NCBI GenBank assembly: GCA_947457545.1
Contig: CANGXD010000001.1
Span: forward strand, 1-64,000
Direction of reading: 5' to 3'
Origin: Gemmatimonadaceae bacterium
GTDB taxonomy: Bacteria > Gemmatimonadota > Gemmatimonadetes > Gemmatimonadales > Gemmatimonadaceae
Length of the DNA stretch: 64,000 nt
The position numbers and the translations under genes were made by a program. Shown here piece by piece: positions 1 to 64,000 of this stretch. Within the stretch, counting starts at the first letter, position 1. The number at the start of each line of letters is the position of its first letter. Below the pieces are notes generated by a model. The model was not told the DNA's origin, made no database searches, and saw only the letters and a program-made list of their open reading frames with translations.

Positions 1-93
1 ACCCGTTCCCATCCCGAACACGGTCGTTAAGCCTGATAGCGCCGATGGTACTCCGGGCGAGAGCTCGCGGGAGAGTAGGCCGTCGCCGGCACC
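1..93 (+). rRNA. rrf: 5S ribosomal RNA, 3' portion (truncated at window start)
   Basis: CCGTTCCCATCCCGAACACGG...GTTAAG...GCCGATGGTACT...GGGAGAGTAGG matches the conserved 5S 3' part. Confidence 0.9.
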
Positions 94-97
94 TTTT

Positions 98-144
98 GAC
101 AGCCCCCGTCACGGGATCCTCGGATCCCCGTGGCGGGGGCTGTC
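98..144 (+). terminator. Probable rho-independent terminator of the rRNA operon
   Basis: Long inverted repeat GACAGCCCCCG..ACGGGATCC / GGATCCCCGT..CGGGGGCTGTC directly after 5S, then TGTTTG. Confidence 0.75.
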
Positions 145-193
145 TGTTTGGTGTACCCTTCCTCTCCGATTCACACTCCCCCAACACCCGCTG

Positions 194-1072
194 ATGACCC
201 GAGCAGGTATCGTTACGGTCGCCGGTTTCCCCAACGCCGGCAAATCCACCCTGCTCAATCGCTTGGTGGGAGAAAAACTCGCCATCACTTCCAACAAACC
301 GCAGAGCACCCGACATCGCATCGTCGGACTGCGCACGGAAGGGGAGGCGCAAATGGTCATTCTCGACACCCCCGGGCTCCTCGAGCCCAAAGACACCCTC
401 CACAGCGCCATGCGCAACGCCGCGCTCGCGGCTGTGCGCGATGCCGACGTGCTCGTGCATGTCGTCGATGCGACCTCGCGCATTCCCGACAGCTTCAAAG
501 ACGCCGCGCAACTCGTCGCGGCGCCTCGCGCCCACGTCATTCTGGCGCTCAATAAAGTCGATCTGCTCAAGTCCGAGCAGCGCGACGCGCTCGCCTTGCA
601 GTACCCGGAGGCCGTGCTCATTGCCGCAGCTACGGGCTCCGGCATCGATGCCTTGATCGCGGCCGTCACCGCCAAGTTGCCCGTCAGTCCGTATCTCTAT
701 CCGGATGACGACATCTCCACGCAGCCCGTGCGATTCTTTTGCGCCGAATTCGTGCGCGAAACAGCGCTCGAGCAGCTCGGGGATGAACTGCCGCACGCAC
801 TGGCGTGCGAAATCGAGGAGTTCCGCGAAGGGTCCTCTCCGCTGTACATTCGCGCGGTACTTCATGTCGAACGGGACAGCCAGAAACGCATCGTGATCGG
901 AGCCAGCGGGCAGCAAATCAAAAAACTGGGCAAGAGCGCTCGCGAAAAGATCGAGCGCTTTGTCGGGCAGCCCGTGTACCTCGATTTGTGGGTCAAGGTG
1001 CTCCCCAATTGGCGCAAGAACCGCAGCGCGGTTCTCCGGCTTGGCTACGGCGATCCCACCGAACGCGCGTGA
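194..1072 (+). CDS. era: GTPase Era
   Basis: N-terminal GFPNAGKSTLLNRLVGEKLAITSNKPQSTRH; LDTPG; NKVD; C-terminal KH region (ERDSQKRIVIGASGQQIKKLG). Confidence 0.97.
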   Translation: MTRAGIVTVAGFPNAGKSTLLNRLVGEKLAITSNKPQSTRHRIVGLRTEGEAQMVILDTPGLLEPKDTLHSAMRNAALAAVRDADVLVHVVDATSRIPDSFKDAAQLVAAPRAHVILALNKVDLLKSEQRDALALQYPEAVLIAAATGSGIDALIAAVTAKLPVSPYLYPDDDISTQPVRFFCAEFVRETALEQLGDELPHALACEIEEFREGSSPLYIRAVLHVERDSQKRIVIGASGQQIKKLGKSAREKIERFVGQPVYLDLWVKVLPNWRKNRSAVLRLGYGDPTERA

Positions 1073-2055
1073 GAAGCCGTAGCATCCGTCGAGCCCCCCG
1101 CTTCTCGGGGTGGCTTCTCGCATGGTTGGTGTTGTGTGTCGCCCCCGAGGCCGTAGCACAGAACGGCGGGCTGTTTTTGCTCGTCCCGTTCGGCGCCCGC
1201 GCGGTGGGGCAGGGCGAATCGGTCGCGGCGGACACGACGCTGGGCACCGAAGGCATGTGGTGGAACGCCGCCACGCTCGCGCGCCTCCCCAAACGCGAGC
1301 TGGCGATTCACCACTCGCAAACAGTGATCGCCACGAGTGACATGGTCACCTACGCGGTGCCCTCCAAGGTGCTCGGCACGATCGCGGCGTCGGCGTATCT
1401 CGTGAACTATGGCGATCAGCAGGCGACTGACGCGCAGACGGGCGCGCCCGTCGGCACGATCACGAATCGCAATTATCAGCTCGCCCTGTCGTACGCCACG
1501 CCGGTGGGCAAGCGGCTCAGTGCGGGACTGACCTACAAGTTCATCATGCTGCGCTTTCAGTGTAGCGGCGTGTGTGGGGCCATTCCGGTCATCAGCGGCT
1601 CGACGAGTGCGCTGGATCTGGGGGCACAATACGTTCTGCCGACGGCGCATCCGATTGTGGTGGGCGCTTCCGTTCGCAATCTCGGGCCGGCGCTCCAGGT
1701 GAAGGACGCCGAACAGGCCGATCCGCTCCCGCGTGTCATTCAGCTGGGAGCCCGCACGCGAATTCCGGTGCAGTCACTGGAGCGCTCCAAGGCCTCGCTG
1801 GACGTGTCAGCCGACGTCCTGAGCGCCTCCGCACTTGGCGGTGCGGCGGGGGGCGTGGGCCTCTCGCTCGGGTATCTCGACCAGGCGTTCCTTCGAGCCG
1901 GGTACAAGGTGCAGCGTGGACAGGGGTCGGGGCCGTCGGTCGGTTTCGGCTTTCAGCGCGGGGGCTTTGGCGTGGATATCGCCCGCCGTTTCGACGCGCT
2001 GTCGTCGCAACTTGGCGAGCCCCCAACGTACGTGTCACTCCGGGCGCGCTTCTGA
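1069..2055 (+). CDS. PorV/PorQ-like outer-membrane beta-barrel family protein
   Basis: GTG start overlapping era stop; signal peptide WLLAWLVLCVAPEAVAQ; FLLVPFGARAVGQGESVAA... and YATPVGKRLSAGLTYKF typical of PorV/UPF0164-type proteins. Confidence 0.65.
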   Translation: MRSRSIRRAPRFSGWLLAWLVLCVAPEAVAQNGGLFLLVPFGARAVGQGESVAADTTLGTEGMWWNAATLARLPKRELAIHHSQTVIATSDMVTYAVPSKVLGTIAASAYLVNYGDQQATDAQTGAPVGTITNRNYQLALSYATPVGKRLSAGLTYKFIMLRFQCSGVCGAIPVISGSTSALDLGAQYVLPTAHPIVVGASVRNLGPALQVKDAEQADPLPRVIQLGARTRIPVQSLERSKASLDVSADVLSASALGGAAGGVGLSLGYLDQAFLRAGYKVQRGQGSGPSVGFGFQRGGFGVDIARRFDALSSQLGEPPTYVSLRARF

Positions 2056-2981
2056 TGCGTCTGTTGCAGAGGGGCTCGATCCTCGGAGCGGCATGCCTGA
2101 CGGTGGCGCTGTATAAGGCACCCGTTGCGGCCGCGCAAATGGCACCTGTCGCGCTTCAGCAGCGGCAGGCCTCGTCCTACGTGGGTCAGCCCTCTGCGCC
2201 AGCGTACGAGGCTTCCAGCGCCCTTGCGACGGGGGGCGTTCCGGCCGACCGTCCCGCGCCGTGGTGGGCACCGGCAGCGTCCGGCGTCGTGCCGGGCGCC
2301 GGGCAGTTTGCGCTGAAGCAGCAGCGAAGCGTCGCGTACCTGGTCGCCGAAGCCTTTCTCGTGGTGCAGTACCTGGCCGCCAGACGCGACGGAAATCGCG
2401 AGCGCGATGCCTACCGGGCCCTCGCCGTGAGCGTTGCCCGGAAGCCCTTCGCCGGCTCGCAGCTCGGGAACTGGGATTACTATGAGCGCCTCGAGCAGTT
2501 CCTCGAGAGCGGCGCCTTCGATCGGATTCCCGGCGGCGTGGTGGATCCGGAGACGGACGCGTCCACGTTCAACGGCTTTCGTTGGCAGCTGGCGCGCGAA
2601 ACGTTCTGGCGCGATCCCAATGTCGCCCCCGCACTCGCGAGTGCGGAGTATCAGCGCGCCCTTGCCTTCTACGAGCGCCAAGCCGTCGGTGAGGCCTTTC
2701 GCTGGAGCTGGCGCGACGCTCGACTGCAGCAGGACGTCTATGTGCAGACGATCCGCAGCGCGAATCGCAGTTACCAGCGCGCCGTGAACATGCTCGGGAT
2801 CGTGGCGGTGAACCATCTCGCCAGCCTCATCGACGCGTATGTCAGCGTCCGTCTCCGGCGCTTTGGTGCACCGGAGAAGGGCGGAAGCGGAATGGCGCTT
2901 GGCGGGATCGAGACCACGTACGACGTGACGCCGCTCGGCCAAGCCCGTTTTCAGGCCGGCGTGCGATTGGTTGCCCGATAG
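2055..2981 (+). CDS. Hypothetical exported protein
   Basis: ATG overlaps preceding TGA; signal peptide MRLLQRGSILGAACLTVALYKAPVAAAQ; open to 2981. Confidence 0.6.
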   Translation: MRLLQRGSILGAACLTVALYKAPVAAAQMAPVALQQRQASSYVGQPSAPAYEASSALATGGVPADRPAPWWAPAASGVVPGAGQFALKQQRSVAYLVAEAFLVVQYLAARRDGNRERDAYRALAVSVARKPFAGSQLGNWDYYERLEQFLESGAFDRIPGGVVDPETDASTFNGFRWQLARETFWRDPNVAPALASAEYQRALAFYERQAVGEAFRWSWRDARLQQDVYVQTIRSANRSYQRAVNMLGIVAVNHLASLIDAYVSVRLRRFGAPEKGGSGMALGGIETTYDVTPLGQARFQAGVRLVAR

Positions 2982-3114
2982 ACCTCCGGTATCCCCCGCG
3001 TGAAGCCGGACTCATCTGAAATGTGACGCAGCGCACCCCGTGCCGAACGCACGGGGATGATCGTCTGGTGGTTGAGCGTTTTTCTGCGCGTTTTCGCAGA
3101 AGCGCTGTGGAATC

Positions 3115-4170
3115 TTGCCGGGCGCCGATGCCCGCCCCACCACGACACCGATGACGCACACCCTCAACGATCACATCGCCATGCAGTTGTCGGCGAGAGA
3201 CGGCGCGCCTGCGTGGCTGGCGTCGTGGTGGCGTGCGTACGAGGGGGGCTGTCAGGTCACCGACTCGGCGACGGCGGTGTGGGAGCAGGCGCTCAAGGCC
3301 CGTCCACGGTTAGTGGTGATTGATGCGTGCGGTACGCCGGAGTGGACGGCGGAGGCGATCGCCGCGTGCCGGCGTCTCAAGCGCGATGCGTATACCGGCA
3401 TCGTCCCCGTGTTCGTGATCGTCCCACCGACCGTCTTTGCCGAGGCGTTCGCCGCGGGCGCCGATGAAGTGGTTCGCGAAAGCGTCGATGAACATGAGGC
3501 GCTCGCCCGTCTTGCCGCCATGTTGCGCCGGAGCGATCGCGACACGGATGTGCATCCTTCAACCCGGCTTCCCGGCGCGCGTGAGATCGAGGCCGAACTG
3601 TCACGGCGGGTCGCCTCGGGAGAAAAGTTCGCCGCCTGCTATGCCGACCTCGATCACTTCAAAGAGTTCAACGACCGGTACGGATATCACCACGGAGACC
3701 AGGTCATCCGGTTGGTTGCTCGAATTCTCCACCATGTCGTAAAGGGCCTCTGTCCCGAGGATGGCTTCGTGGGCCATATTGGGGGAGACGATTTCCTGTT
3801 CACGGTGCCGCTCGCGGCCGTGCCACGGGTGTGCGACGAAATCGTCCACGTGTTCGATGAGCTCATTCCTTTGCAGTATTCCGAGCAGGATCGGCGCGTG
3901 GGATATTTCTTCGGCAAGGATCGTCGTGGGCAGCTGCATCGCGTCCCACTCATGACGTTGTCCGTCGGAGTGGTGACGAATCAGCGGCGGCACTTCACCC
4001 GGGGAATCGAGGTCAGCGAGTTGGCGACGGAAATGAAGAGCTATGCGAAGACGTTGCCGGGGTCGGTGTGGGCAGTAGATCGTCGTCGCGACGAATCCGC
4101 CGGCACCACGTTCTCCGGCGCCGACGTAGCGCGCGAGCGCATTGAAAAGCGAACGATGGGAGGCGCGTGA
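3115..4170 (+). CDS. GGDEF-domain protein (putative diguanylate cyclase) with N-terminal receiver-like region
   Basis: CYADLDHFKEFNDRYGYHHGDQVIRLVA and GHIGGDDFLF, LSVGVV, EMKSYAKTLPGS; start uncertain (ATG at 3151 also possible). Confidence 0.85.
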   Translation: MPGADARPTTTPMTHTLNDHIAMQLSARDGAPAWLASWWRAYEGGCQVTDSATAVWEQALKARPRLVVIDACGTPEWTAEAIAACRRLKRDAYTGIVPVFVIVPPTVFAEAFAAGADEVVRESVDEHEALARLAAMLRRSDRDTDVHPSTRLPGAREIEAELSRRVASGEKFAACYADLDHFKEFNDRYGYHHGDQVIRLVARILHHVVKGLCPEDGFVGHIGGDDFLFTVPLAAVPRVCDEIVHVFDELIPLQYSEQDRRVGYFFGKDRRGQLHRVPLMTLSVGVVTNQRRHFTRGIEVSELATEMKSYAKTLPGSVWAVDRRRDESAGTTFSGADVARERIEKRTMGGA

Positions 4171-4967
4171 TGACCGTTTCGTGTCCTGAATGTCGCTCGG
4201 TGTTCCGGGTTGATCCGGCCAAGGTGCCCGCCACCGGAGTGCGGGCGCGTTGCTCGGTATGCGGTGGGGTGATTGCGATTGCGGGCGGCACGCTGCCTGT
4301 GTCGGTGACCCCGGTGGCAGCGAGCACCGCGGTACCGGCCTTCGCGGGCGGTACGTCGCGCGCGACCCCGGGCCTCCCTTCGGCGGCTCCCGCCGTCCGC
4401 CAGCCCACCCCCATTCGCCAACCCGCGCTCTCCGTGCCAACCCCGGCGCGCTCCGCACCGGCAATGCCGACGCCGGCGCGACCGATGGACACCGTTCCGC
4501 GCATGCCGACACCCGCCGCTGTGCCGCGCATGCCGACACCGGCGGCGATGCCCTCGGTGTCGTTCGGGGTGCGACCAACCCCCGCGTTGCCAACCGCGCC
4601 TGTCTCGGCGGCTGGCCCGTCAGTCATGGTGACGTCACCGACGCCGTATCCGGTGCCCACGATGGCCACGCCGGCCGCTGGCACGCCGGCCGAGGGGAAG
4701 AAGCCCATCAATCCGTTCCTCCAGGCAGACCCATCGCAACGTGCGCGGCGACTGGCGCGGGCGCTGGTCTCGGATCTGGTGGCGTACAATCCGCAAAAGC
4801 GTGAGGAAGGTATACGCGAGGGTACCCTGCGCGGGCTTTTTCGCGAAGAAATCAAGAAGAGCTATGAGGAGTATGTGGAGCAGGTAGGGCGCGAGGCCGC
4901 CGAATCGGCCCCCCACTTTCAGGAAGCGCTCAACGACATCCTCGCTGGTGGGCGACGGCTGTTCTAG
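4167..4967 (+). CDS. MJ0042-type zinc-ribbon protein with Pro/Ala-rich linker
   Basis: CPECRSVFRVDPAKVPATGVRARCSVCGG at N-terminus; repeated PRMPTPAA(V/M) low-complexity segment; overlaps upstream stop. Confidence 0.75.
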   Translation: MMTVSCPECRSVFRVDPAKVPATGVRARCSVCGGVIAIAGGTLPVSVTPVAASTAVPAFAGGTSRATPGLPSAAPAVRQPTPIRQPALSVPTPARSAPAMPTPARPMDTVPRMPTPAAVPRMPTPAAMPSVSFGVRPTPALPTAPVSAAGPSVMVTSPTPYPVPTMATPAAGTPAEGKKPINPFLQADPSQRARRLARALVSDLVAYNPQKREEGIREGTLRGLFREEIKKSYEEYVEQVGREAAESAPHFQEALNDILAGGRRLF

Positions 4968-5111
4968 CCTGCGCGGCGCGTGGCGCCGACGACTGTTCCG
5001 GCGTGCGCTGACCCGATAACTTTCCCGTAGTCACGGGCAGGTTACGCAGCAGTCACATTTCGGGCCGCTTTCCCCTGCGGAAGGCGGCTCGTGTCGTACA
5101 CGGAGAGACGC

Positions 5112-6237
5112 ATGCAGGACGGCGAACGGTTGAAGATGCTCGCGAAGTCGGAAGAACGGCTTGCGGACATGCGGAGGTATCTTTGACGTCGAAGCCAAGC
5201 GCTCGACGCTGAACAGCTACGAAGAGGAGATGGCCGACGCGGCGTTCTGGAACGACCAGGAACACGCGCGCGACATCGTTCAGCAGGTCAAGGTCCTCAA
5301 GGGATGGGTCGAACCTGTGGACTCGTTGACCGCCCGTATCGCCGGTGCGCGGGAACTCGATGAGCTGCTCGAGCTCGAACCGGACAAGGCGATGAACGCC
5401 GATCTGGACACCGAAGTTGAACGCATCGTGTCCGAACTCGATGCCTTTGAACTCAAGGGACTGCTGCGCGGGCGCGATGACTTCCGCGATGCGCAGTTGG
5501 AAATCTCCGCCGGCGCGGGCGGCACCGAGGCGCAGGACTGGGCGAGCATGATTCTACGCCTGTATACGCGCTGGGCCGAACGCAAAGGCTTCGAGCTGGA
5601 AATGCTCGACCTCTCCGAAGGCGAAGAAGCCGGCATCAAGGGCGCCGTGCTGGAAATCAAAGGTCAGTACGCGTACGGCTTCCTCCGACCGGAGTCCGGC
5701 GTGCATCGACTCGTGCGCATTTCGCCGTTCGATTCGCAGGCGCGTCGTCACACGAGCTTCGCATCGGTCTTCGTGTATCCGGTCGTGAACGAAGAAATCA
5801 ACATCGAAATTCGCGAAGAAGATTTGCGTATCGATGTGTATCGTGCGTCTGGCGCGGGTGGCCAGCACGTCAACAAGACCTCGAGCGCGGTGCGCATCAC
5901 GCACATGCCGACGGGGATCGTCTGCGCGTCACAAGCCGAGCGTTCGCAGTTCAAGAACAAGGCGACGGCTATGAAGCAGCTCAAGAACAAGCTGTATCAG
6001 CTTGAATCCGACAAGCTGGCGGCCGCGAAGGCCCTGCTCGATGCCAACAAGCAGGACGTGTCTTTCGGCAGCCAGATCCGCAGCTACGTCTTTCAGCCCT
6101 ACACGATGGTCAACGACCACCGCACCGAGCTCAAGATCGCCGATGTCCAGAAGGTTATGGACGGTGATATCGATCCCTTCATCCAGGCGTATCTCAAGCA
6201 GGAGAGCAGTGCCGGTGTGGAAGGGGGGCTGTCGTGA
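5112..6237 (+). CDS. prfB: Peptide chain release factor 2, expressed by programmed +1 frameshift at 5181-5186
   Basis: Short ORF from ATG 5112 ([24 protein letters not shown]) ends in CTT TGA C preceded by GGAGG-TAT; +1 frame continues [16 protein letters not shown]... with GGQ motif ([18 protein letters not shown]). Confidence 0.95.
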
Positions 6238-7766
6238 GCGACGAACCGATGACCAACGCCGCGGACTCCGCCGAACAGAAGCAGGAACTCAATTTCCTGA
6301 TGAAGGCGCGTCGCGAGAAGCTCGACCGGCTGCGTGCGGCGGGCGTGGAGCCGTTCGGCTACTCGTTCGATCGCTCGCACACTGCGAGTGAGGCCGTCGC
6401 TGCCCTTGGGACCGCCGAGGAGGGACCGGAGGTGCGCGTGGCTGGCCGTCTGGTGTCGTGGCGTAGCCAGGGCAAGACGGCGTTCGGTCACCTCGCCGAT
6501 ATGGATGGCAAGGTGCAGCTGTACTTCCGCAAGGACGAAATCGGCGAGGCGCTCTTCGCGCAGCTTGGCGAGTACGACCTCGGCGACTGGATCGGTGTGC
6601 GCGGCAGCATGATGCGCACGCGAACCGGTGAAGCGACAGTGAAGGTCGCGCATGTGGAGCTGCTCTCGAAGTCGCTGCGCCCCTTGCCACTCGGCAAGGA
6701 ACAGCTGGTGGACGGACAAATCGTTCGCTACTCGGCGTTCAGTGACACCGAGCTGCGTGCCCGTCAGCGCTATGCGGACCTCGCGGTGCATCCAGAAGTT
6801 CGCGCGCTGTTTCGCGCGCGGTCCGTATTGACGCGCGCCATTCGAAGCGAGCTCGACGGGCTGGGGTATCTCGAGGTGGAAACGCCGGTGCTCCAGCCGC
6901 TGTACGGCGGCGCGGCGGCCCGTCCGTTCATCACGCACCACAATACGCTCGATATGCCGCTTTACCTGCGCATTGCAGATGAGCTGTATCTCAAGCGACT
7001 CATTGTCGGTGGCTTTGAGCGCGTGTACGAGATCGGCCACGACTTCCGCAATGAAGGCATCGACCGGACGCACAATCCGGAGTTCACGATGCTCGAGTTC
7101 TACGAGGCGTACGCCGACTACACCACGATGATGTCGCGCGTGGAAGCGCTCCTGGTCGCGGCGGCGGCGGCCATTCGCGCCATCCCGATTGTCGGGGAGA
7201 AGGTCCCGCAGCTGGTGACGCCGTTCCCGCGCATCGAGTGGGTGCCGAGCTTGTCCAAGGCGGCGGGGGCAGATGTGATGGCGATCAGCGATGCCGAACT
7301 TCGGACGTTGGCCGAACGTATCGGTGTGCCCAAGGTGGCGACACTGAGTCGCCCCAAGGTGCTCGACGAGATGTTCCAGGCGTTGGTGGAATCGAAGATC
7401 GAGACGCCGACGTTCGTTGTGGATTATCCCAAGGAACTGTCGCCGCTGGCCAAACCGAAGCGTGGCGGCCCCGAGGGGATCACCGAGCGTTTCGAGTTGT
7501 TCGCCCGCGGGAAGGAGCTGGCGAATGCGTTCTCCGAGCTGAACGATCCCATCGACCAGCGTGAACGGTTTGAGGCGCAGGCGGCGCTGCGGGCGGCGGG
7601 CGACGACGAGGCCAGTGGTGTCGACGAGGACTATCTGCGTGCGATGGAGTACGGCATGCCACCAACGGGCGGCGTGGGCATTGGTATCGATCGCCTGTTC
7701 ATGTACCTCACGGACACGCAGAACATCCGCGACGTGATCCTGTTCCCGACGATGCGCCCCGAGTGA
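6234..7766 (+). CDS. lysS: Lysyl-tRNA synthetase (class II)
   Basis: [82 protein letters not shown]. Confidence 0.97.
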
Positions 7767-7776
7767 GTACCGACTC

Positions 7777-9027
7777 GTGAAGGAGCTCGAGTTCGCCATT
7801 GCCTGGCGCTACCTGCGCAGTCGTCGCGGGTCGCGCCTGCTGTCGCTCATCAGCGTGATCGCCATTGGCGGCGTGCTGGTGGGCGTCAGCGCGCTCATCG
7901 TCATCATGGGCGTGATGAATGGATTGCAGCGGGATCTGCGCGAGAAAATTCTGGTCGGCAGCCCCGATCTGCGTGTGTTGCCGTACGGGTCGGATATGCG
8001 CATGCCGGGGTACAGTGAGCTGCTCAAGCGCGTGACGCAGGTGCCGGGCGTGGTGGCGGCTGCGCCGTTCGTGCAGACCCAGGGATTGGTGCGCAATCTC
8101 GGGGGCTATATGGTGGGCACGCAGGTGGTGGGCATCGTCCCGACGGGTCAGCCTGGCGACGATGTCACGACGATACGTCAGCACGTGATTCTCGGCGATT
8201 TTTCGTTCGTGCGCGACAGTGTGTCGCTGCCGGGCGCCGTGCTCGGCAAATTGCTGGCGTCCAAGCTGAACGCGTTTCCGGGAGACACCGTGGTGCTGCT
8301 CGGCGCTGCCGGTCTCGACATGAATGCGTCGACAGGGACGATCGTCCCGCGGGCGGACAGCGTGGTCGTTTCCGGTGTCTTCGAGACGGGGATGTACGAG
8401 TACGACGATTCGTATTTGTATCTGTCGCTCGAAGCCGGACAGCGCTTTGCGGGGTATGGCGGCGATGTGACCGGGATCGAGGTTCGGGCCACCGATCGCT
8501 GGCGCGCGCCGATGCTGGCGGATTCCTTGCGCGCCAAGCTCGAGTCGTCGGTGTACATCCGTGACTGGCAGGAGCAGAACCGGTCGCTCTTCCAGGCACT
8601 CAAGCTCGAGAAGCTTGGCATGAGTGTGATTTTGCTGCTCATCGTGGTCGTCGCCGCATTCAACATCGTGAGTACGCTCACTATGGTGGTGTCGGACAAG
8701 ACGCGCGAGATCGGGATTCTCCGGGCGATGGGCATGCCGGCGGCATCCATCCGGCGCATTTTCCTCTACCAAGGGGTGGTGATCGGCGCGGTGGGGACCG
8801 GCGGTGGACTGGTGCTCGGTCTCGGGGTGGCACTGCTCCTCGAGAAGTACCGGCTCATCGCGCTGGACCCGAGCGTGTATTTCATCGACCACCTGCCGGT
8901 CTCAATTCAGCCGCTCGACGTGCTCACGATCATCGCCGCCAGCGTCGCGATCGCGGCATTGGCGACGCTCTATCCGGCGAATCAGGCGGCCAAGCTGTAT
9001 CCCGTGGAGGCCATTCGTCATGAGTGA
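7777..9027 (+). CDS. LolC/LolE-type lipoprotein-releasing ABC transporter permease
   Basis: FAIAWRYLRSRRGSRLLSLISVIAIGGVLVGVSALIVIMGVMNG; FtsX-like C-terminal TM region. Confidence 0.88.
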   Translation: MKELEFAIAWRYLRSRRGSRLLSLISVIAIGGVLVGVSALIVIMGVMNGLQRDLREKILVGSPDLRVLPYGSDMRMPGYSELLKRVTQVPGVVAAAPFVQTQGLVRNLGGYMVGTQVVGIVPTGQPGDDVTTIRQHVILGDFSFVRDSVSLPGAVLGKLLASKLNAFPGDTVVLLGAAGLDMNASTGTIVPRADSVVVSGVFETGMYEYDDSYLYLSLEAGQRFAGYGGDVTGIEVRATDRWRAPMLADSLRAKLESSVYIRDWQEQNRSLFQALKLEKLGMSVILLLIVVVAAFNIVSTLTMVVSDKTREIGILRAMGMPAASIRRIFLYQGVVIGAVGTGGGLVLGLGVALLLEKYRLIALDPSVYFIDHLPVSIQPLDVLTIIAASVAIAALATLYPANQAAKLYPVEAIRHE

Positions 9028-9739
9028 GTCGAGCGGGGCCGTCGACGCGGTGATCGAGGCCGAAGGCCTCGTCAAGGAATTCCAAGGTGGTGATGGCGGC
9101 ATCATCCGCGTCCTGAACGAGGTCTCGGTCACGGTCCGTCGGGGCGAGATGGTGGCCGTGGTGGGCTCGAGCGGCGCGGGCAAGAGTACGCTGCTGCACG
9201 TGCTGGGCGCCCTCGAGCGCCCGTCGGCGGGGCGCATCCGTCTCGTCGGGCAGGCTGTCGAAGGGTTGCAGGAGGCGGAACTCGACGCCCTCAGGAACCG
9301 CACGGTGGGGTTCGTGTTTCAGTTTCATCATCTGCTGCGCGAGTTCTCGGCGGTCGAGAACGTCATGATGCCGTTGCGGGTGGCGGGAGAAACCGTTCCC
9401 CGGGCCCGCGAACGGGCGATGGCACTGCTCGAGCGCGTGGGGCTGGCCTCCCGAGTGCATCACCGACCCGGGGCGTTGTCCGGTGGCGAGCAACAACGCA
9501 CGGCGGTGGCACGGGCACTTGCCGCTCAACCTGCCGTGCTGCTGGCCGATGAGCCCAGTGGGAATCTCGATCGCTACAACGCGGAAGCGTTGCATGATCT
9601 GTTCGCCGAATTGGCGCGTGACCAGCAGCTGGGATTGGTCGTGGTCACTCACAACCTCTCGTTGGCGGCACGGGCCGATCGGGCGCTATCGTTGGAAGGA
9701 GGACAGTTGGTAGTCTCGGACGTTCACGAGGGGGGCTGA
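9020..9739 (+). CDS. lolD: Lipoprotein-releasing ABC transporter ATP-binding protein LolD
   Basis: Walker A GSSGAGKSTLLHVLGALERPSAG, LSGGEQQRTAVARALA, LLADEPSGNLD; start ATG 9020 overlaps permease gene. Confidence 0.88.
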   Translation: MSESSGAVDAVIEAEGLVKEFQGGDGGIIRVLNEVSVTVRRGEMVAVVGSSGAGKSTLLHVLGALERPSAGRIRLVGQAVEGLQEAELDALRNRTVGFVFQFHHLLREFSAVENVMMPLRVAGETVPRARERAMALLERVGLASRVHHRPGALSGGEQQRTAVARALAAQPAVLLADEPSGNLDRYNAEALHDLFAELARDQQLGLVVVTHNLSLAARADRALSLEGGQLVVSDVHEGG

Positions 9740-10236
9740 TGCTCTGCGACAACTGCAAGGAGCGCGACGCGGTCGTGCACCTCACGCGGATCGTGGACAA
9801 CGCGGTCACGCAGCTCCATTTGTGCGAGAAGTGCGCGGCGGCCAAGGGGGTCGAAACCACCTTGTCGGTGCCGCAGCACCCGTTGGGCGACATTCTGCAG
9901 GCGGTGCAGCAGCAGGCGTCTTCGACCAGTGAAGATGCGGCGGCGTGCGCGTTCTGCGGGGCGTCGGCGCGGGATTTTCGCGCCACCGGTCGTCTGGGGT
10001 GTCCGCACTGCTATGACGCGATGGAGCAGAGTCTGCGGGAGCTCTTGCGTCGACTGCACGGGAGTTCGCGTCACGTGGGGCAGCGTTACGACGCGCCGGC
10101 GTCGCATCTGGTCGAGAAGCCGGACACGCTCCACGACCTGCGCGACCGGTTGCGGCGCGCCGTTGATGGGGAGCAGTTCGAATTGGCGGCGGAGCTCCGG
10201 GATCGGATAAAAGCGCTCGAAACGGAGACTGTATGA
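9739..10236 (+). CDS. mcsA: McsA-like protein (CXXC zinc fingers plus UVR domain)
   Basis: MLCDNCKERDAVVHLTRI, CEKCA, CAFCG, CPHCY; C-terminal UVR (LRDRLRRAVDGEQFELAAELRDRIKALE); followed by mcsB and clpC. Confidence 0.85.
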   Translation: MLCDNCKERDAVVHLTRIVDNAVTQLHLCEKCAAAKGVETTLSVPQHPLGDILQAVQQQASSTSEDAAACAFCGASARDFRATGRLGCPHCYDAMEQSLRELLRRLHGSSRHVGQRYDAPASHLVEKPDTLHDLRDRLRRAVDGEQFELAAELRDRIKALETETV

Positions 10237-11333
10237 CCGCGCCGCGTCCGGGGTTGGATTTGTCGTTGCTGCCCGACGGCGGGGTGCGGTGGCTCGATGC
10301 CTCCGGCCCGAATAGCGATGTGGTGATTTCGACCCGCATCCGGTTGGCGAGAAACGTGTCGGGCTACGCCTTTACGGGCCGAGCCCGGGAAGGCGAGCGC
10401 CTTCGTATGCTGGCACAGGTGCGGGACGCCCTTTCCGGCGTCCCGTCGCTGAGTGGCAGTCTCCTCCTGCGCCTCGACGATCTGCCGGTGGTGGACCGCC
10501 AGCTGCTGCATGAGCGCCATCTGGTGAGCAAGGAGCTGGCCGGACTCGACCCGCAGCATCCGGTCCGTTCAGGCGCGGCGGTGTTTCTGGGCGAGAACGT
10601 GGGGCTGCTGGTCAACGAGGAGGATCATCTGCGGCTGCAGGCGCTGCGGAGCGGGTTTGCGGTGGGACAGGCGTTCGAAGGGGTGACGCGGCTGGATCGC
10701 GAGCTCGGGGGGCAGGTGCCCTACGCCTTTCACCGCGAGTTCGGCTTCCTGACGGCCTGTCCGACCAACGCGGGCACCGGATTGCGCGCGTCGGTGTTGA
10801 TCCATCTCCCGGGGCTGGTGCTGACCAAGGAAATTGGCAAAGTGCTGGCAGGGCTTCAGCAAATGGGGCTCACGTACCGAGGCTTATACGGAGAAGGGAG
10901 CGAAGTGGTGGGCAACTTCTTTCAGTTGTCCAATCAGACGACGCTGGGACGGTCCGAAGAGGAGTTGCAGGATCTGCTGGTGCGCGTGGTTCGTCACGTC
11001 ATCGAGCGCGAGGAGGAAGCGCGCCGTGTGCTCGTGCGGGACGCGGGCTATATTATCGAAGACAAGTTGTGGCGCGCGTACGGGACCCTGCGGTATGCCC
11101 GCAGTCTCACGTTCGACGAGGCCATGAACTACCTGAGTGGCGTTCGCCTGGCGGTCGGCCTGAAACTGATCACTGGGCTCAGTGTATACACACTCAACAA
11201 GCTCCTGATCTTTGCCCAGTCAGCCCATCTCTCTCATCTCGAGGGGAAGGTGTTGACGGACAGCGAGACAAACCTGGCGCGCGCCCGATACGTGCGGCAG
11301 GTGTTGCTGAGCGAAGGCAGCGGTGTCGAATGA
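10233..11333 (+). CDS. mcsB: Protein-arginine kinase McsB
   Basis: [18 protein letters not shown]; phosphagen-kinase signature [21 protein letters not shown]; gene context mcsA-mcsB-clpC. Confidence 0.93.
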
Positions 11334-13872
11334 TCCGCTTCCCAACGACCCTGAGGGTGCGATGAACGGCTACAACTTCACCGAGCGGGTGCGGAAGGTC
11401 CTTGCGATGGCGCGCGAGGAGGCAGCTCGCCTGCATCACGAATACGTGGGCACCGAGCACATTCTGCTGGGGCTCATCCGTGAGGGTGAGGGCGTTGCGG
11501 CGGCGGTGCTGCAAAACCTCAACGTCGATCTCGACGACGTCACGCAGAAAATCGAGGATACGGTCAAGAAGGGGAAGGCGGCGCAGGCCACCGGCCCGGA
11601 CCTCCCGTATACGTCACGCGCCAAGAAGGTCCTCGAACTCGCGATGGCCGAGGCGCGCGATCTCAACCACAGCTACGTCGGCACCGAACACCTGCTGCTG
11701 GGCCTGCTCCGTGAGGAGAAGGGCATCGCCGCGCAGGTGTTGACCGACGCGGGCGTCAATCTCGAAGCGGCGCGCGCGGAAACGTTGCGTCTGCTCGGGA
11801 CGGAAATGCCCCAGGGCGGCCAGACGGCGGCTCCGGAAAAGGCTGGCGCGGGAGCGCCGCCGTCGGCGGCTCCGGCCAAGGGCGACAAGAAGTCCAAGAC
11901 CCCCGCGCTCGACCATTTCTGCCGCGATCTGACGCAGTTGGCAGCCGAGGGGCAGCTCGATCCCACCATTGGCCGTGCTAAGGAAATCGAGCGCGTCATG
12001 GAAGTGCTGTCGCGCCGCAAGAAGAACAACCCGGTGCTCATCGGCGAGCCCGGTGTGGGCAAGACGGCCATCGTGGAAGGGCTGGCGCAGCTCATCGCGA
12101 ACGGTGAGTGCCCGGAAAACCTGCGCGACAATCGCGTCTTGTCGCTCGACATGGCGGCGGTCATCGCCGGTACGAAGTATCGCGGCCAGTTCGAAGAGCG
12201 GCTCAAGGCCGTGATGAACGAAATCGCGCAGAACAAGCAGGTCATCCTGTTCATCGACGAGCTGCACACGCTCGTCGGTGCCGGGGCGGCCGAGGGCGCC
12301 ATCGACGCCAGCAACATGCTTAAGCCGGCGCTCGCGCGTGGCGAGTTGCAGTGTGTCGGTGCGTCTACGCTGAACGAGTACCGCAAGTACATCGAGAAGG
12401 ACGGCGCGCTCGAGCGTCGCTTCCAGACCGTCGTGGTCGATCCGCCTTCCATCGACGAGACCGTGCAGATTCTGCAGGGGCTCAAGAAGAAGTACGAGGA
12501 TCACCACCGCGTGAACATCCCCGACGAAACGCTCATGGCGGCCGCCAAGCTGTCGGAGCGGTACATCACCGACCGCTTCCTGCCGGACAAGGCGATCGAC
12601 GTGATCGACGAGGCGGGGGCGCGCGCCCGTCTGGCGGCTCAGGTGCCGCCGGCCGAGGTGGCCGATCTCAAGGAACAGCTCGAGAAGATCAACAACGAGA
12701 AGGAAGCGGCGGTCCGCGATCAGAACTTCGAGCGCGCGGCGTCGTTGCGCGACAACGAGCGCGAGCTGCAGGGGGAAATCCGTCGCAAGCAGGAGGAGTG
12801 GGAACAGCGTCGTCAGTCGTTCCGCCCCACGCTTGGCGAAGAGGAGATCGCTTTCATCGTGAGCCGGTGGACCGGCATTCCCGTCACGCGTCTTCAGGAG
12901 GCCGAAACGGCCCGCCTGCTGCGCATGGAAGAGGAGATTCACGCCACGGTGGTGGGTCAGGACGAGGCCATCAAGGCGCTCGCTCGGTCCATTCGCCGCA
13001 GCCGCGCCGGCCTCAAGGATCCGCGTCGCCCCATCGGCTCGTTCATCTTCTCCGGGCCCACGGGTGTCGGAAAGACGGAGCTGGCCCGGTCGCTCGCCAA
13101 GTTCCTCTTCGCCGATGCCTCCGCGCTCATTCGTGTCGACATGAGCGAATACATGGAGAAGTTCTCGGTGTCGCGCCTCATCGGTGCGCCTCCGGGCTAC
13201 GTGGGCTACGAAGACTCTGGCACGCTCACGAAGGCCGTGCGCCGGAAGCCGTACAGCGTCATCCTCCTCGACGAAATCGAGAAGGCGCACCCCGATGTGT
13301 TCAACATCCTGCTGCAGGTGCTGGATGAAGGTCACCTCACCGACAACTATGGTCGTGTGATAGACTTCAAGAACACCGTGGTGATCATGACGTCCAACGT
13401 GGGCGCCAAGGACATCACCCGCGGCAAGTCGCTGGGCTTTGCCACGAACGACGCGCGGGGCGATTTCGAGCGCATCGCCGACAAGGTCAAGGAAGAAATG
13501 GGGCGGGTGTTCAACCCCGAGTTCCTCAACCGACTCGACGACGTGATCGTCTTCCACCCGCTCGGCAAGGAGCACATTTCGCAGATCGTCTCGATTCTCT
13601 TCGCCGACGTGCAGAAGCGGTTGACGGAGGAGGAGATCACGATCAAGCTGACGCAGGAGGCGACCGAGTTCCTGGTGAACCACGGTCACGACGAGCACTT
13701 CGGTGCCCGCCCGCTGAAGCGCGCGATCCAGCGCTACGTCGAGGACCCCCTGTCGGAGAAGCTGCTGATGGGCGAGTTCTCGCGAGGCGACGAGATCGAG
13801 GTGGCCGTATCGACCAGCGAGAAGGAGAAGCTGGAGTTCCGGGTGCTGTCCCCCACGCCGCAGGCGTCCTGA
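11323..13872 (+). CDS. clpC: ATP-dependent Clp protease ATP-binding subunit ClpC
   Basis: Two N-domain repeats ([17 protein letters not shown] / [17 protein letters not shown]), two AAA+ modules, UVR linker; ATG at 11362 is an alternative start. Confidence 0.96.
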
Positions 13873-13914
13873 TTGTCGCCGGGAGGCAACGCCACCCCTG
13901 CCTTCCGGTGTCAG

Positions 13915-13947
13915 ACGGCCGGGCCCCTTTCGGGGTCCGGCCGTTTT
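13915..13947 (+). terminator. Rho-independent terminator downstream of clpC
   Basis: ACGGCCGGGCCCC TTT CGGGG-CCGGCCGT followed by TTTT. Confidence 0.85.
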
Positions 13948-14006
13948 GCGTGGAGTGGGGTGGGAGGGGTCGGCCCCGCCCGTTCGCTGGTATATATTCC
14001 GAGGCT

Positions 14007-16493
14007 ATGCTGAAACGCGTTCCCCAGACTTTCGCCCGGTGGGCGGCCCGCTTTGCCGGGCCCGTCGCTGTGGCCACTCTATCGGTGGTGTCCCTTGCCG
14101 CGCCGCGATCGCTGGCTGCGCAGGACACTCCCGGTCGTTGTTCCACGTCCGACAGCCTCGCGGTGCGCGGCGCGGTGCGCGTGAATGAAGCGCGCATTCG
14201 CACCGAAGTCGGGATCGCCAAGGGCAGCGCATTGACCTTCCCCGTGCTGCAGCGGGCGATGAAGGCGCTGTACAACATGGGCGAGTTCGACAACGTCGCG
14301 ATTCTGTGCGATCTCGAATCGGTGCCCGACAAGGTGATCACGGTGGTGCAGGTGACGGAGCGCGCCATTCTCGGCGACATCACCGTGTCGGGACCGAAGG
14401 CCCTGTCCGAGCGTTCGATCAAGGACAAGATCGATCTCCTGATCGGGCGACCGATTGACCCGCTGCAGGTGTCGCGAGCCAAGGCGAAGATCGACTCGGT
14501 GTACGAGAACTCCGGATACTATCTCGCGCTGGTCAAGATCGATTCGACCGTCATGAGCGACGGCCGTATTGCGTTGCACTATCGCGTGGATGAGGGGCGG
14601 CGACTGGCGATTTCGGCCATCGACATCGTCGGCAACAAGTCCGTGCGCGAGAAGACCGTCGTGGGGGCCATGAAGACGCGTCCCGAAGGGTTCTTCTTTT
14701 TCCGCAAAGGTGAGTACGACGACGACAAGTACGTCGGCGATCTCGGCGAACGCATTCCCGCGCTGTACGCGCGCCTTGGGCACGTCGACGCACGCATCAC
14801 CAAGGACACGCTGATCGTCGATCGTGAGAAGGGGAAAGGGCTCGTACAGATCAGTGTCGATGAGGGGCCGCAGTTCAAGGTTGGCAGCTTCGAAATTGCC
14901 GGCAACCGTCGCTTCAATACCTCGGATCTGCAGAAGTTCTATCCGTTCGACGGCACCGAGAGCAAGACGCTGACGCAGCGCGCCAAGGGGCTGATCTTCC
15001 GTCGTCCTGAAGCGCCGGAAGGCGTGTTCAATCAGGAGAAGTGGGATGCGGCGCTGGAAAAGGTGAACAGCGCGTATCGCGACAACGGGTACTTGTATGC
15101 GAGTGTCCGTCCGGTCGTCGAGCGTCGCTACGAGGGGGCGGACTCTGTTCCGACGACGAACCTGCGCTGGGAGATCGACGAAAAGAATCCGGCGATCGTC
15201 AACCGCATCGAAGTGGTGGGCAACGACTTCACCTCGGAAGATTGCATTCGGCGCCAGATCTTTCTGGTGCCCGGTGGTCCGTTCAATCAGCAGGCGCTCA
15301 TTCGGAGTTACCAGAGCATCGGGAACATGAACTTCTTCGAGCAGCCGATGGCGTTCCCCGATTACCGCCCGATCAACGAGCAGGGCGACGTGGACATCGT
15401 CTTCCGCGTGAAGGAGAAGCGCACCGGGTCCGTGAATTTCGGCGCCTCGATGGGCCAGGGCGGTGTCGGCTTCGGCGGGTTCATCGGTCTCGAGCAGCCC
15501 AATCTGTTCGGCTTGTGCAAGTCGGGGCGCCTCAACTGGCAGTACGGCCGCTTTTTCAATGACTTTACCGCGACCTACACCGATCCGGCGCTCAAGGGCA
15601 CGCGTTTGTCGGGGGCGTTGAGCGCCTATCGTACGCAGTCGCGCTTCATCGTCGGCAATCTCGGACAGAACATTCGGACCGGTGCCCAGTTCCGCCTGGG
15701 ACTCCCCACCCCCTGGTCGTACTTCTCGACGGTGGCGGTGTCGTATAACGGCGAAGCCGCGACGTTTACCTCCGGGACGATCGCCGGCAGCTGCTCGCGG
15801 AATTGCCTTCGCTCCAACGTCGGTCTCGAATACCAGTACGACACGCGCGTCGACATGCCATTTGCGACGGAAGGCTCGCTGCGCTCCGTCCAGATGGACT
15901 TCAGTGGTGGTCCGTTGGGCGGTACGGTGAATTTCCAGCGTATCACCACCGAAATGCGCGGGTATGCGCTGTTGGGGCAGTTCGGCGGGAGCAATCCGGG
16001 ATCGCAGCCGATCAAGCTTACGATGGGGCTGACGGCCCGAAGCGGCGCGCTCTTCGGTAACTCGGGACCGTTCTTCTTCCAGCAGCAGTTTGCCGTCGGT
16101 GGTGTCATGTTTGGCCAGCAGCTGCGCGGTTACCCGGAATTCTCCATTACGCCGCTGGGATTCAACCCGAACACCGACCAATTCCGCTCCGACCCGAACT
16201 CGTTCGGTAATGCGTTCATGACCATGACCGGAGAGATCGGACTCCGGTTCAACCAGATGTTCTACTTCAACGTCTTCGCCGACGCCGGGAACAACTGGGC
16301 CTCCGCCCGACAGATCAATCCGACCCGCCTCTTCCGTTCGGCCGGATTCGGGGTATCTACCGTTACGCCGCTCGGCCCGCTCGGGCTCGATATGGCGTAC
16401 GGCTTCGATCGGACGTCAGTGAATATCACTTCCGGCCGGATCGTGAAGGATCCGCGGTGGCAGTTCCATTTCCGTCTCGGCCAGCTCTTCTAA
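14007..16493 (+). CDS. bamA: Outer-membrane protein assembly factor BamA
   Basis: POTRA repeats (e.g. LAISAIDIVGNKSVREKTVVGAMKTRPEGFFFFRKGEYDDDKYVGD), C-terminal Omp85 barrel ending in RLGQLF. Confidence 0.95.
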   Translation: MLKRVPQTFARWAARFAGPVAVATLSVVSLAAPRSLAAQDTPGRCSTSDSLAVRGAVRVNEARIRTEVGIAKGSALTFPVLQRAMKALYNMGEFDNVAILCDLESVPDKVITVVQVTERAILGDITVSGPKALSERSIKDKIDLLIGRPIDPLQVSRAKAKIDSVYENSGYYLALVKIDSTVMSDGRIALHYRVDEGRRLAISAIDIVGNKSVREKTVVGAMKTRPEGFFFFRKGEYDDDKYVGDLGERIPALYARLGHVDARITKDTLIVDREKGKGLVQISVDEGPQFKVGSFEIAGNRRFNTSDLQKFYPFDGTESKTLTQRAKGLIFRRPEAPEGVFNQEKWDAALEKVNSAYRDNGYLYASVRPVVERRYEGADSVPTTNLRWEIDEKNPAIVNRIEVVGNDFTSEDCIRRQIFLVPGGPFNQQALIRSYQSIGNMNFFEQPMAFPDYRPINEQGDVDIVFRVKEKRTGSVNFGASMGQGGVGFGGFIGLEQPNLFGLCKSGRLNWQYGRFFNDFTATYTDPALKGTRLSGALSAYRTQSRFIVGNLGQNIRTGAQFRLGLPTPWSYFSTVAVSYNGEAATFTSGTIAGSCSRNCLRSNVGLEYQYDTRVDMPFATEGSLRSVQMDFSGGPLGGTVNFQRITTEMRGYALLGQFGGSNPGSQPIKLTMGLTARSGALFGNSGPFFFQQQFAVGGVMFGQQLRGYPEFSITPLGFNPNTDQFRSDPNSFGNAFMTMTGEIGLRFNQMFYFNVFADAGNNWASARQINPTRLFRSAGFGVSTVTPLGPLGLDMAYGFDRTSVNITSGRIVKDPRWQFHFRLGQLF

Positions 16494-16507
16494 CTCAGGA
16501 CAAGACC

Positions 16508-17113
16508 ATGCGATTCCTTTCCGTCATCGGCGCCTGTGCGCTTTTCGTGTCCGTTCCCGCGCTGTCGTCGGCGCAGGCTGCTCAGAAGTTCGCGTTCGTC
16601 AATTCTCAGGCGCTGCTGCAAAGCGCTCCGGGGCGCGCCGAAGCCGAAGCCTCGTTCGAGAAGGACATGGTGGGCGTCCGCGCGCAGCTGTCCAAGCTGC
16701 AGGATTCGCTCAACGCCATGAACGAAGCCTTCGCGAAGGAAGAGGTGTCGCTGTCGCCCGCCGTCAAGGAAGCCCGCATCAAGACGATGCGTGAGAAGGA
16801 ACAGGCATGGGGCGCCCAGGCGCAGAAGCTTCAGGCACAGGCGCAGGACCGTCAGGAAGAGCTGATGGCCCCGATCATGGACAACCTGCGTAAGGTGCTT
16901 GACGACGTCCGTATGGACGGCGGATACAGCTTCATTTTCGATGTTGCCGCTGGCGCCTTCATCGTGTCGGCCGACAAGAACCTCGACATCACCGAACGCG
17001 TGCTGTCGAAGATGCGTCTGTCCGCCCCGAAGGCGGCACCGGCGCGTCCGGCTCCTGCAGCTGGCCCGACCTCTGCGCCGGCCGGCATCACGAAGAAGCC
17101 GCCCACGGAGTAA
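16508..17113 (+). CDS. skp: OmpH/Skp family periplasmic chaperone
   Basis: Signal peptide then QKFAFVNSQALLQSAPGRAEAEASFEKDM; coiled-coil; between bamA and lpxD. Confidence 0.85.
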   Translation: MRFLSVIGACALFVSVPALSSAQAAQKFAFVNSQALLQSAPGRAEAEASFEKDMVGVRAQLSKLQDSLNAMNEAFAKEEVSLSPAVKEARIKTMREKEQAWGAQAQKLQAQAQDRQEELMAPIMDNLRKVLDDVRMDGGYSFIFDVAAGAFIVSADKNLDITERVLSKMRLSAPKAAPARPAPAAGPTSAPAGITKKPPTE

Positions 17114-17120
17114 GCGCCGC

Positions 17121-18236
17121 GTGAGCGGCGAACTTTCTTCTCCGCAGGCAGTCGGCGGTGATGGGCACACGCCCATCACCGCCGCTGCCGTTGCGACACT
17201 CGTGGGCGGACGCCTCATCGGTGATCCGTCCATCGTCGTTGAGGGCATCGCCCCACTGGACCGGGCGGGTGCTGCCCACTTGAGCGTCTTCTCGGATCAG
17301 CGGTATGCCGGCTGGTTCGCGCGTTCCCACGCGGGCGTGGTGCTCCTGTCGCCCGCGTTCGAAGACCATGCGGAGGGGCCAACCACGCGCATTGTCGTTG
17401 AGAAGCCCATGGACGCGCTCGTGGGACTGCTGGCGCGCTTCCATCGCACGGAGCCGCGCGCGAGCGGGGTGCACGCGACGGCCGTCGTGGCGCCGACCGC
17501 GGTGATCGGGGACGGCGTGACCATCGACGCGTACGCGGTCATCGGTGACGGCGCGGTGATTGGCGCGCGCAGTTGGATCAGTGCCGGCGCCAAGGTCGGC
17601 GCGGGGAGTGTGCTCGGCGTGGATGTGCGTCTGCATCCGAACGCGGTGGTCTATCCCTTTACCGAGTTAGGGGATCGCGTCGTTCTCCATTCCGGGGCAC
17701 AGGTGGGCCGCGAGGGCTTCGGGTTTGTCCCGCGTCCGGACGGCCCGGCGCGCATCCCGCATGTCGGGCGGTGCGTGCTCGAGCACGACGTGGAGATCGG
17801 GGCCAACAGCTGCGTCGATCGCGGCAGCGTGGACGATACGATCATTGGCGCGGGTACCAAGGTCGACAATCTCGTGCAGATTGCGCACAACGTCCGTGTC
17901 GGACGCTTCTGCTTCTTCGCCTCGCATGTGGGCATCGCGGGGTCGTCGCGTATTGGCGACGGCGTGCAGATGGGCGGCCAGTCAGGCATGGGGAATCACG
18001 TCAGCGTTGGCAGCGGTGCGACGATTGCTGCGCGCGCCGGGGTGATCAGCGACGTGCCGGCCAAGGAAACGTGGTCCGGCTTTCCCGCCCGTCCGCATCG
18101 AGAGCAGATGCGGACGCAGGCGGCGCTGGTCCGGTTGGGCAAGCTCGTTCGCCCGCTCGAACGTTTGCTGGCGCGTGACGACGCGAATGCCGCGGATGCC
18201 TCGTCGGACGACACGGCACAGGGCACGGCCTCGTGA
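17121..18236 (+). CDS. lpxD: UDP-3-O-acylglucosamine N-acyltransferase
   Basis: Hexapeptide repeats; QVGREGFGFVPRPDGPARIPHVGRCVLEHDVEIGANSCVDRGSVDDTIIGAGTKVDNLVQIAHNV. Confidence 0.94.
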   Translation: MSGELSSPQAVGGDGHTPITAAAVATLVGGRLIGDPSIVVEGIAPLDRAGAAHLSVFSDQRYAGWFARSHAGVVLLSPAFEDHAEGPTTRIVVEKPMDALVGLLARFHRTEPRASGVHATAVVAPTAVIGDGVTIDAYAVIGDGAVIGARSWISAGAKVGAGSVLGVDVRLHPNAVVYPFTELGDRVVLHSGAQVGREGFGFVPRPDGPARIPHVGRCVLEHDVEIGANSCVDRGSVDDTIIGAGTKVDNLVQIAHNVRVGRFCFFASHVGIAGSSRIGDGVQMGGQSGMGNHVSVGSGATIAARAGVISDVPAKETWSGFPARPHREQMRTQAALVRLGKLVRPLERLLARDDANAADASSDDTAQGTAS

Positions 18237-19573
18237 TCGCTCGCGCGAGCACCTCCGCGCCGTTGGCGCCAACTGCGGCGAACGATGGGCCGTCGGCGAT
18301 CGCCATGTCGCGGCGGACGATCGCCGGTGAGGCGACGGTCGAAGGCATCGGCCTGCATCTCGGGCGTCCGTGCCGCTTGGTCTTCAAGCCGGGCAGGTCG
18401 GGGAGCGGTATTGTCTTCCAGCGAGTCGATCTGCCAGGATCTGCGCCGATTCCCGCACGCGTAGATATTGCCGTCGAAGCGGAACGTCGTACGCAGCTGG
18501 GGACCGGCGACGCGGCACTGCACACGGTAGAGCATGTGCTGGCGGCAGTCGGCGGGCTCGAGATCGACGATCTTGTTATCGAGATGGACAGTCCTGAGCC
18601 GCCCATAATGGATGGCAGCGCGGCCCCGTTTCTCGCGGCGCTGCAGCGTGCCGGACTGGCGATGCATGCCGGTCGGCCCGATTGGCTGGTCCTGCGGAAG
18701 TCCATTCGCGTCGTCGATGGTGACAGCGTGTACGAAGCCCATCCGTGCTTCGGATTCGGTCTCGAGGTCACGATCGATTTCCCGCATCCGCTCATCGGCG
18801 AACAGTCGGGGCGGTACATGGTCAGTCCGGCGAGCTTTGCACAGGAGCTTTCCGCGGCGCGAACCTTCGGGTTCGTGCACGAAGTGGAGGGCCTTCGGGC
18901 CAAGGGACTCATTCAAGGTGCGTCGACCGCCAACGCCATCGTGCTCGATACTGATGGGGTTCTGGACACGACGCTTCGCTGGCCGGACGAATTCGTCCGC
19001 CACAAGGCTCTCGACTGTGTCGGGGACCTTGTCCTTGCCGGCGCGCGCGTGCGCGCCCGCATTATCGCTCACAAGCCCAGTCACCGTGGCACGGTGGCGC
19101 TGGTGCGAGCTCTCGTTCAACACGCCATTCGCGAACCCGCCATGTACACCGTCGAAGACATTCTGCAGGTGCTTCCGCACCGCTATCCGTTCCTGCTTGT
19201 CGATCGCATTCTCGAACTCGAGGAAGGCAAGCGCATTGTCGGCCTGAAGAACGTGACCATCAATGAGCCGTTCTTCCAAGGGCATTTCCCGGGCCATCCG
19301 ATCATGCCGGGGGTGCTGATCATCGAGGCCATGGCGCAAGTCGGTGGCATGCTGTTGATGCGTACGATCGACGATCCGGCGAGCAAGGTGGTGTACTTCC
19401 TGTCACTCGACAACGTGAAGTTCCGGCGTCCGGTCAAGCCTGGTGATCAGCTGCGGCTCGAGCTCGAAGTGCTGCAGAAGCGCGGCACGTTGTGCAAGAT
19501 GAAGGGCACGGCGTACGTGGATGGCCAGGTCGTCACGGAAGCGGAAATGGCCGCGATGGTTCGCGATCGATGA
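18233..19573 (+). CDS. lpxC/fabZ: Bifunctional UDP-3-O-acyl-N-acetylglucosamine deacetylase / 3-hydroxyacyl-ACP dehydratase
   Basis: LpxC part: HTVEHVLAAVGGLEIDDLVIEMDSPEPPIMDGSAAPF; FabZ part: LPHRYPFLLVDRILE...FFQGHFPGHPIMPGVLIIEAMAQVGG. Confidence 0.95.
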   Translation: MIARASTSAPLAPTAANDGPSAIAMSRRTIAGEATVEGIGLHLGRPCRLVFKPGRSGSGIVFQRVDLPGSAPIPARVDIAVEAERRTQLGTGDAALHTVEHVLAAVGGLEIDDLVIEMDSPEPPIMDGSAAPFLAALQRAGLAMHAGRPDWLVLRKSIRVVDGDSVYEAHPCFGFGLEVTIDFPHPLIGEQSGRYMVSPASFAQELSAARTFGFVHEVEGLRAKGLIQGASTANAIVLDTDGVLDTTLRWPDEFVRHKALDCVGDLVLAGARVRARIIAHKPSHRGTVALVRALVQHAIREPAMYTVEDILQVLPHRYPFLLVDRILELEEGKRIVGLKNVTINEPFFQGHFPGHPIMPGVLIIEAMAQVGGMLLMRTIDDPASKVVYFLSLDNVKFRRPVKPGDQLRLELEVLQKRGTLCKMKGTAYVDGQVVTEAEMAAMVRDR

Positions 19574-20370
19574 CTGCAGAGTCCGTCATCCTGAGCGGCA
19601 CACACGTGCACCCTACCGCGATCGTCGATCCGTCCGCGCAGTTGGGCGAAGGGGTGGAGATCGGTCCGTGGGCCATCGTGGGGCCGCAGTGCACGATTGG
19701 CGACGGCGCCCGTATTGCTGCGCGCGCCACGCTCGAGCGCAACGTGCGACTTGGGCAGCGCGTGTCCATTGGTGTCGGCGCCGTGTTGGGTGGGGATCCG
19801 CAGGATCTCAAATTTCGCGGCGAAGAAACGTGGGTCGACATTGGCGACGACACGACGGTGCGCGAATATGCCACGATCAACCGCGGGACGGCGCACTCGA
19901 TTACGACCAGCGTGGGGAAGCACTGCTTTCTGATGAGCTATGTGCATCTGGCTCACGATTGTCACCTCGGCGATCACATCATCATTTCCAACGGGACGCA
20001 GCTCGCCGGTCACGTGACCGTCGAAGATCGGGCGATCATTTCCGGTCTCTGTGCGGTGCACCAGTTCGCGCGCGTTGGACGACACGCGTTCATCGGTGGC
20101 TGCTCGCGCGTGTCGCAGGATGTTCCACCGTATGTGCGCGCCGTGGGCAATCCCATCAAGTTGTTCGGGCTCAATTCCGTCGGGCTGCAGCGCAGTGGTT
20201 TCGAGGACTCGGTGCTGCGCGAGTTGAAGAAAGCCTACCGCTTCTGTTTCCGCTCGGATCTCAATCTTTCGCAGGGAATCGAGAAGGCCCGTGGCGAGCT
20301 CGAGCTCATTCCCGAAGTCCAGCACTTCCTGGATTTCATTGAGGCCAGCCAACGTGGCGTGGGCTTCTGA
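19570..20370 (+). CDS. lpxA: Acyl-ACP--UDP-N-acetylglucosamine O-acyltransferase
   Basis: Hexapeptide repeats, TINRGTAHSITTSVGKHCFLMSYVHLAHDCHLGDHIIISNGTQLAGHVTVEDRAIISG, GGCSRVSQDVPPYVRAVGNP. Confidence 0.95.
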   Translation: MTAESVILSGTHVHPTAIVDPSAQLGEGVEIGPWAIVGPQCTIGDGARIAARATLERNVRLGQRVSIGVGAVLGGDPQDLKFRGEETWVDIGDDTTVREYATINRGTAHSITTSVGKHCFLMSYVHLAHDCHLGDHIIISNGTQLAGHVTVEDRAIISGLCAVHQFARVGRHAFIGGCSRVSQDVPPYVRAVGNPIKLFGLNSVGLQRSGFEDSVLRELKKAYRFCFRSDLNLSQGIEKARGELELIPEVQHFLDFIEASQRGVGF

Positions 20371-20394
20371 TCGCGTGACCCTTACCAGACACGC

Positions 20395-21441
20395 ATGAAC
20401 GCCTTTGCCGATCAGCAGCGCTTTTCGCGTTCGACCGCTCCGCGTATCGGTGTGGTTGGTGCGGGCGGACTGGGAATTCATCATGTGCGCATTCTCCGTG
20501 ATCTGTGTGGAGAGCGCTTTGCCGGTTTTGTCGATGAGCACCCGGGACGTGCGTCCCAGGTGGCCTCGCAGTATCAGGTGACGGCTTACCCGACCCTCGA
20601 TCGACTGCTCGACGATGTGGATGCAGTGTCCATCGTGGTGCCTACGACCGCACACCATGCCGTAGCATCGGCGGCGCTCGCTCGTGGCAAGCACGTGTTC
20701 GTGGAGAAACCCTTCACGGTCACGCTCGCGGAAGCCGACGATCTGTTGGCAAAGGCGCGCGCCGCCGGGGTCATTCTTCAGGTCGGGCACGTGGAGCGCT
20801 TCAATCGCGCGGTGCGCGCCGCGATGCCATTTGTCGATGGGCCCCGCTTCATCGAGAGCGACCGGCTTGCCCCGTTCAATCCGCGCGGCTCGGACGTGGC
20901 GGTGGTGCTCGATCTCATGATTCACGATCTCGATCTGGTGCACACGTTAGTGGGCGCCCCGGTCGCTGACGTGCAGGCCATGGGTATTCCGGTACTCACG
21001 CCCCAACTCGACATCGCGAATGCGCGGCTGACATTTGCCAACGGTGCCGTCGCCAACATCACGGCCAGTCGCGTGTCGCGCGAGCGACTGCGCAAGCTGC
21101 GGATCTTTCAGCGGAGTGGATATCTCTCGCTCGATCTGGCGGCAGGGACGGGAGAGTTCTTCCGGTTGCGTGGGGACTTCGACCCGATGATGCTCGCCCG
21201 CGCGCCGCGCGCGCTTGAAGAGTTCGTGGAGCGTGTCGTGCTCGATGCCCCGGATGGGGAACCGCTGGTACTCGAACTGACGCAGTTCATCGGCGCGGTC
21301 ATGGGGGCCAACCCGGTAGCCGTGACCGGCGAAGAAGGTCGTGAAGCGCTCGAAGCGGCATTGCGCATTGTCACGGCCATTGAGCAGGCGCACGCCGTGA
21401 TGAAGGACAGCGATCGTCAGGCGGGGAGTGCCCGTGCGTGA
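20395..21441 (+). CDS. Gfo/Idh/MocA family oxidoreductase (between lpxA and lpxB)
   Basis: Rossmann GVVGAGGLGIHHVRIL, HVFVEKPFTVTLAEADDLLAKARAAGVILQVGHVERFNRAV. Confidence 0.88.
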   Translation: MNAFADQQRFSRSTAPRIGVVGAGGLGIHHVRILRDLCGERFAGFVDEHPGRASQVASQYQVTAYPTLDRLLDDVDAVSIVVPTTAHHAVASAALARGKHVFVEKPFTVTLAEADDLLAKARAAGVILQVGHVERFNRAVRAAMPFVDGPRFIESDRLAPFNPRGSDVAVVLDLMIHDLDLVHTLVGAPVADVQAMGIPVLTPQLDIANARLTFANGAVANITASRVSRERLRKLRIFQRSGYLSLDLAAGTGEFFRLRGDFDPMMLARAPRALEEFVERVVLDAPDGEPLVLELTQFIGAVMGANPVAVTGEEGREALEAALRIVTAIEQAHAVMKDSDRQAGSARA

Positions 21442-22549
21442 TGTGCTGTTCGTCGTCGGAGAGGCTTCCGGCGATCTGCACGCGGGCAAGGTGGCCGAAG
21501 TTCTTCGAGAGCTTGCGCCGGCGGTGAAGATGGTGGGCGTGGGCGGTGACCACATGCAGCGCGCCGGCGTCGAGCTGATCGAAGACGTGAAGCAGTTGGC
21601 CGTCATGGGCTTCGTGGAGGTCCTTCAGCATATTCCCAAGCACTGGGCATTGCTGCGACGGCTGCGGGCGCGCATCGAAAGCGGACAGATTGGTCTCGTC
21701 GTCTTGCTCGACTATCCGGGGTTCAACCTCCGGGTGGCCGAAGTGGCGCGCGCGGCCGGTGTACCCGTGCTGTATTACATCACGCCGCAGGTCTGGGCAT
21801 GGGGCGCCGATCGACTTCCGAAGATTGCGCGCTTGGTGACGAAGGCGGCGTCCATTCTGCCATTCGAAGAAGCGTTGCTGCGTCAGCATGGGGTGGATGC
21901 CACGTTCGTGGGGCATCCGCTCCTCGATCGCGCGCAGTCGTTGCCGTCCGTGGCTGCCGCGCGGGCGCAGCTTGGGCTCGATCCGCAACGCCCGGTCCTC
22001 GCGGTGTTTCCCGGGAGCCGCCGAGCCGAAATCGCACGACACCTGGATCCATTCGTTGCGGCCGCGCGTGAAGTGCAGCACCGCCGGCCAGACGTGCAGA
22101 TCGTCGTTGGCGTCGCCCCGACGGTGACGATCGATCCCGCCCAGTGCCCATTTCCATTGGTACACGGGGCGTCGTTCGTGGTGCAGCGCGCAGCTACCGC
22201 CGGATTGCTCAAGAGTGGTACCAATACGCTCGAAGCGGCAGTGGCCGGATTGCCACACGTCATTGGCTACAAGACCAGTCCCATCACCTACGCCATCGCC
22301 AAGCGCGTCGTGAAGATCCCGCATATCGGACTGGTAAACGTGGTGGCGGGTCGCGAGGTCTCGAAAGAGTTCGTGCAGGAACGTTTCGTACCCGGAACGG
22401 TCGCCGATGCGTTGCTGCCCTTGCTCGATACCAGGAGTCCGGAGCGCGCACTGGCCGAACAGGGACTCGCCGATGTGCGAAGTCAGTTGGGTACACCGGG
22501 TGCATCACGGCGCGTCGCCGAAATGATCGTCGGGATGCTTGGCACATGA
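21428..22549 (+). CDS. lpxB: Lipid-A-disaccharide synthase
   Basis: FVVGEASGDLHAGKV, DYPGFNLRVA, YYITPQVWAWG, ATAGLLKSGTNTLEAAVAGLPHVIGYKTSP. Confidence 0.95.
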   Translation: MPVRDVLFVVGEASGDLHAGKVAEVLRELAPAVKMVGVGGDHMQRAGVELIEDVKQLAVMGFVEVLQHIPKHWALLRRLRARIESGQIGLVVLLDYPGFNLRVAEVARAAGVPVLYYITPQVWAWGADRLPKIARLVTKAASILPFEEALLRQHGVDATFVGHPLLDRAQSLPSVAAARAQLGLDPQRPVLAVFPGSRRAEIARHLDPFVAAAREVQHRRPDVQIVVGVAPTVTIDPAQCPFPLVHGASFVVQRAATAGLLKSGTNTLEAAVAGLPHVIGYKTSPITYAIAKRVVKIPHIGLVNVVAGREVSKEFVQERFVPGTVADALLPLLDTRSPERALAEQGLADVRSQLGTPGASRRVAEMIVGMLGT

Positions 22550-23253
22550 CGACGCCGGCCGCCGATGACGGGGTGCCCCGTGTTGCGCTCGATTGGAAGA
22601 CGCGGCTCTCGATCACGCTGGGTGGCTTCCTCATTCAACTGCTCGGCAAGACGTGGCGTGTCACCACGCACGGTCGTGACAACGCGCTGCGTCCCGGCGG
22701 TCACGATGGCGCCGTCGTCTACACTCTTTGGCACGGCCAGATGTTGCCGCTACTGTGGAAACACACGGTACGCACGGGCGTTCTCGTGAGCGAGCATAAG
22801 GATGGCGAGATCATCACGCGCATTCTCGAACAATTCGGCATGTTCGGCGTGCGCGGATCGTCGTCTCGTGGCGGTACGCGCGCGTTGCTCGAGGCGGTGC
22901 AGGTGGTCAAGGGTGGTACCAACATGGCGTTCACGCCCGATGGTCCGCGTGGGCCCCGACACAGCTTTGCGCCCGGTGCGCTTATTCTGGCGCATCGTGC
23001 CGGGGTGCCGATCGTGACGATCACCGCGCATGTGGATCGTACATGGCGCTTCGGGAGTTGGGATGCGTTCGAGCTTCCCAAACCTTTTGCAAAGATCACG
23101 GTGCTGTACGGCGTGCCGCGGATTGTTGCCGGCGAGGACATTCGTGCGGTCGCTGCGCGCACCGCAGAGTTCGCGGAATACATGCACGAAGATCGGGCGC
23201 GAGTGGACGCCCTGGCCACGAGCAGGGCGCCCACCCCGCGTTCTTCGAACTGA
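22546..23253 (+). CDS. DUF374 / lysophospholipid acyltransferase-like protein
   Basis: VYTLWHGQMLPLLW..., SRGGTRALLEAVQVVKGGTNMAFTPDGPRGPRHSFAPGALILAHRAGVPIV. Confidence 0.82.
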   Translation: MTTPAADDGVPRVALDWKTRLSITLGGFLIQLLGKTWRVTTHGRDNALRPGGHDGAVVYTLWHGQMLPLLWKHTVRTGVLVSEHKDGEIITRILEQFGMFGVRGSSSRGGTRALLEAVQVVKGGTNMAFTPDGPRGPRHSFAPGALILAHRAGVPIVTITAHVDRTWRFGSWDAFELPKPFAKITVLYGVPRIVAGEDIRAVAARTAEFAEYMHEDRARVDALATSRAPTPRSSN

Positions 23254-23261
23254 CGCACACC

Positions 23262-24344
23262 ATGTTCACCGATGCGGGACGGCGCTCAGCGGCGGAGTGG
23301 GTGTGGTACGCGAACAGCAGGGGGGCAGCGGCGTGCCGTACGGCGCTTGCCCCGTTCAGTTGGCTCTTCGCGCGTGGCGTTGCATGGCGCAATGCCGGGT
23401 TCGATCGCAGCGCCGTGCCGAGTCCGCCAATCCCCGCCATGTCCATTGGCAATCTCACGGTTGGAGGCACCGGCAAGACGCCAGTTTCGTCCTGGTTTGC
23501 CAACCGGCTGCGCGAACGCGGGGGGCATCCGGCGTTGGTGCTGCGGGGCTATGGCGACGACGAATGGAAGGTGCATCAGTTACTGACGCCGGAACTGCGC
23601 GTGCTTGTCAATCCCGATCGACTATCAGCGCTTCGCGAAGCGAAGGCATCGCAGGCTGATTGTGCCGTGCTCGATGACGCCTTCCAGCATCGCCGTGCGC
23701 CACGCGTGTCGGACATTGTGCTCATCAGCGCGGATCGCTTTGACGGTTCGGTGCGAATGCTCCCCGCCGGACCATATCGCGAGAGTCTCACGGCGCTGCG
23801 ACGCGCCACGGCGCTGATCATTACCGTGAAGGCGGCCAGTACACGACAGGTCGATGCAGTTTGCGCGGCGGCGCTTGCGGTGCGCGCGGACCTTCCGGTG
23901 GCGGTCGTACGCCTCGTACCCGCCGGCGTTCGTCGTGTCGTTTCAGAAAATGGGACGCGCGCGCTTCCGGCGGTCGAGGAACACGGGATGGAATGGGTTC
24001 ACGGGCGCGCCATGCTGCTCACATCCGCCATCGCTGATGCGGATGCGTTCGAACAACAGGTCGTCGCGCATGGTGTGCAGTTGGTCCGCCATCTACGCTT
24101 TCCGGACCACCACGCCTTCACCGCGGCAGATGTCGCCCAACTGTCCCGAGATGCCCAGGGGAGCAGCGGGGTCCTGTGTACGCTGAAGGACGCGGTCAAA
24201 CTGGGGCCCCTCTGGCCTCGCGAAGCCGTGCCGCTTTGGTATGTTTCTCAGACACTCGTGGTTGATCGAGGCGCCGAGGTCCTGGAGCGTGAATGCGACC
24301 GGGTTCTGGTGGCGCGCACGGCCACGGTTCCCACCGCCGGCTAA
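23262..24344 (+). CDS. lpxK: Tetraacyldisaccharide 4'-kinase
   Basis: MSIGNLTVGGTGKTP, DDAFQHRRAPRVSDIVLI, LLPAGPYRESLTALRRAT. Confidence 0.93.
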   Translation: MFTDAGRRSAAEWVWYANSRGAAACRTALAPFSWLFARGVAWRNAGFDRSAVPSPPIPAMSIGNLTVGGTGKTPVSSWFANRLRERGGHPALVLRGYGDDEWKVHQLLTPELRVLVNPDRLSALREAKASQADCAVLDDAFQHRRAPRVSDIVLISADRFDGSVRMLPAGPYRESLTALRRATALIITVKAASTRQVDAVCAAALAVRADLPVAVVRLVPAGVRRVVSENGTRALPAVEEHGMEWVHGRAMLLTSAIADADAFEQQVVAHGVQLVRHLRFPDHHAFTAADVAQLSRDAQGSSGVLCTLKDAVKLGPLWPREAVPLWYVSQTLVVDRGAEVLERECDRVLVARTATVPTAG

Positions 24345-24370
24345 GTCGGCCCCCCTGAACTCCCCGCCCT

Positions 24371-25681
24371 ATGGCTCTCGACCTCCTCCGACTTCCGACG
24401 GACAGCATCGTACGTCCGGACAAGGATCGGTTCCTCAACGAAGAGAATCCGTTCGAAGGGATGATGTCCCGCTTCGACCGTGCCGCCGAGCTGCTCGACC
24501 TCGAGCCCGGTATTTACAAGATTCTGCGTAACCCTGAAAAGCAGCTCATCGTCTCCGTGCCCGTCATGATGGACAACGGTGACGTCGAGGTGTTCACGGG
24601 CTATCGCGTGCTGTACAACACGTCGCGCGGCCCCGCGAAGGGCGGCATTCGCTTCGACATGAACGTGACCCTCGAAGAGGTCAAGGCGCTCGCGGCCTGG
24701 ATGACTTGGAAGTGCGCCGTCGTCAACCTGCCGTTCGGCGGGGCGAAGGGTGGGGTCATCTGCGATCCGCTTTCGATGAGTGTTGGTGAGCTGGAGCGCG
24801 TAACGCGTCGTTATACCAAGGGGATCATCTCGCTGCTCGGACCGGACACCGACGTGCCCGCGCCTGATGTGAATACGAACGAGCGCGTGATGGCGTGGCT
24901 TATGGACACGTACTCCATGCATGTGGGGCGCACGGAAAACGCCGTCACGACCGGCAAGCCCGTGGAGATGGGAGGCTCACTCGGACGCAAGGAAGCGACG
25001 GGACGCGGCTGCATGCTCGTGACCAAGGAGGCGCTCGCGCATCTCGGCATGGACATCAACGGTGCGACCGTCGCGGTGCAGGGCTTCGGCAACGTGGGCT
25101 CGATTGCCGCGAAGCTCATGGCGCAGCAGGGAGCGAAGGTGGTGGGTATCAGCGACCGTGCCGGCGCGTTCTACAATGCGAAGGGCATCGACGTCGATGC
25201 GGCGATCAAGCATGTGCAGCAGCATCGGTCGCTCGAAGGCTTCACGGGTGGCGACATGATCGACGCCGAAGATTTGCTGACGCTCGAAGTCGACGTGCTC
25301 GTGCCGGCGGCGCTCGAAAACGTCATCACGACGAAGAACGCCCCGCGCATCCGCGCCAAGGTGATTTGCGAAGGGGCCAACGGTCCGACGACGGCAGCGG
25401 CGGATCCGATCCTCGACGAGAAGGGCATCTTCGTGATCCCGGACATTCTCGCCAACGCCGGTGGCGTCACGGTGTCGTATTTCGAATGGGTGCAGGATCG
25501 CATGGGCTATTTCTGGAGCGAAGCCATCGTCAACGAGCGCCTCGGCGACATCATGACGCGCAGCTTTGGTGATGTGCTCCAGCTCTCCAAGCAGCACCGT
25601 GTGAACATGCGTACGGCTGCCTACATGCTGTCGATCAGCCGCGTGGCGACCGTGCACCGACTGCGCGGCATCTACGCCTGA
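24371..25681 (+). CDS. Glu/Leu/Phe/Val dehydrogenase (glutamate dehydrogenase)
   Basis: [66 protein letters not shown]. Confidence 0.93.
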
Positions 25682-25691
25682 CGGGTCCGCG

Positions 25692-26156
25692 ATGCGCGTT
25701 TCCGTGGTGGTTATCGGCCGGCCTCGTCACGCGGGGCTGGCCGATGCCATTCGGGACTATGAGTCCCGGGCCGCCCGCTACTGGCCGCTCGACGTCTTCG
25801 AAGTCAAAGAGGAGCCGGGGCGGGGGCTGAGTAGCGATCAGGTACGCGACAAGGAAGCCGAGCGGCTCTCGGAGCGCCTGACGGGGGACGCCGTGGTCGT
25901 GGCCTGCGACCCTGGTGGTGTCGTGATGGATTCAGAGATGTTCGCCAGCTGGTTGCAGGAGCAGCGGGATCGTGCACGGAGCGTGTCGTTCGTGATCGGC
26001 GGGGCGCACGGGCTTGGGCCGGCGGTACTGCAGCGCGCCAATCGCCGGCTGTCACTGGCGCCGTGGACCTTGCCGCATGAGCTTGCGCGTTTGGTATTGG
26101 GCGAGCAGTTGTATCGAGCTGGCACCATCATGCGTGGGGAGCCTTACCACAAGTGA
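25692..26156 (+). CDS. rlmH: 23S rRNA (pseudouridine1915-N3)-methyltransferase
   Basis: FVIGGAHGLGPAVLQRANRRLSLAPWTLPHELARLVLGEQLYRAGTIMRGEPYHK. Confidence 0.93.
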   Translation: MRVSVVVIGRPRHAGLADAIRDYESRAARYWPLDVFEVKEEPGRGLSSDQVRDKEAERLSERLTGDAVVVACDPGGVVMDSEMFASWLQEQRDRARSVSFVIGGAHGLGPAVLQRANRRLSLAPWTLPHELARLVLGEQLYRAGTIMRGEPYHK

Positions 26157-26178
26157 TTTCCTCTGCCGGCCATGACCC

Positions 26179-27837
26179 GTGACCTTTCGTGATGAGTTGT
26201 CCGTGACTGTGAGCCACGTGGATTCCCCGACCTACGGCACCGTCGGCACCGACGCTGCGCTACAGATCCGCCCGGTGTCGCTCGGGGGGAGCCGTTTGTC
26301 GCGCGCCGTGCAGAATGGGACGGCAGGGCGCGAATGGTACGCGGAGCGGCCGACATCGGCGGCGCAATGGTCAGCGCACGCCAAGGCCGTCCGGGAGTCG
26401 CTGCGCGACACCGACTGGCTGACCGCGCTGGCTCCGGCCTTCGCGGCTACCGGATTGGCCGCGGAGCGGCTCGCCAAGGCGGCTGCCGGCGGCGTCGTGG
26501 TCACGACCGGACAGCAGCCGGGCCTGTTCGGCGGCCCCACGTACACGTGGAGCAAGGCCATGAGCGCCCTCGCGTTCGCCAATGAGCTCGAACAGGCCAC
26601 GGGGATGCCGGTGGCACCGGTGTTCTGGGCTGCCACCGACGACGCGGACTGGATGGAGGCTGCGGTCACGTATGTCGCCACAGCCAAGGGACTGCTTCGC
26701 GCCACCCTCGCCGGGCCGGCCACCGAAGGGGTCGCCATGGCCGACGTCGCTCTGGGCGACCTGCGACAGGCACGGGGCGCTCTGGCGGCCGGCTGCGGCT
26801 CTGCGGCCCATCAGTCAGTGCTGGACACTGTCGACGCCGCGTACGTGCCGCACGTGACCATTGGGGCGGCCTACGTGCAGTTGCTGCGCGCCATGCTCGA
26901 GCCCATGGGCATCGCGGTCCTTGATGCCGCGCATCCTGCGTTTCGACTGCACGCCGACAGCTTTCTGCGACAGGCGCTCCGCGCAGCGCCGGCGGTGCAG
27001 GAGGCGCTCCGCATCCGCGTGCAGGAGATCCAAGCGGCGGGCTTCGCGCCGCAGGTAGAAGTCGTCGACGGGCTGTCGTTAGTCTTTCATTCGCGGCTCG
27101 AGAGCCAGGGCGATGAGGTCAATCGGGTGCGTGAACGCGTTCCGGTCGAAAGCGCGGCCGGCGTTGCGCGTGAGGCCGAAGCGGGGTCGCTGGGGGCCAA
27201 CGTGCTGTTGCGTCCCGTCATGGAGCGCGCGCTGTTGCCCACCGTCTGTTATCTCGCCGGCCCCGGGGAGTACGCGTACTTCGCGCAGGTATCGCCGGTA
27301 GCCCGTGCGCTGCAGGCGGCAGAACCGGTAGCGGCTCCGCGCTGGGCGTGTGAGTTGGTGGAGACGGATATGCTCGCCCGCCAGGAATCGCTCGGACTCG
27401 ACGACGCATCGCTCCGCGATCCACATGCCGCCGAGCAACAGGTTGCTCGCGATCATCTCGACGAATCGGTGTCTGACACCATGGAGCGTCTGCGCGTTAC
27501 CCTCGATACGCAGGTGCGAGCACTTCGCGAATCGTTGACGGGCGAAAGTGCACCCGTGGCGCAGGAAGTGGTGCAGGGGCTCGCCCGTGATCTTGGGCAT
27601 CGCCTCGATCGATTCGAGCGTCGCCTCGTCGCCGGTGTCAAGCGTCGCGAGACCGACGCGCTGCGCGATGTGGCTGCGCTGCGTGCGGCATTACGGCCCA
27701 CCGGGCAATCACCGGAGCGCGTGCTCAACATCGTGCCGTTCCTCGCGCGGTACGGCCCCGACCTGCTGTCGGCGATGTGTACGGCCGCTGGGCCACATGC
27801 GCGGGCGCTGGTCTCGGGCACTGCGGAACGCGCATGA
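26179..27837 (+). CDS. bshC: Putative bacillithiol biosynthesis cysteine ligase BshC
   Basis: VVTTGQQPGLFGGPTYTWSKAMSALAFANELEQATGMPVAPVFWAATDDADWMEA and overall length. Confidence 0.85.
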   Translation: MTFRDELSVTVSHVDSPTYGTVGTDAALQIRPVSLGGSRLSRAVQNGTAGREWYAERPTSAAQWSAHAKAVRESLRDTDWLTALAPAFAATGLAAERLAKAAAGGVVVTTGQQPGLFGGPTYTWSKAMSALAFANELEQATGMPVAPVFWAATDDADWMEAAVTYVATAKGLLRATLAGPATEGVAMADVALGDLRQARGALAAGCGSAAHQSVLDTVDAAYVPHVTIGAAYVQLLRAMLEPMGIAVLDAAHPAFRLHADSFLRQALRAAPAVQEALRIRVQEIQAAGFAPQVEVVDGLSLVFHSRLESQGDEVNRVRERVPVESAAGVAREAEAGSLGANVLLRPVMERALLPTVCYLAGPGEYAYFAQVSPVARALQAAEPVAAPRWACELVETDMLARQESLGLDDASLRDPHAAEQQVARDHLDESVSDTMERLRVTLDTQVRALRESLTGESAPVAQEVVQGLARDLGHRLDRFERRLVAGVKRRETDALRDVAALRAALRPTGQSPERVLNIVPFLARYGPDLLSAMCTAAGPHARALVSGTAERA

Positions 27838-29411
27838 GTGAGGGAGGAGGCGGACGCTCTGCGTTCGTCGTTGGCGCCGGTATTCTGATCAGCCGACTTG
27901 TCGGCTTGTTGCGCAATACGGCGTTCGCCTACTACTTCGGCGCTGGCGCAGCGTCCGACGCGTACAACGCTGCATTCAAGATCCCGAATGCCATGCGGAA
28001 CCTGCTCGGCGAGGGGACCCTCTCGGCGGCGTTCGTCCCGGTGTACAGCCGACTGCTCGAACGCGGCGACGAGGCCGCGTCGCGCGCGCTCGCCAATGCC
28101 GTTCTCGGCATTCTGCTCGTCGGGGTCAGCGCGCTTACACTGATCGGCATCGCGGCCGCGCCGTGGCTCACGGCGGCGCTTGCGCCAGGATTCGACGCCG
28201 AGACACTCGCGCTGGCGACGCGTCTCACGCGCGTCCTGTTCCCGATGACCGGTGTCATGGTGCTCAGTGGCTGGTGCCTCGGTGTGCAGAATTCGCATCG
28301 ACGGTTCTTCTGGTCGTACGCCAGCGCCGCCCTCTGGTCCGTCGCACAGATCGCGTTGCTGCTCGTTGGTGGTCCGCGCGCTCGCGACATGCAGCAGCTC
28401 TCGCTGTGGCTTTCGTGGGCCACCCTGGGCGGTGCCTGCTTGCAGGTGATCGGCCAGCTTCCCGAGGTGTTGCGGTTGACCGGTCCGCTGCGCCCCACCC
28501 TCGACCGTGCCGCCGAAGGAGTAGGGCAGACACTCCGGAACGTCGTGCCGGTGGTCACGGCGCTTGGGGTCGTGCAGATCTCCGGGTTTGTCGATCTGCA
28601 GATCGCCTCGTACCTGCCAGCGGGCGCCGCAACGAACATCACGTATGCCAACACGCTGGCGCTGCTCCCGGTCTCGCTGTTCGGCGTGTCCGTCGCGGCG
28701 GCCTCGTTACCGGAGTTTTCGCGCGATTCCGGTGCGCTGGCGCTCGACGCCCTGCGCGAACGGCTGCGCGGCGGCTGGCAGCGCATCCTGTTCTACATCG
28801 TGCCGAGCGCGGTCGCTTTCATGGTTGTCGGCGACTATTGCATCGGGCTGTTGTATCGCGCAGGGCGATTCGGTGCGACCGAGCAGCGTGTCGTGCACGC
28901 CGTGCTGGCGGGATACGCCGTCGGCCTCGTGAGCTTCGGGTCGGTCAAGTTGTTGGGCTCGGCTTACTACGCATTACAGGACTACCGGACTCCGTTGCGC
29001 GCCTCGCTGGCGAGTATCGCCGTGTCGGCGGTCGCCGCCGTCAGCATTGCCGTCCCACTGCGTGCGTCGCCGTACGCCACCGCCGGGATTGCGTTGGCGT
29101 CGGCACTGGGTTCGTATGTGAATCTGGCGGTGCTTGCCAGTGGACTGCGGCAGCGGTTGGGCACGTTGTACACGCCCGCCATGTGGTACGGTACGCGTCG
29201 CATCGTCACGGCGTCCGTGTGCGCAGCCTTGGTGGGATGGGGAGCACGATTGGTGCATCACAGCGTGCTGAGTGCATGGCATGTGCGGCTGGTCGCATTG
29301 CCCGTGTTGGCCGCGTTCGGCGTGACGTATCTGGTGGTAGCGTGGTGGATGGGATCTGCCGAGGCCGCGCGCTGGTTGCGTCGCCCTGTCCGTCCATCTG
29401 CGAGAGGTTGA
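27834..29411 (+). CDS. murJ: Lipid II flippase MurJ
   Basis: GILISRLVGLLRNTAFAYYFGAGAASDAYNAAFKIPNAMRNLLGEGTLSAAFVPVYSRLLERG; multiple TM segments. Confidence 0.94.
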   Translation: MSEGGGGRSAFVVGAGILISRLVGLLRNTAFAYYFGAGAASDAYNAAFKIPNAMRNLLGEGTLSAAFVPVYSRLLERGDEAASRALANAVLGILLVGVSALTLIGIAAAPWLTAALAPGFDAETLALATRLTRVLFPMTGVMVLSGWCLGVQNSHRRFFWSYASAALWSVAQIALLLVGGPRARDMQQLSLWLSWATLGGACLQVIGQLPEVLRLTGPLRPTLDRAAEGVGQTLRNVVPVVTALGVVQISGFVDLQIASYLPAGAATNITYANTLALLPVSLFGVSVAAASLPEFSRDSGALALDALRERLRGGWQRILFYIVPSAVAFMVVGDYCIGLLYRAGRFGATEQRVVHAVLAGYAVGLVSFGSVKLLGSAYYALQDYRTPLRASLASIAVSAVAAVSIAVPLRASPYATAGIALASALGSYVNLAVLASGLRQRLGTLYTPAMWYGTRRIVTASVCAALVGWGARLVHHSVLSAWHVRLVALPVLAAFGVTYLVVAWWMGSAEAARWLRRPVRPSARG

Positions 29412-29420
29412 GGGGGACGT

Positions 29421-31412
29421 ATGTCGGATGAACTCGCACCGTCGGCCGACGTCGTCGCATCGGTCTCGATCGATGCCTTGCCCATTCCGGATGACGAGTG
29501 GACTCGCGCCGCGCTCGAGCGGGGGATGCCGCTGGCTGTCGCGCGACGCTTGCCGCATTTGCCGGAATCTCCAGGCGTGTACCTGTGGAAGGACGCCGAG
29601 GGAGGCGTGCTCTACGTTGGCAAGGCCAAACGGTTGCGCTCGCGAGTCCGGAGTTATTGGGCGCAGGATCACGACGCGAGTCCGAAGACGCGTGGTCTGC
29701 TGCGCAAGGTACAGGACCTCGATACGATCGTCGTGCCGAGCGAGGCGCATTCGCTCATCCTCGAAGCAACCCTGATCAAGGAATATCGTCCGCGTTTCAA
29801 TATTGCCCTCCGTGACGACAAGTCGTATCCGTACATCAAGGTCACGGTACAGGAGCCGTTCCCGCGTGTGATCGTCACGCGGCGGCTGCAAGAGGACGGC
29901 GCACGCTATTTCGGTCCGTACACGGACGTTGGAGCCATGCGGCGCGCGTTGAATGTGGTGAAGCGGATTTTCACCGTCCGTTCCTGTCACTACGCATTGC
30001 CGCGCGAGGCACCGGAACGGCCGTGCCTCGACTACTTCATCAAGCGCTGCAAGGCCCCGTGTGTCGGCTATCAGGGCACCGACGACTATCGCGCCATGAT
30101 CGATGAGGTCCTCTGGTTTCTCGAGGGGCGTACGGGCGACGTCGTGCGGCACGTGCGCGATCGCATGATGGAGGCGTCGGAACGTCTCGACTTCGAACGT
30201 GCCGGTGAACTGCGCGATGCCCTGCGCCATCTCGAGAAGATGGAAGAGCCGACGGTGGTGCTCGAAGTCGAAGGGGGGGACCGTGATGTCGCGGGGTACG
30301 CCCGGGATGGCGCCGACGCGTGCGTAGTCGTTATGCGCATCCGTGGTGGCAAATTGCTGGCGCGCGATCATCGGTTACTCGAGCACGCCGAAGGCGAGGA
30401 TGATGGCGCGGTGCTCGGGGCATCGTTGTCGCAGTGGTATCGCATGGCCGATGCGCGAGCGGGCGATCTGCTGGTGCCGTTCGATTTCGAGGATCGCGAA
30501 ATGCTGGAGGCGTCGCTCGAAGGGACCAAGGTGCGAGTGCCGCAACGCGGTCCACGCCGCGCGCTCGTCGATCTTGCGGATAAGAACGCGCAGCATTTGC
30601 TGGAGGAGTTCAAGCTCGCGTCGCTGGAAGCCGATGAACGCGCCGCCGATCCGGTGTACGAGTTGCAGCGCGAGCTGGGACTGCCGAGGCTCCCGCGCTC
30701 GTTGGTGTGTTTCGATATCTCCCACGCGCAAGGCACCGATGTGGTGGCGAGCGCCGTCTGGTTCGAGAACGCCCGCCCCAAGCGCGGTGAGTACCGCAAG
30801 TTCAAAATTCAGATCTTCGAAGGCAACGACGACTTCAAGTCGATGCACGAAGTGGTGACGCGCTACTTCCGGCGTCGACTCGAGGAGGAGAAGCCGCTGC
30901 CGGACCTTGCGGTCATCGACGGGGGCAAGGGGCAGCTCGGAGCGGCCCGCCAGGCGCTCGACGCGCTCGGGGTCACGCAAATCGGCTTGATCAGTCTCGC
31001 CAAGAAGGAAGAGGAGATCTTTCTCCCCGGGCGCAGTGACAGTGTAAGGCTGCCGCGCCGATCGCCGGCGCTACGCATGTTGCAACAGGCGCGCGACGAA
31101 GCACATCGGTTTGCCGTGACCTTCCAGCGCCAGAAGCGCTCTGCGCGTACCATCACGTCGGAGCTGTTGAAGATTCCGGGGATCGGTCCTACCAAACGCC
31201 GCGCCCTGTTGCATGTTTTTGGCAGCGTACAAGGGGTGAAGGACGCGCCTCTCGATGCGATCGCGCGGGTGCCGGGCTTCGGCGAAGCCTCCGCCCGGAA
31301 GGTGCTGCTTTCGCTCGGGGTCGAACTTCCGCCTCCTGTCACTCCCGCCGTTCCGCCACTCCCGCCGGACGACCGTGCCGACGCTCCCCTCCCTCCCGTG
31401 AACGACGCATGA
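29421..31412 (+). CDS. uvrC: Excinuclease ABC subunit C
   Basis: GIY-YIG region GVYLWKDAEGGVLYVGKAKRLRSRVRSYW; PCLDYFIKRCKAPCVGY; C-terminal HhH (IPGIGPTKRRALLHVFGSVQGVKDA). Confidence 0.96.
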   Translation: MSDELAPSADVVASVSIDALPIPDDEWTRAALERGMPLAVARRLPHLPESPGVYLWKDAEGGVLYVGKAKRLRSRVRSYWAQDHDASPKTRGLLRKVQDLDTIVVPSEAHSLILEATLIKEYRPRFNIALRDDKSYPYIKVTVQEPFPRVIVTRRLQEDGARYFGPYTDVGAMRRALNVVKRIFTVRSCHYALPREAPERPCLDYFIKRCKAPCVGYQGTDDYRAMIDEVLWFLEGRTGDVVRHVRDRMMEASERLDFERAGELRDALRHLEKMEEPTVVLEVEGGDRDVAGYARDGADACVVVMRIRGGKLLARDHRLLEHAEGEDDGAVLGASLSQWYRMADARAGDLLVPFDFEDREMLEASLEGTKVRVPQRGPRRALVDLADKNAQHLLEEFKLASLEADERAADPVYELQRELGLPRLPRSLVCFDISHAQGTDVVASAVWFENARPKRGEYRKFKIQIFEGNDDFKSMHEVVTRYFRRRLEEEKPLPDLAVIDGGKGQLGAARQALDALGVTQIGLISLAKKEEEIFLPGRSDSVRLPRRSPALRMLQQARDEAHRFAVTFQRQKRSARTITSELLKIPGIGPTKRRALLHVFGSVQGVKDAPLDAIARVPGFGEASARKVLLSLGVELPPPVTPAVPPLPPDDRADAPLPPVNDA

Positions 31413-32554
31413 CCACAACGTCCTGGACGCTCCGCTGCTCGGCTTGCGATACGCCGGCAGCGCTCGAGCGCGCCTCCTTGTGTGGTGCCTGTGGGCAACC
31501 GCTCTTCGCCCGGTACGCGCCAGTCCCGCGCGACACGCCACTGCGGCCACGCTGGGACATGTGGCGCTATGCGCCCTTCATGCCCCTGCTCGAAGGTGAA
31601 GCGCCGGTCACGCTTGGTGAAGGGCTGACCCCGCTCATTGAGTCGCAAGCGTTGGCCGACGCCGTGGGCGTCCGCCGCATGTGGATCAAGGACGAAGCCC
31701 AGAACCCCACCGCTTCGTTCAAAGCGCGCGGAATGAGCGCGGCGGTGACGCGTGCGCGCGCCGAGGGCTTTCCGGGGTTGGTGGTGCCGACCGCGGGCAA
31801 TGCCGGCGCCGCGCTGGCGGCGTATGGGGCGGCCGCGGGAATGCCCGTCCGAGTCTATGCGCCGCGCACGACGCCGCGCCCCATTCTCGATACGATCGAT
31901 GCGATGGGCGCTGAGCTCATCCGCATTGACGGGCATATCGGCGACGCCGGAAAGCTGGCGCTCGCCTATGCGGCGGAGTCGGGCTATTTCGCCATCTCCA
32001 CCCTTCGCGAGCCGTATCGCGTGGAGGGGATGAAGACCATGGGCTACGAGATGGCTGAGCAGCTTGGCTGGCGCGTGCCGGATGTCGTGGTCTATCCGAC
32101 GGGTGGTGGAGAAGGCACGGTGGGGATCTGGAAGGCGCTGCAGGAGCTGGCGGCGAGTGGCTGGTTGCCTGAAGGGCGAGTGCAGCCCACGTACGTGGTT
32201 GCGCAGGCTGCGGGGTGTGCTCCGATTGCCAAGGCCTTCGCAGAGGGGGCAGACCGTGCGGAGCCGTGGGTGAATCCCACGACGTACGCGAGCGGATTGC
32301 GCGTGCCTTCTCCCCTTGGCGACCGCGTTTTATTACGGGTGTTGCGGGAGACGCAGGGCGTCGCGGGTACGGCCACCGAAGAGGCCATTCGTGACTGGAC
32401 GTACCGGCTGGCCACGGCGACCGGCATCGATGCCGCTCCCGAAGGTGGCTGCGCCCTGTCAGTGCTGCGGGACGCAGTGGTTGACGGGCGCATTGCGTCC
32501 GACGCCGAGGTTGTGGTGTACAACACCGGAAGCGGTGCGTCGTACCGGGCCTAG
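31409..32554 (+). CDS. thrC: Threonine synthase
   Basis: N-terminal zinc ribbon CSACDTP..CGACGQPL; IKDEAQNPTASFKARGMS; VPTAGNAGAALAAYGA; VVYPTGGGEGTVGIWKA. Confidence 0.88.
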   Translation: MTTTSWTLRCSACDTPAALERASLCGACGQPLFARYAPVPRDTPLRPRWDMWRYAPFMPLLEGEAPVTLGEGLTPLIESQALADAVGVRRMWIKDEAQNPTASFKARGMSAAVTRARAEGFPGLVVPTAGNAGAALAAYGAAAGMPVRVYAPRTTPRPILDTIDAMGAELIRIDGHIGDAGKLALAYAAESGYFAISTLREPYRVEGMKTMGYEMAEQLGWRVPDVVVYPTGGGEGTVGIWKALQELAASGWLPEGRVQPTYVVAQAAGCAPIAKAFAEGADRAEPWVNPTTYASGLRVPSPLGDRVLLRVLRETQGVAGTATEEAIRDWTYRLATATGIDAAPEGGCALSVLRDAVVDGRIASDAEVVVYNTGSGASYRA

Positions 32555-32614
32555 CCCATCTTTCGCGCGACTGGTGACTGCCGGTCGCATTCGACGGATT
32601 TACGAGGAGTATCG

Positions 32615-34105
32615 ATGAAGGCTTCGATGTTGATGCGGGTAGCGGGCGTTGCCCTTGTAGCTGGCAGCACCGCGGTGACGTCACCGCTCGTCGCCCAGGC
32701 GACGTGCAACGTGAACGATGGCAGCCCATTTCAGCTTGGCGGGGCCAAGCAGTATGTGATCAAGGCGGCCGGCTCACGCAACGCTGACGAAATTCCCAAG
32801 CATCTGGCGAACGCCATCCGGTTGCTCACGGACAGCCCGGAAAAGATCAAGAACGAGCCCGGGCGCCAGTGGCTGCTGCTGCGAACGTTTGCGCAGTTCC
32901 GCTCGCAGAACGAGGGGAAGTTCATGCTGAACCGTGGAGACATGGGGTACACCACCAATCCGCAGGGGAAGCAGAATCTCCTGCTGGCGGTCGACACGGC
33001 GGCGTCGGCACTCGAAAAGGTCGCGCCGCAGTGTGCGGAGGCGGTGAAGGGCTATCGGCAGCAGTTCTACGGGGACGTGTACAACAAGGCCGTGTCCTCG
33101 CTGCAGGCTAATCAGGATGACACGGCGGCCACGTATGCCAATCTCGCGCTGATGGTGTCGCCCACCGATCCGCGTCCTTGGAACGTGCTCTCGTCGGTGT
33201 ACGGCAAGCAGAACAAGATCGACAGCTCCATGATCGCCATGGAGCGCATCATCGCGATCGCCGGTAACGATACGCTCTACAAGCGCATCAAGCAGCAGAG
33301 CCGCTACAACCTGGCCGTCATCAACCTGACGAAAGCGGACGTCGCGACCGGAGCGGAGAAGGAAGCGGAGATCGCGAAGGCCAAGACCCTGCTGCAGGAC
33401 TATCTCAAGGACTCGCCGGGCGAGGCGAACGCCACGCAGGCGTTGGCGCGCGCGCTGCGCCTGTCCGGCGATACCACCGCGGTCGCGAACATGTTCGGTG
33501 ACATGCTGGAGACGCCGGACAAGTTCACGGCGGATCAGCTGTTCGAAGCGGGGTCGAATGCGGCGGGGAGCGGCCGCGATGCCGACGCCGTGAAGTTGTT
33601 CGAGGCCGGCTTTACGAAGAATCCGAATCACCGGAACGCGTTGTACAACTACGCCAACGCGGCATTCGGCATCAAGGACGTCGCGAAGATGGGCCCGGCG
33701 GTGCAGCGTCTCATGACGATCGATCCGAACTTCGAGCGAGGATGGCGTCTCGTCGCCGGCTACTGGCAGCTCAAGTCACGGGCCGAAACCGATGCCGCGA
33801 AGAAGAAACTGTATCAGGATTCGACGTTGTTCTACCTCGACAAGCAATCGAAGCTCAACCCCAAGGTGGACATTGTCGCGTCGGGTCCGGTGCGCACGGG
33901 CTACCAGGTGCAGGGCTCGGTGAGCAATGGGGGGACGGCCACGGGGACCTGGACGATCAAGTTCGAAATCCTCGACGCCACCGGTGCTGTGGTTGCCACG
34001 CGCGATGTCGCCGCCGGACCGGTCGAGGCCGACTCCTCGGTGACCTTCAGCGTTACGGTCGAAGCGCCAAAGGGCGTGGCCTTCCGGTACTCGCCAATCA
34101 AGTGA
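32615..34105 (+). CDS. Exported TPR-repeat protein
   Basis: Signal peptide MKASMLMRVAGVALVAGSTAVTSPLVAQA; TPR-like repeats. Confidence 0.75.
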   Translation: MKASMLMRVAGVALVAGSTAVTSPLVAQATCNVNDGSPFQLGGAKQYVIKAAGSRNADEIPKHLANAIRLLTDSPEKIKNEPGRQWLLLRTFAQFRSQNEGKFMLNRGDMGYTTNPQGKQNLLLAVDTAASALEKVAPQCAEAVKGYRQQFYGDVYNKAVSSLQANQDDTAATYANLALMVSPTDPRPWNVLSSVYGKQNKIDSSMIAMERIIAIAGNDTLYKRIKQQSRYNLAVINLTKADVATGAEKEAEIAKAKTLLQDYLKDSPGEANATQALARALRLSGDTTAVANMFGDMLETPDKFTADQLFEAGSNAAGSGRDADAVKLFEAGFTKNPNHRNALYNYANAAFGIKDVAKMGPAVQRLMTIDPNFERGWRLVAGYWQLKSRAETDAAKKKLYQDSTLFYLDKQSKLNPKVDIVASGPVRTGYQVQGSVSNGGTATGTWTIKFEILDATGAVVATRDVAAGPVEADSSVTFSVTVEAPKGVAFRYSPIK

Positions 34106-34155
34106 TCTAGCGGGCGAAACGCGACGGGCGTCGGTGCCGAAGTCCATGAAATTGA

Positions 34156-34184
34156 TTGACTTCGGGGCTCACAGTTCGTAGATT
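34156..34184 (+). promoter_or_regulatory. Sigma70-like promoter
   Basis: TTGACT (34156-34161), 17-bp spacer, TAGATT (34179-34184). Confidence 0.55.
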
Positions 34185-34194
34185 TTCTCAAGTG

Positions 34195-34228
34195 GGCGGC
34201 GACGCATCCGTCGCCGCCTGTTTGGTTT
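34195..34228 (+). terminator. Perfect 10-bp stem hairpin with U-rich tail (terminator or 5'-UTR element)
   Basis: GGCGGCGACG CATC CGTCGCCGCC followed by TGTTTGGTTT. Confidence 0.6.
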
Positions 34229-34274
34229 CCCGGGGGAAGGCCACTGAGCCTCGCCCCCGTTTTCGTCCCAGGTC

Positions 34275-35570
34275 ATGGTTCGCGTCACGCAAGTCGAACC
34301 GGGAAGCATCGCCGACAGCGTCGGCATCGTCCCCGGCACCGAGCTTCTCGCCGTCAACGAACGGCCGTTGGAGGACTTCCTCGATTGGGAGTTTCTGACG
34401 GCCGAAGAGTCGTTCGTGGTCTCGGCGCGTTTGCCAGACGGGACCGCCGTGGAGTACGACATCGAACGCGTCGACGGCGAGCCAATGGGTGTGGAGCTTG
34501 CCCCGCCGACGGTGCGCCGCTGCGCCAATCGCTGCGAATTCTGCTTCATCGAGGGACTGCCAAAGGGGCTGCGCAAAGGGTTGTACATTCGCGACGACGA
34601 TTACCGCTTGTCGTTCGCGTATGGCAACTTCGCGACCTTGTCGAACGTCAAGGAGCGCGATATCGCGCGCATTCTCGAGTACCGTCTGTCGCCGCTGTAC
34701 GTGTCGGTGCACGCGACGCCATGGGAGGCGCGTAAGGTCCTCCTCAATAACCCGCGGGTGCCCAATATCGTCGAGCAGCTCACGCGCTTGGCCGAGGGGG
34801 GCATCCAGTTCCACTGCCAGATGGTCGTGGTGCCCGGGCTCAACGACGGGGACGTACTCGAACAGTCGCTGACTGACTTGTGGAATCTTGGCGATGCCGT
34901 GATGTCGGTGGCGCTGGTGCCGGTTGGCGTAACACAGTTTTCGCACCTGTACACTGGCCAGCCCATGGATGCCGCCAATGCCGGTCGCCTGTTGAACGCC
35001 GTGCACCGGTGGGAAGAGCGCGCACTGGACGATCGCGGCGACCGCTGGGTGTACGGCTCGGACGAACTGTATCTGCTTGCCGGCGAGCCGCTCCCCGATG
35101 AGGAGCACTACGGCGATTTCTCGCAGATCGAAAATGGCGTCGGCGCGGTGACGTCGCTTCGTGCTCGCGTACGCGATGGACTGTCGCAACTGCCGCGCCT
35201 CGACGGACGTCGCATTGGCGTTGTCACCGGTACCTCCATGGTGCCGCTGATGCCCGAGCTGCTCGATCAGCTCACCGAGGCGACAGGCGCGCAGTTCGTG
35301 CTCATTCCTACCGAAAATTCCCTGTTCGGCCCGACTACCACGACCGCCGGTTTGCTGGTGGGCGCTGATATCCGGCGCGCCCTCGCGGATCGTGTCGATC
35401 TGGATCTCGCGCTCATTCCGGCTGAGTGCATCAACGACAACGGACTGTTCCTCGACGAAGAGTCGTTCATCGCGGTCCGCGAGTCGTTGCCCATGCCGGT
35501 CTATCCCTCGTACGACTTCATTGACGCGCTCGTCCCCGAGGGGGATGCGGCGGTCGTTCCCGCCGCCTGA
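34275..35570 (+). CDS. DUF512 protein with N-terminal PDZ-like domain and CxxxCxxC Fe-S motif
   Basis: VTQVEPGSIADSVGIVPGTELLAVN (PDZ); RRCANRCEFCFIEGLPKGLRKGLYIRDDDYRLSFAYGNFATLSN; adjacent to der. Confidence 0.87.
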   Translation: MVRVTQVEPGSIADSVGIVPGTELLAVNERPLEDFLDWEFLTAEESFVVSARLPDGTAVEYDIERVDGEPMGVELAPPTVRRCANRCEFCFIEGLPKGLRKGLYIRDDDYRLSFAYGNFATLSNVKERDIARILEYRLSPLYVSVHATPWEARKVLLNNPRVPNIVEQLTRLAEGGIQFHCQMVVVPGLNDGDVLEQSLTDLWNLGDAVMSVALVPVGVTQFSHLYTGQPMDAANAGRLLNAVHRWEERALDDRGDRWVYGSDELYLLAGEPLPDEEHYGDFSQIENGVGAVTSLRARVRDGLSQLPRLDGRRIGVVTGTSMVPLMPELLDQLTEATGAQFVLIPTENSLFGPTTTTAGLLVGADIRRALADRVDLDLALIPAECINDNGLFLDEESFIAVRESLPMPVYPSYDFIDALVPEGDAAVVPAA

Positions 35571-35579
35571 TCTGCCCGC

Positions 35580-36890
35580 ATGAGTCTCCCAGTCGTTGCT
35601 ATTGTCGGTCGCCCCAATGTGGGCAAGTCACATCTCTTCAACCGCATCATCGGTGAAGCCACCGCCATCGTCAGTGACGAGGCCGGTACCACGCGCGACC
35701 GGCATTTCGGGCGCGCCGAGTGGGCGGGTCACGACTTCTGGCTCGTGGATACCGGTGGCTTGGTTGAGGACTCCTATCTCCCCATGGACGTGGCAATCCG
35801 GCGCCAGGTCATGGAGGCGATCGAAGAAGCCGATCTCATGCTCTTCGTGTGCGACGCACGCGTTGGCGTTCACCCGAGTGATGCGCGCATCATGGATCTG
35901 CTGCGCAATTCGCAGAAGCCGTGGATGCTCGTCGCCAATAAGGTCGACAATCCGGAGAGCGCGGACTTCTACGAGTTCTACCGCCTTGGCGTGACTGAGG
36001 TCTACCCGGTCTCGGCATCGAACGGGAAAGGCTCCGGCGATCTCCTCGATGCGGTCGTCAACGCCATTCCGGAGACCGAAGAAACGCATTCCGAGGCCGT
36101 GCGGATCGCCGTGATCGGCCGCCCGAACGTCGGCAAGTCGAGCTTCGTGAATCGCCTGTTGGGTGAAGATCGCCTCGTGGTGCACGACGAGTCGGGCACG
36201 ACGCGTGACGCGATCGACGCGCCCATGCGCTATCACGACAAGGAGTTGGTCTTCGTCGATACTGCCGGCCTGCGCCGGCAGTCGAAGATCGATGATGGCG
36301 TCGAATTCTACTCGGCGCTCCGCACGCGTCGGGCCATCGATTCGTCGGACGTGTGCATCCTGATGATCGATGCCACGGAAGGGCTGCAGAATCAGGATCT
36401 CAAGATCGCGACCATGGCGTGGGAATCGGGTCGCGGGTTGATCATGGTGATCAACAAGTGGGATCTCTTCGAAGACAAGACGGCCAAGAGCGCCGAGAAA
36501 TTCCGCAAGGAAGCGGCGGAGAAGGTGCCATACTTCAAGTTCGTGCCGTTCCTCTTCACCAGCGCGATCACCGGGCAGCGCGTGACGAAGGCGCTCGATC
36601 TCGTGTTGCAGGTGCAGGAGCAGCGTACGCGTCGCATCTCCACCTCGCAGGTGAACGATGCACTCGAGCAGTTGATTGCCCGCCTGCAGCCGCCTCAGGC
36701 GGCCGGCCGCGAGGTAAAGCTCAACTACGCCACGCAGGTGGAAGTGTCGCCGCCGACGATCGCCGTGTTCGGCAACAATCCGGAAGCCATTCCTGAGCAC
36801 TATATCCGCTACCTGCACAACGGCTTCCGCGAAATCTGGGGCTTCACCGGTTCCCCGTTGCGGATCATCCTGCGGAGAAAGAACAGTTGA
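35580..36890 (+). CDS. der: Ribosome biogenesis GTPase Der
   Basis: Two G domains: IVGRPNVGKSHLFNRI and VIGRPNVGKSSFVNRLLGEDRLVVHDESGTTRDAI; NKWD. Confidence 0.97.
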   Translation: MSLPVVAIVGRPNVGKSHLFNRIIGEATAIVSDEAGTTRDRHFGRAEWAGHDFWLVDTGGLVEDSYLPMDVAIRRQVMEAIEEADLMLFVCDARVGVHPSDARIMDLLRNSQKPWMLVANKVDNPESADFYEFYRLGVTEVYPVSASNGKGSGDLLDAVVNAIPETEETHSEAVRIAVIGRPNVGKSSFVNRLLGEDRLVVHDESGTTRDAIDAPMRYHDKELVFVDTAGLRRQSKIDDGVEFYSALRTRRAIDSSDVCILMIDATEGLQNQDLKIATMAWESGRGLIMVINKWDLFEDKTAKSAEKFRKEAAEKVPYFKFVPFLFTSAITGQRVTKALDLVLQVQEQRTRRISTSQVNDALEQLIARLQPPQAAGREVKLNYATQVEVSPPTIAVFGNNPEAIPEHYIRYLHNGFREIWGFTGSPLRIILRRKNS

Positions 36891-37525
36891 ACGGTGCGTC
36901 CATGCCACTGTGGACGTACGGTGCGGCGTATCTCGCCGGATCGTTCCCGACGGCGTATCTCGTGGGGAAGGCCAATGGCGTGGATCTGCGGACGGTGGGC
37001 TCGGGCAATCTCGGTGCGACCAATGTGTTCCGCACGCTGGGGTGGAAATGGGGATTGCTCGTGTACCTCGTCGACGGATTAAAGGGTCTGTTACCGACGC
37101 TCCTGCTGCCGACGGCCGTGGGAGTGGCACGCGGTTGGCCGTGGGGGGTCATCCTTGGCGTGTTGACCATTGTGGGACACGTCAAGCCGATTTTCCTCAT
37201 GGGGAAGGGTGGCGGTAAAGGCGTGGCGACGGCGAGCGGCGTGTTCTTCGCCCTCGCACCAGTGGCTGGGCTCTGCGCGGTGGCGGCCTTCGCAGTGGTG
37301 GTTGCCATCACGCGCTATGTCTCCCTGGCTTCGCTCGTCGGTGCCGCCGTGTTGCCGGTGGCGATTTTCGTGCAGATGCGCGAGGTCTCCCCACTGATGC
37401 TCGTCAGCGTCGCCATCAGCGCGTTCGTGTTCTGGACGCATCGCGACAACATCGGCCGATTGCTGCGTGGTGAAGAACGACGTGTCGGCGGTCCCCCGTC
37501 GACGGCTGAGGGGAGTGGGCGATGA
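36887..37525 (+). CDS. plsY: Acyl-phosphate glycerol-3-phosphate acyltransferase
   Basis: AYLAGSFPTAYLVGKANGVDLRTVGSGNLGATNVFRTLGWKWG; HVKPIFLMGKGGGKGVATASG. Confidence 0.95.
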   Translation: MNGASMPLWTYGAAYLAGSFPTAYLVGKANGVDLRTVGSGNLGATNVFRTLGWKWGLLVYLVDGLKGLLPTLLLPTAVGVARGWPWGVILGVLTIVGHVKPIFLMGKGGGKGVATASGVFFALAPVAGLCAVAAFAVVVAITRYVSLASLVGAAVLPVAIFVQMREVSPLMLVSVAISAFVFWTHRDNIGRLLRGEERRVGGPPSTAEGSGR

Positions 37526-38568
37526 TGCACACGCAGGTGGGGACCACTCTCGGCGTGGAGATGCCTGACTCGCCAATCCGCTGCGCCGTCGTGGGCGGTG
37601 GTGCATGGGGTACGGCGATCGCCGATCGCTTGGCGCGCAACGGCCACCAGACGGTGCTCTGGGCACGCGAGCCAGACGTCGTGGCGGCGATCAACGAGAC
37701 GCACGAGAATCCGCGCTTCCTTGGGGGCATCGCACTCGCGCCAGCGTTGACGGCCAGCGCCGACATCAGCGTCGCACTGCGCAGCGCCGCACTCGTGGTG
37801 TACGCCGCACCATCGCATGTGTTGCGCCCCGTGGTGGCCAGCTGTGCGCAGCACATCGCGCCGGGAGCGGTGCTCTCGGTCGCCACCAAGGGCATCGAGC
37901 GCGAGACGTTGGCGTTGATGACCGATGTCGTGGCCGAAGCCGCGCCGGGGTTTCCTGTGGTCGCGGTGAGCGGCCCCAGCTTCGCCGCGGAAGTTGCGCA
38001 AGGGCAGCCTACCGCAGTCGTCGCAGCCTGTCTCAATCACGACGCCGCGAAGTTGGTGCAGTGGGCGATGAGCGCGGGCGCATTCCGTGTGTATACCAGC
38101 GATGATGTCGTGGGCGTGGAGCTCGGTGGGTCACTCAAGAACGTGATGGCGGTGGCCACCGGTATTCTTGACGGACTCGGCATGGGCTACAATCCGCGCG
38201 CGGCGTTGATGACGCGCGGGCTCGCCGAGATGACGAGGCTGGGATTGGCGCTCGGCGCCAAGCGCGAAACGTTTGCCGGATTGGCTGGACTGGGCGATCT
38301 CGTGCTGACTTGCACCGGAGCATTGTCGCGCAATCGCGCCGTCGGGGTGGCGATCGGGCAAGGGCAGACGCTCGAGGCCGCGCTCGCCGGAAAGGACAGC
38401 GTGGCAGAAGGCGTGCTGAACACGCAGAGCGCCAAGGCACTTGCCGACAAGGTGGGCGTGGAAATGCCTATTGTCGATGCCACCCATCGCATTCTGTTCG
38501 ACGGGTGGTCGCCCCGCGACGCCGTGTCGGAATTGATGGCTCGTGAACTGCGACCGGAGCGCGACTGA
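37522..38568 (+). CDS. gpsA: NAD(P)H-dependent glycerol-3-phosphate dehydrogenase
   Basis: VVGGGAWGTAIADRLARNGHQTVLWARE; SGPSFAAEVAQGQPTAVV; ELGGSLKNVMAVATGILDGLGMGYNPRAAL; ATG at 37561 possible. Confidence 0.95.
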   Translation: MMHTQVGTTLGVEMPDSPIRCAVVGGGAWGTAIADRLARNGHQTVLWAREPDVVAAINETHENPRFLGGIALAPALTASADISVALRSAALVVYAAPSHVLRPVVASCAQHIAPGAVLSVATKGIERETLALMTDVVAEAAPGFPVVAVSGPSFAAEVAQGQPTAVVAACLNHDAAKLVQWAMSAGAFRVYTSDDVVGVELGGSLKNVMAVATGILDGLGMGYNPRAALMTRGLAEMTRLGLALGAKRETFAGLAGLGDLVLTCTGALSRNRAVGVAIGQGQTLEAALAGKDSVAEGVLNTQSAKALADKVGVEMPIVDATHRILFDGWSPRDAVSELMARELRPERD

Positions 38569-38570
38569 CC

Positions 38571-38936
38571 ATGGCCGCTGCCCGGGGGGAGTTGGTGCAG
38601 GAGTTCTACTCCATCGGTGACGTCTGTACGCTCACCGAGCTCAAGCCGCATGTGCTTCGCTACTGGGAGAGCCAGTTCAAGGTGCTCAATCCGGCGAAGA
38701 ATCGCAGTGGCAACCGCGTGTACTCGCGGCGGGAGGTCGAGCTCATTTTGCTCGTGAAACATTTGCTGTACACCGAGAAGTACACCATCGACGGCGCGCG
38801 ACAGAAGCTCGACGAGCATCGCAAAGGCGGTTCACTACGCCCGGCGGCGCGTGCGGCGCTCGAAGTCGAAGCACTCGAAAGTCTCGAGCGCGATCTCGCC
38901 GACCTGCAGGCGCTCATCGATGACGCGCTGCGCTGA
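38571..38936 (+). CDS. MerR family transcriptional regulator
   Basis: YSIGDVCTLTELKPHVLRYWESQFKVLNPAKNRSGNRVYSRREVELILLVKHLL. Confidence 0.88.
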   Translation: MAAARGELVQEFYSIGDVCTLTELKPHVLRYWESQFKVLNPAKNRSGNRVYSRREVELILLVKHLLYTEKYTIDGARQKLDEHRKGGSLRPAARAALEVEALESLERDLADLQALIDDALR

Positions 38937-38944
38937 CCCCAGTC

Positions 38945-39709
38945 TTGACCATGCGCATTCTCCTCAGTAACGACGACGGCATTCTCGCCAAGGGCCTCGG
39001 CGTCCTCGAGCAGGCCGTCGCACCGCTCGGCGACATTTCCGTCGTGGCACCGGATCGCGAACAGAGCGCGACCAGCCACTCACTCACGTTGCATCATCCA
39101 CTGCGCCCCGTGCGGCTCGGTGAGAGACGATGGCAGGTCGATGGGACGCCTACCGATTGCGTCATGCTCGCCTGCGAAGCGTTGCTCGACGAACGGCCGG
39201 AGTATGTGATCAGTGGGATCAATCACGGCCCGAACATGGGCGAAGACGTGCTGTACAGCGGGACAGTGGCGGCGGCGATGGAAGGACTCGCGCTCGGCAT
39301 TCCCGCGATTGCCCTCTCGTTCGCCGGAAGCATTCTGCGCGCCGATGCGATCCTCGAAACGCAGGTAACGCAGATCCGTGCGTTACTTGATCACCTCATG
39401 CGCCTGCCGGCGTTTCCGCGCGACACGCTGCTGAACGTCAACTTACCCGCGGTCGTCGGCGACGAAATCAAGGGCATCAAGCTCACACGGCTGGGTCGCC
39501 GCGTATTCAGCGACTCCATCACCAAGATGAAAGACCCGTGGGGCCGTGAGATCTTGTGGATCGGCGGCGGCAGTGTCGAATGGAGCGGCCCCGACGACAG
39601 CGATTTCCGCGCGGTGCATGATGGTTTCATTTCGGTGACGCCATTGCACCTCGATCTCACCCACCGTGATGTCCTCAACGCGGCGACGGATTGGTGGCAA
39701 GCACCGTAG
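38945..39709 (+). CDS. surE: 5'/3'-nucleotidase SurE
   Basis: MRILLSNDDGILAKGLGVLEQAV; VDGTPTDCVMLA; SGINHGPNMGEDVLYSGTVAAAMEG. Confidence 0.95.
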   Translation: MTMRILLSNDDGILAKGLGVLEQAVAPLGDISVVAPDREQSATSHSLTLHHPLRPVRLGERRWQVDGTPTDCVMLACEALLDERPEYVISGINHGPNMGEDVLYSGTVAAAMEGLALGIPAIALSFAGSILRADAILETQVTQIRALLDHLMRLPAFPRDTLLNVNLPAVVGDEIKGIKLTRLGRRVFSDSITKMKDPWGREILWIGGGSVEWSGPDDSDFRAVHDGFISVTPLHLDLTHRDVLNAATDWWQAP

Positions 39710-40350
39710 AGCCGGAGTTCCGGGGCGCGCGTCGCCGACTTGTTGAAGCGCTGCAGGACAAAGGCATACGCGATCTCGCCTTGCTGCGCGCGATCGATAC
39801 CGTGCCGCGACATCTCTTCGTGCCACCCACCGTTCGTCATCGGGCGTACGAAGACTCGGCACTTCCCATCGGGAGTGGGCAGACCATCTCGCAGCCGTAC
39901 GTGCATGCGCGCTCGGTCGAGCAGCTCATGCTCACGGGGAAGGAGAAGGTGCTGGAGATCGGAACCGGTTCTGCGTATCAGACTGCGCTGCTGGCGGAGC
40001 TCGCGGCTCAAGTGTTCTCCGTAGAGCGGTATCGCGAGTTACTCGACAAAGCGCGGCCCCTGTTGCAGCAGGCCAATGTGCGCAACGTGTCACTGTCGCT
40101 GGGTGACGGTACGCTCGGGTGGCGCGAGTATGCCCCGTACGACGGCATCGTCGTGAGTGCCGGGGCCCCGCACGTGCCACCGGCTCTCGAGGAACAGCTG
40201 GCGGAGGGTGGGCGGCTGCTGATCCCGATCGGGGACAAGGAGGAGCAGATGCTCACCTTGTGCATAAAGCGGGGGGGACGGCTGGAGAGACGTGACATCA
40301 CACCGGTCCGCTTCGTCCCCCTTATTGGAGCGCAGGGTTGGCCGGGGTGA
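39691..40350 (+). CDS. pcm: Protein-L-isoaspartate O-methyltransferase
   Basis: GSGQTISQPYVHARSVEQLMLTGKEKVLEIGTGSAYQTALLAEL; GTG start overlaps surE. Confidence 0.93.
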   Translation: MVASTVEPEFRGARRRLVEALQDKGIRDLALLRAIDTVPRHLFVPPTVRHRAYEDSALPIGSGQTISQPYVHARSVEQLMLTGKEKVLEIGTGSAYQTALLAELAAQVFSVERYRELLDKARPLLQQANVRNVSLSLGDGTLGWREYAPYDGIVVSAGAPHVPPALEEQLAEGGRLLIPIGDKEEQMLTLCIKRGGRLERRDITPVRFVPLIGAQGWPG

Positions 40351-40393
40351 TGTTGGTCCGGCCGGGTTTGCGTCCCGGCTGGTCGTAGTTCAT
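40322..40393 (-). CDS. Candidate 23-codon small ORF (MNYDQPGRKPGRTNITPANPALQ)
   Basis: On the - strand GGGAGG-CGAAG-ATG; short ORF in the pcm/hypothetical gap, partly antisense to the pcm 3' end. Confidence 0.25.
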   Translation of the reverse strand: MNYDQPGRKPGRTNITPANPALQ

Positions 40394-40455
40394 CTTCGCC
40401 TCCCGAAGCACGGATGCTTCCTCGGGCGCGCCTGCGCACCACGGTCCTGAAAACC

Positions 40456-41667
40456 ATGTCGAATTTCGCCTCGCACTCGCCTGCGCCGTCCAATGTGCCC
40501 GTTCCCCGGCTCTCCGTGCCGCCGTACGCGGCACCGGCTTCGGTTGCCGAAGGGGAACCCCTGCCGGTGAGTGGCGGCGTTCGACCCTTCGTCCCGCAGC
40601 CGTGGCGGGCAGCGTTTGCCGCCCCCGAACCGACAGTGGCGGTCGAGTCGCAGCCGACGCCAGTGGCCTCCCCGGCGGTCGCCATGGAGGTGCCGGCGCG
40701 AATCCCTCCCTACCAGCCGCTCCGCCCCACGCCGATCATGACGGCGGCAATCCGCACCCCACTCTATATCCCCACGATTCCGACCCCCGCTGCTGAAGCG
40801 GCCGTGGAAGACGAGGGGATCATCGAGCCGCAGCTGGTGCACACCGAGGAGTTCTCCGTACCGGCTGCCGTCGCACCGGAGGCTATGCTTCTGGACGACG
40901 GCGAATTGCCTTGGATCGACGCCTACTTGTCGTCGACGCCCGCGGTGTCGATGGCGACCGTTCCCACACCGTTGGCCAACGCGCTAGTCAGCGAGCAGCC
41001 GGCTGAGGAATTGGTCGAGATGTCCGCGGACGCCGCCGCCGAATTCGTAGAGGTTGTTGAAGCGTCCGCAGAGGTGGCCGACGTCGAAGCCGCCGAACCC
41101 GAAACGCACGACGACATGGTTCTTGAGACTGAGGAGATCGTGTCTCCGGCTACCGATGCGCAGGTACTTGCGGCGTCGTCGGACGCCTGGCCGTTGGATG
41201 ATGCGGTGGCGCAATTCCGCGAGTTGAGCGCGCAGCTCGATTCGGCCGTGCACAGTTTCGAGAGCCCCGAGGAGTTGTTCGCCGAGGCGTCCGCGCCCGA
41301 GCCGCTTCCGGCATGGAGCGACGACGACATGATGGACATCATGCCCATCCGTCATTCGGGCAAGACGCCGCTCTCGACGCCAGCCGTGATCTCCGAGGGC
41401 GAGCTCTGGTCAGAACGTGCTCGGAAGGCACAGGAAGAGGCCCAGGTCTTTCGGGCCATGGCGTCGGCAGACACGGTAAGTGAGGCCGGTGATGCTTCGG
41501 CGCCCTTGACCCACGCGACAGCGGAGCAGGCGGCACAGGCCCTCGAGGTCCTGGCCCAGCGGGTGCGCGCCGGCGAGCTCACGCTGCCTGGATACGATCC
41601 CCATATGGGTGAGTCGGCAGCCCTAGTCGCCGCGCTGGCGGCGATCCTCGGCGTGCGTTTCCGCTGA
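40456..41667 (+). CDS. Hypothetical acidic Pro/Ala-rich protein
   Basis: Open frame MSNFASHSPAPSNVPVPRLSV... with low-complexity acidic middle (EMSADAAAEFVEVVEASAEVADVEAAEPE); ATG 40414 also possible. Confidence 0.6.
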   Translation: MSNFASHSPAPSNVPVPRLSVPPYAAPASVAEGEPLPVSGGVRPFVPQPWRAAFAAPEPTVAVESQPTPVASPAVAMEVPARIPPYQPLRPTPIMTAAIRTPLYIPTIPTPAAEAAVEDEGIIEPQLVHTEEFSVPAAVAPEAMLLDDGELPWIDAYLSSTPAVSMATVPTPLANALVSEQPAEELVEMSADAAAEFVEVVEASAEVADVEAAEPETHDDMVLETEEIVSPATDAQVLAASSDAWPLDDAVAQFRELSAQLDSAVHSFESPEELFAEASAPEPLPAWSDDDMMDIMPIRHSGKTPLSTPAVISEGELWSERARKAQEEAQVFRAMASADTVSEAGDASAPLTHATAEQAAQALEVLAQRVRAGELTLPGYDPHMGESAALVAALAAILGVRFR

Positions 41668-41669
41668 CA

Positions 41670-41960
41670 GTGGAGCAGGGGACCTCGCGTCGCTTTCGGG
41701 TATGCGGACGGGTGCAGGGAGTTGGCTTCCGCTGGTTCGTGAAAGAGGAAGCCCGGCGGCTCGAGCTGCGCGGCTGGGTGCGTAATGAGCCCAACGGCGA
41801 CGTGTTGCTCGAAGCCGGCGGCCGTACCGAAGTGCTCGAGGAACTGGAAGCACTCGTGCGAATGGGCCCGCCGGGTGCTGAAGTAACGCGCCTCGTGCGT
41901 GAGGCCCCAGACACGCTCGGTGACGTGTCGCTTCCATTCCCATTCGCAGTGCACCGCTGA
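41670..41960 (+). CDS. acyP: Acylphosphatase
   Basis: RFRVCGRVQGVGFRWFVKEEARRLELRGWVRNEPNGDV. Confidence 0.92.
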   Translation: MEQGTSRRFRVCGRVQGVGFRWFVKEEARRLELRGWVRNEPNGDVLLEAGGRTEVLEELEALVRMGPPGAEVTRLVREAPDTLGDVSLPFPFAVHR

Positions 41961-42029
41961 CCACTGACCGGCGCACGGTCATGTACGAAAGTGCGATGCG
42001 ACGTGGGCGAGATTCGCGTAGTTTGCCGA

Positions 42030-42581
42030 ATGACCTCCCCCGATCTTGAAACGCGTCTTCGGCGCGCACTACGCGACGTGCCGGATTTCCCTACGCCTGG
42101 CATTCTGTTCAAGGACATCACGCCGGTCCTTGCCGATCCGGTTCTTCTGCGTGAGGTGATCGCGGCGCTGGTGGCTCCCCACGTCGGCGTCGGCATCACC
42201 CACGTGGTGGCAGTAGAAAGCCGCGGGTTTCTCTTCGGTGTCCCCATGGCGCTTGAGCTGAACGTCGCGTTTGCCCCAGCGCGAAAGCCGGGGAAGCTAC
42301 CATGGCGGACGATTCGTGAGTCGTATGCCCTCGAGTATGGACATAACGAACTCGAGCTCCACGAAGACGCCCTGAGACTGAGCCCAGAACGGGACACGCC
42401 GGCCCGGGTGCTGGTCGTCGACGACGTACTGGCGACCGGCGGCACCGCCGCAGCGACCTGTCGCTTGGTACAACGTCTTGGCGGCGAGGTGGTGGGGGTG
42501 GCCGTCCCGGTCGAGCTTGGCTTTCTGAACGGGCGCCAGCAATTGGGTGGCTGTCCGGTGACCACGCTCCTGACGTTCTGA
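42030..42581 (+). CDS. apt: Adenine phosphoribosyltransferase
   Basis: DVPDFPTPGILFKDITPVL; VESRGFLFGVPMAL; VLVVDDVLATGGTAAATCRLV. Confidence 0.95.
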   Translation: MTSPDLETRLRRALRDVPDFPTPGILFKDITPVLADPVLLREVIAALVAPHVGVGITHVVAVESRGFLFGVPMALELNVAFAPARKPGKLPWRTIRESYALEYGHNELELHEDALRLSPERDTPARVLVVDDVLATGGTAAATCRLVQRLGGEVVGVAVPVELGFLNGRQQLGGCPVTTLLTF

Positions 42582-42678
42582 TCCGTCGGTGGCGCCGCGT
42601 CCTTCCCGGTTGTCTAACGGCGCCGGCATTTTCATTTTGTAGACAGCGGGGCGCTGTAGACGCGCTCCGCGATGGTCC

Positions 42679-42753
<75 letters not shown>

Positions 42754-42863
42754 TAGATGGGAGTTCATTGCCACGCAGCGGGTGTATTGCCGAGGCCCAA
42801 TGCACTATGTTTGATGGCTGAACCCGCAAATCCTTTTTCACGTTGGCATACGCAGGCAATCGC

Positions 42864-43538
42864 ATGGCGCAGGCGACACGCAACCCCGTTTCCGCGGCTG
42901 GCTCTTCGGCCTCCTTGAGCGACGATCCCATTGAGTCGGTGGCGAGCTGGTTCCAGGTGAACAGCAAGCCGATTCTCATGGCGGTCGGCGGTATTGCCGT
43001 GGCGGCTGCGGCCGTGTTCGTGTACCGGAGTTCTGCGGCATCGACCCGCGAGAAGGCGTCCGCGGCGCTGTACGAAGCGCAGACCCCGTATGTGCAGGGG
43101 AAGCTTCCCGAAGCCGAGAAGGCGTTGCAGCAAGTTGCCACGCGTTACGGCAGCACGGCGTCGGGGCAGCAGGCGTCCATTCTTCTTGCCCAGGTGCTCT
43201 TCGAGCAGAACAAGGCCGACGAAGGGATCAAGGTCCTCGAGAAGGCGGTGGGGAGCGCGTCGTCCGACTTCAAGCCAAGCCTCGAGTCGCTCATCGCGGC
43301 CGGGTACGAGCAGAAGCAGGACATGCCCAAGGCCGCCGAACATTTTGCGAAGGCTGCTTCAGCCGCCACGTTCAAGGCTGACAAGTACAACTATCAGGCG
43401 AGCCAGGCTCGGAGCCTGATGTCGGCCGGCAAGCCGGCCGATGCGGCCAAGATTTGGGAAGAGCTGGCAAAGCTCGAGGGCGAGCCCATCTCGCAGGAAG
43501 CCAACGTTCGGCTCGGCGAAATCGCAGCCAAGAAGTAA
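42864..43538 (+). CDS. TPR-repeat membrane-anchored protein (YfgM-like)
   Basis: N-terminal segment with TM (SKPILMAVGGIAVAAAAVFVYRSS) then TPR-like helices. Confidence 0.7.
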   Translation: MAQATRNPVSAAGSSASLSDDPIESVASWFQVNSKPILMAVGGIAVAAAAVFVYRSSAASTREKASAALYEAQTPYVQGKLPEAEKALQQVATRYGSTASGQQASILLAQVLFEQNKADEGIKVLEKAVGSASSDFKPSLESLIAAGYEQKQDMPKAAEHFAKAASAATFKADKYNYQASQARSLMSAGKPADAAKIWEELAKLEGEPISQEANVRLGEIAAKK

Positions 43539-43557
43539 GCGGTACGGAGGGAATGCG

Positions 43558-43592
43558 CGGGCGGACGACCACACGGTTGTCCGCCCGTTTTG
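43558..43592 (+). terminator. Rho-independent terminator
   Basis: CGGGCGGACGACC ACAC GGTTGTCCGCCCG followed by TTTTGTTTG. Confidence 0.9.
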
Positions 43593-43655
43593 TTTGTGCG
43601 GGTTCTGGTACTGGTGCTCGTGGGGGAGCCGGGGCACTCGGAATGCGCCAGATAT

Positions 43656-44022
43656 GTGGACGGCATCGGGCCATTCTAGGGACAGTGTTGGGCCTTTCCA
43701 CACCGGAGCATATGCGTATAATACATGTTATGTAAACCTCTGATGGTGGATAACTGTGGGAAAAGTCCACGTGGATATCTGCTGTCTCTGTGGGAATGCG
43801 CTGCAAGCGACTGCAGAACAATGGTTTACGTATTGCGAGCTCTACCGTGTCTGCGCCAACGGCTCACGAAAACCAACTCTGTCCACCTGTCCACATGGTT
43901 TTCCGCCGTTTTCCCGACACCAGTGCGTTGGCGATTCGCCATGGGTCCGTCGCGCATTTCATGACGCCTTATCGGCCATTGCCGGCGCACGACCCAACCC
44001 CATGCCAACCCGTGCCTTCCAC
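43656..44022. repeat. Cluster of eight TCCAC/GTGGA pentamers (DnaA-box-like) flanking dif
   Basis: Exact TCCAC or GTGGA at 43656, 43697, 43746, 43766, 43771, 43882, 43890, 44018; includes GGTGGATAACTGTGGGAAAAG, palindrome TCCACGTGGA and tandem CTGTCCACCTGTCCAC. Confidence 0.6.
43711..43738. other. dif: Candidate XerCD recombination site dif
   Basis: TATGCGTATAA-TACATG-TTATGTAAACC: XerD arm 10/11 identical to B. subtilis dif arm TTATGTAAACT, XerC arm 8/11 to E. coli GGTGCGCATAA; lies at the coding-strand convergence point. Confidence 0.82.
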
Positions 44023-44038
44023 ATATGGTAACGCGAAA

Positions 44039-44062
44039 GCGGCGCCGAACTCTCGGCGCCGC
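44039..44062 (-). terminator. Hairpin downstream of dapF (probable terminator)
   Basis: Perfect 10-bp inverted repeat GCGGCGCCGA..TCGGCGCCGC; on - strand followed by TTTCGCGTT. Confidence 0.55.
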
Positions 44063-44090
44063 AGCGTGCAGCATGGGCTCGAACGCCGGA

Positions 44091-44951
44091 TTAGAGCGTC
44101 TCGATCGTCCCGCGAAAGACCACACGTCCTTCGCCCCGAAGCGTCGGCAAGTACTCTCGGGTACCGCCGGCCGACGCCACCCGTGGCCTGAGGAAGACCG
44201 TGACATCGCGACCTGAGCTCGTCAGAATCGTCACCGTGTCTCCGGATACGAGCCCCCACTCGGCCAGCAAAACGGCCGTCGCTACGGCCCCGGTGCCGCA
44301 CGCGAGGGTTTCCCCCTCCACGCCGCGCTCGAAGGTCCGGTACCGCCAGCGGCCGTCCGGCAGCGCCGAGACCCAGTTCACGTTGGCCCCCTTGGCGCCC
44401 GTCTCAGGGTGCCAGCGGAGCACCGGCCCCCGGGTGTTCAGGGCCACCGACTCCGCGTCGTTCGTCAACAGCACCAGGTGCGGGATGCCCGCAACCGCGA
44501 AGCCGACGCGCTGTTCGCCACCATCGAGCGCAATGGGAAGCGCGTCGTGGATCTCGCGTACCGGCTGAAAGTCGATCTCCGGCAGGTCGTTCAATCGACT
44601 CGTGATGAGACCGGCGCCGGTCGTCAGGCGCATGCCGGAAGGCATGGCCATGCCGATTTCCGCCGCCAGCGCGGTCGAGCACAGCGTCGCATTTCCGCAC
44701 AGATCAGCGGGGGTACCGTCGCTGTTGTAGTAGTGGATGCGTACATCGGCATCGCCCGCCAGCGCTTCGAGTGCAACCACGCCGTCTGCACCTATACCAC
44801 TGTATCTATTGCAGATGCGCTGTATCGCCTCAGGTGATGTCACAAGTGCGATGGGCACCGCACGGCCGTCGAAGAACACAAAATCGTTCCCCGATCCCGT
44901 CATCTTGGCAAATGGGAGTCCCCGCAAATCGCCAGTCACATCGGCCGTCAT
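44091..44951 (-). CDS. dapF: Diaminopimelate epimerase
   Basis: FAKMTGSGNDFVFFDGR; YNSDGTPADLCGNATLCSTALA; ERGVEGETLACGTGAVATAV. Confidence 0.94.
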   Translation of the reverse strand: MTADVTGDLRGLPFAKMTGSGNDFVFFDGRAVPIALVTSPEAIQRICNRYSGIGADGVVALEALAGDADVRIHYYNSDGTPADLCGNATLCSTALAAEIGMAMPSGMRLTTGAGLITSRLNDLPEIDFQPVREIHDALPIALDGGEQRVGFAVAGIPHLVLLTNDAESVALNTRGPVLRWHPETGAKGANVNWVSALPDGRWRYRTFERGVEGETLACGTGAVATAVLLAEWGLVSGDTVTILTSSGRDVTVFLRPRVASAGGTREYLPTLRGEGRVVFRGTIETL

Positions 44952-44952
44952 G

Positions 44953-45717
44953 TCAGTAGCGCCCCGTGAGGCCCCACCACCGTAGGCGCCAGACCATCCA
45001 GATCGCCTCGCGGACAATCCGCTTCGACATCTTGGATTCGCCTTCAGTGCGATCATGGAAGACAATGGGGATCTCCGCGATGCGGAATCCACGCTTCCAG
45101 GCCCGAAAGCTCATCTCGATCTGAAACGCATAGCCGTTCGAGCGGACCTGGTCGAGCGGAATGGCCTCCAGCACATGGCGACGGAAACACTTGAAGCCGC
45201 CCGTCGCGTCGCCGAGGTGAAGTCCTGTAATGGCACGCGCATAGATGTTCGCGCCATAAGACAACATGAGGCGCGTCATTGGCCAATTGACCACCGTGAC
45301 TTTGCCGTCCCGATAGCGCGAGCCGAGGACCATGTCGGCGTCCTTTACTGCCGCCAGAAACTCCGGCAGGTGCATCGGGTCGTGCGAAAAGTCCGCGTCC
45401 ATTTCGAAGATGTACGCGTAGTCACGTTCGAGCGCCCACTTGAAGCCGGCCAAGTAGGCGCGCCCCAACCCCTCCTTCCCTGCCCGGTGCAAGGCATGCA
45501 CACGCGGCTCGTCGGCGGCCATTTCGTCGACGAGTCGGCCGGTTCCGTCAGGCGAATTGTCGTCCACGACCAGCACGTCCAGCCGCGGATCCTGTGCGAG
45601 GATCTGCGGCACGATACGCGTGATGTTCTCGCTCTCGTTGTACGTTGGCACAATCACGACGCCGCGCTCGCCTTGTGCGAGTGAGCCGCGAGCCGGGGTT
45701 TTCATCCGTGTCATCAT
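44953..45717 (-). CDS. Polyprenol monophosphomannose synthase-like glycosyltransferase (GT2, DPM1-like)
   Basis: VVIVPTYNESENITRIVPQIL; LVVDDNSPDGTGRLVDEMA; EMDADFSHDPMHLPEFLAA; GGFKCFRRHVLEAI. Confidence 0.9.
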   Translation of the reverse strand: MMTRMKTPARGSLAQGERGVVIVPTYNESENITRIVPQILAQDPRLDVLVVDDNSPDGTGRLVDEMAADEPRVHALHRAGKEGLGRAYLAGFKWALERDYAYIFEMDADFSHDPMHLPEFLAAVKDADMVLGSRYRDGKVTVVNWPMTRLMLSYGANIYARAITGLHLGDATGGFKCFRRHVLEAIPLDQVRSNGYAFQIEMSFRAWKRGFRIAEIPIVFHDRTEGESKMSKRIVREAIWMVWRLRWWGLTGRY

Positions 45718-48137
45718 GGTACGGGCTGTCGACGGTCCTGCGCCCACCCGAGTACCGCCCACAGTGCCGTCGCGCCAAGCGCGAGGAGTGTGAGCAGCTT
45801 ACCGGTCTCATAGGGCGCGCTTTCAAATCGGAGGCGCACCTTGCGGGCGCCCGTCGGCAGTTCAACTCCGATCAGGGTGAAATCGGCACGGGCGGTCGGG
45901 ACGGATTGTCCGTCCACGATGGCGGTCCAGCCGGGATAGTAGTTTTCGGCGACGACGAGCGCACTGCCGGCAGGTGCCGGGCCCTGCAATTCGAGGTCGA
46001 TGGAGCCAGGTGCATACTTGTCGATCCGGACCCCAAATGGCACTGGGGGCGGCATCGGGGAGTTCACGGGCTGTGACTCGATCCGGGCCGTGCTGTCAAA
46101 GATAGCGACCCGGCGCACATCGAAGAGTGGGTTGAGCACGGTCGCTCGTGCCGACGCGTCGGCCAGGCGCACCTTCATGGGGGCGACCCAGGCAAAGGGG
46201 TGCTGCCCCGGGAGTTCGTAAAGGTACGACATGGTTCCGGCGGCATTCCGGACGGGGCCGGCGACCAGCCGAACGCCTTGGAACGGCAACCCCGGCGCAT
46301 TCGTGAAAAAGAAGCGAGCGTTCGTGAGTGCCCAGAAGTTCGGGTTGGCCACCGACTGAAAGCCGTCCGACTTTCCATATAGCTGCTGGTACCGGCCGAG
46401 CTCGTTGCCATGATACCCGAGCACATTGCGAATGCCGTGAATCATGGGGGCACTGCCCAGCATGAACGGGTCGTGTGACGCCACGTCGTCGCCAAGGGGC
46501 AGCGCAATGATGCGAGCGGGTTCACGGACGCGTTTCAGATAGCGAACAATCTCATCATCGGCATACAACGACGCGGCAGGCGGTGAAAAACGCCAGTAGG
46601 TCCGCGCCACCGTCCAAAGGTCGAACGACACGATCCCCACGAGTGCCCACCCGACCAGGCGACTCGCCAGCGTACGTCGGGCCACCAGGACGAGAACGGC
46701 CGAAGTCGCCCAGACAAACAGCGCCGAACGCCATGCGCCAGCGACCACGTACGGCGCGTTGCCGTTGACCATATCGCTACGCAGCCCGCCCGTGAGCGTC
46801 AGCGCGAGGTTGGTGAATGCTCCGCCAGTGGCGAGCAGTACAATGAGGGCGGCGCCGCCCGCCCAGGCGAGCGCGTATCGCGTAGAGCTCTTCCCACTCA
46901 ACAACCGCTCGGCGCCGAACGCCGCGAGCACCGACGTGGAAAACGAACTGATGTACAGAATTGTGCTCGGCGCTCGAAAGTACTTGGTGCCGGGGATGAG
47001 GGCGTACACCAACTGATAGAATGGTGTGGCCCCCCCAAGCGCCCAAAGTAGAGAGATGATAAATGTGACCAGCCAAAACCACGCATGACTCCGGTGACGG
47101 TTGGTGAGGCCGCCGCCGAAGGAAAACGCCGCCAACACCAAGGCGCTCGCGCCGAGGTACTCGCTGTGCAGGTGAATACCGTTTCGCCCCCAATAACGAT
47201 CGAGCATCCCGGAGAACTGCGGCAAATACAAATTCAGCAGCTCTTCCGGTGGCAACGAAAACGAGGTCGCGTACTCGTAGCCTTTCCCGCCGTTCCGCGG
47301 TGACCACGCCACGTACTCGAGCACCGGCAGATATTGAACGGCGCCAATGAGCGCGCCGAGGCACACCGCGGCAAAGGCCGGAGCGATGCGCTTCCAGCGG
47401 TTGGGAGATGCTGGAACGGGCCCGTCATCGGCTACCACCGACGACGGGCGCCAAAGCAACCACAGTGCAAAGGCGCCGCTGGTGAGGAGCAGATACTGCA
47501 GGAGCTGTGGGTGCGGGGAAAGCACCGCGAGCCCCGTCACGAACGCCAAGGCCGCCCAGGCCGTCGCGCGGCCGTCGCGAACTCCCCGCACAATCGCCCA
47601 AAGGGCGGCGGGCAGGAGCGCACTGACGAACAGCTTTCCGTCGTGTCCGGGCGAGGGGTACGAAGCCACTGCCCCGCTCAGCAGGTACGCGACGCCGCCT
47701 ACAAGGCTCGCGTGAAACCGTACGCCTACGGCACGGAGGAAGCCAATCGTGAAGAGCCCGGCGAGCCAGAGATGGAGGATGAATCCCCAGGTCATGGCGA
47801 CGTCGGTGGGCAACACGAGCCGCAGCAGGAACGTGGGATAGAAAATGTCGCCGTGCATGGCGGCGACGAACGGCATTCCTCCAAACTGATACGGGTTCCA
47901 CTGGGGAAACCCCTGCCCGCTCCGCAGCGACTGCGCGGCGAATTCCCTGAACGCGTATCCCGCGAGGTACTGATCGGAGTTCGGGTTGACCAGAAACCCG
48001 CCGGTGAGCGCAGGCCACCCCACCAGCATCGTGGCCACCGCGCATACGGCAATCGCCAGCCAGCGATTCCTCGACGGTACAAGAGGCGCCCCGCTGGCCG
48101 GTAACTCTGGTGGAGGCTCCACCGTCGTCGGCTTCAC
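45714..48137 (-). CDS. YfhO-like integral membrane protein
   Basis: Many TM segments; NSDQYLAGYAFREFAAQSLRSGQGFPQWNPYQFGGMPFVAAMHGDIFYP; GTG 48137 chosen because the longer ORF overlaps the neighbour gene. Confidence 0.78.
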   Translation of the reverse strand: MKPTTVEPPPELPASGAPLVPSRNRWLAIAVCAVATMLVGWPALTGGFLVNPNSDQYLAGYAFREFAAQSLRSGQGFPQWNPYQFGGMPFVAAMHGDIFYPTFLLRLVLPTDVAMTWGFILHLWLAGLFTIGFLRAVGVRFHASLVGGVAYLLSGAVASYPSPGHDGKLFVSALLPAALWAIVRGVRDGRATAWAALAFVTGLAVLSPHPQLLQYLLLTSGAFALWLLWRPSSVVADDGPVPASPNRWKRIAPAFAAVCLGALIGAVQYLPVLEYVAWSPRNGGKGYEYATSFSLPPEELLNLYLPQFSGMLDRYWGRNGIHLHSEYLGASALVLAAFSFGGGLTNRHRSHAWFWLVTFIISLLWALGGATPFYQLVYALIPGTKYFRAPSTILYISSFSTSVLAAFGAERLLSGKSSTRYALAWAGGAALIVLLATGGAFTNLALTLTGGLRSDMVNGNAPYVVAGAWRSALFVWATSAVLVLVARRTLASRLVGWALVGIVSFDLWTVARTYWRFSPPAASLYADDEIVRYLKRVREPARIIALPLGDDVASHDPFMLGSAPMIHGIRNVLGYHGNELGRYQQLYGKSDGFQSVANPNFWALTNARFFFTNAPGLPFQGVRLVAGPVRNAAGTMSYLYELPGQHPFAWVAPMKVRLADASARATVLNPLFDVRRVAIFDSTARIESQPVNSPMPPPVPFGVRIDKYAPGSIDLELQGPAPAGSALVVAENYYPGWTAIVDGQSVPTARADFTLIGVELPTGARKVRLRFESAPYETGKLLTLLALGATALWAVLGWAQDRRQPVP

Positions 48138-49090
48138 GCCGACTGCCCGAGGCTCGCCCGTTGGCCGCGAGGCATGACGAGCAGACCAATCAACCCCGGC
48201 AGCACTTCGAGCACGGTGAGCCAAACGCGCGAGGTGGCGCCAAGTAGAACCGCGTCGCCGCGACCCGCCGCGCCGAGCGCCACGAGGATGGCGGTAAGTG
48301 CGAGTTCGCGGACGCCGAATCCGCCTGGCGAAAACAGCGCGAGGAACCCTACGAGGTAGGACGCCGCGTATGCCGCGATGAACACGGCTGGGCTGATTGT
48401 GAGGTGCGGTAGCACCCCCCTCGCGAACAGGGCGAACGCGAGACCATACCCTATCCAAGACGTTGCATTGATCAGCGCAGCAATCCACACGGTCCGGCGG
48501 GACAAATGCTGCTCGGCGACCACTCCCCCACGCCAACGGGCGCAGCGGTCGAGGATGGCGGGGAGGAGTGCCGGGAGCAGCGCGACACCCACGATGAACG
48601 CGAGCGTGCCAATCAGCGCAAATGAGCGGAGGCCGGGATATATGCGGTCGACCCCCTCTGCACCGGCGATCACGGCCACAGCAAATCCGGCGCCGATGTT
48701 CAGCAACGTGCCGAGGATGCCGGCGCCTGCCGCGGCGAGACCGGAGACGCCTTCGCGAGACGCCAGGACGCCCAAGGCTCCGATGGTCCAGACCTTCCCG
48801 GGGAGATAACGGCCGAGGTTGGCGACGGTCCAGATACGCACCGCAGCGGGATACGGGAGCGAGCCGCCCCATCCGGCGAGCAGCAGGCGCCAACTCTGAA
48901 TGAGCACGCCGTAGGTGCCCAGAACCACCGCGCTGGCCATGGCGATATAGCCCCAGTGCACGCGCAGTGTGCTCGCTGCCGTGCGAACCTCATCCCATTG
49001 TTTGCTGATCTCAATGGCGATGAAGCCGAAGGTCACTGTCAGCAGCAGCCAGCGAACTGCCGGCGAGCGCAGTGTACGCGTGATACTCAT
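48134..49090 (-). CDS. Lysylphosphatidylglycerol synthase TM region / UPF0104-like membrane protein
   Basis: NLGRYLPGKVWTIGALGVLASREGVSGLAAAGAGILGTLLNIG and FSPGGFGVRELALTAIL. Confidence 0.75.
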   Translation of the reverse strand: MSITRTLRSPAVRWLLLTVTFGFIAIEISKQWDEVRTAASTLRVHWGYIAMASAVVLGTYGVLIQSWRLLLAGWGGSLPYPAAVRIWTVANLGRYLPGKVWTIGALGVLASREGVSGLAAAGAGILGTLLNIGAGFAVAVIAGAEGVDRIYPGLRSFALIGTLAFIVGVALLPALLPAILDRCARWRGGVVAEQHLSRRTVWIAALINATSWIGYGLAFALFARGVLPHLTISPAVFIAAYAASYLVGFLALFSPGGFGVRELALTAILVALGAAGRGDAVLLGATSRVWLTVLEVLPGLIGLLVMPRGQRASLGQSA

Positions 49091-49100
49091 GCGCCTGTGC

Positions 49101-50312
49101 TCATGTGCGTAGCGGCCGCGAGCCCGCACCGCGCGCCGCTTCGTAGATGCCGAGGTACTGTTCCGCCACAGCGCGCGGTGTGAAGCGGGCCATCATGTAT
49201 TTGCGGCCCGCAGTTCCGCGAAGCACCACGCTGTCGTCGGTGGCGATGACCTGCGCAATCGCTCCAGCCAGTGCTTCGATGTTGCCGGGTTCCACAAGCG
49301 TTCCACCATGCTCCTCGCGAACGACATCGAGCAAGCCGCCGTCGGCGTACGCAACGACGGGCGTTCCGCAGAGTTGCGCTTCGACTGCCACGAGGCCGAG
49401 TCCTTCGCCACGCGACGGAATGACGACAGCTCGGGCGCACGCATACAGCGGTGCGAGTGCCTGTTGTGGCAGCGCACCGTGCCAGACGACGCGTTGTGAG
49501 ATGCTTGTGTCGTGCGCCTGCCGCTCGAGCACCTCACGATCCGGGCCGTCGCCCACCACGTGCAGCGTGGTGCCAGCAAGCGCGGACGTGGTCAACGCCG
49601 AGAGCAGATCCGCGAGCCCCTTTTGCGCATTGAGACGACCGACGAACAGCAGGTCGCGACGATCGGCAGCGTTCGTCGTGGCGTCAAAGAGGCGATCGTC
49701 GATCGGCATCGGGGCTACGGTGATCTCACGCGCGGGTGCGATGGCGCGAGCGGTAGTGGCCAACCACGATGAGACCGCCGTGCAAGCGGCGGCCTCGCCG
49801 AGTACGGCGCGCATGACCGGATGCGCTGGCTTTGTGTGTGCCGCCAATCGCACGTCTGAGCCGTGCATGGTGACGACGCGCGCGGGATCGTTGCGCCCGA
49901 ATAGCTTCCACAAGGCGAGGCCCGACGGGAACCACCAGTGGATGTGCACGATGTCGAACGGATCGCCTTCCCGCTGCGCACCGGCAAGGGCGCGGCGTAC
50001 GGCCCGGCGCGTGGCGAACAGCAGTTGCAAAAGCGCAACGCGACCACTCCATGAGCCGCGTACCGTCTCCGCCATGTTGCCGGTGTAGGCGAGCGTCATG
50101 CGATCGTCGCTCGCGTACCGCACCCGCTCGATGGGAACGCCCTCGAGGGTCGAGGTGCCAGAAAGGCCTGCAGCGCCCGGCGCAATGACTTGTATGCGTG
50201 CGCCGAGTGCCTGAAGACCGACCGCCAGGCGAAGGACGAACGACCCTGCCGCGTCGCCATCGAAGCGCGGGACGTTGTGCGTTACAAACAGCACGCGCGG
50301 TGCGCGACGCAT
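49101..50312 (-). CDS. Glycosyltransferase family 4
   Basis: DIVHIHWWFPSGLALWKL; LLFVGRLNAQKGLADLL; PSRGEGLGLVAVEAQLCGTPVVAYADGGL. Confidence 0.9.
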   Translation of the reverse strand: MRRAPRVLFVTHNVPRFDGDAAGSFVLRLAVGLQALGARIQVIAPGAAGLSGTSTLEGVPIERVRYASDDRMTLAYTGNMAETVRGSWSGRVALLQLLFATRRAVRRALAGAQREGDPFDIVHIHWWFPSGLALWKLFGRNDPARVVTMHGSDVRLAAHTKPAHPVMRAVLGEAAACTAVSSWLATTARAIAPAREITVAPMPIDDRLFDATTNAADRRDLLFVGRLNAQKGLADLLSALTTSALAGTTLHVVGDGPDREVLERQAHDTSISQRVVWHGALPQQALAPLYACARAVVIPSRGEGLGLVAVEAQLCGTPVVAYADGGLLDVVREEHGGTLVEPGNIEALAGAIAQVIATDDSVVLRGTAGRKYMMARFTPRAVAEQYLGIYEAARGAGSRPLRT

Positions 50313-50335
50313 GCCGTTATCGGTGTGCGTGGGAA

Positions 50336-51367
50336 TCAGCGGTCGTCGCGCGCGTCAACGCGCGACGCACCACGCTCGTCCCGTTCCCACTGACTGGTGG
50401 CGAGTTCGTCGAGTTCTCGGCGCATCTCTCGCACTTCCGAACGCTGCTGGGCAATCTGTTCGCCCAACAGGCCGGTGGCGAAGAAGATGGAGCCGAGCAT
50501 CAGGCAGGTCTGAATGACGGTCCACGCCCAACGCTGTCCCTGCCCGGAGATCAGCAGCCAGCCGAGTGCGCCCACTCCCGACAACACGCCGACCGCAAAG
50601 AGCGCGACGCCGAGCATGCCGAAGGCCAGCAGCGGCTTCTGCCCGAAGCGCAACTCGAACCAGACGGCGAGCATGTCGAGCACGCCGATGGGAATGCGCG
50701 ACAAGCCGAACTTGGATTTCCCGGAGTGCCGCGGGTAGAGCGGGATGGGCACTTCGGTGACGGTGAACCCCTGCGCCGCTGCCATCACGATCATGTAGCG
50801 ATGGAAGTCGGGGCGCATGGGGAGTGCCGCCATGATGTCGCGGCGATACGCCTTCACGTTGTTGAGGTCGCGCACCGGCACATGAAACAGCGTACGACTC
50901 AGCTTGTTGTAGATACCGGAGACGAACGCCTTCTCGTACTTGCCCTGCTTGTAGCCGGTGACCATGTCGGAGTCGCCGGCGAGAATGGGGCCGACGAGGC
51001 TCGGAATGTCTTCCGGCTTGAACTGCAGGTCGGCTGGATAGAACACCAGGACCTGACCGCGCGAGTGCAGGTAGCCAGTGCGCAGCGCTTCGGCGATCCC
51101 GCGCTGCGCCCGGTGGCGGACCGGCTGCAGGAATGCGAAGCGCTCGCGGAGCGTCTCCAGCAAGGCCCAACTCCCGTCGGTCGAGCCATCGTCGACCACC
51201 ACGACTTCATAGCTGGCGGTCTGCGCCCGCAGCATCTCCTCGCACAGCTCGAGAAACAGGGGAAGATTCCCTGCTTCGTCCTTGGCTGGAACGAGCACAC
51301 TGACGTCCACGACCGGGCGATTGGCCAGTCGTGGTGTGGTGCGAGCGGGTCGGGTACTGACAGCCAT
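50336..51367 (-). CDS. Glycosyltransferase family 2
   Basis: VSVLVPAKDEAGNLPLFLELCEEML; VVVVDDGSTDGSWALLETLRE; C-terminal TM helices. Confidence 0.9.
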   Translation of the reverse strand: MAVSTRPARTTPRLANRPVVDVSVLVPAKDEAGNLPLFLELCEEMLRAQTASYEVVVVDDGSTDGSWALLETLRERFAFLQPVRHRAQRGIAEALRTGYLHSRGQVLVFYPADLQFKPEDIPSLVGPILAGDSDMVTGYKQGKYEKAFVSGIYNKLSRTLFHVPVRDLNNVKAYRRDIMAALPMRPDFHRYMIVMAAAQGFTVTEVPIPLYPRHSGKSKFGLSRIPIGVLDMLAVWFELRFGQKPLLAFGMLGVALFAVGVLSGVGALGWLLISGQGQRWAWTVIQTCLMLGSIFFATGLLGEQIAQQRSEVREMRRELDELATSQWERDERGASRVDARDDR

Positions 51368-51406
51368 GCGTCGAGGAGAGGGGTCAGGGCGCAGGTGCAA
51401 CCGGGC

Positions 51407-52903
51407 TTACACGCGTTTCCGCATGCGCGCCGGCAGCACGCCTAGCTGGTCACGGTACTTGGCGACGGTCCGTCGCGCAATCTGTACCCCGGTTTGCTGC
51501 AGGATCTCGACGATCGCCTGGTCGGTCAGCGGATTCTTGGTATCCTCGCCGGCCACCAGCTTTTCGATCTGATCCTTGATGCCGCGAGCCGACACGTCGT
51601 CGCCATCAGCGGTCGACAAGCCAGACGAGAAGAAGAACTTGAGCGGTAGCACCCCGCGCGGCGTCTGCACGAACTTCTCGTTCGTGACGCGGCTGACGGT
51701 GCTTTCGTGCATGCCCACCGCTTCGGCGACTTCACGCAATGTGAGCGGCTTAAGGGCCTGCACGCCGCGCTCGAAGAAATCCTTCTGCCGATCGACGATG
51801 TAATGCATCACCTTGAGCATCGTCTGACGACGCTGCTCGATCGCCTGAATCATCCAGTTGGCGGAGTTCAGCTTGCTCGCAATGAAGTCCTTGCTCTCGG
51901 TATCGTACTTCTTCTTGTCACGGGCAATGTCCTGATATGCGCGCGACAGCTTGAGGCGCGGCAGATTGCCATCGTTCAGGAAGATGTGATACGCGTTGTC
52001 GATCTTGTCGACGACGAGGTCGGGAATGATGTAGTTGTCGCTGCCGGCGCTGTACCGTAGACCCGGCTTGGGGTCGAGCTTCGCGATTTCATCGGCCGCG
52101 CCCTGCACGTCCTGCGCGCTGATGCCGAAGCGCTTCGACAGCTCACTCCAGCGGTGCGCGATGAGCTCTTCGAACGCGTCTTCGACGAGCCGGTAGGCCA
52201 GCGACTCGCGCTGCCCGGCCGACCGGAGTTGCAGCAGCAGACACTCACGAAGGTCACGCGCGCCAACGCCCGGCGGATCGAGGTCCTGGACGATCTGCAG
52301 CATGGCGAGCATTTCGGCATCGGAGAAGCCCGGCACTTCGGCGTCGATGTCGCGCTCTTCGGCTTCACGTTCGAGCAGTTCGTTCACGCCACGCTGGATC
52401 TCCTCCAGCGGACACGCGAGATAGCCGTCGTCGTTGATGTTGCCAACGAATTCGTCGGCGAGGAACGCCTGCCGCGGCGTGAGTTCGATAAGCGACAACT
52501 GCTCGGTGAGGTGGTCGGACAGGTCTTTGGTAGCGACCGTGACCGGTTCGTACCATTCACGCTGTTCGTGTTCCTCGCGCTGCCCACCCGTTTCGAAGCC
52601 GTCCAGGAGCACCGCTTCCCAGTCGACCTCATCGTCGCCGGTCTTTTCCGGCTCTGCTTCGGCCGTCGTTTCCGGCTCCGCCAGATCCTGCGCCTCAGCT
52701 GTCGCTTCTTCAGCGTCGGACGAATCATCATCCTCGTCCTCGGGCTCGACGAGCTCGAGGAACGGATTGGTGAGCAATTCCTGCTTCAAGTGCTGCTGCA
52801 AGTCGAGCAGGGGCATATACAGCAGATCCATCGCCTGATACAGGCGTGGATTGACCTTGAGCTCCTGCCGCAGTCCCGCGTTTTGTTGCAGTCCGGTCTT
52901 CAT
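51407..52903 (-). CDS. rpoN: RNA polymerase sigma-54 factor
   Basis: Gln-rich N-terminus [57 protein letters not shown]; RpoN box ARRTVAKYRDQLGV. Confidence 0.97.
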   Translation of the reverse strand: MKTGLQQNAGLRQELKVNPRLYQAMDLLYMPLLDLQQHLKQELLTNPFLELVEPEDEDDDSSDAEEATAEAQDLAEPETTAEAEPEKTGDDEVDWEAVLLDGFETGGQREEHEQREWYEPVTVATKDLSDHLTEQLSLIELTPRQAFLADEFVGNINDDGYLACPLEEIQRGVNELLEREAEERDIDAEVPGFSDAEMLAMLQIVQDLDPPGVGARDLRECLLLQLRSAGQRESLAYRLVEDAFEELIAHRWSELSKRFGISAQDVQGAADEIAKLDPKPGLRYSAGSDNYIIPDLVVDKIDNAYHIFLNDGNLPRLKLSRAYQDIARDKKKYDTESKDFIASKLNSANWMIQAIEQRRQTMLKVMHYIVDRQKDFFERGVQALKPLTLREVAEAVGMHESTVSRVTNEKFVQTPRGVLPLKFFFSSGLSTADGDDVSARGIKDQIEKLVAGEDTKNPLTDQAIVEILQQTGVQIARRTVAKYRDQLGVLPARMRKRV

Positions 52904-54105
52904 CAGGCCCGCACTCCCTCATCAGCTTCCGCGAAGCGTTCGCGGAGTCGGGCCGACAACGTCGGGCCGAGGTAGATCTCCGCTACGGTGTCATCGAAGA
53001 CAAGTTCACGAACTGTACCGGAAACTTTGACGACGCCATCGTACATGATGTACGCGCGGTCCACGATGTCGAGGGTCTGTTCGACGTTGTGGTCGCTGAT
53101 GAGCACGCCTATGCCACGATGGCGGAGTCCTGCCACAATCTGCTGAATGTCGTGCACCGCGATGGGATCGACACCGGCAAAGGGTTCGTCGAGCATCATG
53201 AACTTGGGCTGCGTGACCAGCGCCCGCGTGATCTCCAGGCGGCGACGCTCACCGCCGGAAAGCTGGTATGCACGACTGTTGCGCAAGTGCTTGATGCTGA
53301 GCTCGTCGAGCAACGTCTCGAGGCGCTCCTTTCGTTCGGACGCCGATAGATCAAGCGTTTCCAGAATCGCCAAGATGTTCTGCTCTACCGTCAACTTACG
53401 GAAGATCGACGGTTCCTGCGAGAGATAGCCGATCCCTTTTCGCGCCCGCTCGTACATCGGCATGTTGGTGATATCGGTGCCGTCGAGGGAAATCTTCCCT
53501 GTTTGCGGCGCGATGAGACCAACCAGCATGTAGAAGGTCGTGGTCTTGCCTGCGCCGTTCGGGCCAAGCAATCCGACGATTTCCCCCTGCGCCACGCGCA
53601 GCGCGACGTCATTCACCACCCGACGGTTGCGGTATACCTTCACCAGTCCCGTGGCGCTCAGCACCGAGGCATCGTCGGCGACCGCCGCACGCGCACTGGG
53701 TGTTGGCGCGGCGGCATGTTCGCCGGTTACGAGCATCGCACGTGCCAGATCGGCACGACGGGGTTGCACGGCCTCCCACACCGCGGGCACCACGCGAATG
53801 ACCGTGCCCGGTTCGACCTCCCCGTTGGCGAACGGTTCGAGAATGCCACTCGCAGCCAGCCGCGGCAGCAGTGCCGCCGTGAGATGGCTGCTCACGTCGT
53901 TCGGGGCGAGCGTCCGGCCGTCGCGGTGCTGCTCGATGAAGCGGCGCGTCACCGCGTGCATGGGGACGGCGCCGGTCATATCGGCGCCGTCGATGATGGC
54001 ACCCATGACGATGGCCAGCGAACGGTCGCCGTGCACAGCATGCTCCATCAGCGACATGATGTCGCTGGCTGCGGCGGTCGGACGCGGTTCAGGCGAGTCG
54101 TTCAT
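52903..54105 (-). CDS. lptB: LPS export ABC transporter ATP-binding protein LptB with ~150-aa N-terminal extension
   Basis: [65 protein letters not shown]; flanked by rpoN and lptA/lptC. Confidence 0.92.
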
Positions 54106-55838
54106 GGACGGCGACGGATGTCGAAGGGCGAAAAAGAAGCTGCGGGTTCGTTAGCGGGCGGAACGTTTCCCGGTGGTCGTTTGGGCGGCTGTTGAGGCTG
54201 GCCACGGGGGGGAGCGGGTGGACGAGCGCCACCCTGCCCCGTTCCACCCTTCGGCTTGCCGGCCGTCGTGTCTGATAGACTGTCCGGAGCGGCTTCGAGA
54301 AACACACCCGAGGCGGCCGAATCGACCCGGACATCCTGAACGGTCCCCGAGTCGAAATGCACGAAGATGCGAACGCCCCGCACATAATTGATCGACGGCG
54401 GGGTCGTGATCCCCTTGGCATTGGCGAAATGGAACAGCGAGCTGGCGTTGCCGAGGGCGCGGATCTCCTTGACCCGAGCGCTGCTGGAATCCGGCCGTCC
54501 GGGGGCAGCAGGCGCGGTGACCGTCACCGACGTGCTGTCGAAGAACGCCAGAATGCTGTCGCCGCGCAGCAAGTCCTTGTCTTTCGTGCGCATCTTGAGG
54601 CTGTCTGGCGTCCCCGCCGCCGTCGCGTCTCCGATCGCACGGACCTCGCGCAACTGCTTGTCCGCCAGGCGAATACTCATCGAATCGGCCATCACGTCCT
54701 GTTGCGGCGTGGTGGCTTTCGCTCGACCTGCCCCGAACGCAAACGCCTGTTCGAGCTGCTGATCCTTGAGCCGGACATCAATCGTCTCGGCCGTCAGCAC
54801 GAGGTCGTCGCTCGTGGCGACGCCCTTATGCCGCGCCACCACCCGATTGAGCTTTCGATCCGTGCTGAACAGGTCGATCGTATCGCCGACCAAGGTGAAC
54901 TGCTGCGCGGTGTCCTTGTTCACGATCTTGGCGCTACGCACGAGTCGAGAGCGCTCAGAGATCTTGTCGAAGGCAGCCGAGTCGGACCGCGCGTTGATCT
55001 TCTCGCGATCGATCTGCACGTCGCCCCATGCCATGAGCAACGAATCGCCGGCATCCTCAAACCGGTTGGCGGTAACGACCGTCGGCGCCTGCGCGCGACC
55101 GGAACTGTCTTTCTCCACCAACCGCGCCGTGGAGCGAGACGGGGCAATCAGCCGCGAGAGCGGACGTTCCGGCGTACTGCGGAAATACTCGATGCTCGGT
55201 CCGATGAACGAACTGCCAGATGAGAGCTGCGTCGCGACGACGTTACCGTCGGCGTACAGTCTGCCCTCGCGCGTAAAGTACGTGGCGTGCGTCGCCGTGA
55301 TCTGCACCTTGTTCGGCTCTTCATACACGACATTGCCGTACAGATTCACGATGCCGGGCGCCTGGAACTGTTCGGCACTGTCAGCCCGCAAGCGATTGTT
55401 TTCGCCCTGGCAATGGCCAACAAATCCACCGCCGATGAAGGTATTCGAAATTCCATCGGACATACGACTGTACAGCAGTCGTGTCTCCGGCGGTGATTCG
55501 GAGAAGTCCATCACGCATGGCTTGGACGCTGCCGGTTTTTTGGTCGCCGCCCGCTTGTCCGCGCTCTTTACCGGGGTGGTGTCTGCGCGAGCCGCGACGG
55601 AATCGGCGCCGGCTACGCGCACCGTCGAGTCCGGCTTTTGGGCGGGCATGCTGGCACTATCCGGGGCGGCGACCTTGGCGCTGTCGCGTCGCGCTTGCTC
55701 CACCGCCGGCGCCGGCGTCGTTGGCCGGGGCGCACGATTGCCGCCGCGGCAACTGGCGAGCGTCGTCGCCACGGCGACGGCCCACAGTACTCCGCCGCGC
55801 TGTCGACGCGCGTTCAGCCCTCCCCGCGCGTTTTTCAA
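54102..55838 (-). CDS. lptA: OstA/LptA-like LPS transport protein, large, lipoprotein signal
   Basis: Lipobox-like [54 protein letters not shown]; Pro/Gly-rich C-terminus; operon context. Confidence 0.78.
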
Positions 55839-56401
55839 CGTGCGGGCACCTGCACAGGAGCAATACCCTTACACGTCTTCAGGCATTTGAAATTGTTGAG
55901 CTTCGGGTCCGACTCGAACCCGATCCCCGAGAGTTGCCGGGTTGGCTCGTTCAGCACAAAGGAGGAATCCGAGAAGAACTGGTTGCGAATCTGATCGAAG
56001 ACCAACTGCTGCGAGGTGAATCGCTTCCCGTCTTCCCGCACGACGACGACGTCACCGCGCGCCTCCAATCGCTGGAGCCGCGAATTGTACGTGCCCGCCT
56101 TCGAGGTCAGCACGCCGTCCTTGAGGCCCTGCGCCGTGAAGAACGTCATGTTGACGCGGCGCATCTCGAGCCGGGTCCCGTCTTCGTAGATGAAGGCGGT
56201 ATCGGCGAGCAACTCGCCATTGCTCACCCCCTTATTGGTGAGAATGTGCCGAACCCCGAACCCCATCTGATCGGCGGAGTCGGGCATGGCGCTCGTCTGC
56301 GCACGCTTGGGGGCAGCCGCCTTCTTCTTGGGACATCCGGCGGCGGTGAGGAGCACCACGGCCGCACATCCCCCAATGACGCGCATGAAGAACCGGGTCA
56401 T
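55835..56401 (-). CDS. lptC: LPS export periplasmic protein LptC
   Basis: VVLLTAAGCPKKK lipobox; ADTAFIYEDGTRLEMRRVNMTFFTAQGLKDGVLTSKAGTYN; between kdsD and lptA. Confidence 0.83.
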   Translation of the reverse strand: MTRFFMRVIGGCAAVVLLTAAGCPKKKAAAPKRAQTSAMPDSADQMGFGVRHILTNKGVSNGELLADTAFIYEDGTRLEMRRVNMTFFTAQGLKDGVLTSKAGTYNSRLQRLEARGDVVVVREDGKRFTSQQLVFDQIRNQFFSDSSFVLNEPTRQLSGIGFESDPKLNNFKCLKTCKGIAPVQVPAR

Positions 56402-57405
56402 ACGGCTCCCGCGCGCATGAGGTCGTGCAGATGCACAACGCCTACAAGGCGCTTCGCCGCATCGACGACTGGCATGGCCATGATTCCAAACGTTTCCATG
56501 CGGTGCACTACGGCACTCCCCAATTCGTGGTCTTCAGCGGTGCGCGGCGACGTCGTCATGACCGTCGCCACCGGTACCGACAATACGTCGTGTTGGCGTT
56601 CCAGCAGGCGCGTGAGATCTCCAGCGGTGACGACCCCGGAAACCCGCTCCTGTTCCACGACAATGGCAATGCCGCGCCGTTCCGCGAGCAGGACGACCGC
56701 TTCGCGCATGGTCGCCATCGGGTCGAGAATTGGCAGTGGCGCGGTGACCATGACATCGGAAACGCGCGTAAGCAACCGGCGTCCAAGCGCCCCGCCCGGG
56801 TGCAACCGGGCAAAGTCGTGCGCCTGAAATCCCTTCGCTTGCAACACGGCCACCGCCAGCGCATCGCCGAGCGCCATGGTCACGGTGGTGCTCGTCGTCG
56901 GTGCCAGATCGTGCGGGCACGCTTCCTCCTTCACGAGGAGATCCAGCGTGACATCGGACAGTCGCGCCAGCCGGGACGTTGCAACGGCGGTCATCGCAAT
57001 ACGCTTTACGCCCATCCGGGCCAGTGCCTCGATGAGGCCCAGCAGTTCGTCGCTCTCGCCACTCTTCGAAATCAGAATGGCCACATCGTCGGGGCCGACA
57101 ATGCCGAGATCGCCGTGCACGCTCTCCACCGGATGGAGAAACATGGCCGGCGTGCCCGTCGAGGTGAACGTCGCCGCCATCTTGCGCCCCACCAAGCCCG
57201 ACTTCCCAACGCCGGCTACGATCACGCGACCAGTGCACGTGGCCAGGAGGCGTACCGCATCGGCGAACGCCTCGCCAAGCGCGGCTTCACTGGCGCGTAG
57301 CGCCTCCGCTTCGAGCGCCAATACGCGACGCCCTCTCTCAACGATGAGCGCCGTATCGGAGAGATCGCGGCCGAGCTCACGTGATGCCGGCATGGGCGCC
57401 CTCAC
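56398..57405 (-). CDS. kdsD: Arabinose-5-phosphate isomerase (KpsF/GutQ family, SIS + CBS)
   Basis: GVGKSGLVGRKMAATFTSTGTPAMFLHPVESVHGDLGIVGPDDVAILISKSGES; C-terminal CBS pair. Confidence 0.94.
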   Translation of the reverse strand: MRAPMPASRELGRDLSDTALIVERGRRVLALEAEALRASEAALGEAFADAVRLLATCTGRVIVAGVGKSGLVGRKMAATFTSTGTPAMFLHPVESVHGDLGIVGPDDVAILISKSGESDELLGLIEALARMGVKRIAMTAVATSRLARLSDVTLDLLVKEEACPHDLAPTTSTTVTMALGDALAVAVLQAKGFQAHDFARLHPGGALGRRLLTRVSDVMVTAPLPILDPMATMREAVVLLAERRGIAIVVEQERVSGVVTAGDLTRLLERQHDVLSVPVATVMTTSPRTAEDHELGSAVVHRMETFGIMAMPVVDAAKRLVGVVHLHDLMRAGAV

Positions 57406-58036
57406 TGCGGAATCTCCGTCGCGACGGCAACATCATCGACGCTGCGACTGTGGACATACCGCTCGACGGCATCAGTCCACTCATCACGGGCGGTGAGCAA
57501 CAGTTCACAGAATTCCCGAACAGCGCCAAACCCGCCGCGCGCCGAGAGCTGCAGATGCGACGCGCGCGCGGCTTCGGCGGTGCAATTGCCCACCGCCACC
57601 GGCAATCCTACCGCACGCAACACCGCAATGTCCGGCAGATCGTCCCCAACGAATGCGACCTCGTCGAGGGAAATGCCCAGCGACTCGCACAAGCGCTTGA
57701 GCGCGGGAAGCTTTCGCGCATGGGGATCCTGGATGCAGGCGTCCACGCGCAGCTCACGCGCACGGGTCGCCACGCTCTCCGACACCCGGCCCGTGATGAT
57801 CGCGACCTTGAGCCCACACTCGCGCAGCATGGCCATGCCGAGCCCATCCTGCACATCGTACCGCTTGAGTTCGAACGGCACGGGGCCGCCCGCGTGCTGT
57901 GCACTGCCGAGGTACAGCCCGCCATCGGTAAGCACACCGTCCACATCGAAGCCGACGAGCTTGATGCGCTTGGCCAGTGCAGGTTCGATGCGTGGCGCGT
58001 GCACCACGAGCGGCGGCAGCCCGTCCGTCGATGACA

Positions 58037-58037
<1 letters not shown>
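57402..58037 (-). CDS. kdsC: 3-deoxy-D-manno-octulosonate 8-phosphate phosphatase
   Basis: IKLVGFDVDGVLTDGGLYLG; DGLGMAMLRECGLKVAIITGRVS; FVGDDLPDIAVLRAVGLPVAVGNC. Confidence 0.94.
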
Positions 58038-60594
<2,557 letters not shown>

Positions 60595-61368
60595 CTAGTC
60601 GAGCGCGTTCGATGTACGGCCTTCAAGCCCTGCATCCCAGCGCGCGTTCGCGCGCTGGAGATCGTCTTCGGTATCAATGCCACCTTCGGCACTTGGCACA
60701 TGCGCCACCCCAATGGCCACGCCATGCGCAAGCGGTCGAAGCTGTTCGAGTCGTTCGACGAGTTCGAGCGGGTGTGGCGACCACTGGACCCACTGCTGCA
60801 ACGCCGTTCGCGTGTACGCGTACACCCCCACGTGCTGGCGGACCAGCGGCGTCAACAGGGACGCGTCGGACGGGTCGCGCAGATAGGGAATGGGTGCCCG
60901 TGAAAAATAGAGCGCCCGCCCCTCATCGGTGCATACGACTTTGACCACATCGGGGCGCAGCAGCGCGTCGGTGGCGATGGAGACCGCCGCTGTCCCGACG
61001 GGGGCAAAGCCGCTCGTCACCATGGCCACGGCACCCGCGAGTGCTTCACGGGTCACGAACGGTTCGTCACCTTGTACATTGAGCAAGGTCGAGTACGCAG
61101 CAAACTCCGGCCGCGCCGCCACTTCGGCGACCCGATCGGTCCCGCTGGGGTGATCGTCCCGGGTGAGAACCACAGGAATGCCACGTACGGCACAAGCCTC
61201 GCGGATGTCGTCATGGTCGGTGGCGACGACGATGCGGTCGGCCACCTCAAGCGCGGCGACGCGCTGGTAGACTCGGACGACCAGCGGTTCGCCCCCGAGG
61301 AGGCGAAGCGGTTTGCGGGGAAGTCGCGTCGCGCCGAGGCGCGCCGGGATCACCGCGAGGACAGCCAT
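60595..61368 (-). CDS. kdsB: 3-deoxy-manno-octulosonate cytidylyltransferase
   Basis: MAVLAVIPARLGATRLPRKPLRLLGGEPLVVRVYQRV; VQGDEPFV; ALYFSRAPIPYLRD. Confidence 0.95.
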   Translation of the reverse strand: MAVLAVIPARLGATRLPRKPLRLLGGEPLVVRVYQRVAALEVADRIVVATDHDDIREACAVRGIPVVLTRDDHPSGTDRVAEVAARPEFAAYSTLLNVQGDEPFVTREALAGAVAMVTSGFAPVGTAAVSIATDALLRPDVVKVVCTDEGRALYFSRAPIPYLRDPSDASLLTPLVRQHVGVYAYTRTALQQWVQWSPHPLELVERLEQLRPLAHGVAIGVAHVPSAEGGIDTEDDLQRANARWDAGLEGRTSNALD

Positions 61369-61481
61369 TGTCCAGGAATCAGGGGCGTGGTTGCAGCAAA
61401 ATTCACGCCAGTTAAGATACCCCACTCGGCACGCGAAGGCAAACACGCGGCCGCCCCTTTTTGTCACTTGCACCGAACGGC

Positions 61482-62429
61482 ATGCCCGCATCGTGGTGGA
61501 TCGGCTTCAATCTCCTGATTCTTGTCCTGTTGGCCCTGGATCTGGGGGTCTTCAACCGGAAGGCGCACACCGTTTCGGTGAAAGAAGCGCTCGGCTGGAG
61601 CGCCGTCTGGATTTCCCTGGCTATCGGGTTCGGCCTGTGGATCGGCCGAGAGATGGGTCGTCAGGCCATGCTGGAGTTCTATGCCGGTTATCTGGTCGAG
61701 CAGGCGCTCTCGGTAGACAACCTGTTCGTGTTCATCCTGGTGTTCGGCTACTTCAAGATTCCGCCGCAACTCCAGCACCGGGTGCTCTTCTGGGGCATTC
61801 TGGGGGCGCTCCTAATGCGTGGCGCCATGATCGGCGCCGGCGCCGTATTGCTCGCCCAGTTCCACTGGATCATTTACCTCTTCGGCGCCTTCCTCATCTA
61901 TACCGGCTTCAAGATGGCGTTCGGCGGCGAGAGTGAAATCGAGCCCGAGCAGAACCCCGTCATCCGCCTGGTGCGTCGATTCGTCCCGATGACCACCAAG
62001 TTCCACGGAGAGAAGTTCTTCGTACGCGAAGCGCTCGAGCCGGGGGGGCGCCTTCGCTACGTGGCGACGCCACTCCTTGTTGTACTGGTGCTCGTCGAAA
62101 CCACAGATGTCGTCTTTGCCGTCGATTCCATCCCGGCCATCTTCGGCGTCACGCGCAATCCATTTCTGGTGTACACGTCGAACGTGTTTGCCATTCTCGG
62201 ATTGCGCTCGATGTACTTCGTGCTTGCCAACATCATCGGCAAGTTCTACCTGCTCAAGTATGGCTTGTCCGTCGTGCTTGCGTTCGTCGGCGCCAAGATG
62301 CTGCTCTCGGAAATCATGCCGATTGGCATCGGCGTGTCGCTCGGAGTGGTGGCGGCCGTGTTGGTCGGTAGCGTGCTGCTCTCGCTGCTGATTCCGAACA
62401 AGCAGGCTGCAGACGGCGACGGCCACTGA
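61482..62429 (+). CDS. TerC family integral membrane protein
   Basis: ALDLGVFNRKAHTVSVKEALGWSAVWISLAIGFGLWI; EQALSVDNLFVFILVFGYF; ETTDVVFAVDSIPAIFGVTRNPFLVYTSNVFAILGLRSMYFVL. Confidence 0.93.
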   Translation: MPASWWIGFNLLILVLLALDLGVFNRKAHTVSVKEALGWSAVWISLAIGFGLWIGREMGRQAMLEFYAGYLVEQALSVDNLFVFILVFGYFKIPPQLQHRVLFWGILGALLMRGAMIGAGAVLLAQFHWIIYLFGAFLIYTGFKMAFGGESEIEPEQNPVIRLVRRFVPMTTKFHGEKFFVREALEPGGRLRYVATPLLVVLVLVETTDVVFAVDSIPAIFGVTRNPFLVYTSNVFAILGLRSMYFVLANIIGKFYLLKYGLSVVLAFVGAKMLLSEIMPIGIGVSLGVVAAVLVGSVLLSLLIPNKQAADGDGH

Positions 62430-62455
62430 CCGTCACAATCTCCGTCCTTCGGCGG

Positions 62456-63055
62456 CTATGCGCGTACCGAAGGGCGGACGCTACGCGACATGCGCAGAAA
62501 GTTCACGAGCAAGGTACGCCCATGCTCCGTGAGGATGGATTCGGGGTGGAACTGAACGCCCCACACCGGGTGCTCACGATGCTGCAGGGCGTGAATCTCC
62601 GTGGCATCGTCGGTGGCCACCGCGGTGACCTGCAGGCACGCGGGCAGTGTTTCACGCTTCACGACCAGTGAGTGATAGCGCATGACGCCGAAGGGCGAGG
62701 GAACGTCCTGAAAGAGGCCGGTCCCGTCGTGCACGAGCCGCGACATCTTGCCGTGCATGACGCGCGATGCGCGTACTACGTCGCCACCGTAGGCTTCGCC
62801 AATCGCCTGATGTCCGAGGCACACGCCCAGCAGCGGAATTGCGCCGCCATACCGGCGAATAACGTCGACCGAGATGCCGGCTTCTTTGGGTGAGCACGGG
62901 CCCGGCGACACGACGATGGCCTCCGGCGCCATCTGGCCCACCTGGTCTACCGTCAACGCGTCATTCCGGTGCACCTCGAGCTGCTCGCCGAGCTCACCGA
63001 AGTATTGCACCAAGTTGTACGTGAACGAATCGTAGTTGTCGATGACGAGAAGCAT
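62456..63055 (-). CDS. Anthranilate/aminodeoxychorismate synthase component II (glutamine amidotransferase)
   Basis: [71 protein letters not shown]. Confidence 0.94.
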
Positions 63056-63070
63056 GGCCGTCGCGGAAAG

Positions 63071-63985
63071 TCAGGAACGCGGGTGGAACTGCTTGTGCAC
63101 ACTCCGAAGATACTCACGATCCACGTGCGTGTAGATCTGGGTGGTCGCGATATCGGCGTGACCAAGCATCTCCTGCACTGCCCGCAGGTCTGCGCCGCCT
63201 TCCAGCAGATGCGTGGCGAATGAGTGACGTAACGTGTGCGGCGAAACGGCCTTCTCGATGCCGGCCTGCTCCACGTATTTACGCAAGATCTTCCAGGCCC
63301 CCATCCGCGTGAGTGGCCTCCCCTGCCCGTTCAGGAAGAGAATGCCTTTGCCATGCCCGCGCTCCAGCACCGGGCGAAGTTCGCGTGCGTACACGGCAAC
63401 GGCACCGATGGCCGAGCGGCCGATGGGGACGAGCCGCTCCTTGCTCCCTTTGCCAAACACGCGCACCAAGCCGTCCTCGAGCAGCACGTCCTTCACCGCC
63501 AGTCCGATCCATTCGGACACGCGGAGCCCCGCGCCATACGCCAACTCGAGCATGGCGCGATCACGGAACGCCAATCGTTCATCCAGCTGCGGCGCTGCCA
63601 GCAGACGGGTGACCTCGTCGACCGAGAGCACCTCCGGGAGTGTGCGCCACCGCTGCGGCGAATCGAGCCGCTCCGTGGGGTCCGTGTGCACCAGCCCCTC
63701 GGCGATCATGATGCGAAACCACGTACGAAGCGCCGAGATGTTGCGGCGGATAGAGCTACCGGCGAGTCCGAGATCCTTGAGATGGTACACGAACTCGCGA
63801 AGGATGCCGGGCGAAATGTCGCGCGCACTCGCTACGCCGTGCTCACGCAGATACGCCGCACAGCGAATGACATCGCGACGGTACGCCTCGATGGTCCGCG
63901 GAGATGCGCCTTCCTCGAGCGCGAGCGCATCTTCGAACGCCTGCAAGAAGAAGCCACGGCGCAGTGTGCGCTCTTCGTCGCTCAT
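63071..63985 (-). CDS. xerD: Site-specific tyrosine recombinase XerD
   Basis: LELAYGAGLRVSEWIGL; SPHTLRHSFATHLLEGGADLRAVQEMLGHADIATTQIYTHVDREYLRSVHKQFHPR. Confidence 0.92.
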   Translation of the reverse strand: MSDEERTLRRGFFLQAFEDALALEEGASPRTIEAYRRDVIRCAAYLREHGVASARDISPGILREFVYHLKDLGLAGSSIRRNISALRTWFRIMIAEGLVHTDPTERLDSPQRWRTLPEVLSVDEVTRLLAAPQLDERLAFRDRAMLELAYGAGLRVSEWIGLAVKDVLLEDGLVRVFGKGSKERLVPIGRSAIGAVAVYARELRPVLERGHGKGILFLNGQGRPLTRMGAWKILRKYVEQAGIEKAVSPHTLRHSFATHLLEGGADLRAVQEMLGHADIATTQIYTHVDREYLRSVHKQFHPRS

Positions 63986-64000
63986 CGGGGCGGCGCCCGT

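Follow-up and report, generated by a model that had tools for sequence, protein, structure and literature searches.

The chromosomal dif site is usually treated as a self-contained 28-mer that is activated by FtsK alone. The dif sites of E. coli and B. subtilis share with the site described here the 11-6-11 layout, near-identical arms, a single copy, a switch in GC skew, converging GGGNAGGG motifs and the XerC/XerD/FtsK-gamma machinery, but not the element that is our main concern, i.e. a DnaA-box-like pair fused to the XerD side of the site. Two other families of known sites come to mind. The plasmid resolution sites cer and psi, which employ the accessory proteins ArgR, PepA and ArcA, resemble our locus in combining a Xer core with a neighbouring site at which a host regulator binds (a putative one in our case); they are plasmid sites with long accessory sequences, whereas here the site is chromosomal and the additional element is near the core and presumably bound by DnaA. 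The datA and DARS loci of E. coli likewise group DnaA boxes in a non-coding gap outside oriC, but they are not known to keep a set position and orientation with respect to dif, as the doublet reported here does.

We know of no earlier description of a DnaA-box-like pair at a fixed distance beside dif. No report of DnaA boxes at dif was found in the literature that was searched, which covered few subscription journals, and a review of Xer systems mentions DnaA only at oriC. As for the phylum, a dif site had been predicted for the one Gemmatimonadetes genome included by Kono et al. (2011; PMC3025954), by Proteobacteria and Chlorobi profiles alike. Their prediction very probably concerns this same site, in the type species, and the dif described below is therefore a confirmation and a new member rather than a new kind of site; DnaA and flanking elements go unmentioned in their main text.

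A dif site at the replication terminus

The window, i.e. the whole stretch of DNA that was analysed (64,000 nucleotides), makes up the first part of contig C1 (234,463 bp), which belongs to a draft Gemmatimonadaceae genome of 4.63 Mb, for which a complete relative is available (G020, a single contig of 4,636,964 bp). At 43711-43738 (+ strand), two inverted 11-bp arms, the XerC-like TATGCGTATAA and the XerD-like TTATGTAAACC, surround the 6-bp centre TACATG. An earlier note on this DNA had read these 28 bp as a dif site with the 11-6-11 layout, and its description matches the window sequence exactly. Hand counts give the same identities as it did, both for the XerD arm (10/11 to TTATGTAAACT of B. 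subtilis) and for the XerC arm (8/11 to GGTGCGCATAA of E. coli), and the non-coding gap of ~550 bp in which it placed the site is an ORF-free gap of 552 bp (43539-44090).

The note had also proposed to look in the genome and in relatives for a single conserved site, which is what a search with a 25-mer core (TGCGYATAA-N6-TTATGTAAAY, at most two mismatches allowed) returned. This core is present once in the genome analysed here, in 28/30 genomes of the genus and in 22/31 other genera of the family, nearly always once per genome, and a reversed control pattern gave 0 matches in the same genus and family genomes; conservation of the site is far above chance. When the 450 bp around dif are compared with relatives, most genus members keep a block of ~50-85 bp that starts at the 28-mer, and two close relatives align with nearly all of this stretch. 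Within the genus, two copies were found in G010 and G024 alone, on contigs that end near the site. Several draft genomes have two copies near contig ends, namely G010 (C159/C260), G024 (C25/C202), G218 (C48/C98), G026 (C70/C171) and G209 (C63/C119). This could be due to assembly breaks at the site, to a mixture of strains or to the integration of an element at dif.

The surroundings of the site bear the signatures of a terminus. Cumulative GC skew has its extremum at 44,000 in the 234-kb contig and, in the 400 kb examined in G020, its maximum at 1,930,500, within about 200 bp of the dif site of that genome (1,930,286), before which skew is mostly positive and after which it is negative; the extremum thus falls at the site in both genomes (locally in G020), as the earlier reading had led one to expect. 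The E. coli KOPS motif GGGNAGGG points toward rather than away from dif at a ratio of 31:2 in the contig (binomial p ~1e-7) and of 45:5 in G020 (binomial p ~4e-9). Since skew switches from plus to minus and KOPS converge here, both flipping their polarity at dif just as the earlier note had described for coding direction, the replication terminus is where it had been proposed to be. The dnaA gene is at the start of G020, 1.93 Mb from dif; in G045 and G061 the two are separated by 2.3-2.6 Mb, and the GC skew of G061 is too noisy to be of use.

The gap is bordered on the left by a gene for a TPR-like protein (42843-43538, + strand), whose synteny with dif extends to most of the family, the genus included, and on the right by the convergent dapF, which encodes diaminopimelate epimerase (44091-45092, - strand; TIGR00652 above cut-off) and which recurs beside dif across the family as well as in three f2 loci. 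The arrangement TPR-dif-dapF offers a handle for orienting draft genomes of the lineage, whose terminus is fixed by dif. The window also contains xerD, encoding the tyrosine recombinase expected to act at dif (63071-63985, - strand; TIGR02225, 354.8 bits for a cut-off of 329.6), and the homologue in G020 is 21 kb from its dif. XerC (338.1 bits for a cut-off of 335.15), like XerD above its curated cut-off, and an FtsK gamma domain are encoded elsewhere in the genome. In comparison with difSL/XerS and difH/XerH, this is a two-recombinase site with xerD ~19 kb away. Two RNA genes were seen in the window, a 5S rRNA gene at 1-91, truncated by the left end of the contig, and, just left of the TPR gene, one for tRNA-Arg (CCT) at 42679-42753.

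We consider 43711-43738 to be almost certainly the chromosomal dif site, a reading of the earlier note that is now supported by a single conserved site, the skew extremum, converging KOPS and the presence of genes for XerC, XerD and FtsK-gamma. The 28-mer does contain a TATAAT that could pass for a promoter -10 element, and DnaA-box-like sequences adjoin it as they might in an oriC, but both of these readings have a negligible probability. The change of skew from plus to minus and the converging KOPS form a terminus signature, pointing the wrong way for an oriC, and nothing is conserved upstream of TATAAT, where a -35 element would lie, in agreement with the earlier note, which had warned against a promoter. 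Nor is there a supported RNA structure downstream: the only Rfam matches in the window are the two RNA genes mentioned above, and there is hardly any covariation to support a fold of the genus alignment, for which reasons an RNA in the gap was rejected.

A DnaA-box-like doublet locked to dif

What the earlier note had missed lies immediately next to dif. Alignment of the flanks on dif reveals a second conserved block, GGTGGATAACTGTGGGAAA, which starts 6 bp past the XerD arm and whose opposite strand reads TTTCCCACA-G-TTATCCACC, i.e. two head-to-tail DnaA-box-like 9-mers separated by a 1-bp spacer. The proximal 9-mer TTATCCACC (43745-43753, - strand) is 6 bp beyond the XerD arm and reads toward dif, and the distal 9-mer TTTCCCACA (43755-43763, - strand) is 16 bp beyond it. 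They are one helical turn apart, at offsets of 6/16 here and of 5/15 or 6/16 across the family. Each of them has one mismatch to the textbook consensus TTNTCCACA, and both are close to TTWTNCACA, as the boxes of a DnaA box cluster are.

Among 27 distinct sequences of the genus, boxes with no more than one mismatch to TTNTNCACA are found at offset 6 in all and at offset 16 in 26. The same holds further afield, in 26 other loci for which dif was the only criterion of choice (three from f2, one a variant site in the genus itself, the rest from other family genera). The 40 bp next to the XerD arm contain such a box in 25 of these 26 loci (1.2 being expected from shuffles), at offsets of 5/6 and 15/16 bp. 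An exact TTNTNCACA is present in 16 of the 26 and a distal box at offset 15/16 in 21, and such boxes are few on the other strand and on the other side of dif. At the level of sequence, a conserved DnaA-box-like doublet that is locked to dif is thus established.

Spread across the phylum was assessed in 301 Gemmatimonadota genomes, 162 of which have the dif pattern GTATAA-N6-TTATGTNAA and 110 of which have it together with GTGGANAA on the XerD side, 3-20 bp away; with its orientation reversed, this box is found beside dif in 0/301. In the genomes listed, the box stands at one of only two distances from dif, which differ by 10 bp and each have a variant of 1 bp. A strict match to GTGGANAA is missing from about a third of the genomes with dif. 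In seven genomes, all from family f5, the box is on the XerC side, and most other f5 members of this 301-genome sample match neither the XerD-side nor the XerC-side pattern. At the f5 and f6 loci, no TPR or dapF neighbour is detectable within ~1.5 kb of dif and the boxes are kept, which argues that the doublet belongs to dif and not to its neighbours.

The gap holds other conserved elements. A second, inverted doublet, conserved in the genus, lies ~140 bp out from dif and is a pair of TCCAC boxes (CTCACGAA then CTGTCCACCTGTCCACA, 43863-43895, + strand), and between the two doublets, at a fixed distance from dif, there is a third conserved genus stretch (43803-43829, without assigned strand; consensus GTAAg...TTGc....AA....TTA, here GCAAGCGACTGC...TTTAC). 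This concentration of boxes is unusual, the dif gap being the only stretch of the 234-kb contig with at least three TTNTCCACA-like sites per 300 bp, and the densest TTNTCCACA-like cluster in 400 kb of G020 (six sites) being at dif. The tandem of boxes is nearly unique, since it was found at dif in 16/20 genomes searched and elsewhere in four.

A possible role in Xer recombination

The natural candidate for binding the doublet is DnaA, because the boxes fit and because the DnaA protein of this genome has GGRDHSTV in its box-reading domain (read by eye). The corresponding motif in E. coli is GGRDHTTV. Binding of DnaA to the doublet is, in our view, probable.

How might this work? XerC and XerD would bind the two arms of dif, and FtsK, upon reaching the septum along converging KOPS, would lead Xer to resolve chromosome dimers into monomers, a reaction that we infer from the known system, placement and machinery being what computation shows here. 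DnaA would bind the doublet fused to dif on the XerD side and could then act directly on the Xer-dif complex, either as a phased accessory factor or as a timer. It might, for instance, keep XerD inactive until DnaA is removed by FtsK or by the end of the replication cycle. The reason for proposing an action on the complex is that the distance and orientation of the doublet are fixed and that it travels with dif despite different neighbours; a fixed spacing with a period of one turn, together with a polarity that stays toward dif, points to contact with the Xer-dif complex and not simply to titration. Taken as a whole, a dif site with a DnaA-bound doublet acting on the Xer-dif complex is a likely explanation of these patterns. 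The more specific idea that the doublet plays a direct role in Xer recombination, which is also drawn from sequence patterns, is put forward tentatively, the case for it being nearly balanced.

Other functions of the doublet have to be weighed against this. It could be a site for titration or reactivation of DnaA at the terminus, analogous to datA or DARS, signalling the end of the cycle with no action on Xer. The several boxes in the gap, including the second, inverted doublet of the genus, would suit such a function, and the control loci known from E. coli likewise consist of boxes clustered in non-coding DNA (PMC4585315). However, a titration site would work in any phase and orientation with respect to dif, whereas here the two are conserved, and in f5, where the box is on the XerC side, it still points at dif, which makes this a somewhat unlikely account. 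A regulatory role merely using the terminus as an address is a further alternative, to which we attach no grade. The asymmetry of the doublet and the very sharp skew switch at dif (within ~200 bp in G020) could also be taken as signs of a polar fork barrier like Tus/ter or RTP/ter, with DnaA or another protein as the binder and forks meeting at dif. This seems improbable, because a fork trap would have to stop forks arriving from either direction and most loci have the doublet on one side only, and because in other bacteria the switching of skew at dif is explained by KOPS/dif selection.

The identity of the binder is a separate matter. That the doublet is bound by a different terminus protein, whose site resembles a DnaA box by chance, would account for the imperfect ends of the boxes in the genus and for the preference, at the distal position across the phylum set, for TTCTCCACA over TTATCCACA, but a head-to-tail repeat of TTNTCCACA fits DnaA boxes, TTATCCACA occurs directly before dnaA in three genus genomes, and the doublet is unlike GGGNAGGG, the polar FtsK motif found here; we regard another binder as unlikely. 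The box was also considered as an FtsK motif in its own right and rejected, GTGGANAA being mildly biased toward dif and its copy at dif reading away.

If DnaA does bind the doublet, this would be, to our knowledge, the first link between the control of initiation and chromosome dimer resolution. The doublet is a short, testable DNA element of 19 bp in a culturable genus.

Related arrangements beyond the phylum and at a possible oriC

A GTDB scan for dif together with TGTGGANAA returned, besides Gemmatimonadota, at least about a dozen contigs from Ca. Peregrinibacteria/Peribacterales (loci selected by this very pattern), whereas scattered single matches in other phyla, among the matches listed, look like chance. 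In the loci of the Peregrinibacteria type (L199, L200, L207, L212, L220, L221, L235, L237, L261, L264 and L269), the site is a palindromic TTAACATAA-N6-TTATGTTAA with a DnaA-box-like sequence 10-13 bp away, and boxes flank both sides of it in at least three (L207, L212 and L235). A gene for a Xer-type recombinase, scoring below the XerC/XerD cut-offs, adjoins the site in 4/4 loci tested (L199, L237, L212 and L264), as it does in difSL/XerS, and skew often flips from plus to minus at these sites. The similarity of this box-dif arrangement to ours is suggestive only, because the loci were selected by pattern and the counts cover the matches listed. That DnaA in a fixed register beside dif directly controls the timing of Xer recombination in Gemmatimonadota and, separately, in Ca. 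Peregrinibacteria, which would connect the final step of a chromosome cycle with the opening step of the following one, is a possibility that we hold with some doubt.

No convincing location for the oriC of the genus, with whose DnaA assembly the dif boxes might be compared, was found at dnaA, at the skew minimum or at parB. In G020, skew near dnaA (1-232000) is noisy and has a local cumulative minimum at ~44 kb, and oriC may therefore lie away from dnaA. A cluster of exact boxes was seen in G061 at ~1321802 (locus L345, C2:1320300-1323300), directly downstream of parB and 111 kb from dnaA, a position where G020 (downstream of its parB) has no similar cluster. It consists of TTTTCCACA, TTCTCCACA and TTGTCCACA, with GGCAAGCGCTTAC between, in an order of elements resembling that beside dif in the genus, and is possibly the oriC of G061.
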